Positions 1 to 64,000 of a DNA stretch of 64,000 nt are shown one piece after another. The position numbers were made by a program, and so were the translations under genes. Below the pieces are notes generated by a model that was given only the letters and a program-made list of their open reading frames with translations, did not search any database and was not told the DNA's origin. The stretch lies in NCBI RefSeq assembly GCF_000721265.1, contig NZ_JOFZ01000003.1, positions 310,001 through 374,000 of the forward strand, read 5' to 3'. The stretch's first letter is position 1, and the number at the start of each line of letters is the position of its first letter. This DNA comes from Streptomyces sp. NRRL F-5126. GTDB taxonomy: Bacteria > Actinomycetota > Actinomycetes > Streptomycetales > Streptomycetaceae.

Positions 1-1724
1 CACAGGATCGGGTCGTGCTGCGGCTCGACGGCGAGGACGTCGCGATGCGGCCGGAGCCCGGCAGGTGCGGCTGGTGGGCGGTGGAGGCGCCGGCGGGTGA
101 CGGCAGCCGGTACGGCTACGCGCTCGACGGCGGCCCGGTGCTGCCCGATCCGCGCTCGCGCCGCCAGCCCGAAGGACCCGACGGGCCGAGCGCGGTCGTC
201 GGCCCCGAGGCGTACGAGCGGCCGGCGCCGTGGACGGGCAGGGCGCTGCCAGGCGCGGTCCTCTACGAGCTGCACATCGGCACGTTCACCCGGGAGGGCA
301 CGCTCGACGCGGCCGCGGCCCAGCTCGACGCGGTCGCGGAACTGGGCGTGACGCACGTCGAGCTGATGCCGCTGTGCCCGTTCCCGGGCCGGCACGGCTG
401 GGGGTACGAGGGTGTCTCGCTGTGGGCCGTGCACGAGCCGTACGGCGGCCCCGCGGCGCTGAGCCGGTTCGTCGACGCGGCGCACGAGCGGGGACTCGGC
501 GTGGTGCTCGACGTCGTCCACAACCACCTCGGTCCCTCCGGCAACCACCTCCCGATGTTCGGCCCGTACTTCACCGACACGCACCACACGCCGTGGGGCG
601 CCGCGGTCAACCTCGACGCGCCGGGGTCCGACGAGGTCCGCGCCTTCCTGCTCGGCAGCGCGCTCGCCTGGCTGCGGGACTTCGGCCTCGACGGCCTGCG
701 GCTCGACGCGGTGCACGCGCTGGCCGACACCCGGGCGCTCACGTTCCTCGAGGAGCTGTCGGCGGAGGTGGACCGCCTGGGCGCCGAGACGGGCAGGCCG
801 CTGTTCCTGATCGCCGAGTCCGACCTGTGCGACCCTCGCACCACGACGCCGCGCCCGCTGGGCGGCCTCGGCCTGCACGCACAGTGGAACGACGACTTCC
901 ACCACGCGCTGCACACCGCGCTGACCGGCGAGTCGCAGGGCTACTACGGGGACTTCGCCCGCGCGCCGCTCGCCGCCCTGGCGAAGACACTGACCCGCGT
1001 GTTCTTCCACGACGGCACGTACTCCACCTTCCGCGGCAGGACGCACGGCCGGCCCGTGAACCGTACGCGCACGCCCGCGCACCGCTTCCTCGGCTACGCG
1101 CAGACGCACGACCAGATCGGCAACCGCGCCCAGGGTGACCGCCTCTCCGCGACGCTGCCGCAGGGCCTGCTGGCGTGCGCGGCGGCGCTCGTGCTCACGG
1201 GGCCGCACACGCCGATGCTGTTCATGGGCGAGGAGTGGGGCGCGACGACCCCGTGGCAGTTCTTCACCGACCACACGGACCCGGAGCTCGCCAGGGCCGT
1301 ACGGGACGGCAGGCGACGGGAGTTCGCCCCGCACGGCTGGGCCGCCGAGGACATCCCCGACCCGCAGGACCCGGCGACGAGGGAGCGGTCCTGCCTGGAC
1401 CGCTCCGAACGCGACGAGGAACCGCACGCACGGCTGCTCGCCTGGTACAGGGCGCTGATCGCGCTGCGCGCCGACCAGCCCGACCTGTCCGACCCCGACC
1501 TCACCGCCGTGGCCGTCGCCTTCGACGAGGCCGAGCGCTGGCTGACGTTCCGGCGCGGCGAGTTGCGGATCGCGGTGAACCTGTCGGACGCGCCACGGGA
1601 CATCCCGCTGGGAGGCGGCGCGCCCCACCGCCTCCTGGCCTCCTGGGAGGAGGTCCCACCGCCGGACTCCACGGGAGTGCTGCGGCTGCCCGCCAGGTGC
1701 GCGGCCGTCCTGGCGAGCACCTGA
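1..1724 (+). CDS. treZ: malto-oligosyltrehalose trehalohydrolase (5' end outside window)
   Basis: TreZ hydrolyses the alpha-1,4 bond next to the terminal trehalose unit of maltooligosyl-trehalose, releasing trehalose; it is the second step of the TreY/TreZ route from glycogen. The reading frame is open from the first base and already reads RVVLRLDG, a strand of the N-terminal beta-sandwich domain, so only about ten residues appear to be missing. GH13 signatures follow in order: DVVHNH near 512, LRLDAVHA with the catalytic aspartate near 697, IAESD with the acid/base glutamate near 811 and THDQIGN near 1105. The sequence ends in a short beta-rich C-terminal domain. A treY partner would be expected upstream, outside the window. 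The next gene converges on it with only 26 bases between. Confidence 0.93.
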   Translation, partial: QDRVVLRLDGEDVAMRPEPGRCGWWAVEAPAGDGSRYGYALDGGPVLPDPRSRRQPEGPDGPSAVVGPEAYERPAPWTGRALPGAVLYELHIGTFTREGTLDAAAAQLDAVAELGVTHVELMPLCPFPGRHGWGYEGVSLWAVHEPYGGPAALSRFVDAAHERGLGVVLDVVHNHLGPSGNHLPMFGPYFTDTHHTPWGAAVNLDAPGSDEVRAFLLGSALAWLRDFGLDGLRLDAVHALADTRALTFLEELSAEVDRLGAETGRPLFLIAESDLCDPRTTTPRPLGGLGLHAQWNDDFHHALHTALTGESQGYYGDFARAPLAALAKTLTRVFFHDGTYSTFRGRTHGRPVNRTRTPAHRFLGYAQTHDQIGNRAQGDRLSATLPQGLLACAAALVLTGPHTPMLFMGEEWGATTPWQFFTDHTDPELARAVRDGRRREFAPHGWAAEDIPDPQDPATRERSCLDRSERDEEPHARLLAWYRALIALRADQPDLSDPDLTAVAVAFDEAERWLTFRRGELRIAVNLSDAPRDIPLGGGAPHRLLASWEEVPPPDSTGVLRLPARCAAVLAST

Positions 1725-1750
1725 TCGCACGTCAGGGGCCGCGCGGAGCG

Positions 1751-2920
1751 CTACTCGACGATCGCCATCTCGCGCGGTGTGTTGTTGCACCGGCGGCCGC
1801 CCGTCTCCGTCGCCGTCACGATGTCCTCGATCCTGACCCCGAACCTGCCGGGCAGGTAGACGCCCGGCTCGATCGAGAAGCACATGCCGGGCACGATCGG
1901 GCGCTCTTCGCCCTCGATCATGTAGGGCGGCTCGTGCGTGGTGACGCCGATGCCGTGACCCGTGCGGTGGATGAAGTACGGTCCGTAGCCGGCGTCCTCG
2001 ATCACCGCGCGCGCCGCACGGTCCACGTCCTGGCACGTGGCCCCGGGGCGGACGGCGAGGAACCCGGCCTGCTGCGCCTCCCGCACGGTGTCGTGGACGC
2101 GCCGCTCCTGTGCCGTCGGCTCGCCGACGTGGACGGTGCGCGTCGTGTCGGAGCCGTACCCGTGCTTGAGGCCGCCGAAGTCCAGGACGACCATGTCCCC
2201 CTGCTCGACGACGCGTTCGCCGGCCTCGTGGTGCGGGTCGGCGCCGTTGGGGCCCGAGCCGACGACCGTGAAGTCGACCTGTGAGTGGCCGTGCGCCAGC
2301 AGGAGCGCGGCGAGGTCCGCCGCGATCTCGGACTCCCTGCGTCCCGCGAAGCGCACCGTCAGGATGTCCTCGTACGCGGCGTCCGCCGCCGCGCCCGCCG
2401 CCTCGACCCTGGCGAGTTCCCGGGCGTCCTTGACCGCGCGCAGCATCGGCATCGCGTCGGACAGGCCTCGGTAGGAGGTGGCGGGGAGTGCGCGCTGGAG
2501 CGCGAGCAGGTGCAGTGCCCAGGCGTTGTCGCTGATGCCGAACCGGCCGCCGGCGTCCAGCAGTCCGGCCGTCAGCGCGTAAGGATCGTCGGCGTCCGTC
2601 CAGCCGCTCAGTGTGAGCGCGGGCGCGCCCGGGGCGTGTTCCGCGTCCCCGGCCTCCAGCGCGGGCACGACCAGGGTGGGGCGGCTGCCGGCGTCCGCCG
2701 CGGCCGGCACGACCAGCAGCGTCAGCCGCTCGGTGTCGGCGCTCGGCCGGTACCCGGTCAGGTACGTCATGTCCGGGCCGGGGGCGACGAGGAGACCCGC
2801 GAGTCCCGCCGCCGCGGCGTCGGCCGCGGCGCGCTCCATGCGCGCGCGGTAGTCGACGGCGGTGAAGGGGGCCGGAGCGGGCGGGAGATCGGACGCGGAT
2901 GCGGAATCGGTGGAGGCCAT
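1751..2920 (-). CDS. M24 family Xaa-Pro aminopeptidase
   Basis: This cytoplasmic metallopeptidase (389 aa) should remove N-terminal residues preceding proline. An N-terminal creatinase-like domain occupies roughly the first 150 residues and is followed by the pita-bread catalytic domain. All five expected metal ligands are visible: the aspartates in VVLDFGG and YGSDTTRT, the histidine in HRTGHGIGVTTHEPP, and the glutamates in SIEPGVYLP and VRIEDIV. I chose the ATG at 2920, which gives MASTDSA and has AGGATG about ten bases upstream, over an arginine-rich extension to 2977. It is encoded alone between treZ (convergent) and the transporter gene. The exact substrate is unknown. Confidence 0.9.
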   Translation of the reverse strand: MASTDSASASDLPPAPAPFTAVDYRARMERAAADAAAAGLAGLLVAPGPDMTYLTGYRPSADTERLTLLVVPAAADAGSRPTLVVPALEAGDAEHAPGAPALTLSGWTDADDPYALTAGLLDAGGRFGISDNAWALHLLALQRALPATSYRGLSDAMPMLRAVKDARELARVEAAGAAADAAYEDILTVRFAGRRESEIAADLAALLLAHGHSQVDFTVVGSGPNGADPHHEAGERVVEQGDMVVLDFGGLKHGYGSDTTRTVHVGEPTAQERRVHDTVREAQQAGFLAVRPGATCQDVDRAARAVIEDAGYGPYFIHRTGHGIGVTTHEPPYMIEGEERPIVPGMCFSIEPGVYLPGRFGVRIEDIVTATETGGRRCNNTPREMAIVE

Positions 2921-2981
2921 CGCACCATCCTGCCAACGCGGGCCGTGCCGCGCGAGGGGGAATCGGCGGGAACGCACGGGA

Positions 2982-3030
2982 GTGGGCCGGCGCGGACGGC
3001 CGCTGTCGCGGCCGCGTCCCGCCGGCCCAC
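2982..3030 (-). terminator. hairpin terminator after the acetate-transporter gene
   Basis: Two 11-base arms, GTGGGCCGGCG at 2982-2992 and its exact complement at 3020-3030, enclose an almost fully paired GC-rich interior. The hairpin lies 44 bases past the stop at 3074 and before the upstream end of the M24 peptidase gene. There is no clear U-run, which is usual for Streptomyces. Confidence 0.6.
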
Positions 3031-3073
3031 CCGTATCCGTCTCACACGCCTCGGAAGGCCTGGCCTCGGAGGA

Positions 3074-3883
3074 CTACTGGCCAACCTTGGTCCCGGGCTC
3101 GCCCATCGGGTAGCTGATGGGCCGCACGGCGCGGTGGCCCGGCAGGTTGCCGCGCATGCTCCACTCGCCGACCGGGAGGATGACGCGTCCCTTGAAGGCG
3201 CTCTTGAGCATCATCGCCCCAGCCGTGTAGAAAGCGGCCGCCGACGCCGCCACCAGGACCCAGCCGGCCGCGTTGACGAGGTCGGACGAGGGCGAGATCA
3301 GCCCCGCGGCGAGCAGGGAGGAACCCGCGGCGAGCAGTATCAGCACGAGGAACAGCGCCATGTTCTCCGCGAGCGCGGCCAGCGCGCCGAACAGTGTCAC
3401 GACGGCCAGGACTATCCACCAGAACCCGAACGCCTGCGTGGTGAACACGTTCGGCGGCAGGAGGCCGTTGGCGGCCATCAGGGCCGTCATGCCCCAGGCG
3501 AGCCAGAAGGCGCCCCAGGTGCCGTGCATCGCCGTGGCCACGCCGTCCCTCGCACGGTACGACCACATGCCGGCGAGGAGCTGGGCGAGTCCGCCGAAGA
3601 AGATGGCGAACGGCGCGATGATCACCGGGGACAGCAGGGAATTGCCCCACCATCCGGCCAGGTTGGAGGCCACCATGAAGGTGGCGCCCGCGAAGCCGAA
3701 CAGGCCCAGGATCGAAGGGGCCGCGATCGGCGTGACGACGAGGCGGCTGCGTGCCGCCCAGTCCTCGTAGCTGCCTTCGTAGGAGTCGTACGAGTGGGAT
3801 CCGTCCGAGCCGTGGCTGTGGCCGTTGTGCCGAGGTTCGCCGTTTCGGGTCGGAGGCCCTGCTGGAGGGTGGTAACTGCTCAT
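3074..3883 (-). CDS. GPR1/FUN34/YaaH (SatP-type) acetate transporter
   Basis: Integral membrane protein of 269 aa with about six hydrophobic segments after residue 50, including APSILGLFGFAGATFMVA and IIAPFAIFFGGLAQLLAGMW, which are typical of the acetate/succinate uptake channel family. The ATG at 3883 is preceded by GCGAGGAC. Residues 1-46 form an unusual hydrophilic head rich in His, Ser, Gly and Tyr (GHSHGSDGSHSYDSYEGSYE). Known SatP proteins have short N-termini. The gene stands alone, with a hairpin downstream and a small dyad in its leader. Substrate preference for acetate is inferred from the family. Confidence 0.87.
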   Translation of the reverse strand: MSSYHPPAGPPTRNGEPRHNGHSHGSDGSHSYDSYEGSYEDWAARSRLVVTPIAAPSILGLFGFAGATFMVASNLAGWWGNSLLSPVIIAPFAIFFGGLAQLLAGMWSYRARDGVATAMHGTWGAFWLAWGMTALMAANGLLPPNVFTTQAFGFWWIVLAVVTLFGALAALAENMALFLVLILLAAGSSLLAAGLISPSSDLVNAAGWVLVAASAAAFYTAGAMMLKSAFKGRVILPVGEWSMRGNLPGHRAVRPISYPMGEPGTKVGQ

Positions 3884-3999
3884 CTCGCGGTCCTCGCCTC
3901 TCTCGCGTTGGGCTCGTGGAGCCCGATTCGGAGACCCGGCGCCGTCGATGAACGACCCGCCGCGTCGCAGCAGACGAGGTACCCGGGCGAAGAGCTGCT

Positions 4000-4018
4000 A
4001 GTCACATCAAAAGTGACT
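4000..4018. promoter_or_regulatory. inverted repeat upstream of the acetate-transporter gene
   Basis: AGTCAC and GTGACT form perfect 6-base arms separated by seven bases (ATCAAAA), about 120 bases upstream of the transporter start. The region is locally AT-richer than its surroundings. The arms face the wrong way for a Crp site (TGTGA-N6-TCACA). It is a possible operator with no identified regulator. Confidence 0.3.
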
Positions 4019-4082
4019 TATTGCCCGTTTCGTCACGCGAGAGCTTCCAGACCCTCATCCACCAGCATGTATGAGTGCGGTG

Positions 4083-5054
4083 CTACCGCCGGCCGCCGTC
4101 CGGCGGCTCCTGCGCGGTCAGCCGCGCGAGCACTTCCTGGAAGTCGTCGTCGACCACGATCCGCACCTCGTCGTCACTCTCCGCGCCCTTCTGGCTGAGC
4201 TGCGTGATCACACCGCCCCGCCACCAGTAGACGTACGGGCTGATCGCGCCCGGCGTGTCCTCGAAGGCGGACGCGGCGAACATCGCCATGCCCGCGAGCG
4301 ACGGCACGACGCCCGCGTCGCGGATGACGTGGAAGGCCAGTTGGTGGCGGAACGGCATCGCGACGAGAGCACCGTCGGCCGTGAGCTGCTGACCGGTGGT
4401 CTGCCTGACCACCGTCTCCAGCGCGAGGACCCGGCTCGCCGTGTAGAAGGAGTCGCCGACGACGACCTCGAACCGCATGCCCTCGTCGCCCGTGACGGTC
4501 TCCCGGCCCTCGACCGGCAGTTCGCGCAGGTTGTCCATGGCGCGCCGGCGCAGCCCGTCGGTCTCGCCGAGCTGGCCGAGTGCCTCGTCGGTCAGCATCA
4601 TCACGGACTCGGGCAGGTCGAGCGCGAGCAGTTCGTAGAGACCGGGGGCGACGTAGCGCGCGTAGCCGAAGTTCTCCGCGTCGAGCCCCTCTCCGCTGAT
4701 CACCCTCGGGTACAGCTGGGCCCTGATCTGCGCGGGCGGCAGCGTGTCGAGCGCCGAGGGACCGTCCACGGTGCGCAGCACCATGGCGGCATGCCTGCGG
4801 GCCAGTTCGCCCCAGGCTCGCGGTCCCCTGTCGTCGTTGTGGCAGACGGCGGCGAGATTCCCGAGGCCGAACTGCCGTCCCGCGTTGTCCACCACGGCGC
4901 CCTCGTACAGCGTCACCTCCAGGCCGTGCTCGGCGAACGCCTCGCGGACCTGTGAACGGAAGTACGCGGCCTCGTCGACCGAGAAGAACGAGAACGCGGG
5001 GTCACGCGGTGTGTCGCGCGCGTCACGCCGTGATCCCCGCCGGAACAGCCGCAC
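4083..5054 (-). CDS. conserved hypothetical protein, DUF1444-like
   Basis: I do not recognise a function. The 323-residue product is soluble, acidic and lacks a signal peptide or membrane segment. It starts with a basic tip (MRLFRRGSRR), followed by a mixed alpha/beta body with phrases such as RAWGELARRHAAMVL, QIRAQLYPRVISGEGLD and MRFEVVVGDSFYTASRVLALE. The PRVI and FVVV-type strands recall the DUF1444/YtpQ family, but this is a weak resemblance. The GTG at 5054 is preceded by GGAGG nine bases upstream. It is followed by the acetate-transporter gene on the same strand after about 200 bases, so it is probably a separate transcription unit. Confidence 0.7.
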   Translation of the reverse strand: MRLFRRGSRRDARDTPRDPAFSFFSVDEAAYFRSQVREAFAEHGLEVTLYEGAVVDNAGRQFGLGNLAAVCHNDDRGPRAWGELARRHAAMVLRTVDGPSALDTLPPAQIRAQLYPRVISGEGLDAENFGYARYVAPGLYELLALDLPESVMMLTDEALGQLGETDGLRRRAMDNLRELPVEGRETVTGDEGMRFEVVVGDSFYTASRVLALETVVRQTTGQQLTADGALVAMPFRHQLAFHVIRDAGVVPSLAGMAMFAASAFEDTPGAISPYVYWWRGGVITQLSQKGAESDDEVRIVVDDDFQEVLARLTAQEPPDGGRR

Positions 5055-5184
5055 CTCGCGTCGCCTCCGTCCTTGCTCTCATGCCGTCTCCCGCATCCGC
5101 GCCTTCCCAGGTGGTGCCTCTGCCCTTTCGATGCTATGCCCACTCCTCCCGGGCGCCGATAACCGTTTCGTTACCGGTCGGGGT

Positions 5185-5889
5185 TTACGGCTCACTGGGC
5201 GAGCCGGTCTCCGCGGGACCGAAGACGTCGTACGCGAGCACCACGTCGGCCCGGTCCCTGCCGCGGGCCACCAGGCGCGCGTTGACCTCGTCCGAGCGCT
5301 CCACCCAGCGCTGGGCGAAGGCGCGCTCCTTGCCGAAGCGCACGTGCCGCTCGACCAGCCGCCGCACGCGCGCCTCGGGGTCGGGGTCGAGGTACCACGC
5401 CTCGTCGAGGAGCGGCCGCACAGGGGCCCAGGACGGGTCGTCGTGGAGCAGGTAGTTGCCCTCGGTGACGACGAGCTCCACCTCGGGCGGTACACCGATG
5501 CTCCCGGCCACCGCCTCTTCCAGTGACCTGTCGAACACGGGCGCGTACACCACGACGCCGGGCCGCGCCGCGCGCAGCCGGGCCAGCAGCTCGACGTAGC
5601 CGGCCGCGTCGAAGGTGTCGGGGGCGCCCTTGCGGTCCGCCCTGCCGAGTCGCTCCAGCTCCGCCTGTGCGAGGTGGAAGCCGTCCATGGGCACCAGGGC
5701 GGCGGCGTCCCGCCCGTGCCGCTCGACCAGCCTGCCGACGAGTCGCCGCGCGAGCGTCGACTTGCCGGCGCCTGGCGCGCCCGCGATGCCCAGCAGGCTG
5801 CGGCGCCCCGGGACGCAGAGGCCGCGGGCGCGTTCGACGAGCCCGTCGAACACACGGGGGTCATGCGCATGGGGGTGGTGCGTTTCCAT
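5185..5889 (-). CDS. nucleoside/sugar kinase-like P-loop protein (uridine kinase superfamily)
   Basis: Cytoplasmic 234-residue kinase. The Walker A motif GAPGAGKSTLARRL lies near residue 37. A substrate-binding VPMDGFHL segment near 65 and the strand ELVVTEGNYLLHDD follow. These are the signatures of the phosphoribulokinase/uridine kinase superfamily branch that includes YggC- and FrcK-like proteins acting on small sugars or nucleosides. RVRRLVERHVRFGKE provides the lid arginines. The gene is divergent from the GAP1 gene, with 133 bases between the two starts. The substrate cannot be told from the sequence. Confidence 0.83.
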   Translation of the reverse strand: METHHPHAHDPRVFDGLVERARGLCVPGRRSLLGIAGAPGAGKSTLARRLVGRLVERHGRDAAALVPMDGFHLAQAELERLGRADRKGAPDTFDAAGYVELLARLRAARPGVVVYAPVFDRSLEEAVAGSIGVPPEVELVVTEGNYLLHDDPSWAPVRPLLDEAWYLDPDPEARVRRLVERHVRFGKERAFAQRWVERSDEVNARLVARGRDRADVVLAYDVFGPAETGSPSEP

Positions 5890-6022
5890 GGCCGCATTGT
5901 GGCCGGGCGGGCCAGGCGGGCCGGCGCTCGGGGGTCTGCTCGACGCCGTGCGCCACGATCTGAAAAGCTCTCGGTGCGGGCGATGTCCGCACGGTGATCA
6001 GGGTACGAAGGGGAAACCGGGT

Positions 6023-8524
6023 ATGAGCCTGGCGCAGCTGCACTACACCTCGGCCCCACGGGGTGGCGCCGACGCGCCCGGCGCAGGGTTCACCGCCGTC
6101 ACGCCAGGGGTTTCGCGTGAACTACGGGGGGAGGCCGAGCGGTTGCTCGCGTACGAGCCGCCGCGTGACGCTCCCCCGCACCCCTCTGCCGCCGAACTGG
6201 CCGCGTTCCCGACGGCGTTGAGCCACAGCCTGCTGGCGGACGGCAGCCGCCTGCTGGCGCGTGCGGTGTGTACGGGCGTGGACCACAGCGGACGCTGGTG
6301 CGCATTCCACGCGCACGCGGTCGTCATCCCCCAGGACGCGGAACTACCGGGCGGCGCACTGCCGTTCGCGACGTGGGAGGCACCGCAGTGGGCGTCCGCC
6401 GCACCCGTGGACGGGCGCGTGGTGCCGCAGGCCTCCTTCGACGCGGCGCCCGCGCCCGGCGGGCCGCTGGGCACCGGCGCGCTCACCGCGTTCGCGACGA
6501 CCAGGGCCGCGCGGCTGGCCGCGTTCCTCACGGCCGTCCGCGAGTTGTGCGAGGGCCGGCACGCGCGGCCGGGCGCCCCGGCACGGCTGTTCGTCGTGGA
6601 GCGTGACAGCACGGACGTGGCGCGCTGGCTGGCGCTGGCCTGCGCCACGCTGCCCCGCGGGTACGCGCGGAGGCTGACGTTCACCACGTACACCCGCAGG
6701 CCAGGACAGGCCCCGCAGCAGATCGTGGGGGTGCTGCCCGCCGACGCGGCCTCCCTGGCGGGCCGCAGGGGCCAGGACGGCGCATCGCGCATATTCGACG
6801 GGACGGCGCACGGCGAAGCCGGCGTGCCGCCCGGCACCACGGGCCGCCTCGCAGCCGATCCCACCGACACGACGGCCGCCTGGGCCGCCACGGCGGCCCG
6901 CGTCTGGCTGTCCGGGGTGCCCGACGTGTTCGAGGCAGCCGGCGCGCTGCCGGACGGCAGGCTGTCCGCCGGCGCCCTCGCCTGCGCGGCCCTCACGGCG
7001 GGCGTAGCCCTCGACGCGGAGGAGCGCGCGGAGGCGGCGGCGTGGGCGCGGCTGCACGCGCGGGTCCTGGACGCCGGTGTGGTGGACCGGGTCGTGACCG
7101 CGCTGTGCGAGACCACCGGGGAGCGCTCGCACGCCGAGGCCGCGGCGCTGGCCAGGCTGCTGGGCGCGCTCGGCATGACCGCCTCTCCCGCGACGACGGC
7201 GGCGCTGGGAGCCCTGGTGCTGACCCTGGCCGTGCGCATGCCGTCGGCGGTGCCCGAACTGCCGGTCGCGCGCCTCACCGCCTTGCCCGTGTCCGTGAAG
7301 GACCGGCTCGCCCTCGACCTCGCGGAGGAGCTGCGTGCCGGGGTGGCGGGCGGCTCGGGCGGCGTCGCGGACCCGCCGACGCTGCTTCGGGTCGCCGGTG
7401 TCCTGGGGGTGGACTGCGCGGATCTGCTGCCCGGCGTGGCGGGCAGACTCGCGGCCGCGCTCGCGGCCGACCCGGAGGGGGCGTGGGGCCCCGCTGTGGA
7501 GGCGGTGCTCGACGAGCAGTTCGAGCTGCGAACGGAGCTGCTGAGCGCCCTCGACGCCCGGGCGGCCGAGGATCCGGCCGCCGCCGTCCGGCTGATGGCC
7601 GTCACCGCGCTGGAGCTGACCGGCGTCCAGGCGCTGCCGCACCTGCGGATGTGCGCGGACGCCCCGCACGGGGGCAGGCCCGCCGGGGAGCGGGTGGGCG
7701 CCCTGCACGAGGCGCTGCGCGCGGCGGGTGTCTCGCCGCTCGCCGAGCCGCTGGTGCTGCGGACCGCCGTGCGCCTGGTGTGGGACGGCGCACTGCCGAC
7801 GGCGAGCGAGGCCCGTCAGATGCTCGACGAGACGGGCTCCGACGCGCACCGCGTCGCAGGCACCTGGCACGTCCTGGTGCGGTCCGCGCTCGAAGCTCCC
7901 GCGGACGATCCCGCCGCGCCCGCGCTCGCCCCCGTACTGCTGCGCTGCTTCCCCGACACGATCGGGCCAGGGCCGCGCGACGCCCTGCGGCTGCTGGAGT
8001 TCGCGGGCGCGCTGGAGGACGTGCGGGTGGCGGCGCCCTGGGTGGAGCCCGCCCTGGCCGCGCGGGAGGCCGCCAGGCGCCACGGCCCCGTCGCGCCCGC
8101 CGTGCTCGACCGGCTCGGCGCGGCGCTCGCGAGCCGCCTGCTGTCGCGGGAGCGCCCCGACGGCGAGCTGTACGCGCTGATACACCGGGGTGACGCCGCG
8201 CTCCTCGCCGCGTACACGGCCGCGGCGCGCACCGACCCGGTCGCGGCGAGGCTGCGCACGGTGCCCGCGTACGCGGCGGACTGCTTCGCCGCGTGGACGT
8301 CGCTGCCAGGCGCGACGGGCGACTGGGACCAGGCGCGGACGGCGCTGCTCGACAAGGTGCTGCGGCCCGCGGTGCGCGCGCTGCCCGCAGCTGACCTGGC
8401 CGAGGTGGAGCGCCATCTCGAAGCGGCCGGCGCCCACCGCGCCGAGGAGTTCCGCGCCTGGCAGCGCGAGTCGGCGCTCAGCCGGCTCGGTCGCCGGCTC
8501 GGCGGGCTCGGCCGGCGCGCCTGA
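6023..8524 (+). CDS. GTPase-associated protein 1 (GAP1) family protein, orphan
   Basis: Large soluble protein of 833 residues. The N-terminal block (about 1-140) contains LHYTSAPRG...FTAVTPGVS and FHAHAVVIP. The middle block contains LPRGYARRLTFTTYTRRP and QQIVGVLP, phrases I associate with the N and M domains of GTPase-associated protein 1. The long helical, alanine-rich C-terminal half matches the GAP1-C type. GAP1 proteins are described as partners of TRAFAC-type GTPases in candidate conflict systems. Here neither neighbour is a GTPase or a von Willebrand A protein. I chose the ATG at 6023, with AAGGGG 12 bases upstream. The 3' end overlaps narI, on the opposite strand, by 47 bases. Confidence 0.8.
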   Translation: MSLAQLHYTSAPRGGADAPGAGFTAVTPGVSRELRGEAERLLAYEPPRDAPPHPSAAELAAFPTALSHSLLADGSRLLARAVCTGVDHSGRWCAFHAHAVVIPQDAELPGGALPFATWEAPQWASAAPVDGRVVPQASFDAAPAPGGPLGTGALTAFATTRAARLAAFLTAVRELCEGRHARPGAPARLFVVERDSTDVARWLALACATLPRGYARRLTFTTYTRRPGQAPQQIVGVLPADAASLAGRRGQDGASRIFDGTAHGEAGVPPGTTGRLAADPTDTTAAWAATAARVWLSGVPDVFEAAGALPDGRLSAGALACAALTAGVALDAEERAEAAAWARLHARVLDAGVVDRVVTALCETTGERSHAEAAALARLLGALGMTASPATTAALGALVLTLAVRMPSAVPELPVARLTALPVSVKDRLALDLAEELRAGVAGGSGGVADPPTLLRVAGVLGVDCADLLPGVAGRLAAALAADPEGAWGPAVEAVLDEQFELRTELLSALDARAAEDPAAAVRLMAVTALELTGVQALPHLRMCADAPHGGRPAGERVGALHEALRAAGVSPLAEPLVLRTAVRLVWDGALPTASEARQMLDETGSDAHRVAGTWHVLVRSALEAPADDPAAPALAPVLLRCFPDTIGPGPRDALRLLEFAGALEDVRVAAPWVEPALAAREAARRHGPVAPAVLDRLGAALASRLLSRERPDGELYALIHRGDAALLAAYTAAARTDPVAARLRTVPAYAADCFAAWTSLPGATGDWDQARTALLDKVLRPAVRALPAADLAEVERHLEAAGAHRAEEFRAWQRESALSRLGRRLGGLGRRA

Positions 8525-9269
8525 GCGGCCGGTCGCGGGGCCCGCCCGGCGCGGGAAGCGCGGGTTTCGCGGGGTGCCGGTAGGGCGTGGGGCGCGCGTG
8601 CGAGCGGTAGACGACGTACGGGCGGACGAGGTAGCCGAGTGGCGCGGTGAACGCGTGCACCAGCCGGCTGAACGGCCAGAGGGCGAACAGCACCATGGCG
8701 AGCAGCGCGTGCAGCCGGTAGACGAGGGGCGCGTGCGCCATCGCGGCCACGTCCGGGTCGAGCGCGAACAGGCTGCGGAACCAGATCGACACACCCCTGC
8801 GGTAGTCGTACGACTGGGCCGCGGCCCCCGATGCCGTCGCGGCGAGCCCGGCGGCGATGACCGCGACGAGCAGCGGGATGACGATCCGGTCGCTGCGGCT
8901 GGTGGCCCGGCGCACGGCGCGCACCCGCAGCCGCCGGTAGAGCAGGACGGCGAGTCCCGCCGCGGTGGCGGCGCCCGCGATCCCGCCCATCAGCAGGGCA
9001 TTGGCGTGGTACAGCTCCTCGCTGACGTGCAGCCGGTCCGTGACCCACTCGGGGACGAGCAGGCCCCCGGCGTGGCCCGCGATGACGAAGAACAGCCCGT
9101 AGTGGAACAGCGGGCCGCCCACGCGCAGCAGCCGGTGCTCGTGGAGCTGACTGGAGCGGGTCGTGAACCCGAACCGGTCGTAGTGGTAGCGCCACGCGGT
9201 GCCCGCGACGAGCAGCGCGAGCACGAGGTAGGGCAGCGCGCCCCACAGGGCGATGTCGAGGTGGGTCAC
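8478..9269 (-). CDS. narI: respiratory nitrate reductase gamma subunit NarI
   Basis: Membrane cytochrome b subunit (263 aa) that oxidises menaquinol and passes electrons to NarH. About five hydrophobic helices are visible, the first in LDIALWGALPYLVLALLVAG. Candidate heme-ligand histidines lie in LFHYGLFFVIAGHAGG and VYRLHALLAMVLF. The GTG start overlaps the narJ stop in a GTGA arrangement, indicating translational coupling. The C-terminal tail after residue 240 is arginine- and proline-rich and runs into the 3' end of the convergent GAP1 gene, so its last residues may be poorly constrained. It is the last gene of the nar operon. Confidence 0.93.
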   Translation of the reverse strand: MTHLDIALWGALPYLVLALLVAGTAWRYHYDRFGFTTRSSQLHEHRLLRVGGPLFHYGLFFVIAGHAGGLLVPEWVTDRLHVSEELYHANALLMGGIAGAATAAGLAVLLYRRLRVRAVRRATSRSDRIVIPLLVAVIAAGLAATASGAAAQSYDYRRGVSIWFRSLFALDPDVAAMAHAPLVYRLHALLAMVLFALWPFSRLVHAFTAPLGYLVRPYVVYRSHARPTPYRHPAKPALPAPGGPRDRPLRRAGRARRAGDRAG

Positions 9270-9910
9270 CTGCGGGCTCCTCGGGGATCTGGTCCGGCCG
9301 GCCGGACGGGGAAGGGGTCGAGCGCCACGAGCTGCGCTCCCGCGCCCACGCTCTCCGCGGGCGGCCCCGAGCGCGCGAGCCTGAGCGCCTCCTCGTGGCA
9401 GGAGGGCCCCGCGCCCGGCAGGCAGTCGCACACGGCGCGCAGCACGTCGGCGTACGGGCTGAGGTACGAGCCGAGCGCGTAGCGCAGCACCTCGACGGCG
9501 GCCCGGTGCTCGATGAGCAGGGCGGTGCCGGGGCCCGGGCAGCGTGCCGCGAACTCCAGCAGTAGCGGCAGGAAGTCGGGCAGCTCGTCGTCGGGCGGCT
9601 GCCAGCCCTCGGCGCGGTAGCGGGACTTGATGGCCGCGAGCGAGGTGCCGCGGCGGCGGGTGTCGCCGTCGGTGCAGTAGGTGAGGTAGAGGCAGCGGCG
9701 CCTGCTGCGGTCGAAGGTCGCGACGTAGCGCGCGGACAGTTCGAGCGCGGGCATGCCGTCGACGGCGTCGCAGAACCGCAGCAGGGGGGCGGCCTCCGGC
9801 GCGCCGAGGGGCGTGAGCGCGCCACGCACGCTGTCGAGCAGGCCGGGCCAGCTCTCGTCGGGGTGGCCGAGGAGCAGCGAGGCGGCCTGCAGTACGGCGG
9901 CCCGGTTCAC
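9266..9910 (-). CDS. narJ: nitrate reductase molybdenum cofactor assembly chaperone NarJ
   Basis: NarJ is a cytoplasmic chaperone of 214 aa that binds apo-NarG and holds the NarGH complex until the molybdenum cofactor is inserted. The helical TorD-like fold is visible in LQAASLLLGHPDESWPGLL, FDRSRRRCLYLTYCTDGDTR and LPDFLPLLLEFAA, all characteristic of NarJ. The GTG start sits in a GTGA overlap with the narH stop, and the stop overlaps the narI start. It is encoded third in the operon. Confidence 0.93.
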   Translation of the reverse strand: MNRAAVLQAASLLLGHPDESWPGLLDSVRGALTPLGAPEAAPLLRFCDAVDGMPALELSARYVATFDRSRRRCLYLTYCTDGDTRRRGTSLAAIKSRYRAEGWQPPDDELPDFLPLLLEFAARCPGPGTALLIEHRAAVEVLRYALGSYLSPYADVLRAVCDCLPGAGPSCHEEALRLARSGPPAESVGAGAQLVALDPFPVRPAGPDPRGARR

Positions 9911-11673
9911 CGCGGCCCCCCGGTGCCCGCGCCCTTGCCCGGGCCCTCGGCCGTGCCGGCCTCTGCCGCCGGGCGTGGGAAGAGTCCGGTGGGGCGGCCC
10001 CTGCCGTTCCAGTTGAGGAGGTTGACGCGGCCGAGCAGCCCGCCGGCCGCGGCCGGCTGCTCGCCGTGTCCGCCTCCGCAGCCCGTCCCCGCGCCCGCGC
10101 CCGCGGGTACGAGCGGCGGCGCGTGGAAGGTGTCCGGATCGAGCGGGCCGCCGGGCATCATGCCGGGTCCGCCCGCCCCGTCGAGGCTGCACCCGCCACC
10201 GTGGCCGTCGCCGCCTGCCGCCGGGTCGGTGTACCCGGTGGGGATCACGTAGCGCTCCTCGTACTTGGCGAGCGCCAGCAACCGGTACATGGACCGCATC
10301 GAGCGCTCGTCCATGCCGACCGAGCGTGCGATCGCCGGGTCCTGCTCCTCGCCCAGGTTGACGCGCCGCATGTGGGAGCGCATCGCGGCGAGCCGGCACA
10401 GTGCGGCCTCCACGGGCGCGGTGTCGCCCGCCGTGAAGAGTTCGGCGAGGTATTCGAGCGGGATGCGCAGGGAGCCGATGGCGCCGAACAGGCTGGCCGG
10501 GTCCTCGCCGTCGTGTCCCGACGAGGTGAGCGCGTCGACCACGGGCGACAGCGGCGGCACGTACCAGACCATCGGCATCGTGCGGTACTCCGGGTGCAGC
10601 GGCAGCGCGACGCGGTAGTCGGTGATGAGGGCGCGCACGGGCGAGCGGCGCGCGGCCTCGACCCAGTCGTGCGGGATGCCGGACTCCTCGGCGTCGCGCG
10701 CCACTTCGGGGTCCCCGGGGTCGAGGAAGCAGCCGAGCTGTGCCTCGTACAGGTCCTGCTCGTCGGTGGTGGCCGCCGCCTCGCCGACCTTGTCGGGGTC
10801 GTAGAGCATCACACCGAGGTAGCGGAGCCTGCCGACGCAGGTCTCGGAGCAGACGGTGGGCTCCCCCGCCTCGATGCGCGGGTAGCAGAAGGTGCACTTC
10901 TCGGCCTTGCCGGTGGCGTGGTTGAAGTACACCTTCTTGTACGGGCAGCCGCTGACGCACATCCGCCAGCCCCGGCAGCGGTCCTGGTCGACAAGGACGA
11001 TGCCGTCCTCGACGCGCTTGTACAGCGCGCCGGAAGGACACACCGCGACGCAGGCGGGGTTGAGGCAGTGCTCGCAGATGCGCGGCAGGTAGAACATGAA
11101 CGCCTGCTCGTACTCCAGGCGGACCTTGTCGCTCATCTTCCGCAGCACCGGGTCGGCGGCGAGCTGCTCGGGGCCGCCGCCGAGGTCGTCGTCCCAGTTC
11201 GGGCCCCAAGTGACGTCGGCGGGCGCGCCGTCGATCAGGGAGCGCGGGCGCGCGGTGGGCAGGTCGTCGCCGAGCGGGGCGGTGGTCAGGTTCTCGTAGT
11301 CGTACGTCCAGGGCTGGTAGTAGTCGTCGAGGGTGGGCAGTTCGGGGTTGGCGAACAGGCGCGCGAGGCGGCGCGCCCTGCCGCCTGTGCGCGGCACGAG
11401 ACGGCCGTGCTTGAGTTCCCAGCCGCCGCGCCACCTGTCCTGGTCCTCGTGCCCGCGCGGGTAGCCCTGGCCCGGGCGGGTCTCGACGTTGTTGAACCAC
11501 GCGTACTCGGTGCCGGTGCGGTTGGTCCACGTCTGCTTGCACGTGACGGAGCAGGTGTGGCAGCCGATGCACTTGTCGAGGTTCATCACCATGGCGACCT
11601 GGGCCATGACCCGGCGCGGCCGCGGGGGGCGTCCGGTGTGCTGCCGGGTGCGTCGGCTCTTGCTGCGAGGCAT
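9907..11673 (-). CDS. narH: nitrate reductase beta subunit NarH
   Basis: Cytoplasmic iron-sulfur electron-transfer subunit. The four cysteine groups expected for three 4Fe-4S clusters and one 3Fe-4S cluster are present: KCIGCHTCSVTCKQTW, CEHCLNPACVAVCPSG, CRGWRMCVSGCP (Trp replaces a Cys at the 3Fe-4S site, as is normal for NarH) and KCTFCY...CSETC. The ATG at 11673 is one base past the narG stop and is used here. It adds 21 basic residues before MAQVAMVMNLDKC, so the ATG at 11610 is an alternative. At 588 aa the protein is long: roughly the last 90 residues are a Gly/Pro-rich stretch with GGGCSLDG and GTGCGGGHG, which is not part of the standard fold. Confidence 0.94.
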   Translation of the reverse strand: MPRSKSRRTRQHTGRPPRPRRVMAQVAMVMNLDKCIGCHTCSVTCKQTWTNRTGTEYAWFNNVETRPGQGYPRGHEDQDRWRGGWELKHGRLVPRTGGRARRLARLFANPELPTLDDYYQPWTYDYENLTTAPLGDDLPTARPRSLIDGAPADVTWGPNWDDDLGGGPEQLAADPVLRKMSDKVRLEYEQAFMFYLPRICEHCLNPACVAVCPSGALYKRVEDGIVLVDQDRCRGWRMCVSGCPYKKVYFNHATGKAEKCTFCYPRIEAGEPTVCSETCVGRLRYLGVMLYDPDKVGEAAATTDEQDLYEAQLGCFLDPGDPEVARDAEESGIPHDWVEAARRSPVRALITDYRVALPLHPEYRTMPMVWYVPPLSPVVDALTSSGHDGEDPASLFGAIGSLRIPLEYLAELFTAGDTAPVEAALCRLAAMRSHMRRVNLGEEQDPAIARSVGMDERSMRSMYRLLALAKYEERYVIPTGYTDPAAGGDGHGGGCSLDGAGGPGMMPGGPLDPDTFHAPPLVPAGAGAGTGCGGGHGEQPAAAGGLLGRVNLLNWNGRGRPTGLFPRPAAEAGTAEGPGKGAGTGGPR

Positions 11674-11674
11674 G

Positions 11675-14600
11675 TCAGTACTCCACGTGCTGGGAACGGC
11701 GGCGGATGGTGGTGACCGTGTCGCGCTGGCTGCCGGTCGGTCCGTAGTAGTTCGGCGAGAACGACAACTGGCCGTAGCCGCCGATGAGGTGAGTCGGCTT
11801 GATGAGCAGCTTGGTGAGGGCGTTGTGCACGCCGCCCCGGCGCCCGGTCGCCTCCGTGCGCGGCACGTTCACGAGGCGTTCCTGGACGTGGTACATGAAC
11901 ACCGTGCCGGCCGGCATGCGGTGGGAGACGATGGCACGCGCCGCGACGACGCCGTTGGCGTTGACGGCCTCGACCCACTCGTTGTCGGCCGCGCCGATGG
12001 CGGCGGCGTCGGCGGGGCTCATCCAGATGACGGGGCCGCCGCGCGCGAGTGTCTGCATCAGCAGGTTCTCCTGGTACTCGGAGTGGATCGACCACTTCGA
12101 GTGCGGTGTGACATAACGCACCGTCACGGCCCGTCCTGTGGCCGCGCCCGGTTCGCCGGTGGGTTCGTTCAGTGCCGCGAGGTCGAGCGGCGGCCGGAAC
12201 ACGGGCAGTTGCTCTCCCAGTTCGGCCATCCAGTCGTGGTCGAGGTAGAAGTGCTGCCGTCCGGTCAGGGTGTGCCAGGGCTTGTTGTGCTCGGTGTTGA
12301 CGGTGAAGGGCGAGTACCTGCGGTCGGTGGCCTCCTTGCCCGACCACTCGAAGCTCGTACCCACCTGTACGGGCCGCTCCTGCGTGTCGGAGAAGACCAC
12401 ACGCCGTTCGGCGACGGAGTCCGCGAGCTCGCCGAGCCCGGTGTCCGCTCCGCAGCGGTCCGCCAGGCGCCTGAACCCCTCGGCGGCGATACGCCCGTTG
12501 GTCGTGCCGGACAGGGCGAGGATCGCCTCGCACAGCTTGACGTCGGTGTCGAGCGAAGGCCGCCCGACTGCGGGGCCCTCGGCCGCGGACGTGCCGCACC
12601 GCTCGGCGAGCCGCGCCGCCTCCGCGTGCGGCTGCACGGTGACGCCCTTGACGGTCATGCCGTGCTCCTCGGCCAGCGGCCCGAACGCGGCGAGCTTGTC
12701 GGCGACGGCCGTGTAGTCACGCTCGACCAGGGTTACCCGCTGGGTGGTGCGCCCCGGCCGCGGCGGTGGTCCGCCGGCCGCCCAGTCGGCGACCGTGCCA
12801 CCCGGCTGGGCGGTCTCGTCCTCGGAGTCGTGCTGGAGCGCCGTGGCGACGAGGTCGTAGGCGGTGCCGAGGCGTCCCTCGGCCAACTCGGCGACCTTGC
12901 GGGCGAGTCCGTGGAAGATCTCGAAGTCCGTGCGGGCCTGCCAGGGCGGTGTGATGGCGGGGCTGAAGGCGTGCACGTAGGGGTGCATGTCCGTGCTGGA
13001 CAGGTCGTGCTTCTCGTACCAGGTTGCGGCGGGCAGCACGAGGTCGGAGAAGAGCGTGGTCGACGTCATGCGGAAGTCGAGCGAGAGCAGCAGGTCGAGC
13101 TTGCCGCGCGGCGCCTCGTCGCGCCAGGTGACGTCCCGGGGCCGGCTGCCCTCGGGGGCCGCTTCCGCGCTCGCGTTGTCCCGCGCTCCGAGCAGGTGGC
13201 GCAGGAAGTACTCGTTGCCCTTGGCGGACGAGCCGATGAGGTTGGCCCGCCACACGGTCAGCACGCGCGGCCAGTTGGCGGGGGCGTCCGGGTCCTCGCA
13301 GGCGAAGCGGAGCCGCCCGTCGGCGAGCCGGTCGGCGACCCAGTCGCCGGCCTCCTCGCCGCTGGCGCGCACCTGCCGCCCGAGGTCGAGCGGGTTGCCG
13401 TCGAAGGTCGGGTACGAGGGCATCCAGCCGAGCCGGACCGACTGGGCGACGAGGTCGGCGGTGTGGCGCCCGGTGAAGGTGCCGCGGCCGGTGGGTGAGG
13501 CCAGGGCGTCGGCGCCGTACGCCTCGTAGCGCCACTGGCCGGTGTGCAGGTACCAGTACGGGGTCCCGGCCATCTGGCGCGAGGGGCGTACCCAGTCGGC
13601 GGCGGTCGACAGCTGCTGCCAGCCGGTGTAGGGGCGCACCTTCTCCTGGCCGACGTAGTGGGCCCAGCCGCCGCCGTTGACGCCCTGGCAGCCGGTGAGG
13701 ATCAGCAGGGAGAGGAACGAGCGGTAGATGGTGTCGGAGTGGAACCAGTGGTTGGTGCCCGCCCCCATCACGATCATGGAGCGGCCGCGGGTCTTCTCGG
13801 CCGTGGCGGCGAACTCGCGTGCCACCCGGATCGCGGCGGCCGCCGGCACGGAGGTGATCTCCTCCTGCCAGACGGGGGTGCCGGGCTCTGCCGCGTCGTC
13901 GTACCCGGCGGGCCACTGCCCGGGCAGTCCTGGCCTGGCCACCGCGTACCGCGCGAGCAGCAGGTCGAAGACGGTGGTGACGAGGCGTCCGCCGACCTCG
14001 CGGGCGGGTACGCCCCGGGCGACGGTGGGCGCATCGTGCCCGCCCGGTGCGGTGTCGAACCGCGGCAGTACCGTCTCCACGCCCATGCCGCCGTGGTGGT
14101 GGAAGGACAGCAGCGGGTCGACGCCGCCGAGGTCGAGGTTCCAGTTGCCGGTGCCGCTCTTGGCCCAGCGGTGGCCGAGCGTGCCCTTCGGGGCGACGAC
14201 CTCGTCGGTGTCCGAGTCGACCAGCACCGGCATCCAGCGGCGCGCCTGGGCGTCCGCGTCCTGGGCGAGCCCGAGCTCGGCCGCCGTGACGAACTTGCCC
14301 GGCACGTACCTGCCGTCCGCACGCTTCTCGAGCGCGACGAGGAACGGCAGGTCGGTGAAGCGTTTGACGTAGTCGGCGAAGTAGGGAGCCTGCCGCTCGA
14401 CGAAGTACTCGCTGAGGATGACGTGGCCCATGGCCATGGCGAGCGCGCCGTCCGTGCCAGGATGCGGATGCAGCCACTCGTCGGCGAACTTCGTGGCGTC
14501 CGCGTAGTCGGGCGAGACCACCACGACCTTCTGGCCCCGGTAGCGCGCCTCCGCCATCCAGTGCGCGTCCGGCGTCCGCGTCACCGGCACGTTCGAACCC

Positions 14601-15409
14601 CACAGCATCAGGTACGCCGCGTCCCACCAGTCCCCCGACTCCGGCACGTCCGTCTGGTCCCCGAACACCTGCGGCGACGCCACCGGCAGATCCGCGTACC
14701 AGTCGTAGAACGAGATCATCGGCGCACCGATCAACGACATGAACCGCGCGCCGATCGCGTGCGAGGCCATCGACATGGCCGGGATGGGCGAGAAGCCCGC
14801 GACGCGGTCGGGCCCGTACCTGGCGATGGTGTGGACGTGCGCGGCCGCGGCCATCTCCAGCGCCTCGTCCCACGAGACGCGCACGAGGCCGCCTCGGCCC
14901 CTGGCCGACTGGTAGGCGCGGCGCCGTTCGGGATCGTCCGTGATCTCGGCCCAGGCGGCGACGGGATCGCCGAGCCTGCGCCTCGCCTCCCGGTACATGT
15001 CGACGAGCACGCCCCGTGCCAGGGGGTGGCGGACGCGGGTCGGCGAGTAGGTGTACCAGGAGAAGGACGCGCCGCGAGGGCAGCCGCGCGGCTCGTACTC
15101 GGGCCTGTCGGGGCCGACCGTGGGGTAGTCGGTCTGCTGCGTCTCCCAGGTGATCAGGCCGTCCTTGACGTACACCTTCCAGGAGCACGAGCCGGTGCAG
15201 TTCACGCCGTGGGTCGAGCGCACGACCTTGTCGTGCGACCAGCGCTCCCGGTACGGCGTGTCGTTGACGGACTGGTCCGAGCGGAACACCGCCCTGCCGT
15301 CGGCGGTGACCGGTGCGGTGCGCACCAGCCGCCCCGCCGCGAGCAGCCTGTCCGCGGCCGCCCCCGCGATCTTCTCGCCCCGTTCGCGCGCCCTGCCGAG
15401 CACCACCAC
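11675..15409 (-). CDS. narG: respiratory nitrate reductase alpha subunit NarG
   Basis: Catalytic subunit (about 1244 aa) reducing nitrate to nitrite on the cytoplasmic face with a molybdo-bis-pyranopterin cofactor. The N-terminal FS0 cluster motif HGVNCTGSCSWKVYVKDG has the expected His plus Cys ligands. GCPRGASFSWYTYSPTRVRHP, WGSNVPVTRTPDAHW and the C-terminal TPHSKWSIHSEYQ are NarG signatures. The frame is open to an ATG at 15454, but AGGAGG at 15414-15419 sits just before three consecutive GTG codons (15409, 15406, 15403), so a GTG start is favoured. It heads the narGHJI operon and shows no frameshift or missing block. Confidence 0.94.
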   Translation of the reverse strand: MVVLGRARERGEKIAGAAADRLLAAGRLVRTAPVTADGRAVFRSDQSVNDTPYRERWSHDKVVRSTHGVNCTGSCSWKVYVKDGLITWETQQTDYPTVGPDRPEYEPRGCPRGASFSWYTYSPTRVRHPLARGVLVDMYREARRRLGDPVAAWAEITDDPERRRAYQSARGRGGLVRVSWDEALEMAAAAHVHTIARYGPDRVAGFSPIPAMSMASHAIGARFMSLIGAPMISFYDWYADLPVASPQVFGDQTDVPESGDWWDAAYLMLWGSNVPVTRTPDAHWMAEARYRGQKVVVVSPDYADATKFADEWLHPHPGTDGALAMAMGHVILSEYFVERQAPYFADYVKRFTDLPFLVALEKRADGRYVPGKFVTAAELGLAQDADAQARRWMPVLVDSDTDEVVAPKGTLGHRWAKSGTGNWNLDLGGVDPLLSFHHHGGMGVETVLPRFDTAPGGHDAPTVARGVPAREVGGRLVTTVFDLLLARYAVARPGLPGQWPAGYDDAAEPGTPVWQEEITSVPAAAAIRVAREFAATAEKTRGRSMIVMGAGTNHWFHSDTIYRSFLSLLILTGCQGVNGGGWAHYVGQEKVRPYTGWQQLSTAADWVRPSRQMAGTPYWYLHTGQWRYEAYGADALASPTGRGTFTGRHTADLVAQSVRLGWMPSYPTFDGNPLDLGRQVRASGEEAGDWVADRLADGRLRFACEDPDAPANWPRVLTVWRANLIGSSAKGNEYFLRHLLGARDNASAEAAPEGSRPRDVTWRDEAPRGKLDLLLSLDFRMTSTTLFSDLVLPAATWYEKHDLSSTDMHPYVHAFSPAITPPWQARTDFEIFHGLARKVAELAEGRLGTAYDLVATALQHDSEDETAQPGGTVADWAAGGPPPRPGRTTQRVTLVERDYTAVADKLAAFGPLAEEHGMTVKGVTVQPHAEAARLAERCGTSAAEGPAVGRPSLDTDVKLCEAILALSGTTNGRIAAEGFRRLADRCGADTGLGELADSVAERRVVFSDTQERPVQVGTSFEWSGKEATDRRYSPFTVNTEHNKPWHTLTGRQHFYLDHDWMAELGEQLPVFRPPLDLAALNEPTGEPGAATGRAVTVRYVTPHSKWSIHSEYQENLLMQTLARGGPVIWMSPADAAAIGAADNEWVEAVNANGVVAARAIVSHRMPAGTVFMYHVQERLVNVPRTEATGRRGGVHNALTKLLIKPTHLIGGYGQLSFSPNYYGPTGSQRDTVTTIRRRSQHVEY

Positions 15410-15460
15410 ACGCCCTCCTCGCTGCACACCACCTGCGATTGACACGGAGAGCATTCATCC

Positions 15461-15477
15461 AGCTACCAACGGTAACT
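15461..15477. promoter_or_regulatory. inverted repeat in the narG promoter region
   Basis: AGCTACC-AAC-GGTAACT has seven-base arms with one mismatch. It lies about 52-68 bases upstream of the narG GTG cluster in a stretch that is distinctly AT-richer than the genes. It could be the operator of a dimeric regulator. A second possible element, GAGGACTTTTCAACC at 15511-15525, partly resembles the DevR/OsdR half-site GGGACTTT. Confidence 0.35.
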
Positions 15478-15601
15478 GCTGGTGCTTGACTCTACTTGTG
15501 GAGAGATAGCGAGGACTTTTCAACCACTTTGCGTTCTTTTCTGAAGGAACGTCAATGCACGAGGTCGGACCATATGACTGCCGTCGGGTACGCACGCGAA
15601 A

Positions 15602-15641
15602 CGGCCCGGCCGCAGCGGACACAGCCGCCGCGGCCGGGCCG
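15602..15641 (-). terminator. terminator after msrB
   Basis: A perfect 12-base stem (CGGCCCGGCCGC at 15602-15613 against 15630-15641) closes a 16-base interior that can pair further. It starts 12 bases past the msrB stop at 15653 and separates msrB from the nar operon promoter. Confidence 0.75.
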
Positions 15642-15652
15642 CTCGGTCGGGC

Positions 15653-16078
15653 TCAGGCCTCGTCGGGCGTGAGCTTCAGCGAGATGCTGTTGATGCAGTA
15701 GCGCTGGTCCGTGGGGGTGGGGTAGCCCTCACCCTTGAAGACGTGGCCGAGGTGCGAGCCGCAGTCCGCACAGCGGACCTCGGTGCGGGCCATGCCGAAG
15801 GAGCGGTCCTCGATCAGCTCCACCGCGTCACTGTCCTTCGGGTCGAAGAACGACGGCCAGCCGCAGTGCGACTCGAACTTCGTGTCCGAGCGGAAGAGCT
15901 CGGCGCCGCAGGCGCGGCACGCGTACACACCCGCCGTCTTGGTGTCGGTGTACTCGCCGGTGAAGGCCGGCTCGGTGGCCGCCCCGCGCAGGACCGCGTA
16001 CTCCTTGTCGGACAGTTCGGCACGCCACTGGTCGTCGGTCTTGACGACGTCGTATGCCTTCTTGATTCCGGATGCCAC
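15653..16078 (-). CDS. msrB: peptide-methionine (R)-S-oxide reductase
   Basis: MsrB (141 aa) reduces the R-sulfoxide of methionine residues, repairing oxidised proteins in the cytoplasm. The zinc site is complete (CRAC at 54-57 and CADC at 103-106). The catalytic cysteine is C128 in RYCINSISL, and HCGWPSF is the substrate-pocket motif. The GTG start at 16078 has AGGAG five bases upstream. It lies 11 bases after murC on the same strand, so the two are very likely co-transcribed. A strong hairpin follows the stop. Confidence 0.95.
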   Translation of the reverse strand: MASGIKKAYDVVKTDDQWRAELSDKEYAVLRGAATEPAFTGEYTDTKTAGVYACRACGAELFRSDTKFESHCGWPSFFDPKDSDAVELIEDRSFGMARTEVRCADCGSHLGHVFKGEGYPTPTDQRYCINSISLKLTPDEA

Positions 16079-16089
16079 GCGAACTCCTC

Positions 16090-17505
16090 TCAGTCGCCCA
16101 GGCGGGCGAGGACCAGCGGGCCGAGGTCCGTGACGTCACCCGCCCCCATGGTGAGAACGAGGTCACCCCCCCTGACCATTCCCGCGACCAGGCCGGGCAC
16201 GGCGTCCTTGGAGTGCACCGGCGTGACCTCGGCGCCCGCCGTGCGCGCCGCTTCGATGATCAGCTCGCTGGTGACGCCGGGCAGCGGGTCCTCGCGCGCG
16301 GGGTAGATGTCGAGGACGGCCGACGCGTCGGCGAGGGCGAGCGCCTCGCCCATCTCGCGGCCCAGTTCCCGCGTGCGGGAGAACAGGTGCGGCTGGAAGA
16401 CGACGACCAGCTTGGACTCGCCGGGCAGCGCTGCCCGCATGGCCTCCAGGTCGGCGGTCATCTCCGTCGGGTGGTGGGCGTACGAGTCGACGACCCGCAC
16501 CCCGCCGGCCTCGCCCTTGAGCTGGAGGCGGCGGCCGACTCCGGTGTACGAGCCGAGCGCTGCCGCCAGGTCTCCCGCGGGCACGCCGAGCGCCACGCCG
16601 GCGACGAGCGCGGCGACCGCGTTGGTGGCGTAGTGGCGGCCCGGCACGGACACCTCGAAGGCCACCTCCACGCCGTCGAGCACGACGGTCACCTGGCTGG
16701 TCAGCCCGTTCGGCTCGATGGCGAGGATGCGTACGTCCGCGTCCGGGGAGAGCCCGTAGGTGACGATCCGCGGCGTGTCCGTTCCTCGACGCGCTCGCCG
16801 CACCCGCCGCGTCAGCTCGACCGCCCCCGCCTGGTCGGCGGAGACGACGAGCGTCCCGCCGGGCACGATCTTGGCCGCGAACTTCTCGAACGACTCGTGG
16901 ATCTCGTCCATCGACGCGTAGTTCGCATGGTGGTCGAGCTCGACGTTGAGGACGATCGCGACCTCGGGGTCGTACTTCTGGAAGCTGCGGTCGCTCTCGT
17001 CGGCCTCGGCCACGAAGATGTCGCCGTCGCCATGGCTCGCGTTGGTGCCCGGGCCCGCGAGGTCGCCGCCGATGGCGTACGAGGGCGCGAGGCCCAGCTC
17101 GCCGAGCGCCACCGCCAGCATCGACGTGGTGGTCGTCTTGCCGTGCGTGCCGGCGACGGCCAGGCCGCGCCCGCCGCGCATCAGCGAGGCGAGCGCGTCC
17201 GACCTGTGCACCACGGGGATGGAGAGCTCTTCCGCCCGCACCAGCTCGGGGTTGTCCGCCCGGATGGCGCTGGAGACGACGACGCACGTGGCGTCGTCGG
17301 CGAGGTGCGCGGCGTCGTGCCCGACGTGGACGACGACCCCGACCGTCCGCAGCGCCTCGGCCGTGGCCGACTCCCTGGCGTCGCTGCCGGCCACCTTCGC
17401 GCCGCGCTGGGCGAGGATCTTGGCGATGCCCGACATGCCCGCGCCGCCGATGCCGATGAAGTGCGGCCGCTCCATGGCGGCGGGGATGCCGGTGGCGGAT
17501 GCCAT
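16090..17505 (-). CDS. murC: UDP-N-acetylmuramate--L-alanine ligase
   Basis: MurC (471 aa) adds L-alanine to UDP-MurNAc, the first amino-acid step of peptidoglycan precursor synthesis. FIGIGGAGMSGIAKIL is the N-terminal UDP-binding Rossmann motif. AGTHGKTTTTSM is the ATP P-loop, and DEYAHHPTE-type residues appear as DSYAHHPTEM in the central/C-terminal region. The ATG at 17505 follows GGAG. The length is normal. It sits alone from other mur genes, as in other Streptomyces, and is followed closely by msrB. Confidence 0.96.
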   Translation of the reverse strand: MASATGIPAAMERPHFIGIGGAGMSGIAKILAQRGAKVAGSDARESATAEALRTVGVVVHVGHDAAHLADDATCVVVSSAIRADNPELVRAEELSIPVVHRSDALASLMRGGRGLAVAGTHGKTTTTSMLAVALGELGLAPSYAIGGDLAGPGTNASHGDGDIFVAEADESDRSFQKYDPEVAIVLNVELDHHANYASMDEIHESFEKFAAKIVPGGTLVVSADQAGAVELTRRVRRARRGTDTPRIVTYGLSPDADVRILAIEPNGLTSQVTVVLDGVEVAFEVSVPGRHYATNAVAALVAGVALGVPAGDLAAALGSYTGVGRRLQLKGEAGGVRVVDSYAHHPTEMTADLEAMRAALPGESKLVVVFQPHLFSRTRELGREMGEALALADASAVLDIYPAREDPLPGVTSELIIEAARTAGAEVTPVHSKDAVPGLVAGMVRGGDLVLTMGAGDVTDLGPLVLARLGD

Positions 17506-17568
17506 ACGTGTCTCCAGTGGGGGCTCGCGCGGGAGCCTGACAGGTCAGGCCGTGGGTCGCGCCTCACC

Positions 17569-18039
17569 CTATTCGCTGTGCGCGAAGAGTTTGAGCACCG
17601 GTACGCCGACCTGGTGGCGCGCCCGCGACGCCCAGTCGCGGTGGAAGAACTCCTCGACGTAGTGGGGTTCGGTCAGCACGATGACCTCGTCGGCCCCCGA
17701 TTCCTCGACGGCCGACTTGAGCCGGTCGAGCGGGTGCTTCTCGACGACCTGCCCGGTGGCCTCGGTGCCCGCGCCGCGCAGGGCGGTGAGCGAGTGGGCG
17801 AGCGCCACCCGCGCCGGGTGTCTGGCCTCCTCGCCCTCCGGCTCCTCGGTCTCCTGGGAGGCCTCCTTGAGCTCGCCGTAGGCCACGTCGTCGATCGCGC
17901 GCAGCAGCACGTCGGCCTGGTCCCCGCGGGGCTGCATGAGCACCACGAAAGACACCTTCTGGTCGCCGTGGAGGGTCGTCACGAACTCCACGTCCTCGGG
18001 CGTCAGGGCCTTCTCGATCATCAGTACGCTTGTGAACAC
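17569..18039 (-). CDS. small universal-stress-like protein (often mislabelled indole-3-glycerol-phosphate synthase)
   Basis: A 156-residue acidic cytoplasmic protein. It opens with the strand-helix phrase FTSVLMIEKALTPED and ends with GADEVIVLTEPHYVEEF and VGVPVLKLFAHS, an alternating alpha/beta pattern like a universal stress protein fold. A charged linker (EASQETEEPEGEEARHP) sits in the middle. I recall Streptomyces relatives being annotated as indole-3-glycerol-phosphate synthase. However, it is far too short for that roughly 270-residue TIM barrel and has none of its catalytic motifs. The GTG start has AAGGG upstream. It precedes murC by 63 bases on the same strand. Function unknown. Confidence 0.75.
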   Translation of the reverse strand: MFTSVLMIEKALTPEDVEFVTTLHGDQKVSFVVLMQPRGDQADVLLRAIDDVAYGELKEASQETEEPEGEEARHPARVALAHSLTALRGAGTEATGQVVEKHPLDRLKSAVEESGADEVIVLTEPHYVEEFFHRDWASRARHQVGVPVLKLFAHSE

Positions 18040-18233
18040 GACAGGCGCCCTTCCGTCCGTCCTGGCGGGCCGCAGCCGCGGCCCACTGCTGAAACCATCC
18101 TTCCCCGCGCTCGCACGGGGTCGCGACTAGTCTGCCCAGCCGGGGCTAACCGGAACGAGGGATTCCGTCAGGTGGGCTCGAAAATTCGTTCCCTGCCGTA
18201 CGTCCGCCCCTCCCGCGGTACCCGGCCTTCCGG

Positions 18234-19046
18234 CTACCCCTTGCCGCCGGAGATCCACTCGGCACCGGCGCGCGCATAGCGGCAGAACAGGAAACCGCCC
18301 TCGCTCAGCAGCGACACCGGCTCGAACCGCTCGGGGACGGCGACCTCGGGCCCGCCCGCCACACGCTGCGCTGACCCCGCCGTGAGCAGCGGCGACACCG
18401 TGAGGCACAGCTCGTCGAGCAGGCGGCTCGCCACGAACTGGCCGAGCAGCCGGGGTCCGCCCTCCGTCAGCAGCCTGGTGAGGCCGCGCTCCGCCAGGGC
18501 GTCCACCGCGCGCACCGGATCCACGCCCAGGCCGTCGCCGGCGACCACCACATCGACGCCGGCCTTCTCCGCCTCCCGCATACGCTCCGGCGGCGCCGCG
18601 GCCCCCGTGAGCAGCAGCGTCGGCACGCGCGGTGCCGTGAACAGGGGCCGCGAGAAGTCGAGCGCCAGGCTCGCCGACACCACGGCGATCGCGGGCGCGG
18701 GCCCCTGGCCCGAGGCGGCGCGGCGCGCCGCGAACGCCTCCCTGGCCCGCGCGGGCCGGTAGTCCACCTGCCGCACGGTCTCCGCGCCGACCACGACGAC
18801 ATCGGCGAGCGCGCGCAGTACCCCGAAGATCCGCATGTCGCCGTCGGACGAGATCGTCTGCGAACGGCCCTCGTGCTGGGCCGCCCCGTCCAGCGTCGAC
18901 ACCATGTTCGCCCGCAGCCAGGGCCGATCGGCCGCCTGGGCCGGGTACGCGTAGGCGTGGGCCAGCTCCTCCAGCGTCCACGCGCGGTCGCCTCCGGGCG
19001 GCGGCCCCTCGGGTGTCAGATCGGTCACAGGGAACAGGCGTCGCAT
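18234..19046 (-). CDS. RibD C-terminal/dihydrofolate-reductase-like pyrimidine reductase
   Basis: A 270-residue NADPH-dependent reductase of the RibD C-terminal fold. RPWLRANMVSTLDGAAQHEGRSQTIS carries the substrate-loop STLDG motif (read in two pieces: RPWLRANMVSTLDG and SQTIS). ADVVVVGAETVRQVDYRP is the nucleotide-binding strand, and LTRLLTEGGPRLLGQF is the conserved TEGG phrase. It lacks the deaminase half of a full RibD. A role in riboflavin or another pteridine-like pathway is inferred, and no rib gene is nearby. The ATG at 19046 is only 37 bases from the divergent zapE start, leaving room for only very short leaders. Confidence 0.85.
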   Translation of the reverse strand: MRRLFPVTDLTPEGPPPGGDRAWTLEELAHAYAYPAQAADRPWLRANMVSTLDGAAQHEGRSQTISSDGDMRIFGVLRALADVVVVGAETVRQVDYRPARAREAFAARRAASGQGPAPAIAVVSASLALDFSRPLFTAPRVPTLLLTGAAAPPERMREAEKAGVDVVVAGDGLGVDPVRAVDALAERGLTRLLTEGGPRLLGQFVASRLLDELCLTVSPLLTAGSAQRVAGGPEVAVPERFEPVSLLSEGGFLFCRYARAGAEWISGGKG

Positions 19047-19083
19047 GCGAAGCAGTCTGGTCAAACTCCTAGAGTTGAGCAAT

Positions 19084-20166
19084 GTGACCTCCTCGACCGC
19101 CGCGGCAGGCGGCTCCACCACCGCCGCCCCGCTCTCCCTGTGCGCACGCGAACCCCGGGTACCCGCCGACCGGCTGGTGGCCGAGATGGTGCCGCCGCCG
19201 CGCTTCGACTCCGTGCGCTTCGGCACGTACGTGCCCGACCCCGCGCAGCCCAGCCAGGCCGAGGCGGTCGAGGTGCTGCGCGCCTTCGCCGCGGGGATCG
19301 GCGACGACGGCGGGGCGGCGGGGGGCAGGCGCCGCTGGTTCGCCCGCAGGCCCGCCGAGCAGGCAGGGCCGCGCGGGGTCTACCTGGACGGCGGCTACGG
19401 CGTCGGCAAGACCCACCTGCTCGCCTCGCTCTGGCACGCGGCGCCCGCACCGGCCGACCGCAAGGCGTTCGGCACGTTCGTTGAGCTGACGAACCTGGTG
19501 GGCGCCCTCGGCTTCCAGCAGACCGTCCGCACGCTCAGCGGCCACCGGCTGCTGTGCATCGACGAGTTCGAGCTCGACGACCCGGGCGACACCGTCCTCG
19601 TCTCCACGCTGCTCGGCAAGCTGGTCGAGGCGGGCGTGGCGCTCGCCGCGACCTCCAACACGCTGCCCGGCAAGCTCGGCGAGGGGCGGTTCGCCGCGGT
19701 CGACTTCCTCCGCGAGATCCAGGGCCTGTCCGCACACTTCAGGCCGGTGCGCATCGACGGCGACGACTACCGCCACCGCGGGCTCCCCGAGGCGCCGCGA
19801 CCGTACCCGGCGGAGCGTGTCACCGCCGCGGCGGGGGCCATCGCAGGCGCGAGCCTCGACGCGTTCCCCGATCTGCTCGACCACCTGGCCACGGTCCACC
19901 CGAGCCGGTACGGGGCGCTGACCGACGGGCTGCGCGCGGTCTGCCTGACGGACGTGCGCCCGGTGGGCGACCAGTCGAGGGCGCTGCGGCTCGTCGTGCT
20001 CGCCGACCGGCTCTACGACCGGGAGATACCGGTCCTGGCGTCGGGCGTACCGTTCGACCGGCTGTTCGGAGAGGAGATGCTGAACGGCGGCTACCGCAAG
20101 AAGTACTTCCGCGCCATCTCCCGGCTCACCGCACTGGCCAGGGAGGCGGAGGGGTTGATCGGGTAG
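19084..20166 (+). CDS. zapE: ZapE/AFG1-like ATPase
   Basis: AFG1-type AAA ATPase of 360 aa. In proteobacteria ZapE binds the division ring; in mitochondria the relative acts in protein quality control. GGYGVGKTHLLASL near residue 103 is Walker A and LLCIDEFELDD is Walker B. ATSNTLPGKLGEGRF is the sensor region and the C-terminal GGYRKKYFRAISRLT is diagnostic of the family. I preferred the GTG at 19084 (start VTSSTAAAGG) to the ATG at 19045, which would overlap the divergent gene. TAGAGT at 19070-19075 could be a -10 box giving an essentially leaderless mRNA. Confidence 0.9.
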   Translation: MTSSTAAAGGSTTAAPLSLCAREPRVPADRLVAEMVPPPRFDSVRFGTYVPDPAQPSQAEAVEVLRAFAAGIGDDGGAAGGRRRWFARRPAEQAGPRGVYLDGGYGVGKTHLLASLWHAAPAPADRKAFGTFVELTNLVGALGFQQTVRTLSGHRLLCIDEFELDDPGDTVLVSTLLGKLVEAGVALAATSNTLPGKLGEGRFAAVDFLREIQGLSAHFRPVRIDGDDYRHRGLPEAPRPYPAERVTAAAGAIAGASLDAFPDLLDHLATVHPSRYGALTDGLRAVCLTDVRPVGDQSRALRLVVLADRLYDREIPVLASGVPFDRLFGEEMLNGGYRKKYFRAISRLTALAREAEGLIG

Positions 20167-20241
20167 GTTCCGGCACCGGATAGGTTCTGAAGCCGTACGT
20201 AACCGATCGGAGCCGTACGCAACCAGAGAAAGGGATCCACC

Positions 20242-20667
20242 ATGGCCACCACGCGCCAGGCACACACCGTCTGGGAGGGCAACCTCCCCAAGGGTGCAGG
20301 GAACGTCACCTTCGACTCCTCCGGCATTCCCCAGCAGGCGGTCACCTGGGCCTCCCGCGCGGAGGAGGCGAACGGCAAGACCAGCCCGGAGGAGCTGATC
20401 GCCGCCGCCCACTCCAGCTGCTTCTCGATGGCGCTGTCGAACGGCCTCGACAAGGCCGGCACCCCGCCGACCAAGCTCACCACGCAGGCCGAGGTCACCT
20501 TCCAGCCCGGCACCGGCATCACCGGCGTGCACCTCACCGTGCAGGGCGAGGTCCCCGGTCTCGACGAGGCCGGCTTCGTGAAGGCCGCCGAGGACGCCAA
20601 GGCCAACTGCCCGGTGAGCCAGGCGCTCTCCGGCACGACGATCACGCTGAGCGCGTCGCTCGCCTGA
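20242..20667 (+). CDS. OsmC family peroxiredoxin
   Basis: A 141-residue thiol peroxidase that reduces organic hydroperoxides. The two redox cysteines are at C60 in AAAHSSCFSMAL and C123 in AKANCPVSQAL, the correct OsmC spacing. The catalytic arginine/glutamate region NGKTSPEELIAAAH precedes the first. The ATG at 20242 follows AAAGGGA. It lies 75 bases after zapE on the same strand but with its own leader containing a near-repeat of CCGTACGTAACCG/CCGTACGCAACC. A hairpin follows the stop. Confidence 0.93.
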   Translation: MATTRQAHTVWEGNLPKGAGNVTFDSSGIPQQAVTWASRAEEANGKTSPEELIAAAHSSCFSMALSNGLDKAGTPPTKLTTQAEVTFQPGTGITGVHLTVQGEVPGLDEAGFVKAAEDAKANCPVSQALSGTTITLSASLA

Positions 20668-20679
20668 TCACGTCGGGCC

Positions 20680-20710
20680 GGCCCCGCGCGGGCACCGCCC
20701 GTGCGGGGTC
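20680..20710. terminator. bidirectional terminator between OsmC and zinc-ribbon genes
   Basis: Arms at 20680-20693 and 20697-20710 pair at 12 of 14 positions, with the other two able to wobble on one strand, around a three-base loop. It sits 12 bases after the OsmC stop and touches the stop of the convergent zinc-ribbon gene, so it can serve both. Confidence 0.6.
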
Positions 20711-20861
20711 AGCCCGAACAGGCCTGGCGCTGGGCCTCCTGCCACTCGCAGACGGGGCAGTACGTGGCGCCCCTGGTGGACTCCGGGTACTCGCTCGGCT
20801 CCCCGCACAGCACGCAGTCCGCACGGGCCTCGGTTCTCGTGGCGTCGGTGGCGTCGGTCAT
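20709..20861 (-). CDS. small zinc-ribbon protein (50 aa)
   Basis: A 50-codon reading frame with ATG at 20861 and TGA at 20709. The product starts MTDATDATRTEARADC and contains CVLCGEPSEYP followed by YCPVCEWQEAQRQACSG. Two CxxC pairs spaced 15 residues apart form a convincing four-cysteine zinc ribbon. It follows the AIM24 gene by 28 bases on the same strand, so the two are probably co-transcribed. Function unknown; small ribbons of this kind often mediate protein or nucleic-acid contacts. Confidence 0.75.
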   Translation of the reverse strand: MTDATDATRTEARADCVLCGEPSEYPESTRGATYCPVCEWQEAQRQACSG

Positions 20862-20889
20862 GCCGCCCACGCTACGCCCGCTCACGCAC

Positions 20890-21567
20890 TCAGTGGGCGC
20901 CGCTCTGCGCGGGGGTCGCCTCGCTCGGCCTGACGATGACGAAGCCCTCGCCGCGGAGCATGAGCTGGACGGCCTCGCCCGAGCCGCCGCGGATCATCGA
21001 GCCGACGGACTGCGAGCGGTGCAGCGTCGTCTCGAGCTGGGCGCTCCAGCCGACGACCGCGTCCGTGTCCACGTACACGGGCTGCTGCGTGGTGACGGGG
21101 ATGACGATCGGGTTGCCCTCGCAGATCACGGCGAGCTTGCCGTAGCCGGTGAACAGGCTGTTGAAGAGGCCACCGCCGGTCATGCCCGCGCCCTTGACCA
21201 TCTTGATCTCGTAGCTGAGGGTCGGGTCGAAGCACAGGACGTTGCGGCCGTTTATGGTCAGGGCGTCGCCCTGCTCGATCTCGACGATGAAGCAGTTCGC
21301 CGCCTCGTGCGCGAACCACGCCTCACCCTGGCCCCTGACCGCCATGAGCGGCAGCCCCTCGCCGGTGATGGCGCGCTTGAGCATGCCGCCGACGCCCTGG
21401 CCCTTGCGTTCGAACTGGAGGTTGCCGCGGAAGGCGATCATGGCCCCTTGGCGCGCGTGCATCTCACCGTTGACGACGTACTTGACCGACTTGGCGTTCT
21501 GGAGGGTCATTCCGGGTGCGGCGGGCTGCTGGGCGAGGTGCTCGGTGGCGAAGAGGTCGCTTTTCAT
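20890..21567 (-). CDS. AIM24 family protein
   Basis: A 225-residue beta-rich protein of the AIM24/TIGR00266 family (double-stranded beta-helix). GEMHARQGAMIAFRGNLQFE, LMAVRGQGEAWFAHEA and the glycine-rich KGAGMTGGGLFNSLFTG are typical. The yeast relative is mitochondrial; the bacterial role is undefined. The ATG at 21567 begins MKSDLFATEHL. The frame is open far upstream but only as an antisense shadow of the divergent gene. The small zinc-ribbon gene follows 28 bases later. Confidence 0.88.
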   Translation of the reverse strand: MKSDLFATEHLAQQPAAPGMTLQNAKSVKYVVNGEMHARQGAMIAFRGNLQFERKGQGVGGMLKRAITGEGLPLMAVRGQGEAWFAHEAANCFIVEIEQGDALTINGRNVLCFDPTLSYEIKMVKGAGMTGGGLFNSLFTGYGKLAVICEGNPIVIPVTTQQPVYVDTDAVVGWSAQLETTLHRSQSVGSMIRGGSGEAVQLMLRGEGFVIVRPSEATPAQSGAH

Positions 21568-21627
21568 GCACGCATACTCACCCGGAGGCATGGATTCCGC
21601 CAAGAAGCGACCTGAGAGACTTGCGCG

Positions 21628-22359
21628 GTGACCACAGAGCCGAACGACACACCGCGCGACGACCCGAAGGACGAGGCCCCGCAGTTCGTCCTGCCGCTGG
21701 TGCTGCGACTGGAACGGACGGCACCGCCGTCCCGCACGGACGCGCTGGAGACGGCGGCGCGCGCCGTGCTGACGATTCTCTCCGACGAGCGGTCGCTCGG
21801 CGGGGGCGAGTGGGCCGCCCGCATGCGCGACTGGCAGGACGCGCGCATCAGGAAGGTGGTGCGCAGGGCGCGCGGCGCGGAGTGGCGCAGGGCCGCGGCA
21901 CTGCCCGGCGTCACGGTGACCGGCACGTGCGCCGAGAGCCCCGCCGAGGTGCGGGTGCACCCGCCTGTTCCGCTGGACGGCTGGCCGAAGGACCTCGCGC
22001 GCCTCCAGGTCTCGGGCACGGAGCTGCCCGAGGCCGCAAAACCGCCCGCGCCGCCGGCCCCCGGCGTGGCGGTGCTCTGGTTCAACCCCGACCTGGAGAT
22101 GTCCGCGGGCAAGGCGTGCGCCCAGGCGGGGCACGGTGCGCAGCTGGCCTGGTGGGCGCTGCCCGAGGCGGACAGGAAGGCATGGCGCGAGAGCGGCTTC
22201 ACGCTGGCCGCGCGAGTCGCCTCGCGCGAGAGGTGGCGGGACCTGCAACCGAGCGGGCTGCCCGTGGTCGAGGATGCCGGTTTCACGGAGATCGCCCCGG
22301 GCAGCGCGACGGTGATCGCCGACCACCCGGCCCTGAGGGCCGCGGCACGCGGGGCCTGA
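21628..22359 (+). CDS. peptidyl-tRNA hydrolase PTH2 family protein
   Basis: A 243-residue protein whose C-terminal 110 residues match the archaeal/eukaryotic PTH2 fold: VAVLWFNPDLEMSAGKACAQ followed by AGHGAQLAWWALPEADRKAW, with the conserved K-xx-AQ-xx-H substrate-binding residues. PTH2 enzymes cleave peptidyl-tRNA so tRNA can be reused. The N-terminal half (about 1-120) is an added domain without a clear match. The start is GTG at 21628, 60 bases from the divergent AIM24 start. Bacteria normally rely on Pth1, so this is an extra or specialised enzyme. Confidence 0.85.
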   Translation: MTTEPNDTPRDDPKDEAPQFVLPLVLRLERTAPPSRTDALETAARAVLTILSDERSLGGGEWAARMRDWQDARIRKVVRRARGAEWRRAAALPGVTVTGTCAESPAEVRVHPPVPLDGWPKDLARLQVSGTELPEAAKPPAPPAPGVAVLWFNPDLEMSAGKACAQAGHGAQLAWWALPEADRKAWRESGFTLAARVASRERWRDLQPSGLPVVEDAGFTEIAPGSATVIADHPALRAAARGA

Positions 22360-22377
22360 GGCGGCCGCCCGCGGTCG

Positions 22378-22890
22378 CTACGGCGTGCACACGCCGGTGG
22401 CGGTGCCGGTCTTCGCGGTGCGGTGGACGGTCACCTTGACCACGTGCGGACTCGTTGCCTCCGCCGCGCTCACCGCGTCGGCGGCCGTGCACACCAATTG
22501 GCGCATGGCGGGCCGGGACGCCCAGTATCCGGCGGGTGCGAACGCCTGGGCCGAATCCGTCCCGCGGGCCGTGACGACAGCGGGCAGGTGAGGGGCGTAG
22601 CTGATCAGGCCACGGGCGCGTTCGGCGGTGTCGGGTCCCTGGGCGAGCTGCCGCAGGGCCGCCCCGACGGGGTCGGGGCCGCGGTAGGGGCGCGAGACGC
22701 GTTCGAGTCCCTGGGACGAGTAGAAGTAGACGTGGACGGCGGCTGCGGGACGGCTGGGCGCGACATGCGCGGCCACGGCCGGTGATCCGGCCGGCGCCGG
22801 ACCCGCGTCGCCGACGGAGCACGCGCTCAGGGGCCCCAGGAGCAGCAGCGCGGCTACGGTGGCCGGCAGGCCTGCACGGTGGTGTTTCAT
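22378..22890 (-). CDS. GerMN-like lipoprotein B
   Basis: A 170-residue exported lipoprotein. The signal peptide ends in the lipobox LSAC (C24), followed by a short Ala/Pro linker. A GerMN-like domain begins at VHVYFYSSQGLERVSRP and includes ALRQLAQGPDTAERARGL and MRQLVCTAADAV. It ends with GVCTP, so two cysteines could form a disulfide outside the membrane. It is a clear paralogue of the lipoprotein encoded at 25050. The ATG overlaps the kinase stop (ATGA), so it is coupled to the two-component genes. In MtrAB-LpqB a GerMN lipoprotein influences the sensor kinase, which suggests a similar role here. Confidence 0.82.
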   Translation of the reverse strand: MKHHRAGLPATVAALLLLGPLSACSVGDAGPAPAGSPAVAAHVAPSRPAAAVHVYFYSSQGLERVSRPYRGPDPVGAALRQLAQGPDTAERARGLISYAPHLPAVVTARGTDSAQAFAPAGYWASRPAMRQLVCTAADAVSAAEATSPHVVKVTVHRTAKTGTATGVCTP

Positions 22891-24323
22891 CGCGGCTCGC
22901 GCGGCATCGTGAAGGTGAACACCGCTCCTCCTTCCGGTGCGTTGGCCGCGGTGAGGGTGCCGCCGTGCAGGCGGGCGTTCTCCGCGGCTATGGCCAGTCC
23001 GAGGCCGCTGCCTCCGCTGCGCGTGCGGGCACCGTCCCCCTTGGTGAAGCGGTCGAAGACGTGCGGCAGTACCTCGCGGGGGATGCCGGGGCCGTCGTCG
23101 CGGACGGTGATCGCGATGGTGCCGGACGACTCGTGGGCGTGGATGCTCACCCGCGCGCGCGGACCGCCGTGGCGCAGGGCGTTGCCGACGAGGTTGGCGA
23201 GGACGACGTCGACGCGGCGCGGATCGAGGCGGACGCGCAGCCCCTCGGGGGTGTCGACGTCCACCCGGCCCTGCCAGTGCCGCAGAGCGAGTGTCTTGCG
23301 GACGAGTTCGCCGACGTCGATCTCGTCGGTGTTGAGCCGGGCGGCGCCCGCGTCGAACCGGGAGATCTCCATCAAATCCTCGACCATGTGGGCGAGTTTG
23401 CGTGTCTCGCCGGCCACCAGGCTGAGGGCCTCCGCGGTCTCCGGTGCGAGGTGGCCGGACGCGGCGTCGTGGTCGACGATGCCTGTGACGGCGGTCATCG
23501 CGGCGAGCGGGGTGCGCAGTTCGTGGGAGACGTCGGCGGCGAACCGGCGTGCCTTGGCCTCCATGCCGCGCAAGGCGGCGGCGTCGGCCTGCAGCGTCGC
23601 GGCCATGGCGTTGAAGGTGCGGCCCAGTTCGGCGATCTCGTCGTGGCCGGTGACGTCGATGCGGGTGGAGAGGGCGCCGGTGGCCATGGTCTCGGCGGCC
23701 GCGCGCAGCCTGCTGACCGGGCGCAGGAAGCGGCGGGCGGCCAGCAGGGCGAGCACGGCGGAGGCGGCGACGACGGGCAGGACGCCGGCCCGGGCGGCGG
23801 CGATCAGCGAGGCGACGTCCTGCTGCTGGGGTTCGAGGGAGAAGGCCGCATAGACGACGAGGCCCGAGGGCGTCTGCGGGTGGCCGGCGGAGGTGACGGG
23901 CAGGGCGATGGCGAGGCGGGGCCGCCCGTCGTCGTGGAAGCGCTGCGTCAGCGCCGTGCTGGCCGATGCCGCGGCTGCACGCAGGTGGGCCGGCAGTACG
24001 GGGGCGGGGTCGTGGGCGGCCGTCGGCGGGCCGCCGCGGTAGGCGGCGGCGGTGCGCCAGTCGCGGGCGCCGCCCGCACGGTCGAGTTGCACGACGAGAT
24101 CGTGCAGGTCGGACGCGGCGGGCCGGGCAGGCAGGTCGGGGACGAGTGAGTCGACCTGGGCCCGCAGGTCGTGCACGGCGCTGTCCTGGGCGCGCCCGAC
24201 TATCGCGTCGCGCGCCTTGTGGAAGGTCAGGGCGGCCGTGGTCAGCGCGGAGAGCGCGGAGAGCAGGACGAAGGTGACGACCAGCCGGGTGCGCAGGCCG
24301 TGCGGCAGGAGCCGGCGCTTCAC
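22887..24323 (-). CDS. HAMP-domain sensor histidine kinase
   Basis: Membrane sensor kinase of 478 aa. A first membrane helix (about 12-33) and an extracytoplasmic sensor of roughly 140 residues are followed by a second helix near VLPVVAASAVLALLAARRFL. A HAMP linker comes next, then the H-box VSHELRTPLAAM. The N-box NLVGNALRHGG and the G-boxes DDGPGIP and GSGLGLAIAAEN follow. The GTG start overlaps the response-regulator stop (GTGA). The kinase is flanked by two GerMN-like lipoprotein genes in the same transcription direction, suggesting an envelope signal. The stimulus is unknown. Confidence 0.93.
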   Translation of the reverse strand: MKRRLLPHGLRTRLVVTFVLLSALSALTTAALTFHKARDAIVGRAQDSAVHDLRAQVDSLVPDLPARPAASDLHDLVVQLDRAGGARDWRTAAAYRGGPPTAAHDPAPVLPAHLRAAAASASTALTQRFHDDGRPRLAIALPVTSAGHPQTPSGLVVYAAFSLEPQQQDVASLIAAARAGVLPVVAASAVLALLAARRFLRPVSRLRAAAETMATGALSTRIDVTGHDEIAELGRTFNAMAATLQADAAALRGMEAKARRFAADVSHELRTPLAAMTAVTGIVDHDAASGHLAPETAEALSLVAGETRKLAHMVEDLMEISRFDAGAARLNTDEIDVGELVRKTLALRHWQGRVDVDTPEGLRVRLDPRRVDVVLANLVGNALRHGGPRARVSIHAHESSGTIAITVRDDGPGIPREVLPHVFDRFTKGDGARTRSGGSGLGLAIAAENARLHGGTLTAANAPEGGAVFTFTMPREPR

Positions 24324-25012
24324 AGCGGGCCGAAGCGGTAGCCGAAGCCCCGCACTGTCTGGACGTAGTGCGGCCGGCGCGGGTCGTCCTCGATCTTGGC
24401 CCGCAGGCGCATCACGCACGCGTCGACGAGCCTGAAGTCGCCGTAGTAGCTGTGCTCCCAGACCTCTTCGAGCAGCTGCTGGCGGCCGAAGGTCCGCTCG
24501 GGCCAGGCCGACAGGAACAACAGCAGCTTGAGCTCCGAGGGCGCGAGCGCGAGGTCCTCACCGCGCTTGCGTACGCTCAGGGCCGCGCGGTCGATCTCCA
24601 GGTCCGCGTAGGTGGCGCGCTCGTCGCCCGCCCGGGCATCGGGCTGTGAGGGGGCCAGGCGGCGCAGGACGGCGCGCATGCGGGCTTCGATGACCTCGTC
24701 GCTCGCGGGTTTGACGATGTAGTCGTCGGCGCCCGCCTCCAGGCCGACGACCACGTCGATGTCGTCGCTGCGTGCCGAGAGGACGACGATGGGCACCTGA
24801 CTGGTTCCGCGGACACGCCGGCAGACCTCGAGGCCGCTCATGCCGGGCAGCATCAGGTCGAGCAGCACGATGTCCGGCGGCGCGGCGGCGAGCGCCTCCA
24901 GACCGTCCTCCCCCGTGCCGACCGCCTCCGTCTCGTGGCCGCGGCGGTGCAGCCCGAGCGTGACGCCCCTGCGGACGGCGGGGTCGTCCTCGATCAGCAG
25001 GACTCGTGCCAT
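24320..25012 (-). CDS. OmpR/PhoB-family response regulator
   Basis: DNA-binding regulator of 230 aa. The receiver begins MARVLLIEDDPAVRR, with the acidic pair at the start. The phosphorylated aspartate lies in IVLLDLMLPGMSG, the switch serine in IVVLSARSD and the lysine in YIVKPAS. The C-terminal winged helix includes LAPSELKLLLFLSAWP and VDACVMRLRAKIEDDPRRPHY (residues of the recognition helix). I chose the ATG at 25012 rather than an upstream GTG at 25042. The stop overlaps the kinase start, forming a standard regulator-kinase pair. Confidence 0.94.
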   Translation of the reverse strand: MARVLLIEDDPAVRRGVTLGLHRRGHETEAVGTGEDGLEALAAAPPDIVLLDLMLPGMSGLEVCRRVRGTSQVPIVVLSARSDDIDVVVGLEAGADDYIVKPASDEVIEARMRAVLRRLAPSQPDARAGDERATYADLEIDRAALSVRKRGEDLALAPSELKLLLFLSAWPERTFGRQQLLEEVWEHSYYGDFRLVDACVMRLRAKIEDDPRRPHYVQTVRGFGYRFGPL

Positions 25013-25049
25013 GGGTGCTGCCTCGCTTTCGTCGTACTCCACCGGTGCG

Positions 25050-25619
25050 TCAGCGCGCCCGGCCGCCGGTGTTCAGCGGGGCGGCGGCGCCGCTTCCGTC
25101 GCACAGCACGGGCCAGGCCTCCCCCCGCAGACCTGATTCGTGGATCCGCACGACCACGTCCTGCGGCCGCTCGCCGCCGGGGATGCCCGGCGCGGCGGCC
25201 GCCGTGCACACGAGCTGGCTGACCGCCGTCCTGTCCAGCTCCGAGACCAGCCACGGCAGGTACAGGTCGACCGCTCCCCGCGACGCCCGGGCCCTGACCC
25301 GGTGAGCGCCCGAGGGCAGTGCGGTGACCAGGCCTCGTGCGCGCTCCGACGGTGCGGGTCCGGCCAGGAGCTCGTCGAGGGCACCCTGTGGCCCGGCGCC
25401 CTCCGGCGCGGTACGGGCGACGGGCCATATGCCGCGTGACGTGAGGAAATACACGCGGAACACATGCGCCTGCGCCTCGACCCGCTGCCCCCGGGCCGGC
25501 GCGCCTGCCCTGCTGGGTCCTGTGGCGGTGACGCCGCAGCCGGCGAGCAGCGCGGCCGCCAGGACCCACACGGCGGGGGCCGCCGGGATCCGCGGCCCGT
25601 GCCACGGAAGGTGTCTCAC
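25050..25619 (-). CDS. GerMN-like lipoprotein A
   Basis: A 189-residue lipoprotein with a signal peptide ending in LLAGC (C28). Its domain repeats the pattern of the lipoprotein at 22378: HVFRVYFLTSRGIWPVAR, LDELLAGPAPSERARGL, VSQLVCTAAAAPG and a second cysteine in PVLCDGSG. The two share the VYF-TS-G, GP-ERARGL and QLVCTAA motifs and are evidently paralogues. The GTG at 25619 is preceded by AAGGAGG at an ideal distance, favouring it over an upstream ATG. The response-regulator gene follows 37 bases after the stop. The role is inferred to be signal input or envelope protection linked to the kinase. Confidence 0.82.
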   Translation of the reverse strand: MRHLPWHGPRIPAAPAVWVLAAALLAGCGVTATGPSRAGAPARGQRVEAQAHVFRVYFLTSRGIWPVARTAPEGAGPQGALDELLAGPAPSERARGLVTALPSGAHRVRARASRGAVDLYLPWLVSELDRTAVSQLVCTAAAAPGIPGGERPQDVVVRIHESGLRGEAWPVLCDGSGAAAPLNTGGRAR

Positions 25620-25706
25620 GCACCCGCCCTCCTTTGCCGCGCCCCTCGCCACGCGTCTGCCGCGCGGCTGTCCGCTCTCCGCTGTCCTGGAGGTGCCGAG
25701 CGGGGC

Positions 25707-26951
25707 CTACGGTTCCATCAGCCGGTGCACGTCCACCGACCCGGCTCCCAGCGTGGGCTGCGGTATCGCCGCCCACACCGCGGCCGCCACCAATGCCGTC
25801 GCGCCGAGCACGGCGAGCCCGCGGCGGCTGGTGGCCCACCGGGCCCGGAACCGCACCGGGTCCTCGACCAGCTTCTTCGACAGGGCGGCCGCGGCAAGGG
25901 ACAGCGCGATCAGCACGGCCGTACGGGGCGGGCCGCCGAAGCCGAGGACGTCCGCGGGAAGCAGCAGGTACACCGGCCAGTGCCACAGGTACAGGCCGTA
26001 GGAGAGCTCTCCCAACCGGCGCGGCACCACGCTGCCGAGCGCGCGCCCTGTGCGCCCGTCGGGCACGGCGGCGAGCGTGGCGATCAGCACGGCGGCGACG
26101 AGCGAGTGCAGGAACATCCCGCCCTGGAACAGCCCGGGCGCGTGCTGCCCGTCGGTGAGCGCCCAGGACGCCACCAGGCCGCACGCCAGGACGGCGCACA
26201 GCAGGTCCGCAGCCTGCCGCGGCACGCGGGCGAACCCCGCCCTCACCGGCCGGGTGGCGACCGCGGCACCCAGCAGCAGCGAGAACGCCCGCGTGTCGGT
26301 GCCCTCGTAGACCCGCGTGGTGTCCACCGCAGTGTCGAACATGATCATCAACGCGAGGGAGACGCAGGCGCCCACCACGGCGAGAGAGGCCACCCGGCGC
26401 TCGCCGTGGCGTCCGCGGCCGGCCAACAGGACCACCACCGGCCAGGCCAGATAGAACTGCCACTCCACGGCGATGCTCCACAAATGGGAGAACAGGCGCG
26501 TGTCCGAGGCGTTCCAGTAGCCGACCTGTTCGGCGATGAAGTGCCAGTTGACCGCCTGTGCGGCGGCCCATGGCGCGTCGTCGAGAGCGAAGGCGAGCAG
26601 GCTCGGGGAGCCGAACACCCAGGCCAGGAGCAGAGTGGCCACGCCCATGACGACCAGGGCCGGCAGCAGGCGCCGCGCCCTGCGTGCCCAGAATGCGGCG
26701 AGGTCGATCCCGCCGGCCCGCCTCGTCTCGGCCAGCAGCAGCCCGGTGATCAGGAAGCCCGACAGCACGAAGAACAGGTCGACGCCGAGGAAGCCGCCGC
26801 GCAGGTAGCCCGCGTGGAAGAGCAGCACCGCCGCGACGGCCAGCCCCCGAAGGCCGTCGAGCGGGGCGAGGTGCGGGCGGCCCGCCCGTGGGGTGGGGAG
26901 CGGGACGGGCGAGGGATGTGAGCGGCCGGGCGCCGCACGGTGCTGGGCCAT
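25707..26951 (-). CDS. OafA/YrhL-type membrane acyltransferase (AT3)
   Basis: Integral membrane acyltransferase of 414 aa with about ten hydrophobic helices. LDGLRGLAVAAVLLFHAGYL holds the conserved Arg and catalytic His of the acyltransferase-3 family. LGVDLFFVLSGFLITGLLL and the arginine-rich RRARRLLP loop are equally typical, as is WSIAVEWQFYLAWP. Such proteins move acetyl groups across the membrane onto cell-wall or exported glycans. The SGNH lipoprotein gene ends three bases before this start, so the pair looks like a split OatA (AT3 plus SGNH). The acceptor is unknown. Confidence 0.9.
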   Translation of the reverse strand: MAQHRAAPGRSHPSPVPLPTPRAGRPHLAPLDGLRGLAVAAVLLFHAGYLRGGFLGVDLFFVLSGFLITGLLLAETRRAGGIDLAAFWARRARRLLPALVVMGVATLLLAWVFGSPSLLAFALDDAPWAAAQAVNWHFIAEQVGYWNASDTRLFSHLWSIAVEWQFYLAWPVVVLLAGRGRHGERRVASLAVVGACVSLALMIMFDTAVDTTRVYEGTDTRAFSLLLGAAVATRPVRAGFARVPRQAADLLCAVLACGLVASWALTDGQHAPGLFQGGMFLHSLVAAVLIATLAAVPDGRTGRALGSVVPRRLGELSYGLYLWHWPVYLLLPADVLGFGGPPRTAVLIALSLAAAALSKKLVEDPVRFRARWATSRRGLAVLGATALVAAAVWAAIPQPTLGAGSVDVHRLMEP

Positions 26952-26954
26952 CGG

Positions 26955-27782
26955 TCAGCTGCAGCCGAGCTTGGCGTACCTCTGGTTGGACACCCATGTC
27001 CCCGTGGCCCACTCGTTCGGCGGGGCCGGGGTGAACCCGTATCGCTTGCCGAGCCGCTCGGTGAACCACTTGGCGAAGGCCGCGGACCCCTGCTGGCAGG
27101 AGTGGATGCCGTCGGGCGCCCGCTGGGCCTTGGCGGCGCCGCTGTCCGTGCCCCACAGCGCCGAGGCGTCGGCGAAGGCCACCTTCGCGCCACCGGCGCC
27201 GGCGACCTTGCCGGCGGCCTTCGGAGCGCTCTCGATCTGTGCCGCGTGCTTCTTGTAGAAGTCGTCCAGCTTGAACGGCGGAGCGGAGACGATGACGAGG
27301 TCGGCGCCGGCGTGCCCGGCCGCCTTGGCCAGCTTCTCGTACGAGGCGCGCTGCTGCTCGGGCGTGCCCCAGTCGTAGGTGGTGATCTGGTAGGCGAGCA
27401 CGTCGGGCCGGTAGGAGGCGAGGTCCTTGCGAAGTTGCTTCCACGTCGACCGTGCGATCGGAAGGGACATCTTGTCGCCCTCGACGATGGTGCCGCCGCC
27501 GTCGGACGAGTCGTTCTTGAACCCCACGCCGCTCGCCTTCAGCGCCGCGCCGAGTGGCAGCGCCTCGACGCCTGCGATGGAGTCACCCAGCCACAGGACC
27601 TTCCTGTCCTTGGCGGGGAGCGATGCGGACGGCGCGGGTTCGGACCGCACGCCGGATCCGGCGGAGCCGCCGCACCCGGTCAGGACGGCGGCCGCGGCCA
27701 CGGCGAGTGCGGCCGCGACGGCGACGGGACGCCGGCGGTGCGTGCGGGTCAGGGAGCCACGGGGGCTGGTTTCGTTCTGCAT
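26955..27782 (-). CDS. SGNH-family hydrolase/acetyltransferase lipoprotein
   Basis: A 275-residue extracytoplasmic lipoprotein. The signal peptide AVAAALAVAAAAVLTGC has its lipobox cysteine at about 37. The SGNH block I is VLWLGDSIAG, with nucleophile serine at about 68, and the Asp-His pair is in DGIHSCQQG. Free-standing and AT3-fused SGNH domains complete O-acetyl transfer to glycans or remove it. The ATG at 27782 follows GAGG closely. It is the first gene of a six-gene same-strand run, separated from the beta-oxidation genes by a strong terminator. Confidence 0.88.
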   Translation of the reverse strand: MQNETSPRGSLTRTHRRRPVAVAAALAVAAAAVLTGCGGSAGSGVRSEPAPSASLPAKDRKVLWLGDSIAGVEALPLGAALKASGVGFKNDSSDGGGTIVEGDKMSLPIARSTWKQLRKDLASYRPDVLAYQITTYDWGTPEQQRASYEKLAKAAGHAGADLVIVSAPPFKLDDFYKKHAAQIESAPKAAGKVAGAGGAKVAFADASALWGTDSGAAKAQRAPDGIHSCQQGSAAFAKWFTERLGKRYGFTPAPPNEWATGTWVSNQRYAKLGCS

Positions 27783-27884
27783 GGCCTCAGCACACCAGCG
27801 GAAAACGCCATCAGGACCCGTCGTCATACGCTCATCACACAACGAGAAAGCGGCCGTCATGCCCGAGCACCGTCCGGCACGGGA

Positions 27885-27924
27885 AAGGGCGGGGTACGGG
27901 CGGCCGCGCCCGTACCCCGCCCTT
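27885..27924 (-). terminator. strong terminator after the beta-oxidation operon
   Basis: A perfect 18-base stem (27885-27902 with 27907-27924) carries the four-base loop GCCG. It starts eight bases past the stop of the multifunctional enzyme gene. It insulates that operon from the envelope gene block that begins at 27782. Confidence 0.88.
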
Positions 27925-27932
27925 GCTGTCGG

Positions 27933-30068
27933 CTACGCCGTCGCCGGCACGCTCGCGACGCCCGGCGGCAGGAAGCGCCGTCCGAGCACCCGCTCGGACA
28001 CGCCCTCACGGTCCAGGTAGGGCGTCACTCCGCCCAGGTGGAACGGCCAGCCGGCGCCGGTGATCAGGCACAGGTCGATGTCCTGCGCCTCTGCGACAAC
28101 GCCGTCGTCGAGCATCAGCCCGATCTCCTCGGCGACCGCGTCGAGGACGCGGTCCCGCACCTGCTCCTGCGTCAGGACCCGGTCCCCCTGCCTCATCAGG
28201 GCGAGGACGTCGGGGTCGAGTTCGGGCTTGCCCGAGTCGTGGACGTAGAAGCCGCGCTTGCCGGCCTCCACGACCGCCCGCAGGTTCTGAGACACGGTGA
28301 ACCGGTCGGGGAAGGCCGCGTGCAGCGTCTCGGAGACGTGCAGGCCGATCGCGGGGCCGACCAGTTCGAGCAGGACGAGCGGCGACATCGGCAGGCCGAG
28401 CGGCTCGACGGCGCGCTCCGCGACATCGACCGGCGTGCCCTCGTCGATGACGTTCTGGATCTCGCCCATGAAGCGGGTCAGCACCCGGTTGACGACGAAC
28501 GCCGGCGCGTCCTTGACGAGCACGGCCGTCTTGCGGAGCTTCTTCGCCACGGCGAACGCCGTGGCGAGCGACGCGTCGTCCGTGCGCTCGCCGCGTACGA
28601 CCTCCAGCAGCGGCAGCACGGCGACCGGGTTGAAGAAGTGGAAGCCGACGACCCGCTCGGGGTGGGCGAGGCCGGCCGCCATCTCGCCGACCGACAGGGA
28701 CGACGTGTTGGTGGCGAGGATCGCCGTCTCCGGGACGACCGCCTCCACCTCGGCGAACACCTGCTGCTTGACGCCCATCTCCTCGAACACGGCCTCGATC
28801 ACGAAGTCCGCGTCGGAGAACCCCTCGGCCTTGTCGAGCACTCCGGTGACGAGACCCTTGAGGCGGTTGGCCGTGTCCTGGTCGATCCTGCCCTTGCCGA
28901 GCAGCTTGTCGACCTCCGCGTGCACGTAGCCGACGCCCTTGTCGATGCGCTCCTGGTCGACGTCCGTGAGGACGACGGGCACCTGGAGGCGGCGCACGAA
29001 CAGCAGCGCCAGCTGGGACGCCATCAGGCCCGCACCGACCACGCCGACCTTGTTCACGGGGCGCGCGAGGTTCTTGTCCGGCGCGCCGGCGGGCCGCTTG
29101 GCCCGTCCCTGGACGAGGTTGAAGGCGTAGATGCCGGAGCGCAGCTCGCCGCTCATCACCAGGTCGGCGAGCGCCTCGGTCTCCGCTTCGAACCCGGCCG
29201 CCACATCGCCGTCCTTGACGCGGGCGATGATGTCGAGCGCCCGGTAGGCGCCGGGGGCCGCGCCGTGCACCTTGGAGTCGGCGACGGCCCTGCCCCACTC
29301 GACGGCCTGGTCCCACGCCTCGCCGCGGTCGATCTCCGGGCGTACGACCTCCAGTTCGCCCTTGAGGACGGCGGCGGTCCAGACGAGGGACTGCTCCAGG
29401 AAGTCCGCGGCCTCGAAGATCGCGTCGGCGATGCCGAGCTCGAAGACCTGCTCGCCCTTGAGCTGGCGGTTCTGGTTGAGGGCGTTCTCGATGATGACGT
29501 TGACGGCGGGGCCGGCGCCGATCAGGTTCGGCAGCAGGGTGCAGCCGCCCCAGCCGGGCACCAGGCCGAGGAAGACCTCGGGGAAGGAGAACGCCGCGAT
29601 CGACGAGGAGACGGTGCGGTACTGGCAGTGCAGGCCGATCTCGACGCCGCCGCCCATTGCCGCGCCGTTGTAGTAGGCGAAGGCCGGGACGGCGATGGCG
29701 CCGAGCCGCGCGAACACGTCGTGGCCCGCCTGGCCGATGGCGGCCGCCTCGTCCCTGCTGCGCAGCAGCCCGACGCCCTTGAGGTCGGCGCCGACGGCGA
29801 AGACGAACGGCTTGCCCGTGACGCCGACGCCCACGATGGTGCCGTCCGCGGCCTCGCGCTCGACCTGGTCGATCGCCGCGTCGATGTTCGCGAGCGACTG
29901 CGGCCCGAAGCTGGTGGGCTTCGTGTGGTCGAAGCCGTTGTCCAGCGTGATCAGCGCGAAGCGCCCGGCGTCGGCCGGCAGGTCGAGGTGGCGCACGTGC
30001 GCCTGGGTGACGACCTCGTCGGGGAAGACCTCGGCCGCGCCCTTCAGCAGTTCGGCGATGTTGCTCAC
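27933..30068 (-). CDS. multifunctional fatty-acid oxidation enzyme (enoyl-CoA hydratase / 3-hydroxyacyl-CoA dehydrogenase)
   Basis: FadB/FadJ-like alpha subunit of 711 aa. The N-terminal crotonase domain (about 1-300) has VFAVGADLKG, YNGAAMGGGVEIGL and PEVFLGLVPGWGG. The NAD-binding dehydrogenase domain starts at KVGVVGAGLMASQLALLF and carries the catalytic His in VVGFHFFNPV, followed by two C-terminal dehydrogenase helices domains. Together they hydrate enoyl-CoA and oxidise 3-hydroxyacyl-CoA. The GTG start overlaps the thiolase stop (GTGA), so the thiolase that completes the cycle is co-translated. The usual GxGxMG is GAGLMAS here. Confidence 0.93.
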   Translation of the reverse strand: MSNIAELLKGAAEVFPDEVVTQAHVRHLDLPADAGRFALITLDNGFDHTKPTSFGPQSLANIDAAIDQVEREAADGTIVGVGVTGKPFVFAVGADLKGVGLLRSRDEAAAIGQAGHDVFARLGAIAVPAFAYYNGAAMGGGVEIGLHCQYRTVSSSIAAFSFPEVFLGLVPGWGGCTLLPNLIGAGPAVNVIIENALNQNRQLKGEQVFELGIADAIFEAADFLEQSLVWTAAVLKGELEVVRPEIDRGEAWDQAVEWGRAVADSKVHGAAPGAYRALDIIARVKDGDVAAGFEAETEALADLVMSGELRSGIYAFNLVQGRAKRPAGAPDKNLARPVNKVGVVGAGLMASQLALLFVRRLQVPVVLTDVDQERIDKGVGYVHAEVDKLLGKGRIDQDTANRLKGLVTGVLDKAEGFSDADFVIEAVFEEMGVKQQVFAEVEAVVPETAILATNTSSLSVGEMAAGLAHPERVVGFHFFNPVAVLPLLEVVRGERTDDASLATAFAVAKKLRKTAVLVKDAPAFVVNRVLTRFMGEIQNVIDEGTPVDVAERAVEPLGLPMSPLVLLELVGPAIGLHVSETLHAAFPDRFTVSQNLRAVVEAGKRGFYVHDSGKPELDPDVLALMRQGDRVLTQEQVRDRVLDAVAEEIGLMLDDGVVAEAQDIDLCLITGAGWPFHLGGVTPYLDREGVSERVLGRRFLPPGVASVPATA

Positions 30069-31285
30069 TTGCTGCCTCCGTCGAAGTGCGGGTTCTCCCA
30101 GACGACCGTCGCGCCCATGCCGAAGCCGACGCACATCGTGGTCAGGCCGTAGCGGACGTGCGGGTTCTCCTCGAACTGCCGGGACAGCTGCGTCATCAGC
30201 CGGACCCCGGACGAGGCGAGCGGGTGGCCGAACGCGATGGCGCCGCCGTACTGGTTGACGCGCTCGTCGTCGTCGGCGATGCCGTAGTGGTCGAGGAACG
30301 CGAGCACCTGCACCGCGAAGGCCTCGTTGATCTCGAACAGCCCGATGTCGGAGATCGACAGGCCCGTCTTGGCGAGGGCCTTCTCGGTCGCCGGGATCGG
30401 TCCGTAGCCCATGACCTCGGGCTCCACGCCCGCGAAGGCGTAGCCGACGAGGCGCATCCGCACCGGCAGGCCCTGCTCGCGCGCGAAGTCCTCGGCGGCG
30501 ATGAGGGAGGCGGTGGCGCCGTCGTTGAGGCCGGCTGCGTTGCCAGCGGTGACCCGGCCGTGCGGGCGGAACGGGGTCTTGAGGCCGGCCAGCGTCTCCA
30601 GCGTGGTGCCGGGGCGCATCGGCTCGTCGGCCGTCACGAGGCCCCAGCCGGTCTCCCCCGCCTCGGGCGAGGTGCGGCGGACCGAGATCGGCACCAGGTC
30701 CTGCTGGATCCTGCCGTTCGCGTACGCCTTGGCGGCGCGCTCCTGGGAGCGCACGGCGTACTCGTCGGCGCGCCGCTTCGTGAGGTGCGGGAACCGGTCG
30801 TGCAGGTTCTCCGCGGTCATGCCCATGAACAGGGCGGACTCGTCGACGAGCTTCTCGGACACGAACCGCGGGTTGGGGTCGACGCCCTCGCCCATCGGGT
30901 GGCGGCCCATGTGCTCGACGCCGCCGGCCACGACGACGTCGTACGCGCCGAAGGCGATGGAGCCCGCCGTGGTGGTGACGGCGGTCAGCGCGCCGGCGCA
31001 CATGCGGTCGATCGCGTAACCGGGCACGGACTTCGGCAGGCCCGCGAGAATGCCCGCGGTGCGGCCGATGGTCAGCCCCTGGTCGCCGATCTGCGTGGTC
31101 GCGGCGACGGCGACCTCGTCGATGCGGGCCGGGTCCAGGTCCGGGTTGCGCCGCAGCAGCTCCCGGATCGACTTCACGACGAGATCGTCCGCGCGGGTCT
31201 CGTGGTAGATGCCCTTCGGGCCCGCCTTGCCGAACGGGGTGCGGACGCCGTCGACGAAGACGACGTCCCTGACGGTACGAGGCAC
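30065..31285 (-). CDS. acetyl-CoA C-acyltransferase (thiolase, FadA-type)
   Basis: A 406-residue thiolase that cleaves 3-ketoacyl-CoA to acetyl-CoA. The nucleophilic cysteine is in IDRMCAGALTAV, the histidine in AFGHPLASSG and the second active cysteine in TTMCVGFGMG. NEAFAVQVLA is the family phrase before the His. The GTG start at 31285 has GGAGGAG upstream. It is the first gene of a two-gene beta-oxidation operon. A perfect 12-base palindrome lies 70 bases upstream. Confidence 0.95.
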   Translation of the reverse strand: MPRTVRDVVFVDGVRTPFGKAGPKGIYHETRADDLVVKSIRELLRRNPDLDPARIDEVAVAATTQIGDQGLTIGRTAGILAGLPKSVPGYAIDRMCAGALTAVTTTAGSIAFGAYDVVVAGGVEHMGRHPMGEGVDPNPRFVSEKLVDESALFMGMTAENLHDRFPHLTKRRADEYAVRSQERAAKAYANGRIQQDLVPISVRRTSPEAGETGWGLVTADEPMRPGTTLETLAGLKTPFRPHGRVTAGNAAGLNDGATASLIAAEDFAREQGLPVRMRLVGYAFAGVEPEVMGYGPIPATEKALAKTGLSISDIGLFEINEAFAVQVLAFLDHYGIADDDERVNQYGGAIAFGHPLASSGVRLMTQLSRQFEENPHVRYGLTTMCVGFGMGATVVWENPHFDGGSK

Positions 31286-31354
31286 GATTGGCTCTCCTCC
31301 AGGGTGCGGGGTGGCACAGCTGCGGCGCGCACGGAGGCGCGCTGCCGCCAATGC

Positions 31355-31366
31355 TACTCGCGAGTA
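31355..31366. promoter_or_regulatory. perfect palindromic operator upstream of the thiolase gene
   Basis: TACTCGCGAGTA is a 12-base perfect palindrome in a short AT-rich patch, 70-81 bases before the thiolase start. This is a classical promoter position and the form of a TetR-family operator. Such regulators commonly respond to acyl-CoA and control beta-oxidation. No TetR gene adjoins it, so the regulator would be encoded elsewhere. Confidence 0.6.
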
Positions 31367-31470
31367 ATTAGCCTGCCCACCCCCATCATGGCGAGCGTTC
31401 AACGTCACACCCGCCACCGCCGCACCCGGGGGTCCCCTCCCGGGCGCGGCCCGTGCTCAGCGCCGTGCCG

Positions 31471-32766
31471 CTACCGGGCCGACAGCGCCTCGGTCAGCAG
31501 CACAGTCACCTGCTCGACCTGCCACGGCCGGGCGCCGTGCCCACGCAGTGCCGCGGCCACCGCTTCCGGCGTGGGCTCGGCGGGCGGCTCCCAGCAGACG
31601 CGGCGGACGGTGTCGGGCGTGATCAGGTTCTCCTGCGGCATGTGCAGTTCCTCCGCGAGGGACGTCACCGCGGCGCGCGCGGCCGAGAGCCGTGCTGCGG
31701 CCCGCGGATCCTTGTCGGCCCAGGAGCGCGGGGGCGGCGGCCCCTGGAGCGCCTGCCCCGGCTGCGGCAGGTCCGGCTCGGGCAGCGCGCGTGCGCGGTC
31801 GACCGCGGCCTGCCACTGATCGAGCTGGCGCCTGCCGACCCGGTGACCGAAGCCGGGGAGCGCGCCGAGCGCGTGCACGTTCTGCGGCAGAGCGAGCGCC
31901 GCCTCGACGATCGCCGCGTCACCGAGCACCTTGCCGGGCGAGACGTCACGCCGCTGCGCGATCCGGTCGCGGGTGTTCCACAGCTCGCGCACGACGGCCA
32001 TCTGCCGGCGCCTGCGGACCTTGTGCATCCCGGACGTCCTGCGCCAGGGGTCCTTGCGCGGCGGCGCCGGCGGAGCCGTGGCGATGGCGTCGAACTCCTG
32101 GAGCGCCCACTCCAGCTTGCCCTGCCGGTCGAGCTCCTTCTCCAGCGCGTCGCGCAGGTCCACGAGCAGCTCGACGTCGAGCGCCGCGTACCTGAGCCAG
32201 GGTTCGGGCAGCGGGCGGCTCGACCAGTCGACGGCCGAGTGCCCCTTCTCCAGCGAGAAGCCGAGGACCGTCTCCGCCATCGCGCCGAGTCCCACGCGCG
32301 GATAGCCCGCGAGCCGTCCCGCGAGTTCCGTGTCGAAGAGCCTGGTGGGCCGCATACCTATGTCCCGCAGGCACGGCAGGTCCTGGGTGGCGGCGTGCAG
32401 GATCCACTCGGCACCGGCGATCGCCTCGCCCAGCCCGGAGAGGTCGGGGCAGCCGACCGGGTCGACGAGCGCCGTGCCCGCGCCCTCACGGCGCAGCTGG
32501 ACGAGGTAGGCGCGCTGCCCGTACCGGTAGCCCGAGGCTCGCTCGGCGTCGACGGCCACGGGCCCGCGCCCCGCCGCGAAGGCCGCGACCACCTCGGCGA
32601 GCGCCGCGTCGGTGGCGACGACCGGCGGGATCCCCTCGCGTGGCTCCAGCAGGGGGATCGGTGCCGGGGCGACGTCTGGTGCGGGCTGCGACACCCACGG
32701 TTCTCGCCGCGGGCCCCCCGTGGTGCGCAGTTCCGGGTCTGCTGCGGTCTCTTGGGCGTCGGTCAC
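31471..32766 (-). CDS. ribonuclease D-like 3'-5' exonuclease with HRDC domain
   Basis: A 431-residue DEDDy exoribonuclease that trims tRNA and other RNA 3' ends. Exo motifs are VAVDAERASGYRYGQRAYLV (Asp and Glu), ILHAATQDLPCL (Asp) and the Tyr-xxx-Asp in LRYAALDVELLVDL. A helical HRDC domain (RRRRQMAVVRELWNTRDRIAQ) follows, and then a third C-terminal helical region. The start is GTG at 32766. A proline-rich N-terminal lead of about 45 residues precedes the nuclease domain. The upstream 32-base palindrome separates it from the response-regulator gene. Confidence 0.9.
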   Translation of the reverse strand: MTDAQETAADPELRTTGGPRREPWVSQPAPDVAPAPIPLLEPREGIPPVVATDAALAEVVAAFAAGRGPVAVDAERASGYRYGQRAYLVQLRREGAGTALVDPVGCPDLSGLGEAIAGAEWILHAATQDLPCLRDIGMRPTRLFDTELAGRLAGYPRVGLGAMAETVLGFSLEKGHSAVDWSSRPLPEPWLRYAALDVELLVDLRDALEKELDRQGKLEWALQEFDAIATAPPAPPRKDPWRRTSGMHKVRRRRQMAVVRELWNTRDRIAQRRDVSPGKVLGDAAIVEAALALPQNVHALGALPGFGHRVGRRQLDQWQAAVDRARALPEPDLPQPGQALQGPPPPRSWADKDPRAAARLSAARAAVTSLAEELHMPQENLITPDTVRRVCWEPPAEPTPEAVAAALRGHGARPWQVEQVTVLLTEALSAR

Positions 32767-32793
32767 CCGTCAAGGGTATCCGTGAACGGAAGA

Positions 32794-32825
32794 CGCCCGT
32801 CGACGGAACGTTCCGTCGACGGGCG
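32794..32825 (-). terminator. 32-base perfect palindromic terminator after the LuxR-type regulator
   Basis: Positions 32794-32809 and 32810-32825 are exact reverse complements (left half CGCCCGTCGACGGAAC). The structure can form a 14-16 bp hairpin. It lies 32 bases after the regulator stop at 32858 and 28 bases before the RNase D start. Confidence 0.75.
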
Positions 32826-32857
32826 GTGCGGGCCCGGCGGGACCTCGCAGGACGCGG

Positions 32858-33526
32858 TCAGTGGATGATGCCGGTCCGCAGCGCGACGGCGACCATGCCG
32901 GCGCGGTCGCCCGTGCCGAGCTTGCGTGCGATGCGGGCGAGGTGGCTCTTGACCGTCAGCGCCGACAGGCCCATCGAGACGCCGATGGCCTTGTTGGACT
33001 GCCCCTCGGCGACGAGCCTCAGGACCTCGACCTCGCGGCCGGACAGCTCGCGGTAGCCACCGGGGTGGCTCGGGGCGCCGGGCGCGCCGGGCGGGCGCCG
33101 GTGCATACGGGCGCCGGCACCGATCGGCGCCGCGCCCGGGCGGCTCGGGTGGCCGATATTGGTGCGCGTACCGGTGACGACGTAGCCCTTCACGCCGCCT
33201 GCGAGTGCGTTGCGTACCGCGCCGATGTCGTCCGCCGCGGAGAGGGCGAGGCCGTTGGGCCAGCCCGCCGCGCGGGTCTCGGACAGCAGGGTGAGGCCCG
33301 AGCCGTCGGGCAGGTGGACGTCGGCCACGCAGATGTCGCGCGGGCTGCCCACGCGGGGGCGTGCCTCCGCGATGGACGACGCCTCGATGACGTCACGGAC
33401 TCCCAGCGCCCACAGGTGGCGCGTGACGGTGGAGCGGACGCGCGGATCGGCCACGACAACCATGGCCGTCGGCTTGTTCGGGCGGTAGGCGACCAGGCTT
33501 GCGGGCTGCTCGAGGAGAACGGACAC
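32858..33526 (-). CDS. orphan LuxR/NarL-family response regulator
   Basis: A 222-residue DNA-binding regulator. The receiver starts at MVVVADPRVR (D27), with a possible phosphoacceptor D69 in CVADVHLPDGSG, S96 and K113 in GVKGYVVTG. The usual second acidic residue near the start is missing, so phosphorylation may be weak or absent. A proline-rich linker (about 123-150) leads to a LuxR helix-turn-helix: ELSGREVEVLRLVAEGQSNK and LTVKSHLARIARKLG. The GTG start follows AGGAGG by four bases. No kinase gene adjoins it. The targets are unknown. Confidence 0.9.
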   Translation of the reverse strand: MSVLLEQPASLVAYRPNKPTAMVVVADPRVRSTVTRHLWALGVRDVIEASSIAEARPRVGSPRDICVADVHLPDGSGLTLLSETRAAGWPNGLALSAADDIGAVRNALAGGVKGYVVTGTRTNIGHPSRPGAAPIGAGARMHRRPPGAPGAPSHPGGYRELSGREVEVLRLVAEGQSNKAIGVSMGLSALTVKSHLARIARKLGTGDRAGMVAVALRTGIIH

Positions 33527-33976
33527 CAGGCCTCCTGGGGAAGGTGCGGACGGGGCCGGCCGGGGGGATTGAGCCGGGGGGAACCGTGTGTGACAGGGTC
33601 ACTGACCTCTTCGGCAGCTATCCCGCCCGCCTTTAGGGAAAGATCACGATCTAGTGAGTAACAATTGGGGCAATTCGGACACTCGCTCGACTTTGCCCTG
33701 CGTGCACGCCTTTCCGGCGGGCCCGGCGGGGAACCGAACACCCGGCCCGCCGTCATGAGCCCCGCCGCGGCCTCCGGTGGGCCAGGGGCCGTCGCCGTAC
33801 CGGGCCCGGGCCTCCCAGGACCGGCAGGTGGCTTCCGAGGGGTCCGAGGGACAGGGGAAAGCGGCAGCCGAGGCGACGGGGGAGGTCACGGCCTGGGGCC
33901 GCGCTCCGGCAGACGGCCGTGCCCGACGGGCGTTGGAAGACAGGCGCGGCGAAACCGGCGTCCGGCCCCGCGGGCG
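33527..33976. other. 450-base intergenic region upstream of the orphan regulator
   Basis: I see no convincing gene here. Positions 33600-33680 are AT-richer and contain a small inverted repeat AGATC-AC-GATCT (33641-33652), the likely promoter area of the regulator. The remainder toward 33976 is GC-rich, with open frames only in the usual shadow pattern. Confidence 0.4.
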
Positions 33977-34672
33977 TCAGGTCGCCTGGGGTCCGCGGCG
34001 CTGCGGCAGGGACACCACTCCCCCGCCGGGTCCCGCCTCCGCGGCCGCGGACTGCGGGCCGTAATCGCGGGTGGCCGGAGGCAGGCCCGCGATCTGGCGC
34101 AGCAGGTCGCACCAGGCGGCCAGGTGCGCCGCCGTGTCGGGGACGCCGCCGTGCCCCTCGCGCGGCGTCCACGACGCCCTGATCTCGATCTGGTTGCTCG
34201 GACGGCGCTCCGCGAGACCGCCGAAGTAGTGCGAGCCCGCGCGCGTGACCGTGCCGCTCGGCTCGCCGTACCCGAGCCCGCGCGCCTCGAGCGCGCCGGT
34301 CAGCCACGACCATGACACGTCGGGCAGCAGCGGGTCGGCCGCCATCTCCGCCTCCAGCTCCGCCCGTACGAGAGTGACCAGGCGGAATGTTCCGTGCCAT
34401 CCCTCGTGGCCCGCCGGGTCGTGCAGGAGCACGAGGCGGCCGTCCGCGAGATCGTCCTCGCCGTCGACGACGGTCGCCTCCAGCGCGTACGCGTGCGGCG
34501 CGAGGCGCTGCGGCGCCCGCGTGGGCTCGATCTCGATCTCCTGGCCCGGCCGCGCAGCGCGCAGCGCCTCCACCGCGGCGAGGAACGCGGGCGGTAGCGG
34601 AGCGCCCGGCGTGTTTTCCTTCCCACCTGCGTCGTTCGAATGATCGGAGAACTGTCCCTGAGCCGCGGCCAT
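33977..34672 (-). CDS. DUF3000-type conserved actinobacterial protein
   Basis: A 231-residue cytoplasmic protein. [42 protein letters not shown] and [19 protein letters not shown] match what I recall as DUF3000, found next to hemE in Streptomyces. There is no catalytic motif. The ATG at 34672 begins [13 protein letters not shown]. It is divergent from hemE with about 90 bases between, and the promoters must overlap. The C-terminal 25 residues are low-complexity. Function unknown. Confidence 0.82.
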
Positions 34673-34763
34673 GCGGGGAAGAGTAGGCCGAACACGGCCC
34701 GCGCGCAGGGAGGGACACCCGTGCCGGGCCTGCCTCTCGGCCGCACATGCGAAGATTCCGGAC

Positions 34764-35837
34764 GTGAGCAACCAGCACCGCCCCACGGGCCAGCCGACCA
34801 CGAACACCGCCGCGCACGACTCGGCCTTCCTGCGTGCCTGCAGACGCGAGGACGTGCCGCACACACCGGTGTGGTTCATGCGCCAGGCGGGGCGGTCGCT
34901 GCCCGAGTACCTGAAGGCGCGCGAGGGTGTGCCGATGCTCGAGTCCTGCACGCGACCCGAGTTGGTCGCCGAGATCACGATGCAGCCCGTGCGCCGGCAC
35001 AAGGTGGACGCGGCGGTCTACTACAGCGACATCGTGGTGCCGCTCAAGGCGATCGGCATCGATCTCGACATCAAGCCGGGCGTCGGCCCCGTGGTGGCCG
35101 ACCCGGTGCGCACGCGCGCCGACCTGGACCGGCTGCGGCCGCTCACGCCCGACGACGTGCCGTACGTCACCGAGGCCGTCGGCCTGCTCACGGCCGAACT
35201 CGGCGCCACCCCGCTGATCGGGTTCGCGGGCGCACCGTTCACCCTCGCGAGCTACCTGATCGAGGGCGGGCCCTCGCGCACGTACGAGCGGACCAAGGCC
35301 ATGATGTACGGCGAGCCGGACCTGTGGGCCGACCTGGTCGACCGGCTTGCCGCGATCACCGGGGCGTTTTTGAGGGTGCAGATCGAGGCGGGCGCTAGCG
35401 CGGTCCAGCTGTTCGACTCGTGGGCGGGGGCGCTGGCGCCCGACGACTACCGGCGCTACGTGCTGCCCGCGTCGGCGAAGGTGTTCGCCGAGACCGCCCC
35501 GTACGGCGTGCCGCGCATCCACTTCGGTGTCGGCACGGGCGAGCTGCTGGGCCTGATGGGCGAGGCCGGCGCGGACGTCGTCGGCGTCGACTGGCGCGTC
35601 CCGCTGGACGAGGCGGCGCGCAGGGTCGGGCCCGGCAAGGCGCTCCAGGGCAACCTGGACCCGGCGGTGCTGTTCGCGCCGCGGGAGGCCGTGGAGGCGA
35701 AGGCGGCGGCGGCGCTGGACGCGGCGTCCGGCCTCGAGGGGCATGTGTTCAACCTGGGCCACGGCGTCATGCCCGCGACGGACCCGGACGCGCTGACCCG
35801 CCTCGTCGAGTTCGTCCACGAGCGGACGGTCCGCTGA
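34764..35837 (+). CDS. hemE: uroporphyrinogen decarboxylase
   Basis: HemE (357 aa) removes four carboxyls from uroporphyrinogen III to give coproporphyrinogen III. The N-terminal [17 protein letters not shown] contains the substrate-binding arginines. [16 protein letters not shown] provides the key Asp, and [16 protein letters not shown] and [10 protein letters not shown] are further family signatures. I chose the GTG at 34764 (VSNQHRPTG) over the upstream frame that overlaps the divergent gene. It is the first heme gene in the window; hemY and hemQ lie 2.7 kb downstream on the same strand. A hairpin follows the stop. Confidence 0.95.
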
Positions 35838-35864
35838 CCCGCTGAGCGGACCGCTCGCCGGGGC

Positions 35865-35898
35865 GGGGCCGGCAGGGGCGTTTCGTCCTGCCGGCCCC
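35865..35898. terminator. bidirectional terminator between hemE and chitinase genes
   Basis: Twelve-base perfect arms (GGGGCCGGCAGG at 35865-35876 and its complement at 35887-35898) enclose a ten-base loop with TTTCG. It sits midway between the convergent hemE and chitinase stops. Confidence 0.75.
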
Positions 35899-35933
35899 GG
35901 GCTGTTCGGGCGGCCGCGACTACGTCAGCGCGC

Positions 35934-36908
35934 CTACTTCAGGGCGTCGGTGAAGGCGAGCTCGGACTGCGAGACGCCGCTGCAGGTGGACGAGGCCGCC
36001 GCCGGCGCGAGCGAGCCTCCGCAGCTCTGGTCGCGGTTGACCGACCACATGGACAGCCTGCCCACGCCGTTGGAGGCCGCCCAGTTCTTCACGGTGGCCG
36101 CGTCGGCGAGCGTGAAGGTCGAGCCGTCGTCGTTGGTGCCGATCATGGGCGTGATGCCGAGGTTGGCGTAGGTGTAGGAGGAGTCGACGGACTTCATCTG
36201 CGCGAGCGTCGCCTGGCCCGCCTTGATGGCGGCCTGGCCCATGTCCTGGTTGCCCTGGTAGTAGTCCATGGTCATGGCGTTGACGACGTCGAGCTTCAGG
36301 CCCGCGGACTTGGCGGACTTGAGGATGTTCACGCCGTCCTGGGTGAGCCCGCTGGGCAGGACGGGCAGCGTCGCCGACACGGTCAGGCCGGGGTTGGCGT
36401 CCTTGAGCTGCTTCATCACCGTCCAGTTGCGGACGGCCGAGGTCTGGTCGGCGACGGCCCCGCCCTCGATGTCGAAGTCGAGGGACTTCACGCCGTACGC
36501 GCTGATGATCTTCTGGTAGCCGGCCTTGATGGCGCTCTGGTCCGTGCAGGTCCAGCCGAGCGGGTAGCCCGCGGCGCCCCCGTTCGACACGATGACCGAC
36601 GCGCCCTCGGACTGGGCCTTCTTGATGAGCGGGTCGGTGTACGAGTCGCCGCCGACGGGCAGCGTGTCGCCCCAGATGGCGTTGCAGCCCGAGCCGATGA
36701 CGAAGGCCGCGGTGAAGGTCTTCACGCCGTGCTGGGTGATCGCCGTGTCGAGCAGGCCCTCCTGACTGTTCGACATGTCCGTGTACGGGGCGAACGTGGT
36801 GGCGCCCGCGGCCGGCGCGGCGGAGGCGGTACCGCCGGACGCGAGGGCGGCGGACGCGGCAAGGGCCGCGGTGGCGAGGCCGGCGGTGGCATGGCGGAGT
36901 CTGCGCAT
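35934..36908 (-). CDS. secreted GH18 chitinase-like glycosidase
   Basis: A 324-residue exported protein with a signal peptide (MRRLRHATAGLATAALAASA) cleaved near AAPAAG. The GH18 catalytic strand reads SLDFDIEGG, placing D144, D146 and the catalytic E148. VNAMTMDYY is the second conserved barrel strand, and LGITPMIGTND and LSMWSVNRD complete the barrel. It has no chitin-binding module, so it may act on soluble chito-oligosaccharides or glycoproteins. The promoter holds a DasR-like site between the -35 and -10 boxes (37002-37017). It is functionally related to the ngcEFG uptake genes 19 kb away. Confidence 0.9.
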   Translation of the reverse strand: MRRLRHATAGLATAALAASAALASGGTASAAPAAGATTFAPYTDMSNSQEGLLDTAITQHGVKTFTAAFVIGSGCNAIWGDTLPVGGDSYTDPLIKKAQSEGASVIVSNGGAAGYPLGWTCTDQSAIKAGYQKIISAYGVKSLDFDIEGGAVADQTSAVRNWTVMKQLKDANPGLTVSATLPVLPSGLTQDGVNILKSAKSAGLKLDVVNAMTMDYYQGNQDMGQAAIKAGQATLAQMKSVDSSYTYANLGITPMIGTNDDGSTFTLADAATVKNWAASNGVGRLSMWSVNRDQSCGGSLAPAAASSTCSGVSQSELAFTDALK

Positions 36909-36998
36909 GGTGATGCCCTTTCGGTGGCTGTGGGGAGGCCGGGACGGCGCGCCGGCCGGAGGGTGGGGCCGCCCGGCGGCGCGCTGACGCGCACCCTC

Positions 36999-37028
36999 AT
37001 AGTTGGACTAGACCAAAGAGGGCGTCAA
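36999..37028 (-). promoter_or_regulatory. chitinase promoter with embedded DasR-like site
   Basis: On the minus strand a -35 TTGACG (37023-37028) and a -10-like AACTAT (36999-37004) are 18 bases apart. In between lies TTTGGTCTAGTCCAAC (37002-37017), which matches 12 of 16 positions of the DasR operator ACTGGTCTAGACCAGT/AGTGGTCTAGACCACT and has 15 of 16 bases in symmetric pairs except the centre-adjacent step. Binding would block RNA polymerase until glucosamine-6-phosphate releases DasR. Confidence 0.68.
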
Positions 37029-37110
37029 GGGGTGGTGCACCAACTGTTCATCCGGAAGGCGCGGTTGGAGGCGGCACATCGAGGCGCGCCCGGGTACCCG
37101 CGCCCGTCGC

Positions 37111-38487
37111 TCAACCGCCCGCGCGCTGCTTGGCCGCGGCCTTGCGCGCCGCCACCAGGACCGGGTCCCAGACCGGCGAGAACGGCGGTGCGTACCCGAG
37201 GTCGAGGGCCGTCATCTGTTCCACCGTCATGCCGGCGGTCAGGGCGACGGCCGCCACGTCCACCCGCTTGCCGGCACCCTCGCGCCCCACGATCTGCACG
37301 CCGAGCAGCCGGCCGGTGCCCCGCTCCGCGGTCATCTTCACCGTCATCTCCGCCGCGCCGGGGAAGTAGCCGGCCCTGCTGGTGGAGCGGATCGTCACGG
37401 TCTCGAACCGCAGTCCCACCGCGCGGGCGTCCTTCTCGCGCAGCCCCGTGCGGGCGATCTCCAGGTCGCAGACCTTGCTCACGGCCGTGCCCACGACGCC
37501 GGGGAACGTGGCGTAGCCGCCGCCCACGTTCGCGCCGATGACCTGGCCGTGCTTGTTCGCGTGGGTGCCGAGCGCGATATGGCGCGTGCGGCCGGACACC
37601 AGGTCGAGCACCTCGACGCAGTCGCCGCCCGCCCAGACGTCCTCGTGGCCGCGCACCCGCATCGAAAGGTCGGTGAGCAGGCCCCCGGACGTGCCGCGCG
37701 GCAGCCCGGCCGCATCGGCGAGCTCCGTACGCGGCCGGACGCCGATGCCGAGGACGACGACGTCCGCCGGGTACTGCGCGTCGTCCGTGGCGACGGCGCG
37801 CGCCCGTCCGCCCGCGCCCGTCACGATCCCCGTGACGGCGGCGCCGTTCACCACGGTGATGCCCATGCCGGTCATCGCGTCGCCGACCATGCGCCCCATG
37901 TCGGGGTCGAGCGTCGACATGGGCTGCTCGTCGCGGTGCACGACGGTGACCTCGTACCCGTGGCGCAGCAGCGCCTCGGCCATCTCGACGCCGATGTACC
38001 CGGCGCCTACCACCACGGCGCGCCGCCCCTCGGTCCGGGCCAGCGTGTCGATGAGGGCCTCGCCGTCGTCGAGCGTCTGGACGCCGTGCACACCCGGCGC
38101 CTCGATGCCGGGCAGTGGCGGCCGCACGGGGCTCGCGCCGGTCGCCAGCACCAGCTTGTCGTAGCCCGTCCAACCCTCCTCGCCGCTCTCCAGGTCACGC
38201 GCGAGCACCCGCTGCCCCGGCACGTCGAGCTCGACGACCTCGGTGCGCGTGCGCAGGTCGATGCCGCGCTCAGCGTGCTCGCGCGGCGTGCGCGCCACCA
38301 GCGCGTCGCGCTCCCGCACGTCCCCGGCGATCCAGTACGGGATGCCGCAGGCGGAGTACGAGGTGAAGCGGGTGCGCTCGAAGGCGACGATCTCCAGCTC
38401 GTCACGGCCCCTCAGCCTGCGCGCCTGGGAGGCGGCGGACATGCCCGCCGCGTCACCCCCGACGACCACCATGCGCTCCGCCGCCAT
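37111..38487 (-). CDS. FAD-dependent NAD(P)-disulfide oxidoreductase (CoA-disulfide reductase/NADH oxidase type)
   Basis: A 458-residue flavoprotein. MVVVGGDAAGMSAASQARR is the FAD Rossmann motif and RRAVVVGAGYIGVEMAEALL the NAD(P) motif. VWAGGDCVEV is the second FAD-binding motif. The single cysteine C47 in YSACGIPYW sits where CoA-disulfide reductases and NADH oxidases keep their redox cysteine. The C-terminal dimerisation domain contains GYAPPFSPVWDP. The ATG at 38487 follows GGGGAG and is preferred to an upstream GTG. The gene is divergent from hemY with 85 bases between. The exact substrate (CoA disulfide, polysulfide or oxygen) is open. Confidence 0.88.
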   Translation of the reverse strand: MAAERMVVVGGDAAGMSAASQARRLRGRDELEIVAFERTRFTSYSACGIPYWIAGDVRERDALVARTPREHAERGIDLRTRTEVVELDVPGQRVLARDLESGEEGWTGYDKLVLATGASPVRPPLPGIEAPGVHGVQTLDDGEALIDTLARTEGRRAVVVGAGYIGVEMAEALLRHGYEVTVVHRDEQPMSTLDPDMGRMVGDAMTGMGITVVNGAAVTGIVTGAGGRARAVATDDAQYPADVVVLGIGVRPRTELADAAGLPRGTSGGLLTDLSMRVRGHEDVWAGGDCVEVLDLVSGRTRHIALGTHANKHGQVIGANVGGGYATFPGVVGTAVSKVCDLEIARTGLREKDARAVGLRFETVTIRSTSRAGYFPGAAEMTVKMTAERGTGRLLGVQIVGREGAGKRVDVAAVALTAGMTVEQMTALDLGYAPPFSPVWDPVLVAARKAAAKQRAGG

Positions 38488-38572
38488 CGCACTCCCCTTC
38501 ACCTCGGCCGTCCCACCGGCTGAACGCTACGCGGCCGACGGCACCACGCGCCGGTTTGAGAGAGTGAGAGCC

Positions 38573-40024
38573 ATGGAGCCGAGCACGCAGCACACACTCA
38601 GCGCACGTCACGCGGGGGCCTCACCCGGGCGTGTCGTGGTCATCGGTGGCGGCATCGCCGGTCTCGCCGCCGCGCACCGGCTGCTCGGCTCGGGCGCCAC
38701 CGTGACCCTCCTCGAGGGCAGCGACCGGGTCGGCGGCAAGCTGCACGCCGGAGAGATCGAGGGCGCGCCGGTCGACCTCGGCGCCGAGTCGATGCTGGCG
38801 CGCCGCCCCGAGGGCGCCGAACTGGCACGCGCGGTCGGCCTGGGCGGCCGGCTCCAGCCGCCCAGGGCGACGACGTCCTCGGTGTGGACGCGCGGCGCGC
38901 TGCGGCCGATGCCGAAGGGCCACGTGATGGGCGTGCCCGGCGACCCGGCCGCGCTCGCCGGACTGCTGTCGCGGGAGGGCCTCGCCAGGATCTCCGAGGA
39001 GCGCGCGCTGCCGCCCGCCGAGGTGGGCGAGGACGTCGCCATCGGCGCGTACGTGGCGGAGCGATTCGGCCGCGAGGTGGTCGACCGGCTGGTGGAGCCG
39101 CTGCTCGGCGGTGTGTACGCGGGCGACGCGTACCGCATCTCGATGCGCGCCGCGGTGCCGGCGCTGTATGCGGCGGCCCGGCGCCACGGATCGCTGCTCG
39201 ACGCCGTCCGCTCGCTGCAGGCCGCACCGCCCGCACCGGCCGCCGGCGGGCCCGCCCCGTCCGGCGGGCCGGTGTTCAACGGGGTCGACGGCGGCATCGG
39301 GCGCCTCCCCGGCGCCGTGGCCGACGCGGTGCGCGCGGCGGGCGGGGAGGTACGCACCAAGGCGCCCGTGCTGGGCCTGTCCCGCGCCACCGACGGCTGG
39401 CACGTCCGTACCGACCAGGAGGTGCTGACCGCTGACGCCATCGTGCTCGCCACGCCCGCCTGGTCGAGCTCCGCGCTGCTGGCCGACGTGGCTCCGAAGG
39501 CGTCCGCCGAGCTCGCCGAGGTCGAATACGCCTCGATGGCGCTGATCACGATGGCGTTCCGCCGCACGGACGTCGCCGCGCTGCCGCAGGACAGCAGCGG
39601 CTTCCTCGTACCGCCGGTCGACGGGCGCACGATCAAGGCGGCGACGTTCTCCTCCCGCAAGTGGGGGTGGGTCGACGACGCGGCTCCCGACCTGTTCGTG
39701 CTGCGCACGTCGGTGGGCAGGTACGGCGAGCAGGAGCAGGTGCAGCGCGAGGACGGCTACCTGGTGCGCGCGTCGCTGCGCGACCTCGGGGACGCGGTGG
39801 GCATCGCCGCGCGGCCGGTGGCCACCCGCGTGACCCGGTGGATCGGCGGACTGCCGCAGTACCCGGTGGGCCACCTGGCGCGCGTGGCGCGCATCCGGGA
39901 GGCCGTCGCGGCGCTGCCGGGGCTGCGGGTGTGCGGGGCGGCGTACGACGGGGTCGGCATCCCGGCGACCATCGCCTCCGCCACGCGAGCCGCGGACGAG
40001 ATCGCGGGTTCGCGCGCGCGGTGA
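38573..40024 (+). CDS. hemG: protoporphyrinogen/coproporphyrinogen III oxidase
   Basis: HemY-type FAD oxidase of 483 aa; actinobacterial members (CgoX) oxidise coproporphyrinogen III to coproporphyrin III. RVVVIGGGIAGLAAAHRLL is the dinucleotide-binding motif and LLEGSDRVGGKLHAGE the second FAD contact. PVDLGAESMLARRP is the HemY phrase after it. The C-terminal RVCGAAYDGVGIPATIASA closes the FAD site. The ATG at 38573 follows a GA-rich leader. hemQ begins 66 bases downstream, which strongly supports the coproporphyrin branch. The symbol hemG is used in its PGAP sense; the protein type is HemY. Confidence 0.94.
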   Translation: MEPSTQHTLSARHAGASPGRVVVIGGGIAGLAAAHRLLGSGATVTLLEGSDRVGGKLHAGEIEGAPVDLGAESMLARRPEGAELARAVGLGGRLQPPRATTSSVWTRGALRPMPKGHVMGVPGDPAALAGLLSREGLARISEERALPPAEVGEDVAIGAYVAERFGREVVDRLVEPLLGGVYAGDAYRISMRAAVPALYAAARRHGSLLDAVRSLQAAPPAPAAGGPAPSGGPVFNGVDGGIGRLPGAVADAVRAAGGEVRTKAPVLGLSRATDGWHVRTDQEVLTADAIVLATPAWSSSALLADVAPKASAELAEVEYASMALITMAFRRTDVAALPQDSSGFLVPPVDGRTIKAATFSSRKWGWVDDAAPDLFVLRTSVGRYGEQEQVQREDGYLVRASLRDLGDAVGIAARPVATRVTRWIGGLPQYPVGHLARVARIREAVAALPGLRVCGAAYDGVGIPATIASATRAADEIAGSRAR

Positions 40025-40090
40025 GGGGGATCGGGATACGGGGGCGACCCCGGGCGGGAGCAGCGGGCCGGGCGCGCGAGAATGGGTCCC

Positions 40091-40813
40091 ATGACTGCTG
40101 CACCATCTGAGGGCAAGACCCCGCACGCGGGCAAGAAGGCCCGGGATCTCAACGACGTCGTCCGCTACACCCTGTGGTCCGTCTTCCAGCTGCGCGACGT
40201 GCTGCCCGAGGACAGGTCGGGTTACGCCGACGAGGTCCAGGAACTGTTCGACCAGCTGGCCGCCAAGGACATCACGATCCGGGGCACGTACGACGTCTCC
40301 GGCCTGAAGGCCGAGGCGGACGTGATGATCTGGTGGCACGCGGAGACCGCCGACGAGCTCCAGGACGCCTACAACCGCTTCCGCCGCACGCGTCTCGGGC
40401 GCGCCCTGAAGCCCGTGTGGTCGAACATGGCGCTGCACCGGCCCGCCGAGTTCAACAAGTCGCACGTGCCCGCGTTCCTCGCGGAGGAGACGCCCCGCGA
40501 CTACGTCGCCGTGTACCCGTTCGTGCGCTCGTACGAGTGGTACCTGCTGGAGGACGCGGAGCGGCGCAGGCTCCTCGCCGAGCACGGCATGATGGCGCGC
40601 GAGTACCCGGACGTGCGGGCCAACACGGTCTCGTCGTTCGCACTCGGCGACTACGAGTGGATCCTCGCGTTCGAGGCCGACGAACTGCACCGCATCGTGG
40701 ACCTGATGCGTCACCTGCGAGGCTCGGAGACGCGCCGCCACGTCCGCATCGAGGTGCCGTTCTTCACTGGCCGCCGCAAGTCGGTGGCCGACCTGGTCGC
40801 AGGGCTCGCCTGA
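40091..40813 (+). CDS. hemQ: coproheme decarboxylase HemQ (chlorite dismutase family)
   Basis: HemQ (240 aa, also ChdC) uses hydrogen peroxide to decarboxylate iron-coproporphyrin to heme b, the last step of the coproporphyrin-dependent pathway. The chlorite-dismutase-like double ferredoxin fold is seen in [28 protein letters not shown] and [29 protein letters not shown] and [12 protein letters not shown] are HemQ phrases. The ATG at 40091 (MTAAPSE) was chosen; an in-frame ATG nine bases upstream is an alternative. It follows hemY directly and is followed by a clear hairpin, so hemY-hemQ is a likely operon. Confidence 0.94.
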
Positions 40814-40850
40814 GAACACGGGTCCGGGCGGCCCGCTGCCGCCGGCTGCC

Positions 40851-40889
40851 TGCCGGCGTCCGGGCGTGCATGCCGTCCGGACGCCGGCA
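40851..40889 (+). terminator. terminator after hemQ
   Basis: Perfect 13-base arms, TGCCGGCGTCCGG at 40851-40863 with its complement at 40877-40889, and a 13-base loop. It lies 38 bases after the hemQ stop and 69 before the SURF1 start. Confidence 0.8.
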
Positions 40890-40957
40890 CATGTCGGACA
40901 TGCCGCCGAAGGCGGGGCCGCTGCTCGGGCGCTGGGGCGGAGAGGTACGGTCGTCAG

Positions 40958-41839
40958 GTGTTGCGTACCCTGCTGACCCGGCGCTGGGTGATCCTTACTC
41001 TGGTGTTCGCCGCCCTGATCCCGACCTTCTACCGGCTGGGCCTGTGGCAGTACCACCGGTACGAGGAGACCAAGAGGAACGACGCACTGATCAACGGAAA
41101 CCTGAGTGCGCCGACGGTTGCGATGACCTCGCTGTCGAAGCCGGGTGGCACGGTACCGTTCAGCGATCTGTACCGGACGGTCAGTGCCACGGGCCACTAC
41201 GACCCGGCCCACCAGTTCGTGATCCGCCAGCGCACCGACGCCCACGGCGACACGATCGGCTTCCACCTGATCACCCCGCTCATCACCGCCTCGGGCGACG
41301 CGATCCTCGTCAACCGCGGCTGGGTGAAGCCGGCCAACAACAGCGGCACCGCCTATCCGCCCGTCCCGAAGACACCCAAGGGCACCATCAAGGTGGTCGG
41401 GCGGTTGCGCCCGGACGAGACGTACGCGTCCACCGGCATCCACCGACGCGTCGGCCTGCCCCCCAAGCAGTACATGATCATCAACAGCCGTGAGCAGGCC
41501 AAGAACCTCCCCGAGCCCGTCGTCGCGGGATACATGGAGCTGAAGTCCACCAAGCCCACCCCGCCGGCGTCCGAGGAGGCGGAGCTCGTTCCCAATCCCA
41601 ACGCCGACAGCGACTCCATGGCGGTCGTCGGCAAGGGTGTGCACCTGCCCTACGCCATCCAGTGGTGGCTCTTCGCCGCGGGCGTGCCGGTGGGCTGGTG
41701 GGTGCTGTTCCGCCGGGACGTGCGCGATGAGCGCGAGGCGGCGGAGGCGAAGGCGGAGGCCGCAGGCGGCGATGGCCCGGACGGCGACGGCGGCCGGGGC
41801 GCCGCGGCCGCGGCGCCGACCGCCGCGGCAGGCGGCTGA
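40958..41839 (+). CDS. SURF1 family cytochrome oxidase assembly protein
   Basis: A 293-residue membrane protein. One membrane helix lies near the N-terminus (WVILTLVFAALIPTFYRLG) and another near 230-250 (WWLFAAGVPVGWWVLF), enclosing an external domain with QYHRYEETKRND, VLVNRGWV-like DAILVNRGWVKP and PPKQYMIINS. SURF1 helps insert heme a into cytochrome c oxidase. The start is GTG at 40958. The last 40 residues are an Ala/Gly/Asp-rich cytoplasmic tail. Its position just after hemY-hemQ suggests coordinated supply of heme to the aa3 oxidase. Confidence 0.93.
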   Translation: MLRTLLTRRWVILTLVFAALIPTFYRLGLWQYHRYEETKRNDALINGNLSAPTVAMTSLSKPGGTVPFSDLYRTVSATGHYDPAHQFVIRQRTDAHGDTIGFHLITPLITASGDAILVNRGWVKPANNSGTAYPPVPKTPKGTIKVVGRLRPDETYASTGIHRRVGLPPKQYMIINSREQAKNLPEPVVAGYMELKSTKPTPPASEEAELVPNPNADSDSMAVVGKGVHLPYAIQWWLFAAGVPVGWWVLFRRDVRDEREAAEAKAEAAGGDGPDGDGGRGAAAAAPTAAAGG

Positions 41840-41871
41840 CCGGCTCGCTGCGGCCGTTTTCCCCCACGCCT

Positions 41872-43608
41872 TCACGGCCGGCCCGGCAGCACGCTCGTGC
41901 GGAGTGCTTGCGTGACGCGTGCCTGCCCGCGCGGCGCCGCCCGGCCCGGCGCCTTCGCGCGGGCCAGGGACACCGGGTTCGGTTCCTTGTGCGGCGCGCA
42001 ACTTGCCCCTGCCCCCGGCGTACGTCCCGTCAGCAGGTAGTCGGTCATGTAGGCGTTCACACACGCGTTGGGGCCGCCGGCGATGCCGTGGGTGCCCGCG
42101 TCGCGCTCGGTCACCAGCGAGGAACCGGCGAGCCTGCGCTGGAGTTCGAGCGCCCCCTCGTACGGCGTGGCCGCATCGCGCTCGGCGGCGAGGATCAGGG
42201 TCGGTGGCAGCGCGCCGGGAGCGGTCCGCACGTCGACCGGGCGCCCGTGCGGCGCGGGCCAGTACGCGCAGGGCAGGTTCTGCCAGACGTTGTCCCACGT
42301 CTCGAACGGCGCGGTGCGCGCGAGGGCCGTGTTGTCGCGGTCCCAGTCGCGCCACTTACCCGGCCAGGGCGCGTCATTGCACTCCACGGCGGTGTAGACC
42401 GCGTTGGCGTTCTCCGCCTCCCGTTCGGCTTCCGGGAGCGTGAGCGGTGACGCCTGTTCGACGAGAGGCTTCTCGTCTCCCTTGAGGTACTCGGAGAGCG
42501 CGGTCGCGCGCATCGCCCAGTAGTCGTCGTAGTAGCCGGCCGAGAGCATCGCCGCTTGGAGCTGGGCGGGGCCCACGCTACCGCCCGCCGGCCGGCGTGC
42601 GACGCGCGCCCTGACCTCCTCGTAGCTGCGCTCGACGCCCGCCGCCGTGGCGCCCAGGTGGTAGACGGCGTCGTGCCGCGCGACCCAGGCGCGGAAGTCG
42701 GCCCAGCGGCGTTCGAAGGCCGCCGACTGCTCCATGTTGTCGCCGTACCAGACCTGTGAGGGGTCGGGATCGACGGCCGAGTCGAACACCATGCGCCGTA
42801 CGTGGGACGGGAAGAGCGTCGCGTACACGGCGCCGAAGTACGTGCCGTAGGAGGCGCCCATGAACGTCAGCTTCTTCTCGCCGAGCGCGGCCCGCAGCAC
42901 GTCGAGGTCGCGCGCGTTGTTGAGCGACGTGTAGTAGGGCAGCGCGTCGCCCGCCTTCGTCGCGCAGGATTGCGCGTACGCCTTCGCCTCCTTGACGCGC
43001 AGGCGCTTGTAGGCCCGCGAGGGGTGCTCGGGCGCTGTTGTCGGCGCCTTCGCGAAGTCCTGCGGGCTCTCGCAGGACAGCGGCGCCGAGCGTCCCACGC
43101 CGCGCGGCGCGTAGCCGACGATGTCGTAGGCCGCCGCGATCTTCTTCCACTCGGGCAGGTCCGCCACCATGGGGAACGACATGCTGGAGGCTCCGGGCCC
43201 GCCCGGGTTGTAGACGAGGGCGCCCTGCCGCTCGGACGGCTTGCCGCTCGCCTTGACGTGACTGACGGTCAGCGCGATCCGGCGTCCTTCCGGGTGCGCG
43301 TAGTCGAGCGGGACGTCGACGGTGCCGCAGGTCACGGGGTCGGGCAGCATCTCCTCCTTGGGGCAGGGACCGAAAGCGATGCCCGCGGCCGCCGCCCGGT
43401 GTGCGGCGAGGGCGACTCCGCGGGACTCGGGCCCTGCCGCGAGCTCCTCCGCCGTCACGGCCCGGCCGGCGGCGTACGTGTCGAAGCGCTCGTAGGGTGG
43501 CTTCGCCCTCCCCGCGGCGTCCGCGCCGCTCGCCGGGGCGGCGACGGCCGTCGAGAGGGTCAGGGAGCCGAGCGCCGCCAGCGCGCCGTACCTCAGTGCT
43601 GCTCTCAT
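41872..43608 (-). CDS. secreted alpha/beta hydrolase, tripeptidyl aminopeptidase-like
   Basis: A 578-residue secreted serine peptidase resembling Streptomyces tripeptidyl aminopeptidases (Tap). The signal peptide (MRAALRYGALAALGSLTLSTAVAAPASG) is followed by a propeptide. FGPCPKEEMLPDPVTCGTVD starts the mature enzyme and ALVYNPGGPGASS is the oxyanion loop. FMGASYGTYFGAVYA holds the nucleophile, TLILAAERDAATPYEGA the Asp and RDAGTHGIAGG the His region, in the TAP C-terminal domain. The ATG at 43608 follows GAAGGGAA. The last 30 basic residues appear to be an unstructured tail. It is convergent with SURF1. Confidence 0.88.
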   Translation of the reverse strand: MRAALRYGALAALGSLTLSTAVAAPASGADAAGRAKPPYERFDTYAAGRAVTAEELAAGPESRGVALAAHRAAAAGIAFGPCPKEEMLPDPVTCGTVDVPLDYAHPEGRRIALTVSHVKASGKPSERQGALVYNPGGPGASSMSFPMVADLPEWKKIAAAYDIVGYAPRGVGRSAPLSCESPQDFAKAPTTAPEHPSRAYKRLRVKEAKAYAQSCATKAGDALPYYTSLNNARDLDVLRAALGEKKLTFMGASYGTYFGAVYATLFPSHVRRMVFDSAVDPDPSQVWYGDNMEQSAAFERRWADFRAWVARHDAVYHLGATAAGVERSYEEVRARVARRPAGGSVGPAQLQAAMLSAGYYDDYWAMRATALSEYLKGDEKPLVEQASPLTLPEAEREAENANAVYTAVECNDAPWPGKWRDWDRDNTALARTAPFETWDNVWQNLPCAYWPAPHGRPVDVRTAPGALPPTLILAAERDAATPYEGALELQRRLAGSSLVTERDAGTHGIAGGPNACVNAYMTDYLLTGRTPGAGASCAPHKEPNPVSLARAKAPGRAAPRGQARVTQALRTSVLPGRP

Positions 43609-44065
43609 CGCGTTCCCTTCGGGCGGTGGGGCAGCGATCATGAACAGCCGTGTCTCCCTTTCCCAAGGATGTGGACCCGGTGTCGTGAGCCGTGACCCCG
43701 ATGCGCACAGGTGCCACCCGGCGGGCGCCGCCCGGGATGCGGGCGATCCCGATGTGTGCTCGTGCCCGATTCCGCCTCCCGAATGGTGCGACGGTGTGGC
43801 TGCCGGCGTCGTCATGGTGTGCCCCCGTAGATGTGCTGCTCCGCGTTTCCGAAGGGGGCATCACCGGCCGGGAAGCGGCAGAAACGTGATGAGACGGCGT
43901 TCGAGGGTGGAATCAGGGTGCACGGCCCCGCTGCCCGGATACGGCATCAGGGTTCGTGCCGCCACGCGAGGGCCTGCCCCGGTGGAGGTTGCCCGTAAGG
44001 GGTCGTTCAAGGGTCCATCGGGTGGTCGGCCGGGGAGTAGCGGATGCCGGGCGGTCGGCCGGGCG
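43609..44065. other. 457-base intergenic region upstream of the secreted peptidase
   Basis: It holds the leader and promoter region of the peptidase gene and the downstream end of the propeller-protein gene. Small open frames exist on both strands, but none has protein-like composition or a ribosome binding site. I see no clear terminator or repeat. Confidence 0.4.
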
Positions 44066-45238
44066 TCAGCCCGCCGGTCGCGTCCACGCCTCCAGGGCCA
44101 GGCCGCTCTCCGCCTTCTGCCGGGCGATCCGCAGGGAGCCGTCCTCGCCGATGGCGGCCAGCGTCACCCTGCCCGCGCCGTCCAGCGCGAGTGCCGGCGC
44201 TCCCCGGCACGGTTCGCCGGAGGGAACCCACGTCAGGCCCGCCTCCTCGTCCTCCGTCGGGTAGGCGGCGAGTGCGGGACGACCGTCCTGCCCACGGCCC
44301 GCGAGGATCGTGCAGTCCACGCCGTCCACGGGCGTGCGCAGGACGGACACGGGTCCGCTGCCGGGGCCGCCGAGGTCGGCAGGGTCGCTCCCCGGCCGCC
44401 AGGCGCGCACCCGCGCGCTCCCGGCATCGCGCCAGAAGTAGGTGCGGTGGGAGGGCGAGGTGCGCTCGGACGAGAGCGTGCCGGGGGCGACCGCCGCGTC
44501 GAGCTCCAGCTCCGTGACGCGTTCGATCTCCCCTTCGTGGCCCCGCAGACGCCAGTGCAGTACGCGGCCGGCGGCCGGGCCGAGCACGTCGATCACGCCG
44601 TCGTCGCCGAGCACCGCGTAAGCCTCGCCCTTGATGGGGGTGCCCTCGACGCCCGCCCGCTCCCAGTTGTTGAAGCGGCCCTTCGGCGTCTGTCTGCGGT
44701 AGGCGAGGCGGCCCTCGGCGGTTCGGATGTACACGTGGAGCCCGCTGCGCGCGTCGAGCAGCGCGGCGGGCACGCCCATCCTCGCCGCCTTCGCGTGGTC
44801 GCGGTAGGGGCTCACGAGGCTTTGCCAAGTGCGCAGTGGCCGCCCTGACTGGTACTGGATCGCGTTGACCACGTCGATGAGCGGCTCGCCGCCATCGGTC
44901 GCCGGGCGTCTGCGCAGGGCCGTCAGGTACGCGTAGCCCTCGGCGCTCTGTGCGGTGGTCATGCTGAGCGCCGTGCCGCCGGCGGGCAGCCGTTCCGGGC
45001 CCGTGAAGTACGGTCCGCCGGCCACGGTCTCGGTCCACCACACGGCCGCGTCGTCGACCTGCGCGTACGCGGTGAGCCTGCCGTCCTTCCCGCGCAGTAG
45101 CCAGCGGCCGGCGGTGGGCCTGGCAATGGCGCCGTCCGGCACTGCCTTGCCGCGCTTCTTCGCGGCGGAACCGGGAGCCGGCGCCCCCCGGCCGGGGCCT
45201 TCGGACGTCTTCCCCGCCCGTGCGGACCGCAGCGCCAT
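44066..45238 (-). CDS. propeller-like protein of unknown function
   Basis: No confident function. The 390-residue product has a basic N-terminal tip (about 40 residues, with GSAAKKRGKAVPDG) and no clear signal peptide. It then shows repeated blade-like units of 45-55 residues: WLLRGKDGRLTAYAQVDDAAVWW, GLHVYIRTAEGRLAYRRQ (aligned Trp/Tyr positions), AYAVLGDDGVIDVLGP, VRAWRPGSD and VTLAAIGEDGSLRIARQK. The pattern resembles a five- to seven-blade beta-propeller of lectin (PLL) type. It is encoded alone. A binding or scaffold role is the most one can infer. Confidence 0.72.
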   Translation of the reverse strand: MALRSARAGKTSEGPGRGAPAPGSAAKKRGKAVPDGAIARPTAGRWLLRGKDGRLTAYAQVDDAAVWWTETVAGGPYFTGPERLPAGGTALSMTTAQSAEGYAYLTALRRRPATDGGEPLIDVVNAIQYQSGRPLRTWQSLVSPYRDHAKAARMGVPAALLDARSGLHVYIRTAEGRLAYRRQTPKGRFNNWERAGVEGTPIKGEAYAVLGDDGVIDVLGPAAGRVLHWRLRGHEGEIERVTELELDAAVAPGTLSSERTSPSHRTYFWRDAGSARVRAWRPGSDPADLGGPGSGPVSVLRTPVDGVDCTILAGRGQDGRPALAAYPTEDEEAGLTWVPSGEPCRGAPALALDGAGRVTLAAIGEDGSLRIARQKAESGLALEAWTRPAG

Positions 45239-45342
45239 GACCCGCCGCCACCACCTTCCCGTGTCCCCCGCTCCACCCGCGGAGGTTACGAACAGCCGAT
45301 CCTACCCGGGGGCCCGGCGGCGTCGTGTGCGAGGCTGCGGAC

Positions 45343-45723
45343 GTGCTGACTCTTCTGATCGTCGACGGCGCGAACGTGGTCGGTTCCGTCCCCGACGGGT
45401 GGTGGCGGGATCGCCACGGCGCGGCCGAGCGCCTGCGGGACGCCCTTGCGGTGGCGGCGGCCGAGGGGCGCGGCGTGCCCGGTCACGCGGGGCCTTTGGA
45501 GACGGTGCTGGTGGTGGAGGGAGCGGCGCGCGGCGTGGAGTCGGTACCCGGGGTGCGGGTCATGCCCGCCGCCGGCAGCGGCGACGACCTCATCGTGGAA
45601 CTGGCGGCGGAGGCAGGGGCACGGGGACGGCCCTGCCTCGTCGCCACGGCGGACCGCGAGCTGCTGCGCAGAGCGGCCGTCCACGGCGCGGGGAGGGTGG
45701 GTCCGCGCAGCGTACGCTACTGA
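45343..45723 (+). CDS. YacP-like NYN-domain ribonuclease
   Basis: A 126-residue protein starting VLTLLIVDGANVVGSVPDGWW. The VDGANVVG strand provides the first metal-binding aspartate of a NYN/PIN-like nuclease. AAGSGDDLIVELAAEAG supplies the GDD pair, and LVATADRELLRRA the third acidic site. This is the layout of YacP (Rae1)-like endoribonucleases. The GTG at 45343 has only a weak ribosome binding site. The pseudouridine synthase gene starts two bases after its stop, so the pair is translationally coupled and both products likely act on RNA. Cleavage activity is inferred from motif conservation only. Confidence 0.8.
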   Translation: MLTLLIVDGANVVGSVPDGWWRDRHGAAERLRDALAVAAAEGRGVPGHAGPLETVLVVEGAARGVESVPGVRVMPAAGSGDDLIVELAAEAGARGRPCLVATADRELLRRAAVHGAGRVGPRSVRY

Positions 45724-45725
45724 AC

Positions 45726-46517
45726 ATGGGCACGACCGACTGGAACTGGCGCGATCTGCGCGATGCGTCGCTCCTCCTGGAGGACTCCGCGATCCTGGCT
45801 CTCGACAAGCCGTCCGGGATCTCCGTGATGGGCGAGCGGCACGGCACGGACATCGTGGAGCTGGCTCGGGAATCCGGCGAGCAGCTCTATCCGGTGCACC
45901 GGATCGACAAGGCCACGTCGGGCGTCATCCTCTTCGCCAAGGAACTGGCACGGCACGGAGGTCTGACGCGCCAGTTCAGCAAGCGGACGGTCGACAAGGC
46001 CTATCTCGTCCTGACGGAGACCGTCGGGCTGCCCCGGCACGGCACCATCGAACTGCCCCTGAGCGCCGGGCGGAAGGGTCGCGTCCGTATCGCGGCGCAG
46101 CGTGAGTCCATCCGTGCGGAGCGCAACGCGGACGAGGACCGCTGGTGGGTCTCGGACGAGGACCTGCTGGACACGCGCAGGTATCCGTCGACAACCGTCT
46201 TCGACACGCTGTACGAGGGCGCCCGGCACACCCTGCTCGTCGCCAGGCCGATCACCGGGCGCCGCCACCAGATCCGGGTGCACCTCGCGTGGATCGGGCA
46301 CCCGATCCTGGGGGACCCGCTGTTCGACAAGGCCGCGGCGCAGGCAGGGGCGCGCACGCACCTGCATTCGTGGCGCCTGGGGTTCGACGCCGACTGGCTC
46401 GATGGCGAGCGGGTGGCGCTCGAGGCGGCGCCGTCGGCGGGCTTCTTCGCGCCGCTGGCGGGAGAGGTGTCTGCCGAGGAGGCGACGGCGCTGCTGTCCG
46501 GGGTCCGGGTGCCCTGA
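45726..46517 (+). CDS. RluA-family RNA pseudouridine synthase
   Basis: A 263-residue enzyme converting uridine to pseudouridine in rRNA or tRNA. The catalytic motif is YPVHRIDKATSGVILFAK, with the Asp nucleophile in HRID. ALDKPSGISV is motif I and ARPITGRRHQIRVHLAWIGHPILGD contains the conserved RxHQIRxH loop (cited as ITGRRHQIRVHL). No S4 domain is present, as in RluA and TruC types. It starts with ATG at 45726 directly after the NYN nuclease gene. A Trp/Asp-rich insert (NADEDRWWVSDEDLLD) interrupts the catalytic domain. The target site is unknown. Confidence 0.92.
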   Translation: MGTTDWNWRDLRDASLLLEDSAILALDKPSGISVMGERHGTDIVELARESGEQLYPVHRIDKATSGVILFAKELARHGGLTRQFSKRTVDKAYLVLTETVGLPRHGTIELPLSAGRKGRVRIAAQRESIRAERNADEDRWWVSDEDLLDTRRYPSTTVFDTLYEGARHTLLVARPITGRRHQIRVHLAWIGHPILGDPLFDKAAAQAGARTHLHSWRLGFDADWLDGERVALEAAPSAGFFAPLAGEVSAEEATALLSGVRVP

Positions 46518-46574
46518 CCGCCCGCGCGAGCGCACGCCGACCGCGTCGGTCGAGGCCCCCGCGGGGAGCCGACC

Positions 46575-46624
46575 GCCCGCCGGCGGGGCCGGGGTCCGCC
46601 AGGACGACGCCGGCCCCCGCGGGC
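46575..46624. terminator. hairpin between rluA-type gene and dxs
   Basis: An imperfect long GC hairpin pairs GCCCG plus GGGGCCGG on the left with their complements at 46610-46624. It begins four bases past the dxs stop and can serve both convergent genes. Confidence 0.5.
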
Positions 46625-46628
46625 GTGC

Positions 46629-48542
46629 TCAGTCGCGCGCGATCTCGCCCGCGTCCACGAACTTGCCGTCCAGGCGGGCCACGAGGCCGGTGACCTGGCG
46701 GGCGATGTCCGGCGCCGTCAGGCCGATCTCGGCCATGATCTCCTTGCGCGACGCGTGCGGCAGGAACCGCTCGGGGATGCCGAAGTCGCGCAGCGGCACG
46801 TCCACCCCGGCGTCCCTGAGCGCCTGGGCGACGGCGGCGCCGACCCCGCCGGTGCGGATGTTGTCCTCGACGGTGACGACGACGCGGTGGCGCTCGGCGA
46901 GGGGCACCATCTCCTCGTCGACGGGCTTGACCCACCGCGGGTCGACGACCGTCGTGGAGATGCCCTGCTTGTCCAGCAGGTCGGCGACCTCCAGGCACAT
47001 GGGGGCGAGCGCGCCGACGGAGACGAGGAGCACGTCCGCCGTGCCGGCGGCGTCCGGCCTGTGCAGGACGTCCATGCCGCCGATGCGGCCCACGGCGGCC
47101 ACCGCGGGACCGACCGCGCCCTTCGAGTACCGCACGACCGTGGGCGCGTCCTCGACCTGGACGGCCTCGCGCAGCTGGGCACGCACCTGGTCGGCGTCGC
47201 GCGGCGCCGCGATCCGGATGCCGGGGACGACCTGGAGCATCGACATGTCCCACATGCCGTTGTGCGAGGGGCCGTCCGTGCCGGTGATGCCGGCCCGGTC
47301 GAGGGCGAACGTGACCCCGCAGCGGTGCAGCGCCACGTCCATGAGCACCTGGTCGAAGGCGCGGTTGAGGAACGTCGCGTAGACGGCGAAGACGGGGTGG
47401 AGCCCGGCCGTGGCGAGGCCCGCGGCGGAGACCGCTCCGTGCTGCTCGGCGATGCCGACGTCGTACACGCGCTCGGGGAACGCCTCGGCGAACTTGGTGA
47501 GGCCGACGGGGTGCAGCATCGAGGCGGTGATCGCGACGATGTCGTCGCGCTCGTGGCCCAGCTTGAGCATTTCCTCGCCGAACACCGACGTCCAGTCCGC
47601 GCCGCCCGCCGAGATGGGCAGGCCCGTGTCGGGGTGGATCGGCCCGATGCCGTGGAAGCGGTCCGTGGGGTCCTGCTCGGCGGGGGTGTAGCCGCGGCCC
47701 TTCTCGGTGATGCAGTGCACGATGACAGGGCCGCCGAAGCGTTTCGCTCGCAGGAGCGCCGATTCCACGGCCTCCACATCGTGCCCGTCGATGGGTCCCA
47801 TGTACTTCAGGCCGAGGTCCTCGAACATGCCCTGCGGCGCGACGAAGTCCTTCAGGCCCTTCTTGGCCCCGTGCAGCGTCTCGTAGAGGGGCTTGCCGAG
47901 GACCGGCGTGCGTTCGAGGAGGTCCTTGCCGCGCGCGAGGAAGCGCTCGTAGCCGTCGGAGATGCGCAGGGTGGCGAGGTGGTTGGCCAGTCCGCCCGTG
48001 GTGCGCGCGTACGACCACTCGTTGTCGTTGACGACGATGACGAGCGGACGGTCCTTGGCTGCGGCGATGTTGTTCAGCGCCTCCCAGGCCATGCCGCCCG
48101 TCAGTGCCCCGTCGCCGATGACGGCGACCACGCTGTCGTCCTTCTTCAGGACGCGGTTGGCCTTGGCGAGGCCGTCGGCCCAGCCGAGGACCGTGGACGC
48201 GTGCGAGTTCTCGATGACGTCGTGGTCCGACTCGGCGCGCGAGGGGTAGCCGGACAGCCCGCCCTTGCCCTTGAGCTTGCCGAAGTCCTGGCGCCCCGTG
48301 AGGAGCTTGTGCACGTACGACTGGTGGCCCGTGTCGAAGAGGATCTTGTCCTTCGGCGAGTCGTACACCCGGTGGAGGGCGATCGTCAGCTCCACCACGC
48401 CCAGGTTGGGTCCGAGGTGGCCGCCGGTCTTGGAGACCGCGTCGACGAGGAACGTCCTGATCTCGCCCGCGAGCTGCGTGAGCTGCTCGGGGTCGAGGCG
48501 GTCCAGATCCCGCGGTCCCTTGATGTGGGTCAGCAACGGCAC
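46629..48542 (-). CDS. dxs: 1-deoxy-D-xylulose-5-phosphate synthase
   Basis: Dxs (637 aa) condenses pyruvate with glyceraldehyde-3-phosphate using thiamine diphosphate, the entry step of the MEP isoprenoid route. [13 protein letters not shown] and [16 protein letters not shown] (thiamine-binding GDG...NN) lie in the first domain. [17 protein letters not shown] carries the catalytic glutamate, and [18 protein letters not shown] is the Dxs signature. The GTG at 48542 has AAGGAGG upstream. The length and all domains are normal. It stands alone between convergent rluA and the xyl operon. Confidence 0.97.
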
Positions 48543-48783
48543 CCGTGCCTCCTTGCGATTGAGCCGGTCGAGCTCTGCCGATCCGCTGATTCTAATGTTC
48601 CGCCCGCGACGGCGTTCGTCGGGCGGCGCGTTTGTGTGTCACACCATCGGCTGTAAACGATTGGAACCTCTTGCGCCCATTCGACCCTTGTGCATGGTCG
48701 CCGCCCTCCGATACGCAGGGGTTTCCCGCTGCCCGTGGGGCGCCGGGGGCCACCGGAGCTCAGCTGCTGCCCACCGGAACGCG

Positions 48784-48819
48784 GCCGTGCCCGGCGCCTG
48801 CGAAGGCACCGGGCACGGT
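48784..48819 (-). terminator. terminator after xylH
   Basis: Arms CCGTGCCCGG (48785-48794) and its complement (48809-48818) continue into an inner GCCT/AGGC stem capped by the stable GNRA-type loop GCGA, with a single mismatch. It lies 15 bases beyond the xylH stop at 48834. Confidence 0.85.
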
Positions 48820-48833
48820 CTGCGGGAACGCGG

Positions 48834-50119
<1,286 letters not shown>

Positions 50120-50123
<4 letters not shown>

Positions 50124-50902
50124 TTCTGAACCTCCGCGGTACGGGACGCGCGCCGGGTGACGGCGTTGTCCGTGGCGCCGGTGATGGCGGCGATGATCTC
50201 TTCCTGCGAGGTGGTCCTGACGTCGAAGACGCCGTTGTTGCCTCCGAGGCGCAGCACGGCCACCCGGTCGGCCACGGCCTTCACGTCGGCCATGTTGTGG
50301 CTGATGAGCAGGACGGCGAGGCCGCGGGCCCGCAGCCGCTCGACGAGGTCGAGCACCTGTGCGGTCTGCTCGACGCCGAGGGCGGCCGTCGGCTCGTCGA
50401 GGATGACGAGCTTGGGCTCGCCCAGCATGGAGCGGGCGATCGCCACGACCTGGCGCTGGCCGCCGGAGAGCGACGCGATCGGGATGCGCACGCTCGGGAT
50501 GCGGATGGAGAGCGAGTCGAGGAGCTCGCGTGAGCGGCGCTCCATCTCGACCTCGTTGAGCACGAAGCCGTAGCGGCGGATCTCGCGGCCGAGGAAGAGG
50601 TTGCCCACGACGTCGATGTTGTCGGCGAGCGCGAGGTCCTGGTACACGGTCGCGATGCCCAGGTGCTGGGCGTCCTGCGGCCGGTTGACGGAGACCCGTC
50701 CGCCCTGCCACTCGATGACGCCCTCGTCGATGGGGTGCACGCCGGCGATCGTCTTGACCAGCGTGGACTTTCCGGCTCCGTTGTCGCCCACGAGGGCGAC
50801 CACCTCACCGGCGTGGATCTCAAGTTCGACGTCGGTGAGCGCCTGGACGGCACCGAATCGCTTGGAGACCCCTCGCAACGCCAGCACGGGCGTAGCGGTC
50901 AC
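50120..50902 (-). CDS. xylG: sugar ABC transporter ATP-binding protein
   Basis: A single-nucleotide-binding-domain ATPase of about 260 aa. Walker A is GDNGAGKSTLVKTI, the signature is SLSGGQRQVVAIAR, Walker B is LVILDEPTAALG and the H-loop is LLISHNMAD. XylG/RbsA proteins usually have two ATPase domains; this one has one, as is common for Streptomyces members. An ATG at 50911 lies directly against AAGGAG with no spacing, so the GTG at 50902, nine bases from that AAGGAG, is the better start (VTATPVLALRGVS). It overlaps xylH by four bases. Confidence 0.91.
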
Positions 50903-51127
50903 GTGAACCATCTCCTTCGCCGCCTGACCGGCGGGGATGCCGCGCCGGGGTGTGGCGCGGAGGTCGAGCAGAACATGCGCGAACCTGCCGCCGGGGGTCG
51001 GCGGCAGGGGGTGTGAAGAGTTCCGTCCGGCGCCCCGTCGCTTCTGCTTGCGGGGCGGTGGTCGAGCGGGGCGCCGGACAGGCTTCACGCGGGAGCCGCG
51101 GGGAGGTGCCCCCGGCTCCCCGGCCGG

Positions 51128-52249
51128 TCACATCAGACCGGCGGCCTTGCACGCGGCCTTGTAGTTCGCGGTGCAGATGTCGGAGAGCTTGTAGTAGTTG
51201 TTCTTGACCACCGTGCTCTTGACGTTGTCCTTGGTCAGGGCGACCACCGGGACAATCTTGGTCGGGATGTTCTTCGTGGTGTTGCTGTCGCTCTTGTCGG
51301 GAGCGACGGAGTCCACGGACTTGCCCTGGGCGAGGTCGACGGCCATCTGGCCGGCGATGGACGCCTCCTGCGGGTAGGACTTGAAGATGCTCATGAACTG
51401 CGTGCCGGCGAGGATCCGCTGGACACCGGTGAGCGTGGAGTCCTGGCCCGTGACCGGGATCTTCTTCGGGTCCATGCCGGCCTTCTTCATGGCCTCGATG
51501 ATGGCGCCGGCCATGTCGTCGTTGGCGGAGTAGACACCGACGATCTTGTCCTTGCCGAGAGCCTGGATCGCCGCCGCCATCTCGCTGTTGGCGTTGACCG
51601 GGTCCCAGTCCTGGGTGTCGTACGTCTTGCCGATGGTCGTGCTCTTCTTCAGGATCGGCAGGGCGCCGTCCTTGAACATCTTGGCGTTCGGGTCCGTGAC
51701 GGAGCCGTTCACCATCACGATGTCGCCGGCCTTGGCCTTCGGCCCCAGCTTCTTGACCAGGGCGTTGGCCTGCACCCGGCCGACTTCGGTGTTGTCGAAG
51801 GAGGTGTAGGCGTCGATCGGGCCGTCCGCGAGGCGGTCGTAGGCCACCACCGGGATGCCGGCGTCCTTGGCCTTCGTGACCGAGGAGGCGATCGACTTCG
51901 AGTCCACGGCGTCGAGGATGATCACGTCGACCTTGCGCGTGATCAGCGTCTGCATCTGCTGGGTCTGGGTCGTCGCGTCCTGCTGGGCGTTCTCGTAGAC
52001 GACCTTGCCCTTGCCGTTGGTGAGGTCCGAGATCCGCTTGGTGATCAGCGGCCTGTCGAGGGACTCGTAACGAGCGGTCTTGTTCTCCGGCAGCAGGAGG
52101 CCGACCGTGATGTCGTCCCCCTTCGCCTTCTTGCCGGCGGAGTCGCCGCCGCTGCCACCGGACTGCTTGGCGCTGCCGCAGGCGGCGAGGAGGACAGCCA
52201 TGGCGGTGGCGGACGCGGCCATCGCAGCACGACGCATCTGAGCGTTCAC
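51128..52249 (-). CDS. xylF: xylose-type sugar-binding lipoprotein
   Basis: Solute-binding lipoprotein of 373 aa. The signal peptide ends in the lipobox VLLAAC (C24). The periplasmic-binding-protein type 1 fold starts at DDITVGLLLPENKTARYESL. VDVIILDAVDSKSIA and IPVVAYDRLADG are the sugar-binding strands, and KIPVTGQDSTLTGVQRI is the XylF/ChvE-like hinge region. The GTG at 52249 has GGAGG nine bases upstream. It is the first gene of the operon; a -35/-10 pair and an inverted repeat lie 50-100 bases upstream. Specificity for xylose is inferred from the Rok7B7 linkage. Confidence 0.92.
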   Translation of the reverse strand: MNAQMRRAAMAASATAMAVLLAACGSAKQSGGSGGDSAGKKAKGDDITVGLLLPENKTARYESLDRPLITKRISDLTNGKGKVVYENAQQDATTQTQQMQTLITRKVDVIILDAVDSKSIASSVTKAKDAGIPVVAYDRLADGPIDAYTSFDNTEVGRVQANALVKKLGPKAKAGDIVMVNGSVTDPNAKMFKDGALPILKKSTTIGKTYDTQDWDPVNANSEMAAAIQALGKDKIVGVYSANDDMAGAIIEAMKKAGMDPKKIPVTGQDSTLTGVQRILAGTQFMSIFKSYPQEASIAGQMAVDLAQGKSVDSVAPDKSDSNTTKNIPTKIVPVVALTKDNVKSTVVKNNYYKLSDICTANYKAACKAAGLM

Positions 52250-52300
52250 TTCGAAAAACCTCCCTGACGAGGCCGCGTCGCTGCGGCCGAGGTGGCTGGA

Positions 52301-52346
52301 AGTCAACTCGGCCAAACGGGCGACGTCAAGGAGTAAATCCTTAACG
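52301..52346 (-). promoter_or_regulatory. xylF promoter and candidate Rok7B7 operator
   Basis: On the minus strand TTGACG (52324-52329) and TTGACT (52301-52306) are 17 bases apart. An inverted repeat CGTCAAGGA-gtaaa-TCCTTAACG (52324-52346), with one mismatch between nine-base arms, covers the -35 box. The next gene upstream is rok7B7, whose product is the natural candidate to bind here. Confidence 0.55.
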
Positions 52347-52371
52347 AGATGACAACGGTGCCATTCGTTAT

Positions 52372-53571
52372 CTAAGTGAAGACGGGAGCCGTGGCCGGAT
52401 GCGTGCTCTCCAGCAGGGTCGAATCTCCCATTTCGTTGAGTACGAGCGCCAGGGCCCCGAGCACCTCGGCCCGCCCCCCGAGCGCTCCGGGGAGCACCGA
52501 CAACTGGCGGCCCGCGCTGGGGATCGCGTAGCGTGAGACGGACTCCCTGATGGGTGCGAGCACCAGTTCCCCGGCCTCCGCGAGATCGCCCCCCAGGACG
52601 ACTCTGGAGGGGTTCAGGAGGTTGCAGAGATTGGCCACGCCGCTGCCGACGTGGCGGCCTACGTCGCCGACGACCCTACGGCATCCCGGGTCGCCCTCGC
52701 GCGCCAGCTGTACGACCCGTTCCATGGTCAACTCGGAGCCGTGGCTCGGCTGGAGGAGCGGCAGCACGTATCGCGCCGCGGCGAACGTCTCCAGGCAGCC
52801 GCGGTTGCCGCAGCGGCACACCGGGCCGGCCTCGTCCAGCGTGATGTGGCCGATCTCGCCGGCCGTGCCGCCCGGGCCGCGGTAGATCTGGCCCGCGATG
52901 ACGAGGCCCGCCCCGACGCCGCTGGCGACCTTGATGTAGGCGAGGTCCTTGACCCCGCGGCCGCTGCCCCAGACCATCTCGCCGAGGGCGCCGAGGTTGG
53001 CGTCGTTGTCGACGTACACGGGCACGCCGAGGCGCGCGGCGAGCTCGTCGCCCGGGTTGATCCCGCCCCAGCCCGGGAGGATCGCCGTGGACCCGAGCGT
53101 GCCGGACTCGACGTCGATGGGGCCCGGCACTCCGAGCCCCACGCCGATGACCTTCTGGCGGTCGATCCCGGTGGTCACGATGAGCCGCTCCACCAGCGTC
53201 TCCGCGCGGCCGAAGCCGTCCGCGTACGACGCGTCGACGTCCAGCGGCTCGGACTCCTCGGCCAGCACCTGGTGGGCCAGGTTCCCCACGGCCACCCGCA
53301 GGTGCGTGTGGCCGAAATCGACTCCGAGCACGATGCCGGCGTCGGGGCTGAGCGAGACACTGCGGGCCCTGCGGCCGCCGGCGGAGGTCGGGGTGACCTC
53401 GACCGTGCCGCCGTCCTTGAGTTCCCGGACGATATTGGAGACCGTGGCGGCGGAGAGTCCCGTGCTCCTGGCGATCTCGGCCTGCGTGAGCGAACCGGCC
53501 ATACGCACGGCGCGTACCACCCGCTCCAGGTTTGCCCGGTGCAGGGACGACTGCGACCCCGGAGTCTGCAC
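52372..53571 (-). CDS. rok7B7: ROK-family transcriptional regulator
   Basis: A 399-residue repressor/sugar-kinase-like protein. The N-terminal winged helix is GSLTQAEIARSTGLSAATVS. The ROK domain begins IVLGVDFGHTHLRVAVGN (ATP-binding-like), continues with GVPGPIDVESGTLG and YVDNDANLGALGE, and carries the zinc motif VCRCGNRGCLE. Linked xylFGH and ngcEFG, plus gene order, match S. coelicolor Rok7B7, which is reported to control xylose uptake, carbon control and antibiotic timing. The GTG start is at 53571. It lies between two sugar-uptake operons, all on the same strand. Confidence 0.9.
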   Translation of the reverse strand: MQTPGSQSSLHRANLERVVRAVRMAGSLTQAEIARSTGLSAATVSNIVRELKDGGTVEVTPTSAGGRRARSVSLSPDAGIVLGVDFGHTHLRVAVGNLAHQVLAEESEPLDVDASYADGFGRAETLVERLIVTTGIDRQKVIGVGLGVPGPIDVESGTLGSTAILPGWGGINPGDELAARLGVPVYVDNDANLGALGEMVWGSGRGVKDLAYIKVASGVGAGLVIAGQIYRGPGGTAGEIGHITLDEAGPVCRCGNRGCLETFAAARYVLPLLQPSHGSELTMERVVQLAREGDPGCRRVVGDVGRHVGSGVANLCNLLNPSRVVLGGDLAEAGELVLAPIRESVSRYAIPSAGRQLSVLPGALGGRAEVLGALALVLNEMGDSTLLESTHPATAPVFT

Positions 53572-53746
53572 GGATCATCCACTCCTGCCCTGGCGGGCGG
53601 CACGACGACCGCCTGCCGGTGGGGCCGCGTCACTGAGACCCCGACGTTTCTCCAACTTGTGAACCCTAAGCTCAGCCTTTGGGGCCACCTCCCGTCAAGA
53701 CCTTGAGCGATGCCGCTACGGGCAAAAGGTCCGAATCACACGGAAA

Positions 53747-53772
53747 TGCCCGCCGACAACTGTCGACGGGCA
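53747..53772 (-). terminator. terminator after ngcG
   Basis: Twelve-base arms, TGCCCGCCGACA and TGTCGACGGGCA, with one mismatch and a two-base loop (effectively a four-base loop), 28 bases beyond the ngcG stop. Confidence 0.65.
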
Positions 53773-53799
53773 CGCCCTGGTCCGATGTTTTCGCTGACG

Positions 53800-54720
53800 T
53801 TACTTCAGTGCCCCCGCGGTGAGCCCCTCGACGACCTGACGCTGGAAGACGATGTACGCGGCGAGGACGGGCAGCATCGCCATCACGAGCCCGGCGAACA
53901 GGCCCGACCAGTCCCCCTTGTACCCCTGGCTGGTGGCGAGCGCCACGAGGCCCTGGGAGAGCACCTTGTGGTTCGGGTCGGTGTTGAGCACCGTCGGCAG
54001 CAGGTACTGGTTCCACTGGCCGAGGAAGTTGAAGATCCCGACGCTGATCAGGCCGGGCTTCGCCATGGGCAGCATGACCTGGAAGAAGGTGCGGGTGTGC
54101 GACGCACCGTCGATGATCGCCGCCTCGGCCACCGAGGTCGGCAGCGTTTTGAAGAACGAGGTGAGGAAGAAGACGGTGAACGGCAGCGAGTACGCGATGT
54201 AGACGATGATCAACCCGGGGATGGTGTTGAGCAGCGACAGGTTCTGCATCACGTAGAACAGCGGGACGAGCGCCAGGATGATCGGGAAGCTCATTCCCCC
54301 GATGAACAGGAAGTAGATGAACCTGTTGCCGGGGAACTCGAACCGGGCCAGCACGTACGCCGCCATCGAGCCGAGCAGCAGCGTGCCGAAGAGCGAGAAC
54401 GCCACCACGATGATGGTGTTGAGGAAGTAGTCGCTCATGTGCGCCTGGCTCCAGGCGCGCGACCAGTTCTCGAAGTGCAGGTGGCTGGGGAACGACCACG
54501 GCGAGGTGAAGATCGACTTGTCGTCCTTGAAGGAGGTCATGACCGCCCACAGCAGCGGCATCACCACCAGGATCGCCCAGATCACGAGGACGCCGTGGGA
54601 GAAGACGTTGAGCACCCCGCCGGTCTTCTTCCTGCCGTGCTCGCGGCCCGGGCCGTTCTTGGCGGCCGGGACCCGCGGGGGCACGGTCTCGGCGGGCTGC
54701 GGTGAGGTGTCAGTGCTCAT
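53800..54720 (-). CDS. ngcG: carbohydrate ABC transporter permease, second subunit (MalG type)
   Basis: Membrane permease of 306 aa. Six helices follow a 35-residue charged cytoplasmic lead. The coupling EAA loop reads SVAEAAIIDGASHTRTFFQVMLPMAKPG (conserved core EAAIIDGAS...LPMAKPG). It is expected to import N-acetylglucosamine or its dimers together with NgcE and NgcF. The ATG overlaps the ngcF stop by one base. No ATPase gene is in the operon, so it must use a shared MsiK-type ATPase encoded elsewhere, the normal situation in Streptomyces. Confidence 0.88.
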   Translation of the reverse strand: MSTDTSPQPAETVPPRVPAAKNGPGREHGRKKTGGVLNVFSHGVLVIWAILVVMPLLWAVMTSFKDDKSIFTSPWSFPSHLHFENWSRAWSQAHMSDYFLNTIIVVAFSLFGTLLLGSMAAYVLARFEFPGNRFIYFLFIGGMSFPIILALVPLFYVMQNLSLLNTIPGLIIVYIAYSLPFTVFFLTSFFKTLPTSVAEAAIIDGASHTRTFFQVMLPMAKPGLISVGIFNFLGQWNQYLLPTVLNTDPNHKVLSQGLVALATSQGYKGDWSGLFAGLVMAMLPVLAAYIVFQRQVVEGLTAGALK

Positions 54721-55643
54721 CAGAACTCCAGCCGTTCGCGCCGGCCCATACGCAGCACCCCGGCGGCGAACACCAGGGTGACGAGGAGGAGGGCGACGCC
54801 GATGGCGGTCGCGTAGCCGGCCTGGCCACTGTGGAACGCCTTCTGGTAGACGTACAGGCTCAGGACGTTGGTGGAATCGGCGGGTCCGCCGGGGCCGACG
54901 GTCATGATCTGGGTGACGGCGAAGGACTCGGCGCCGAGTGAGAGCACACCCATGTAGACCCAGCCGGACTGCACGGTGTCCCACAGCAGGGGCAGGGTGA
55001 TCCGGAAGAAGGTGGTGGCGCGCGACGCCCCGTCGAGCAGGGCCGCCTCGTAGAAGTCCTTGGGGATGGACGCCATGCCCGCGGAGAACAGCACCACGTA
55101 GAAGCCGACCTGGCTCCACATCAGGACGGCCATCACGCACCACAGCGCGAGCCCCGGGTCGCCGAGCCACTCCGGCTGCAAGCTGCCGAGCCCGATGGCG
55201 TCCAGGAAGGCGTTGAGCGCCCCGCTGTCCGGGTTGTAGAGGAACTGGAAGAGCAGGGCGACGATCGCGATGGACAGCACCTGCGGGAAGAAGTAGACGA
55301 CCTTGTAGAACGAGGAGCCCTGGACGCCCGAGACCGCGGCGCCCTTCTTCCTGCGTCCGCCCACGTTCAGCATGAACGAGAGGAACAGCGCGATGGCCAG
55401 CACCACCACGGGCAGCACCAGGACGTAGATCACGCTGTGCCGGAAGGACGCCCAGAAGGTCGGGTCGTGCATCATCCGCCGGTAGTTGTCGAGCCCGGTC
55501 ACCGAGAACTGGGGACTCAGCCCCGTCCAGTTGGTGAACGAGTAGTAGATCGACTGGATGAACGGCCAGATGACGAAAATGGCGTAGAACGCCAGGGGGA
55601 CGATCAGGAACCCCACGATGAAACGGTACTTGCCGTGCTGCAT
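54720..55643 (-). CDS. ngcF: carbohydrate ABC transporter permease, first subunit (MalF type)
   Basis: A 307-residue permease with six helices starting FIVGFLIVPLAFYAIFVIWP. The EAA loop is FYEAALLDGASRATTFFRITLPLL. I chose the ATG at 55643 (MQHGKYRF), with GGGAG close upstream; the open frame continues upstream without a better start. The charged loop NVGGRRKKGAAVSG lies between helices two and three. It is the middle gene of the ngc uptake operon, 144 bases after ngcE, and is coupled to ngcG. Confidence 0.88.
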   Translation of the reverse strand: MQHGKYRFIVGFLIVPLAFYAIFVIWPFIQSIYYSFTNWTGLSPQFSVTGLDNYRRMMHDPTFWASFRHSVIYVLVLPVVVLAIALFLSFMLNVGGRRKKGAAVSGVQGSSFYKVVYFFPQVLSIAIVALLFQFLYNPDSGALNAFLDAIGLGSLQPEWLGDPGLALWCVMAVLMWSQVGFYVVLFSAGMASIPKDFYEAALLDGASRATTFFRITLPLLWDTVQSGWVYMGVLSLGAESFAVTQIMTVGPGGPADSTNVLSLYVYQKAFHSGQAGYATAIGVALLLVTLVFAAGVLRMGRRERLEF

Positions 55644-55787
55644 GTCTCCCGACCCCGAATCCTCGACGGCGCCGCCCCCATGGCGTGCCGCCGTGCCGAC
55701 TGGGCGCGTGCCGGCCGGCGAGGTGCGGACCGGCACGAGCGGCCGGAGGCCCGGTGTGCCCGGGCGCCTCCGGCCGTCCGCACCGCC

Positions 55788-57239
55788 CTACTGGTGCTTG
55801 TAGTGCGTGATGGACGAGTCCTTGGCCGCCGCGTCGGAGTACTGCTGGCACTTCTTGACGCATTCGGCCGGGGTCATGCGGCCGGCCATCATCTCGCCGA
55901 GCGCGCCCACGCCGATCTTCTGCTTCTGCAGGTCGACGTACCAGTCCTGCAGGCGCGGGTTGAGTACGTTGCTGCCGGCCAGCTTCAGCGCGTCGGCACC
56001 CGACTGGAGGGCGCTCGTGAGCGTGATGCCGTCGGTGCCGCCGTTGTAGGAGCTGAGGGACTTCACCTTCTGGATGAAGTTCTTCGTGGACCCCTCGCTG
56101 AGCATGATGCGCAGCTGCTCCATGGCTCCCAGCGGGTTCTTCGCCTTGGCCGGCACGATGTACGGCTCACCGCCCGAGGCCCAGATGGTGCCGAACGGCA
56201 GCTTGTCGCTGGAGTCGAGGCTGGAGGGCGCCGAGACCTTCATCTGGAAGTCCTTCGGCGTGGTCTTCGCCGCCTCGTTCTCCACCCAGGAGCCGTCGGG
56301 GATGAAGAGCGCCTTGTACTGCGTCCACGCGGTCTGCGACTGGATGTGGTCGAGGCCCGGCGTGCCCTTGAGGATGTAGCCCTTCTTGTAGAGCTCGTAG
56401 TACGCGTCGAAGGCGGCCTTGACGGCGGGCGCCTTCCAGCAGTTCGGCTCCAGGTTGTCGATGGCGTCCAGGACCTCGCGGCCGCCGATCTTGCCGATGA
56501 AGGGGTACAGCGAGAACGGGATGTAGTACGGGTACTTGCCCGCGTACGTCCAGCCCGCGACGCCCTTCTTCTTGGCCTTGGCGCACAGCGCCAGCATGTC
56601 GTCCCAGTTCTCCGGGTACTTCGCGTCGAAGCGGTCGAGCGCCTTCTGCGAGTACCACACGCCGTACACGGTGTACGCGTAGTTCATGACGTAGACCGGC
56701 TTGCCGTTGTACTGGCCCATCTCCAGGACACCCGGCCGCAGCGTGTCGCGGACCTTCTTGTTCGGGTCGTCGTAGGAGGGGGCGTCCATCAGCGGGGTCA
56801 GGTCGGCCAGCTGCTTCTGGCCGACGAGGACGCCCATGTCCATCTGCTCGGCGCCCGAGTTGTCGATGAGATCGGGCGGCGTGCCGCCGTTGAAGCGGGG
56901 CTGGAGCGTCGTCTGGATCTTCTGCGTCGGGGTGAGCGTGACCTTCGCCTTGGGGAAGGACTTGTTGTACAGGACGTTGGCGTCCTTCGCGTACTGCGTG
57001 CCGAAGCCGCCGTCGAAGATGACGAACTCGAGCGGGGCGGTCGCGTTCACCCCCAGCGGGTTCTTGGCGCTGGTCTTGCCCTTGTTCGGCTTGGGCGTGC
57101 CGTTGCTGTCCCCGCCGCCGCTCGCGCAGGCGCTCAGGAAGCTCACCGCCGGCACGCCGACCAGGCCGAGGGCTGCTGACCGCTTGATCACATCGCGGCG
57201 GCCGAGGCCCCCGTTGTTCTGAGCGGAGGTGGATCCCAT
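55788..57239 (-). CDS. ngcE: N-acetylglucosamine/chitobiose-binding lipoprotein (Tat signal)
   Basis: Extracytoplasmic sugar-binding protein of 483 aa. The N-terminus GLGRRDVIKRSAALGLVG is a twin-arginine signal and ends in the lipobox FLSAC (C38), so it is exported folded by Tat and lipidated. EFVIFDGGFGTQYAKDANVLY and RFNGGTPPDLIDNSGAEQ are family-1 solute-binding features matching NgcE. WKAPAVKAAFDAYYELYKKGY lies in the C-lobe. S. coelicolor NgcE (SCO6005, from memory) binds N,N'-diacetylchitobiose. The start is ATG at 57239. A DasR-like site overlaps a plausible promoter about 240 bases upstream. Confidence 0.88.
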   Translation of the reverse strand: MGSTSAQNNGGLGRRDVIKRSAALGLVGVPAVSFLSACASGGGDSNGTPKPNKGKTSAKNPLGVNATAPLEFVIFDGGFGTQYAKDANVLYNKSFPKAKVTLTPTQKIQTTLQPRFNGGTPPDLIDNSGAEQMDMGVLVGQKQLADLTPLMDAPSYDDPNKKVRDTLRPGVLEMGQYNGKPVYVMNYAYTVYGVWYSQKALDRFDAKYPENWDDMLALCAKAKKKGVAGWTYAGKYPYYIPFSLYPFIGKIGGREVLDAIDNLEPNCWKAPAVKAAFDAYYELYKKGYILKGTPGLDHIQSQTAWTQYKALFIPDGSWVENEAAKTTPKDFQMKVSAPSSLDSSDKLPFGTIWASGGEPYIVPAKAKNPLGAMEQLRIMLSEGSTKNFIQKVKSLSSYNGGTDGITLTSALQSGADALKLAGSNVLNPRLQDWYVDLQKQKIGVGALGEMMAGRMTPAECVKKCQQYSDAAAKDSSITHYKHQ

Positions 57240-58173
57240 GCTCAAGTCCTCGCCTTCTCCAGGACTCAGGCGGTGTGCCGGCCGGCCGTCCTTCTCGTCT
57301 GAGGCGAAGGCCCCGCCACCGCGGGTCTATGAAGCTGGTCGTACAGAGTGGTGTCACGTGTTCGCTTGCGGATCACAAAGGAGAGCGGCCCGGCCTCACG
57401 AACGGATACGGGCAGAGTCCTCCCGCCGTCCCCCCTTGGCCCGGCCTGCACCGAAAGCTCCAGGACGGACGCCGACAGGTATAGTCCACTTCCCGCCGAA
57501 GGAGCAAGATCGAAAGCAAACTTGGTCGCCACTCTTTCCCTAGTTGAGACCTCGCGGAAATGTAGCCCCATTGCCGAACGATTTGGTGCGTACTCGCCGA
57601 TCGGAATGAATAATTCCGCGATTTTCTCCCGTGCAACACCCTTGACAGGCGGGCCCCTTCGGTCGTCGATCACGCCGAAGGCGGGTGTGTGCACGGTCGC
57701 CGGCCGGTCCTCCGACGGACGTCGCACCGAACGCCGTGGACCACGACTCAACGCCTCAAAGCGGGATCAAAGCGGGGTCACAGCGCGTGCCGGTCCCGCC
57801 CGGGCGGGCGGTTTCCCGTCCCCTCCTCCGGAACAGGAAAAGGCCGCGAAATGGAAGCGGCAACGCACGGAACTGCCCGAAAAGCGCCGTTCCTGCCTTC
57901 GGTGCGCCCACGCGCCGGGCAAGACCCGTGGGGTGCCTGGGACCACAGCGGCGACCGGTGCGGCGTCACCCGGCGGTTCGGCGAGCCGAACGCCGGGTGA
58001 ACGAGTGGTGTACCTGTGGCACGGTGGTGCGAGGCGCGCGGCGAGTACGTCCCGACGATGTGTAGACCTGCTCAGGATGGGGACACGGGTGGCGTGGCGG
58101 CGTACCGTTCAGCCCGCCGTCACGTCAAACCGGCCGTGGACAGCGGCCGGCCGTCGCACTCAGGGGGCGAGCC
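57240..58173. other. 934-base intergenic region upstream of ngcE
   Basis: It contains the long ngcE leader, a DasR-like site at 57475-57490 and an AT-rich stretch (57530-57650) with the inverted repeat CGGAAT-gaata-ATTCCG at 57602-57618. A TTGACA on the plus strand lies at 57642. A stretch near 58055 reads GATGTGTAGACC, similar to the repeats before the MFS gene. A 161-codon open frame on the minus strand (57266-57751) crosses this AT-rich promoter area and has no family resemblance, so I do not call it. Confidence 0.5.
57475..57507 (-). promoter_or_regulatory. ngcE promoter overlapped by a DasR-like site
   Basis: On the minus strand TTGCTC (57502-57507) and TATACC (57478-57483) are 18 bases apart. 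The 16-mer at 57475-57490, ACAGGTATAGTCCACT, matches the DasR operator ACTGGTCTAGACCACT at 13 of 16 positions and covers the -10 box. The predicted leader is about 230 bases long. Confidence 0.6.
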
Positions 58174-58281
58174 ATGGTGATCCAAGAGACGTACACCGTC
58201 CTCTGCGCGGTCCTGGCGCTGATCGGCATCGCCTGCGTCCTCTGGGCGTGGAACGTGAGCGGCCGCGGCGGCGCTTCCTGA
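58174..58281 (+). CDS. tiny single-span membrane protein (35 aa)
   Basis: A 35-codon frame with ATG at 58174 and TGA at 58279. GGGGGCGAG lies just upstream. The product MVIQETYTVLCAVLALIGIA continues CVLWAWNVSGRGGAS, one hydrophobic helix with a short hydrophilic tail. Its stop is embedded in a hairpin shared with the convergent TetR gene stop. It is similar in shape to small Streptomyces membrane proteins but I recognise no family. Composition and the ribosome binding site favour a real gene; conservation would decide. Confidence 0.5.
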   Translation: MVIQETYTVLCAVLALIGIACVLWAWNVSGRGGAS

Positions 58282-58302
58282 CCTGGCGTTCTGCCGGGTC
58301 AG
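58278..58302. terminator. short hairpin spanning two convergent stop codons
   Basis: CTGACCTGGC (58278-58287) pairs with GCCGGGTCAG (58293-58302), with one wobble and a five-base loop. The TGA of the small membrane protein lies in the left arm and the TGA of the TetR gene in the right arm. Confidence 0.5.
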
Positions 58303-58841
58303 TCGAGCAGGCGCCGGACGAGGGGCAGCAGGTCGCCCGGATCCGCCGCCGCCAGGTGCCCGAGCGTGCCCGTACGGCGCGCGAGCACGACCCCCACGAA
58401 CGCGGCCGTGAGCAGTTCGGCGCGCAGCTCCGGCCGGTCGTCGCCCTCCCGTACGAAGTGCTCACGCAGCGGTCCGACGATGCGGCGCTCCAGCTCGGCC
58501 GCGGCCGCGGCGTGCGCCTCCGGGTCGTCGTAGGGGCGGACGGCGACCTGGGCGACCGGTCCCGGCCCCTGCCGGTCGAAGCGGCGCAGCAGGCCGCCCA
58601 GCCGTTCGGCGTCGAACAGGTCGGCGAAGGTCTCCGCGTCGCTCTCCGCGCGCAGCACCGCGACGAACAACTGCGCCTTGCCGCCGAAGTACCGGGCGAT
58701 CATGGCAGGGTCGACGCCGGCGTGCTCGCCGATGTCGCGGGAGGTCGTCCTGTCGTAGCCGCGCTCGGCGAAGAGTTCGGCGGCCGCTCGCAGCAGCCGC
58801 TCCCTGCTCGCTGCGGCGTCACGGCGCCTGGGCGTGGGCAT
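58299..58841 (-). CDS. TetR-family transcriptional regulator
   Basis: A 180-residue repressor. The N-terminal helix-turn-helix is LRAAAELFAERGYDRTTSRD followed by GVDPAMIARYFGGKAQLF. The ligand domain has GPGPVAQVAVRPYDDPEAHA and a C-terminal LVRRLL. The ATG at 58841 is five bases from the MFS gene stop, so the regulator is co-transcribed behind the transporter it probably controls. The triple 13-base repeat upstream of the MFS gene is the likely binding site. The ligand is unknown. Confidence 0.9.
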   Translation of the reverse strand: MPTPRRRDAAASRERLLRAAAELFAERGYDRTTSRDIGEHAGVDPAMIARYFGGKAQLFVAVLRAESDAETFADLFDAERLGGLLRRFDRQGPGPVAQVAVRPYDDPEAHAAAAAELERRIVGPLREHFVREGDDRPELRAELLTAAFVGVVLARRTGTLGHLAAADPGDLLPLVRRLLD

Positions 58842-58846
58842 GGCGG

Positions 58847-60448
58847 TCAGTTCCCGGCGTCGTCGCGAGCGGGGCGGTGGTCCGTGCCTGAGGCGCCGGG
58901 TCCCGCCGGGGCGGCCGAGGTGGCGGGCACGGCGTCGGCGAGTCCCTCGTCGGCCAGTACCCGGTCGGCGGCGGCCCGCTGGATCCGCTGCTCCGGCAGG
59001 TACGGGGATCCGGCGGCGGGTCCCGCGATCGCGCCACCGGCCGCGCGGCGCGTACGCACCCTGGGCAGCAGGACGGCCGCGACGGCCGTGGCGATCCACA
59101 TGGCGCACGCGATGAGCCCCGCGTCCGTGTAACCGCCGTCGGTGGGCAGGGCCTTGCCCGGCGAGGTGTGAGCTTCGAGCACCACGGCGCTCATGGTACT
59201 TCCCGCCGCGTAGCCGACGTACCGGATGACCTGGTTGAAGCTCGTGGCGCTGCCCGTCTCCTCGGGCGGCACCGAGCCCACGATGAGGCCGGGCATGACC
59301 GCGAAGATCGCGCCCACGCCGAGGCCCGCGAGTGCCATCACCACGAGCACCTCCCACATGGCGCCCCGCGCGTAGCTGAACATCACCATCGAGAGCAGCA
59401 TCACGAACGCGCCGAGGCCGAGGGCCACGCCGACGGGGATCCGGGTGACGAGGGCGCGGGTGACCCGGGTGGAGACGACGCTCGCGGCGGAGAACGGCGT
59501 GAGGACGAGACCGGCGACGAACACGGTGGCACCGAGCCCGTATCTGCTGCTGACGGGCGTTTGCACGAAGCGCGTCACGAGCGAGATGAGCAGGTACATC
59601 CCGACGCCCGCGAGCAGGGCTGTGACATCGGCGGTCAGGACCGAGGGCAGCCGGAGCAGCCGCAGGTCGACCAGCGGGTGCGCGGCCAGGAGCTCCCGTA
59701 CTACCCACCCGGCGAGCACGAGGACCGATCCGCCGACGACGCAGCACAGCAGCGGTGACGTCCAGCCCCAGCTCTCGCCCTCGCTGAGCGAGAGCAGCAG
59801 GCCGACGAGCGCGACGCCGAGCAGGACGGAGCCCGGCAGGTCGAGGGGGCGGGCCGGGCGGTGCGCGGAGGAGGGCACAACGATCGCGGCCACGACGAGT
59901 CCGAGGGCGCTGACGACGGCGCCGAACCAGAAGGCGGCGTGCAGCCCGCCGAACTGGGCGACGAGCCCGGTGATCGGGTAGCCGAGCCCGACGCCTGCGA
60001 CGGTGGTGACGGACAGGACCGCGGCGGCGGGCCGGGAGCGCTCGGGCGGCAGCGCGTCGCGCACGGCGGTGATGCCGAGCGGGGTGAGGCCGAGCCCGAT
60101 GCCCTGCATGGCCCTGCCGACCAGGAGGAACGGGAAGCCGAGCGGCAGTGCGGCGAGCACGGCGCCCGCGGTGACGGCGACGAGCGAGGCGATGATGACG
60201 CGCCGCCGGTGCGGCCCGTCCCCGAGCCGGCCGGTCAGCGGCGTGGCGACGGCGGCGACCAGGAACGTCACGGTGAGCGCCCACTGGGCGTCGCCCACGA
60301 ATATGTGGTCGCTCTGCGCGATCGTCGGTATCAGGGGCGCGCCCAGGCTGCTGACGACGGCGACGACCATCCCCATGAACACCAGCCCCGGCACGAGGAA
60401 GCGGTGGGGCTCGGGGGTGGGCTCGGGACGGGGACTGGCATGGGTCAT
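58847..60448 (-). CDS. MFS drug-efflux transporter (DHA2-like)
   Basis: A 533-residue transporter with 12-14 hydrophobic helices. TPLTGRLGDGPHRRRVIIASL is the motif A loop, and VAGVGLGYPITGLVAQFGG is the antiporter-type motif C region. A long hydrophilic tail of about 65 residues rich in Ala and Pro ends the protein. The ATG at 60448 has no ribosome binding site, and TAGACT lies just upstream, so a leaderless transcript is likely. It forms a two-gene operon with the TetR regulator. Proton-driven export of a toxic compound or own metabolite is inferred. Confidence 0.91.
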   Translation of the reverse strand: MTHASPRPEPTPEPHRFLVPGLVFMGMVVAVVSSLGAPLIPTIAQSDHIFVGDAQWALTVTFLVAAVATPLTGRLGDGPHRRRVIIASLVAVTAGAVLAALPLGFPFLLVGRAMQGIGLGLTPLGITAVRDALPPERSRPAAAVLSVTTVAGVGLGYPITGLVAQFGGLHAAFWFGAVVSALGLVVAAIVVPSSAHRPARPLDLPGSVLLGVALVGLLLSLSEGESWGWTSPLLCCVVGGSVLVLAGWVVRELLAAHPLVDLRLLRLPSVLTADVTALLAGVGMYLLISLVTRFVQTPVSSRYGLGATVFVAGLVLTPFSAASVVSTRVTRALVTRIPVGVALGLGAFVMLLSMVMFSYARGAMWEVLVVMALAGLGVGAIFAVMPGLIVGSVPPEETGSATSFNQVIRYVGYAAGSTMSAVVLEAHTSPGKALPTDGGYTDAGLIACAMWIATAVAAVLLPRVRTRRAAGGAIAGPAAGSPYLPEQRIQRAAADRVLADEGLADAVPATSAAPAGPGASGTDHRPARDDAGN

Positions 60449-60455
60449 ATTGTCA

Positions 60456-60494
60456 GTCTACGCCCGATGTCTACACACGATGTCTACATCCGAT
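60456..60494. repeat. three tandem 13-base repeats upstream of the MFS-TetR operon
   Basis: GTCTACGCCCGAT, GTCTACACACGAT and GTCTACATCCGAT follow each other without spacing at 60456, 60469 and 60482, and a further GTCA-like remnant (GTCAGTCTAC) precedes them. They start seven bases from the MFS start codon and cover the promoter, as an array operator for the linked TetR protein would. Confidence 0.7.
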
Positions 60495-60524
60495 GACCTT
60501 GCACGCGCGGTGGCCGGGAACACG

Positions 60525-60563
60525 GACGGCGCCTCCGCACTCGGCGAGTGCGGAGGCGCCGTC
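60525..60563 (-). terminator. strong terminator after acnA
   Basis: A perfect 18-base stem (60525-60542 with 60546-60563) with a three-base loop GGC lies 34 bases after the aconitase stop and before the MFS promoter. Confidence 0.9.
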
Positions 60564-60596
60564 GTGGGGAGCCGCGCCGTGCGCGGCCGGCCCGCG

Positions 60597-63389
<2,793 letters not shown>

Positions 63390-63455
63390 GACAGTCTCCT
63401 TCTTGATGTGCGCGTACCTCCGCCATGCTGCCGCCACGAGTCGTCACCGATCCGC

Positions 63456-63489
63456 TGAGGTAAGACTTACTTAGGGTCGCCTCACCTGT
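63456..63489. promoter_or_regulatory. tandem overlapping iron-box (DmdR/IdeR)-like sites upstream of acnA
   Basis: Read on the minus strand, ACAGGTGAGGCGACCCTAA (63471-63489) matches the IdeR/DmdR consensus TTAGGTTAGGCTAACCTAA at 14 of 19 positions. CTAAGTAAGTCTTACCTCA (63456-63474) matches it at 13 of 19. They are 15 bases apart and lie 67-100 bases before the acnA start, so iron control of this Fe-S enzyme is plausible. Confidence 0.55.
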
Positions 63490-63519
63490 AACGCCGGGCC
63501 GCGGTACGCCTTGCATAAG

Positions 63520-63537
63520 TATCTCGATGTCGAGATA
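63520..63537. promoter_or_regulatory. 18-base palindromic operator upstream of acnA
   Basis: TATCTCGA-TG-TCGAGATA has two perfect eight-base arms around a two-base centre, 131-148 bases before the acnA start in an AT-rich region. The form suits a MarR-type or other winged-helix dimer. The regulator is not identified. Confidence 0.6.
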
Positions 63538-63685
63538 ACTCTAGTACATGACCGCGCGATGGTCATGCGCGTGCGGCCCCGCACGCGACCGCGTCGGGCG
63601 GGGCCGCAGCCATCGATGGGTCGGGTTCCGCGGTAACCGGCTCGGCAAACCCACTTGCGGCGGCGGGGTTGGCGGCCGGTCGCGC

Positions 63686-64000
63686 TCACTCCGCCTGCGC
63701 GGGCGGCGCGTTCCGGCTGCTGATGGCCGCCGCCGCGCTCCGCAGGTGGCCGAGCACGGAGCCGACGGCCGTGCGTGCCGTGCGTTCGGGGCGGTGCAGC
63801 GCGTCGACGTGGCGCCGCGCGTGCACGCCGGTCAGCGGCCTGAGGACCACCCGCGGGTGGGGGCGGACGGTCCAGCGCGGCATCAGCGCGATACCGCCGC
63901 CGGCGGCCACCACCTCGGCCACCACCGCGAATTCGTTGATCCGGTGGGCGAGACGGAGGCGCCGGCCGGCCGCGGCGGAGAGGGCGTCGATGGTGGCCAT
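63686..64000 (-). CDS. LysR-family regulator, C-terminal fragment (5' part beyond window)
   Basis: The last 105 codons of a gene entering from beyond position 64000. RRLRLAHRINEFAVVAEVVA, AAGGGIALMPRWTV and PHPRVVLRPLTGVHARRHV match the second half of a LysR substrate-binding domain (the GGGIALMPR turn is typical). The DNA-binding helix-turn-helix lies outside. An ATG happens to fall at the window edge but is not the true start. Its target is probably a divergent neighbour that is not visible here. Confidence 0.8.
   Translation of the reverse strand: MATIDALSAAAGRRLRLAHRINEFAVVAEVVAAGGGIALMPRWTVRPHPRVVLRPLTGVHARRHVDALHRPERTARTAVGSVLGHLRSAAAAISSRNAPPAQAE

Follow-up and report, generated by a model that had tools for sequence, protein, structure and literature searches.

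A probable split AT3-SGNH acyltransferase linked to an AfsQ-type two-component system in Streptomyces sp. NRRL F-5126

For trans-membrane polymer acylation, two major arrangements were named in 2025: an MBOAT protein with a separate SGNH protein, or a fused AT3-SGNH protein (PMC12148441). PatA/PatB consists of a membrane acyltransferase (MBOAT) and a separate SGNH protein on the outside. OatA and OafB are single AT3-SGNH polypeptides, and in such fused proteins a further C-terminal helix puts the SGNH domain outside (PMC9558356). It was called open whether an AT3 protein that lacks a fused SGNH domain depends on a separate partner (PMC9833829, PMC9558356). The AT3-only protein WecH worked with the separate SGNH protein PatB (PMC9558356), but this is a laboratory-made pairing without a dedicated regulator. 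In Bacillus, sigV-rsiV-oatA joins an envelope sensor and an acylating enzyme in one operon with positive feedback (PMC5014341), and the control is of the anti-sigma/sigma type.

Among two-component systems, AfsQ1-AfsQ2-AfsQ3 (SCO4907-4906-4905), accompanied by SigQ, has the gene order response regulator, histidine kinase, lipoprotein. AfsQ3 was proposed as a modulator of the kinase (PMC9739842, PMC6593405), and its gene lies downstream of the kinase gene (PMC9739842). The AfsQ1 box was published as GTnAC-n6-GTnAC, and an operator with 11-bp period is present at a neighbouring target gene (PMC6988585). MtrAB-LpqB comprises an OmpR-family regulator, a HAMP kinase and a GerMN lipoprotein, and LpqB carries a Gmad1 propeller besides GerMN.

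We analysed positions 310,001-374,000 of NZ_JOFZ01000003.1 (GCF_000721265.1) of Streptomyces sp. NRRL F-5126; this whole stretch of 64,000 nt is called the window. Six genes reported by a sequence-only reading of this DNA, all on the minus strand, were confirmed at their coordinates (Table 1), and the gene set is conserved. In the searchable literature (titles and abstract openings), this six-gene combination was not described. SGNH and AT3 are encoded by two genes 3 bases apart, and a terminator-like structure was looked for in the 87-base gap between AT3 and lipoprotein A and not found. The strong terminator placed upstream of the block was borne out as a strong hairpin by folding (region 27875-27935, -43.7 kcal/mol, z -5.4), but it was absent from the terminator-scan list. 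The promoter scan reported no promoter. The neighbours of the block in the window are the dehydrogenase gene and a PTH2 gene, and no sigma factor gene adjoins the regulator.

Table 1. Positions of the six genes and the associated elements in the window
Feature	Position	Strand	Remark
SGNH lipoprotein (275 aa)	26955..27782	-	predicted to partner AT3 in acyl transfer on the extracytoplasmic side
AT3 membrane acyltransferase (414 aa)	25707..26951	-	PF01757, residues 31-355
Lipoprotein A, GerMN-like	25050..25619	-	PF10646 at cut-off
OmpR-family response regulator	24320..25012	-	PF00072 and PF00486
HAMP sensor histidine kinase	22887..24323	-	PF00672, PF00512, PF02518
Lipoprotein B, GerMN fold	22378..22890	-	start overlaps kinase stop
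Hairpin, 3' of upstream 3-hydroxyacyl-CoA dehydrogenase gene	27885..27924	-	sets that gene apart from the block
Predicted response-regulator operator	27823..27860	-	RTGAC, RTGA, RTGAC half-sites at 0, 22, 33; 78 bases upstream of SGNH start

The SGNH lipoprotein has an SGNH fold with invariant Ser68, D224 and H227, while block III, examined by eye, reads YQITTYDW, with the classical Asn seemingly missing from its expected place. PF19040, the Pfam family of SGNH domains fused to AT3, was matched by all 36 aligned SGNH rows (E <= 0.01; 35 chosen relatives out of 119 listed), and 25 of the 36 also matched DUF459, the family of PatB (PMC9487903). S. venezuelae and S. sioyaensis have annotated SGNH relatives. 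The best fold match was PatB, followed by esterases with nearly equal Z. Searching the PDB by sequence gave no match for SGNH, the SGNH profile or the AT3 profile at the thresholds used. The AT3 protein scored 112.4 bits with PF01757 against a gathering cut-off of 31 bits. Its core residues H46, R90, R91, R93, R94 and E163 are the same in all 12 orthologues compared, as is the C-terminal tail pattern P-x-P / GA / VD / L. Hydropathy indicated an extra hydrophobic helix (378-396) C-terminal to the Pfam domain. SGNH and AT3 were found together at 25 of the 26 AT3 loci in the genus sample, and the 26th locus lies at a contig end.

SGNH and AT3 are probably the two halves of a split acyltransferase. 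The block shares with OatA and OafB the helix after the AT3 domain and the SGNH Pfam family, but has two genes in place of one polypeptide, and its SGNH protein is a lipoprotein. It is like PatA/PatB in having a membrane acyltransferase and a separate outside SGNH protein, with AT3 in place of MBOAT, and it is a natural gene pair, unlike WecH-PatB. We read this split as different from both major published arrangements, and its control as dedicated.

The sequence-only reading likened the block to MtrAB-LpqB, with which it shares an OmpR regulator, a HAMP kinase and a GerMN lipoprotein, but its nearest relative is AfsQ1-AfsQ2-AfsQ3. LpqB with its propeller is encoded at a separate locus of the same genome (L004:2586-4688), whereas GerMN is the one domain matched by lipoproteins A and B. 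The NCBIfam cut-offs for MtrA and MtrB were missed (230 bits against 300, and 283 against 450), as were those for CseB and CseC (253 bits against 350, and 122 against 700), so identity with MtrAB or CseABC-SigE was rejected. Compared with AfsQ1-like regulators, the recognition region of the block regulator, RLVDACVMRLRAK, is AfsQ1-like and nearly the same as that of AfsQ1; the order of regulator, kinase and lipoprotein is also common to both, with lipoprotein B in the place of AfsQ3. The block is not AfsQ itself, because the kinase belongs to a different clade from AfsQ2 (44% identity) and, unlike AfsQ with SigQ, the block has no sigma factor gene; its predicted target is SGNH-AT3. AfsQ2-like kinases of loci L003 and L071-L073 formed a 100/100 clade apart from the block kinase; L003 is this genome's own AfsQ-like locus and contains a sigma factor gene (L003:9972-10799). 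We take these loci to be AfsQ from their gene layout. The same layout is also described in PMC9739842.

Both lipoproteins are GerMN-like and related to each other, as the sequence-only reading had claimed. In a tree of 50 chosen rows, lipoprotein A formed one clade (100/99) with the lipoproteins encoded in the "between" position at 10 other loci, and the grouping of lipoproteins A and B relative to each other had low support (61/70). The doubling of the lipoprotein is real in the window block, but it is restricted to part of the family; at 73 of 80 kinase loci a lipoprotein gene follows the kinase gene at a distance of 1 kb or less, as with AfsQ3. The alignment of lipoprotein B used 35 chosen relatives out of 63 listed. 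PDB searches by sequence with lipoprotein A and the lipoprotein B profile gave only matches of E >= 0.6, which were taken as chance. SGNH and both lipoproteins are predicted to face outside, and in the kinase, hydrophobic helices at about 14-32 and 173-191 enclose a sensor of ~140 residues by hydropathy.

An AT3 orthologue was found in 26 of 392 sampled Streptomyces genomes. Neighbourhood search showed that SGNH-AT3 adjoins a regulator-kinase-lipoprotein unit in 21 of these 26, so the two parts are not mostly apart. These 21 loci fall evenly into three layouts of seven: co-directional with a lipoprotein in between, co-directional lacking it, and divergent. In the remaining five genomes a kinase of the same clade is located elsewhere, away from SGNH-AT3. 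Each of the 26 AT3 genomes carries a kinase from this one clade, with support of 100/100 in the first tree and 100 in the second, which was built by a quick method, left out 16 rows of the first and added 28 new rows. Thirty-five genomes without AT3 have a kinase at E <= 1e-130; all of these kinases were placed, and two fell in the AT3-associated clade. In the wider search (E <= 1e-112) kinases were listed down to E 1.1e-125, so partial ones like L061 may be missed in AT3-less genomes. The Fisher value is 1.3e-38, but the genomes are related, so that this value and the counts overstate independence. Correlation of pairwise identities was discarded as evidence of coupling (Spearman 0.50-0.72), as kinase-AT3 (0.52) was not above kinase-regulator (0.55).

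Outside the genus, in a class sample, SGNH-AT3 was beside the kinase block at four of six loci and without it at two. This sample also has 27 genomes whose AT3 is weaker and falls outside the subfamily, and 13 of them were opened. A scan of named genomes gave at least 80 AT3 loci, 35 of which were examined for neighbours; the genome samples overlap (L158 = G093, L159 = G100, L162 = G584). The same linkage was also present in Nonomuraea, Actinoallomurus, Catenulispora, Saccharopolyspora, Lentzea and Phycicoccus. G638 (L248), another Streptomyces, has an SGNH-AT3 pair that is more distant and comes without the kinase. Coupling of SGNH-AT3 with the regulator-kinase-lipoprotein unit is strongly supported by these comparisons.

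The strict AfsQ1 box was found upstream of SGNH at none of 25 loci, and the search was therefore moved to the RTGA unit. A tandem operator with the consensus RTGAS-n17-RTGA-n7-RTGAC was revealed at nearly fixed distance upstream of SGNH, and its unit and 11-bp period fit the published AfsQ1 box. It is perfect (14/14) at 23 of 25 SGNH loci and 13/14 at the other two, with 1.16 bits of information per base vs 0.32 upstream. The window operator (14/14) is the sole perfect match in its own 7.18-Mb genome. Where the parts are separated, a perfect operator is present at SGNH in five of five genomes and at the regulator in four (L061, L062, L124, L272), with 10/14 in L123; at three divergent loci (L105, L117 and L119) each gene has a separate copy. 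Perfect operators in 1.43 Mb of loci numbered 36, of which 23 lie at SGNH, three at a regulator apart from SGNH-AT3 and ten before an L,D-transpeptidase of a sister clade. The unit is altered in distant families: RCGACA-n5-RCGACA was found upstream of SGNH at 8 of 17 loci and in near form at one more, and was not found there at the other eight; both strands of these 17 loci hold 15 exact matches in all. AfsQ1 was reported to be without direct control of its own operon (PMC6988585), so autoregulation is not a given here. The shared operator adds to the case for joint control of the block by a regulator that would bind there.

The sequences show which genes are present, that they stay linked and co-occur, and that they have an operator, and they also show the folds and the invariant catalytic residues. 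From this we consider it fairly probable that the block is a dedicated, self-contained AfsQ-type acylation switch. The kinase, possibly modulated by one or two GerMN lipoproteins on the outer face, would read the envelope state as its signal and phosphorylate the OmpR-type regulator. The regulator would bind the tandem operator (27860-27823) and control, by activation or repression, the six-gene operon including its own genes. AT3 would draw on acyl-CoA in the cytoplasm and carry its acyl group, probably acetyl, to the other side of the membrane. There the SGNH lipoprotein may dock close to the conserved tail of AT3, and its Ser68 would hand the acyl group to a glycan outside the cell, with peptidoglycan or a wall polymer as the likeliest acceptor. 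Such a block would be similar to sigV-rsiV-oatA, with a two-component system in place of anti-sigma/sigma control.

SGNH could also be a de-acylase which removes the groups added by AT3, so that the pair tunes acylation and is not one relay. Ape1 de-acylates beside PatA/PatB, many SGNH enzymes are esterases, and esterases came close behind PatB among the fold matches. We nevertheless regard this as improbable, because every SGNH row matches the Pfam model of AT3-fused domains, the two genes are nearly always together, and AT3 has a further C-terminal helix as in fused AT3-SGNH proteins (PMC9558356). The acceptor might instead be a secreted small molecule, a lipid or an exopolysaccharide, and the kinase would then respond to that product or else to an antibiotic; stand-alone AT3 proteins in Streptomyces use macrolides as acceptors (PMC9558356, PMC9833829), and none of the six genes indicates the acceptor. 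This seems rather unlikely, though worth serious consideration, as prediction puts SGNH and the lipoproteins on the outside, the flanks of L034 and L035 (two loci opened) are unlike each other, and in the sister kinase clade the same operator stands before an L,D-transpeptidase, a wall enzyme.

The genes might finally be neighbours by chance or shared ancestry, under a global AfsQ-like regulator with main targets elsewhere. We find this very hard to believe: the linkage has persisted while the genes were rearranged into three layouts, and it is seen again in several families, the operator tracks the genes when they are separated, and the own genome has a single perfect operator. These points stand against the pleiotropy of AfsQ1 (PMC9739842) and the separation of the parts in 5 of 26 genomes, both of which would fit a global regulator.

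Beyond the dedicated acylation switch, we suggest tentatively, with slightly less than even confidence, that the block represents a third natural arrangement for trans-membrane polymer acylation, in which an AT3 protein equipped with a tail for docking works with an SGNH lipoprotein from its own gene, both made on demand by a two-component system of their own with GerMN co-sensors. It may then be one of a wider family of AfsQ-like switches, with the 11-bp-phased operator wired to differing envelope enzymes (SGNH-AT3 here, and in the sister clade an L,D-transpeptidase). A split pair of AT3 and SGNH that occurs naturally under its own switch bears on the open question of partners for AT3 proteins without fused SGNH, and because the pair is found in several named, culturable actinomycetes, this question is testable by gene deletion. 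A role for AfsQ3-type lipoproteins, and inducible acylation in Streptomyces, would also be suggested.

The six genes of the block very likely share a joint function and joint control. AT3 matches at E <= 1e-80 were obtained in 26 of 392 genomes sampled from the genus, the weakest of them at 8.9e-132, and all 26 places were inspected (the window, two retrieved earlier and 23 more). The SGNH gene adjoined AT3 at 25 of these loci, the 26th (L100) sitting at the end of a contig. Regulator and kinase adjoined the SGNH-AT3 pair in 21 of the 26 genomes, in three layouts of seven each: co-directional with a lipoprotein gene separating AT3 from the regulator, the window's own arrangement; co-directional with the sole lipoprotein position after the kinase; and with the regulator divergent from SGNH-AT3. 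The pair stood without adjoining regulator or kinase in five genomes (L102, L107, L112, L113, L116), and a more distant pair without kinase was seen in one further Streptomyces (G638, L248). The genome of our strain is 7.18 Mb and 99.92% complete; its relatives place it in Streptomyces, its SGNH being 88% identical to an SGNH of S. montanisoli. A peptidyl-tRNA hydrolase 2-type gene points towards the block from the opposite side and thus bounds its 3' end. The kinase was split into two pieces in different frames at L110 (G106) and matched only partially at L103 (G325), which is real damage or sequencing error.

In a tree of 80 kinases, the 21 linked kinases all fell within a single 27-row clade (support 100/100), which also took the kinases of four of the five genomes with the genes apart (L061, L062, L123, L124); the fifth (G337, L272), found separately, was placed there by a second tree. 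All 26 AT3 genomes therefore own a kinase of this clade. Among the AT3-less genomes, 35 had a kinase at E <= 1e-130; all were placed in trees (18 in the first, 17 in the second), and two (G219, G374) belonged to the clade. Fisher's test for this co-occurrence gave 1.3e-38, treating genomes as independent though they are not; it counts the kinases among the matches listed, where weaker partial ones may be missed. Each of the 61 genomes in the first sample had some match at E <= 1e-90, and the second-best kinase of our strain (44% identity) lies in L003, whose layout is AfsQ-type: regulator, kinase, lipoprotein and divergent sigma factor. At L126 and L127 of G219 and G374, a clade kinase-lipoprotein pair is present with neither an adjoining regulator of this type nor an AT3 orthologue; the system in these two genomes may be decaying or re-wired.

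The SGNH upstream regions had one well-conserved block in common, with half-sites RTGAS, RTGA and RTGAC at 0, 22 and 33. This 11-bp phase is usual for the sites of OmpR-family regulators, and the window regulator likely binds this predicted operator. The distance from its first base to the SGNH start is 78-79 bases in 23 loci and 91-93 bases in two; the score was 14/14 in 23 of 25 loci and 13/14 in the other two, and mean information was 1.16 bits per base, against 0.32 upstream and 0.63 downstream. Mechanical ORF calling begins the window SGNH at an ATG within the operator (27860), 26 codons too early.

In the genome of our strain, the block has the single perfect match; 15 further places appeared with one mismatch allowed, and four with the reversed control pattern. 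Of 5000 random 160-bp pieces drawn from these loci, true sites left in, 12 contained a perfect match. The 1.43 Mb of loci held 36 perfect sites, at SGNH (23), at separated regulators (three: L061, L062, L124) and in a sister kinase clade (10), and none outside these settings. Of the remaining separated regulators, L272, scored later, had a perfect operator 89 bases before the regulator match, and L123 scored 10/14. A single perfect operator is shared by SGNH and regulator at divergent loci L111, L114, L115 and L120, while the regulator has its own second copy at L105, L117 and L119 (12, 13 and 13 of 14). Co-directional regulators had no operator of their own (scores 8-11 of 14).

Coordinates of the operators and of the gene facing the block
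Feature	Locus	Position	Strand
Predicted operator of the block	window	27860-27823	-
Peptidyl-tRNA hydrolase 2-type gene	window	21628-22359	+
Perfect operator, sister kinase clade	L044	4494	-
Perfect operator, sister kinase clade	L051	13213	+
Perfect operator, sister kinase clade	L054	13043	+
Perfect operator, sister kinase clade	seven further loci		

Beyond the genus, a scan of named genomes for AT3 gave at least 80 loci, and 35 were inspected for neighbours. Among these, SGNH was present at all 19 loci with AT3 at E <= 3e-72 (L155-L173) and at none of the 16 weaker ones (L174-L189). Regulator and kinase accompanied 13 of the 19: S. sioyaensis and Nonomuraea spiralis, which carry the operator as well as the complete six-gene set; N. 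ceibae, Spongiactinospora rosea, Streptomyces sp. ADI96-02 and two Actinoallomurus; and Phytoactinopolyspora, Catenulispora, two Saccharopolyspora, Lentzea and Phycicoccus. Promicromonospora (L170) had the regulator only, and neither gene was found at L158 (one of the five apart genomes), L166 and L171-L173. A new order, SGNH divergent from the regulator and AT3 convergent beyond the kinase end, was seen in seven of nine distant loci (L160-L164, L167-L170). In distant families, 8 of 17 loci carried an altered unit, RCGACA with 11-bp period, ahead of SGNH, and one more had a near form. Among 345 genomes sampled from the class, six outside the genus had AT3 at E <= 1e-85 (next match 2e-69), with SGNH nearby in all six and regulator and kinase in four. 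The gene set was missing from all 13 AT3 loci opened among 27 genomes at 38-45% identity, and L244 alone among them had a weak SGNH match.

Every part of the block is of known kind, and the six-gene combination was not found in the published literature searched. The AT3 core residues are conserved in 12 of 12 orthologues, including tyrosines 145, 167, 215, 318 and 321, one of which is a candidate acyl carrier by analogy with OatA, where a tyrosine has this role (PMC12148441). The Pfam domain ends at residue 355 and is followed by an extra hydrophobic helix predicted from hydropathy at 378-396, with positive charge on its N-terminal side and none on its C-terminal side, and by a short tail with invariant P397, P399, G402, A403, V406, D407 and L411. 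In fused AT3-SGNH proteins, an eleventh helix puts SGNH outside (PMC9558356, PMC9833829). The window AT3 is probably a split form of such an enzyme, its tail serving as putative docking site for the SGNH lipoprotein, and the pair is likely to perform the predicted acyl transfer, probably with the wall as acceptor. An artificial pairing of AT3-only WecH with PatB is reported as functional (PMC9558356); no naturally occurring AT3 with a separate SGNH partner was found in the literature searched.

Of the 80 kinase loci, 73 had a lipoprotein relative no more than 1 kb downstream of the kinase, and four of the remaining seven had one between AT3 and regulator. Lipoproteins A and B are each monophyletic (clade support 100/99 each). 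A is retained in 11 of 11 loci with a lipoprotein in the AT3-regulator interval, and B was seen, among loci inspected, in the window, L034, L100, S. sioyaensis and N. spiralis. AfsQ3 has been proposed in print to modulate AfsQ2; extended from position and fold, A and B would modulate the window kinase likewise, and we regard their predicted role as co-sensors as probable.

The DNA-recognition regions of the window regulator and AfsQ-like regulators are nearly identical. The AfsQ1 box, GTnAC-n6-GTnAC (PMC6988585), has the same 11-bp period as the window operator, and AfsQ1 is described in that source as acting on sigQ and not directly on its own operon. Repeats of TGTCACAG were present in the two AfsQ-like promoters inspected (L003, L072). 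Upstream of the regulator in other kinase clades, variant repeats (ATGA-n7-GTAAC, ATGAG-n6-GTGAC) were observed at two groups of loci (L036, L037, L125, L128-L138 and L038-L041, L139), possibly a series of related operators.

The sister kinase clade has 19 rows without AT3. All ten of its perfect operators lie 164-213 bases before homologues of one protein, whose L044 copy matches PF17964 and PF03734 and is an L,D-transpeptidase; at the three loci measured, some 3 kb separate the start of the gene from the regulator. In the other nine loci the gene lacked a perfect operator (five) or was not seen (four). The same perfect operator before this L,D-transpeptidase-like gene at 10 of 19 loci suggests that related AfsQ-like systems drive other envelope enzymes and fits a possible family of such switches.
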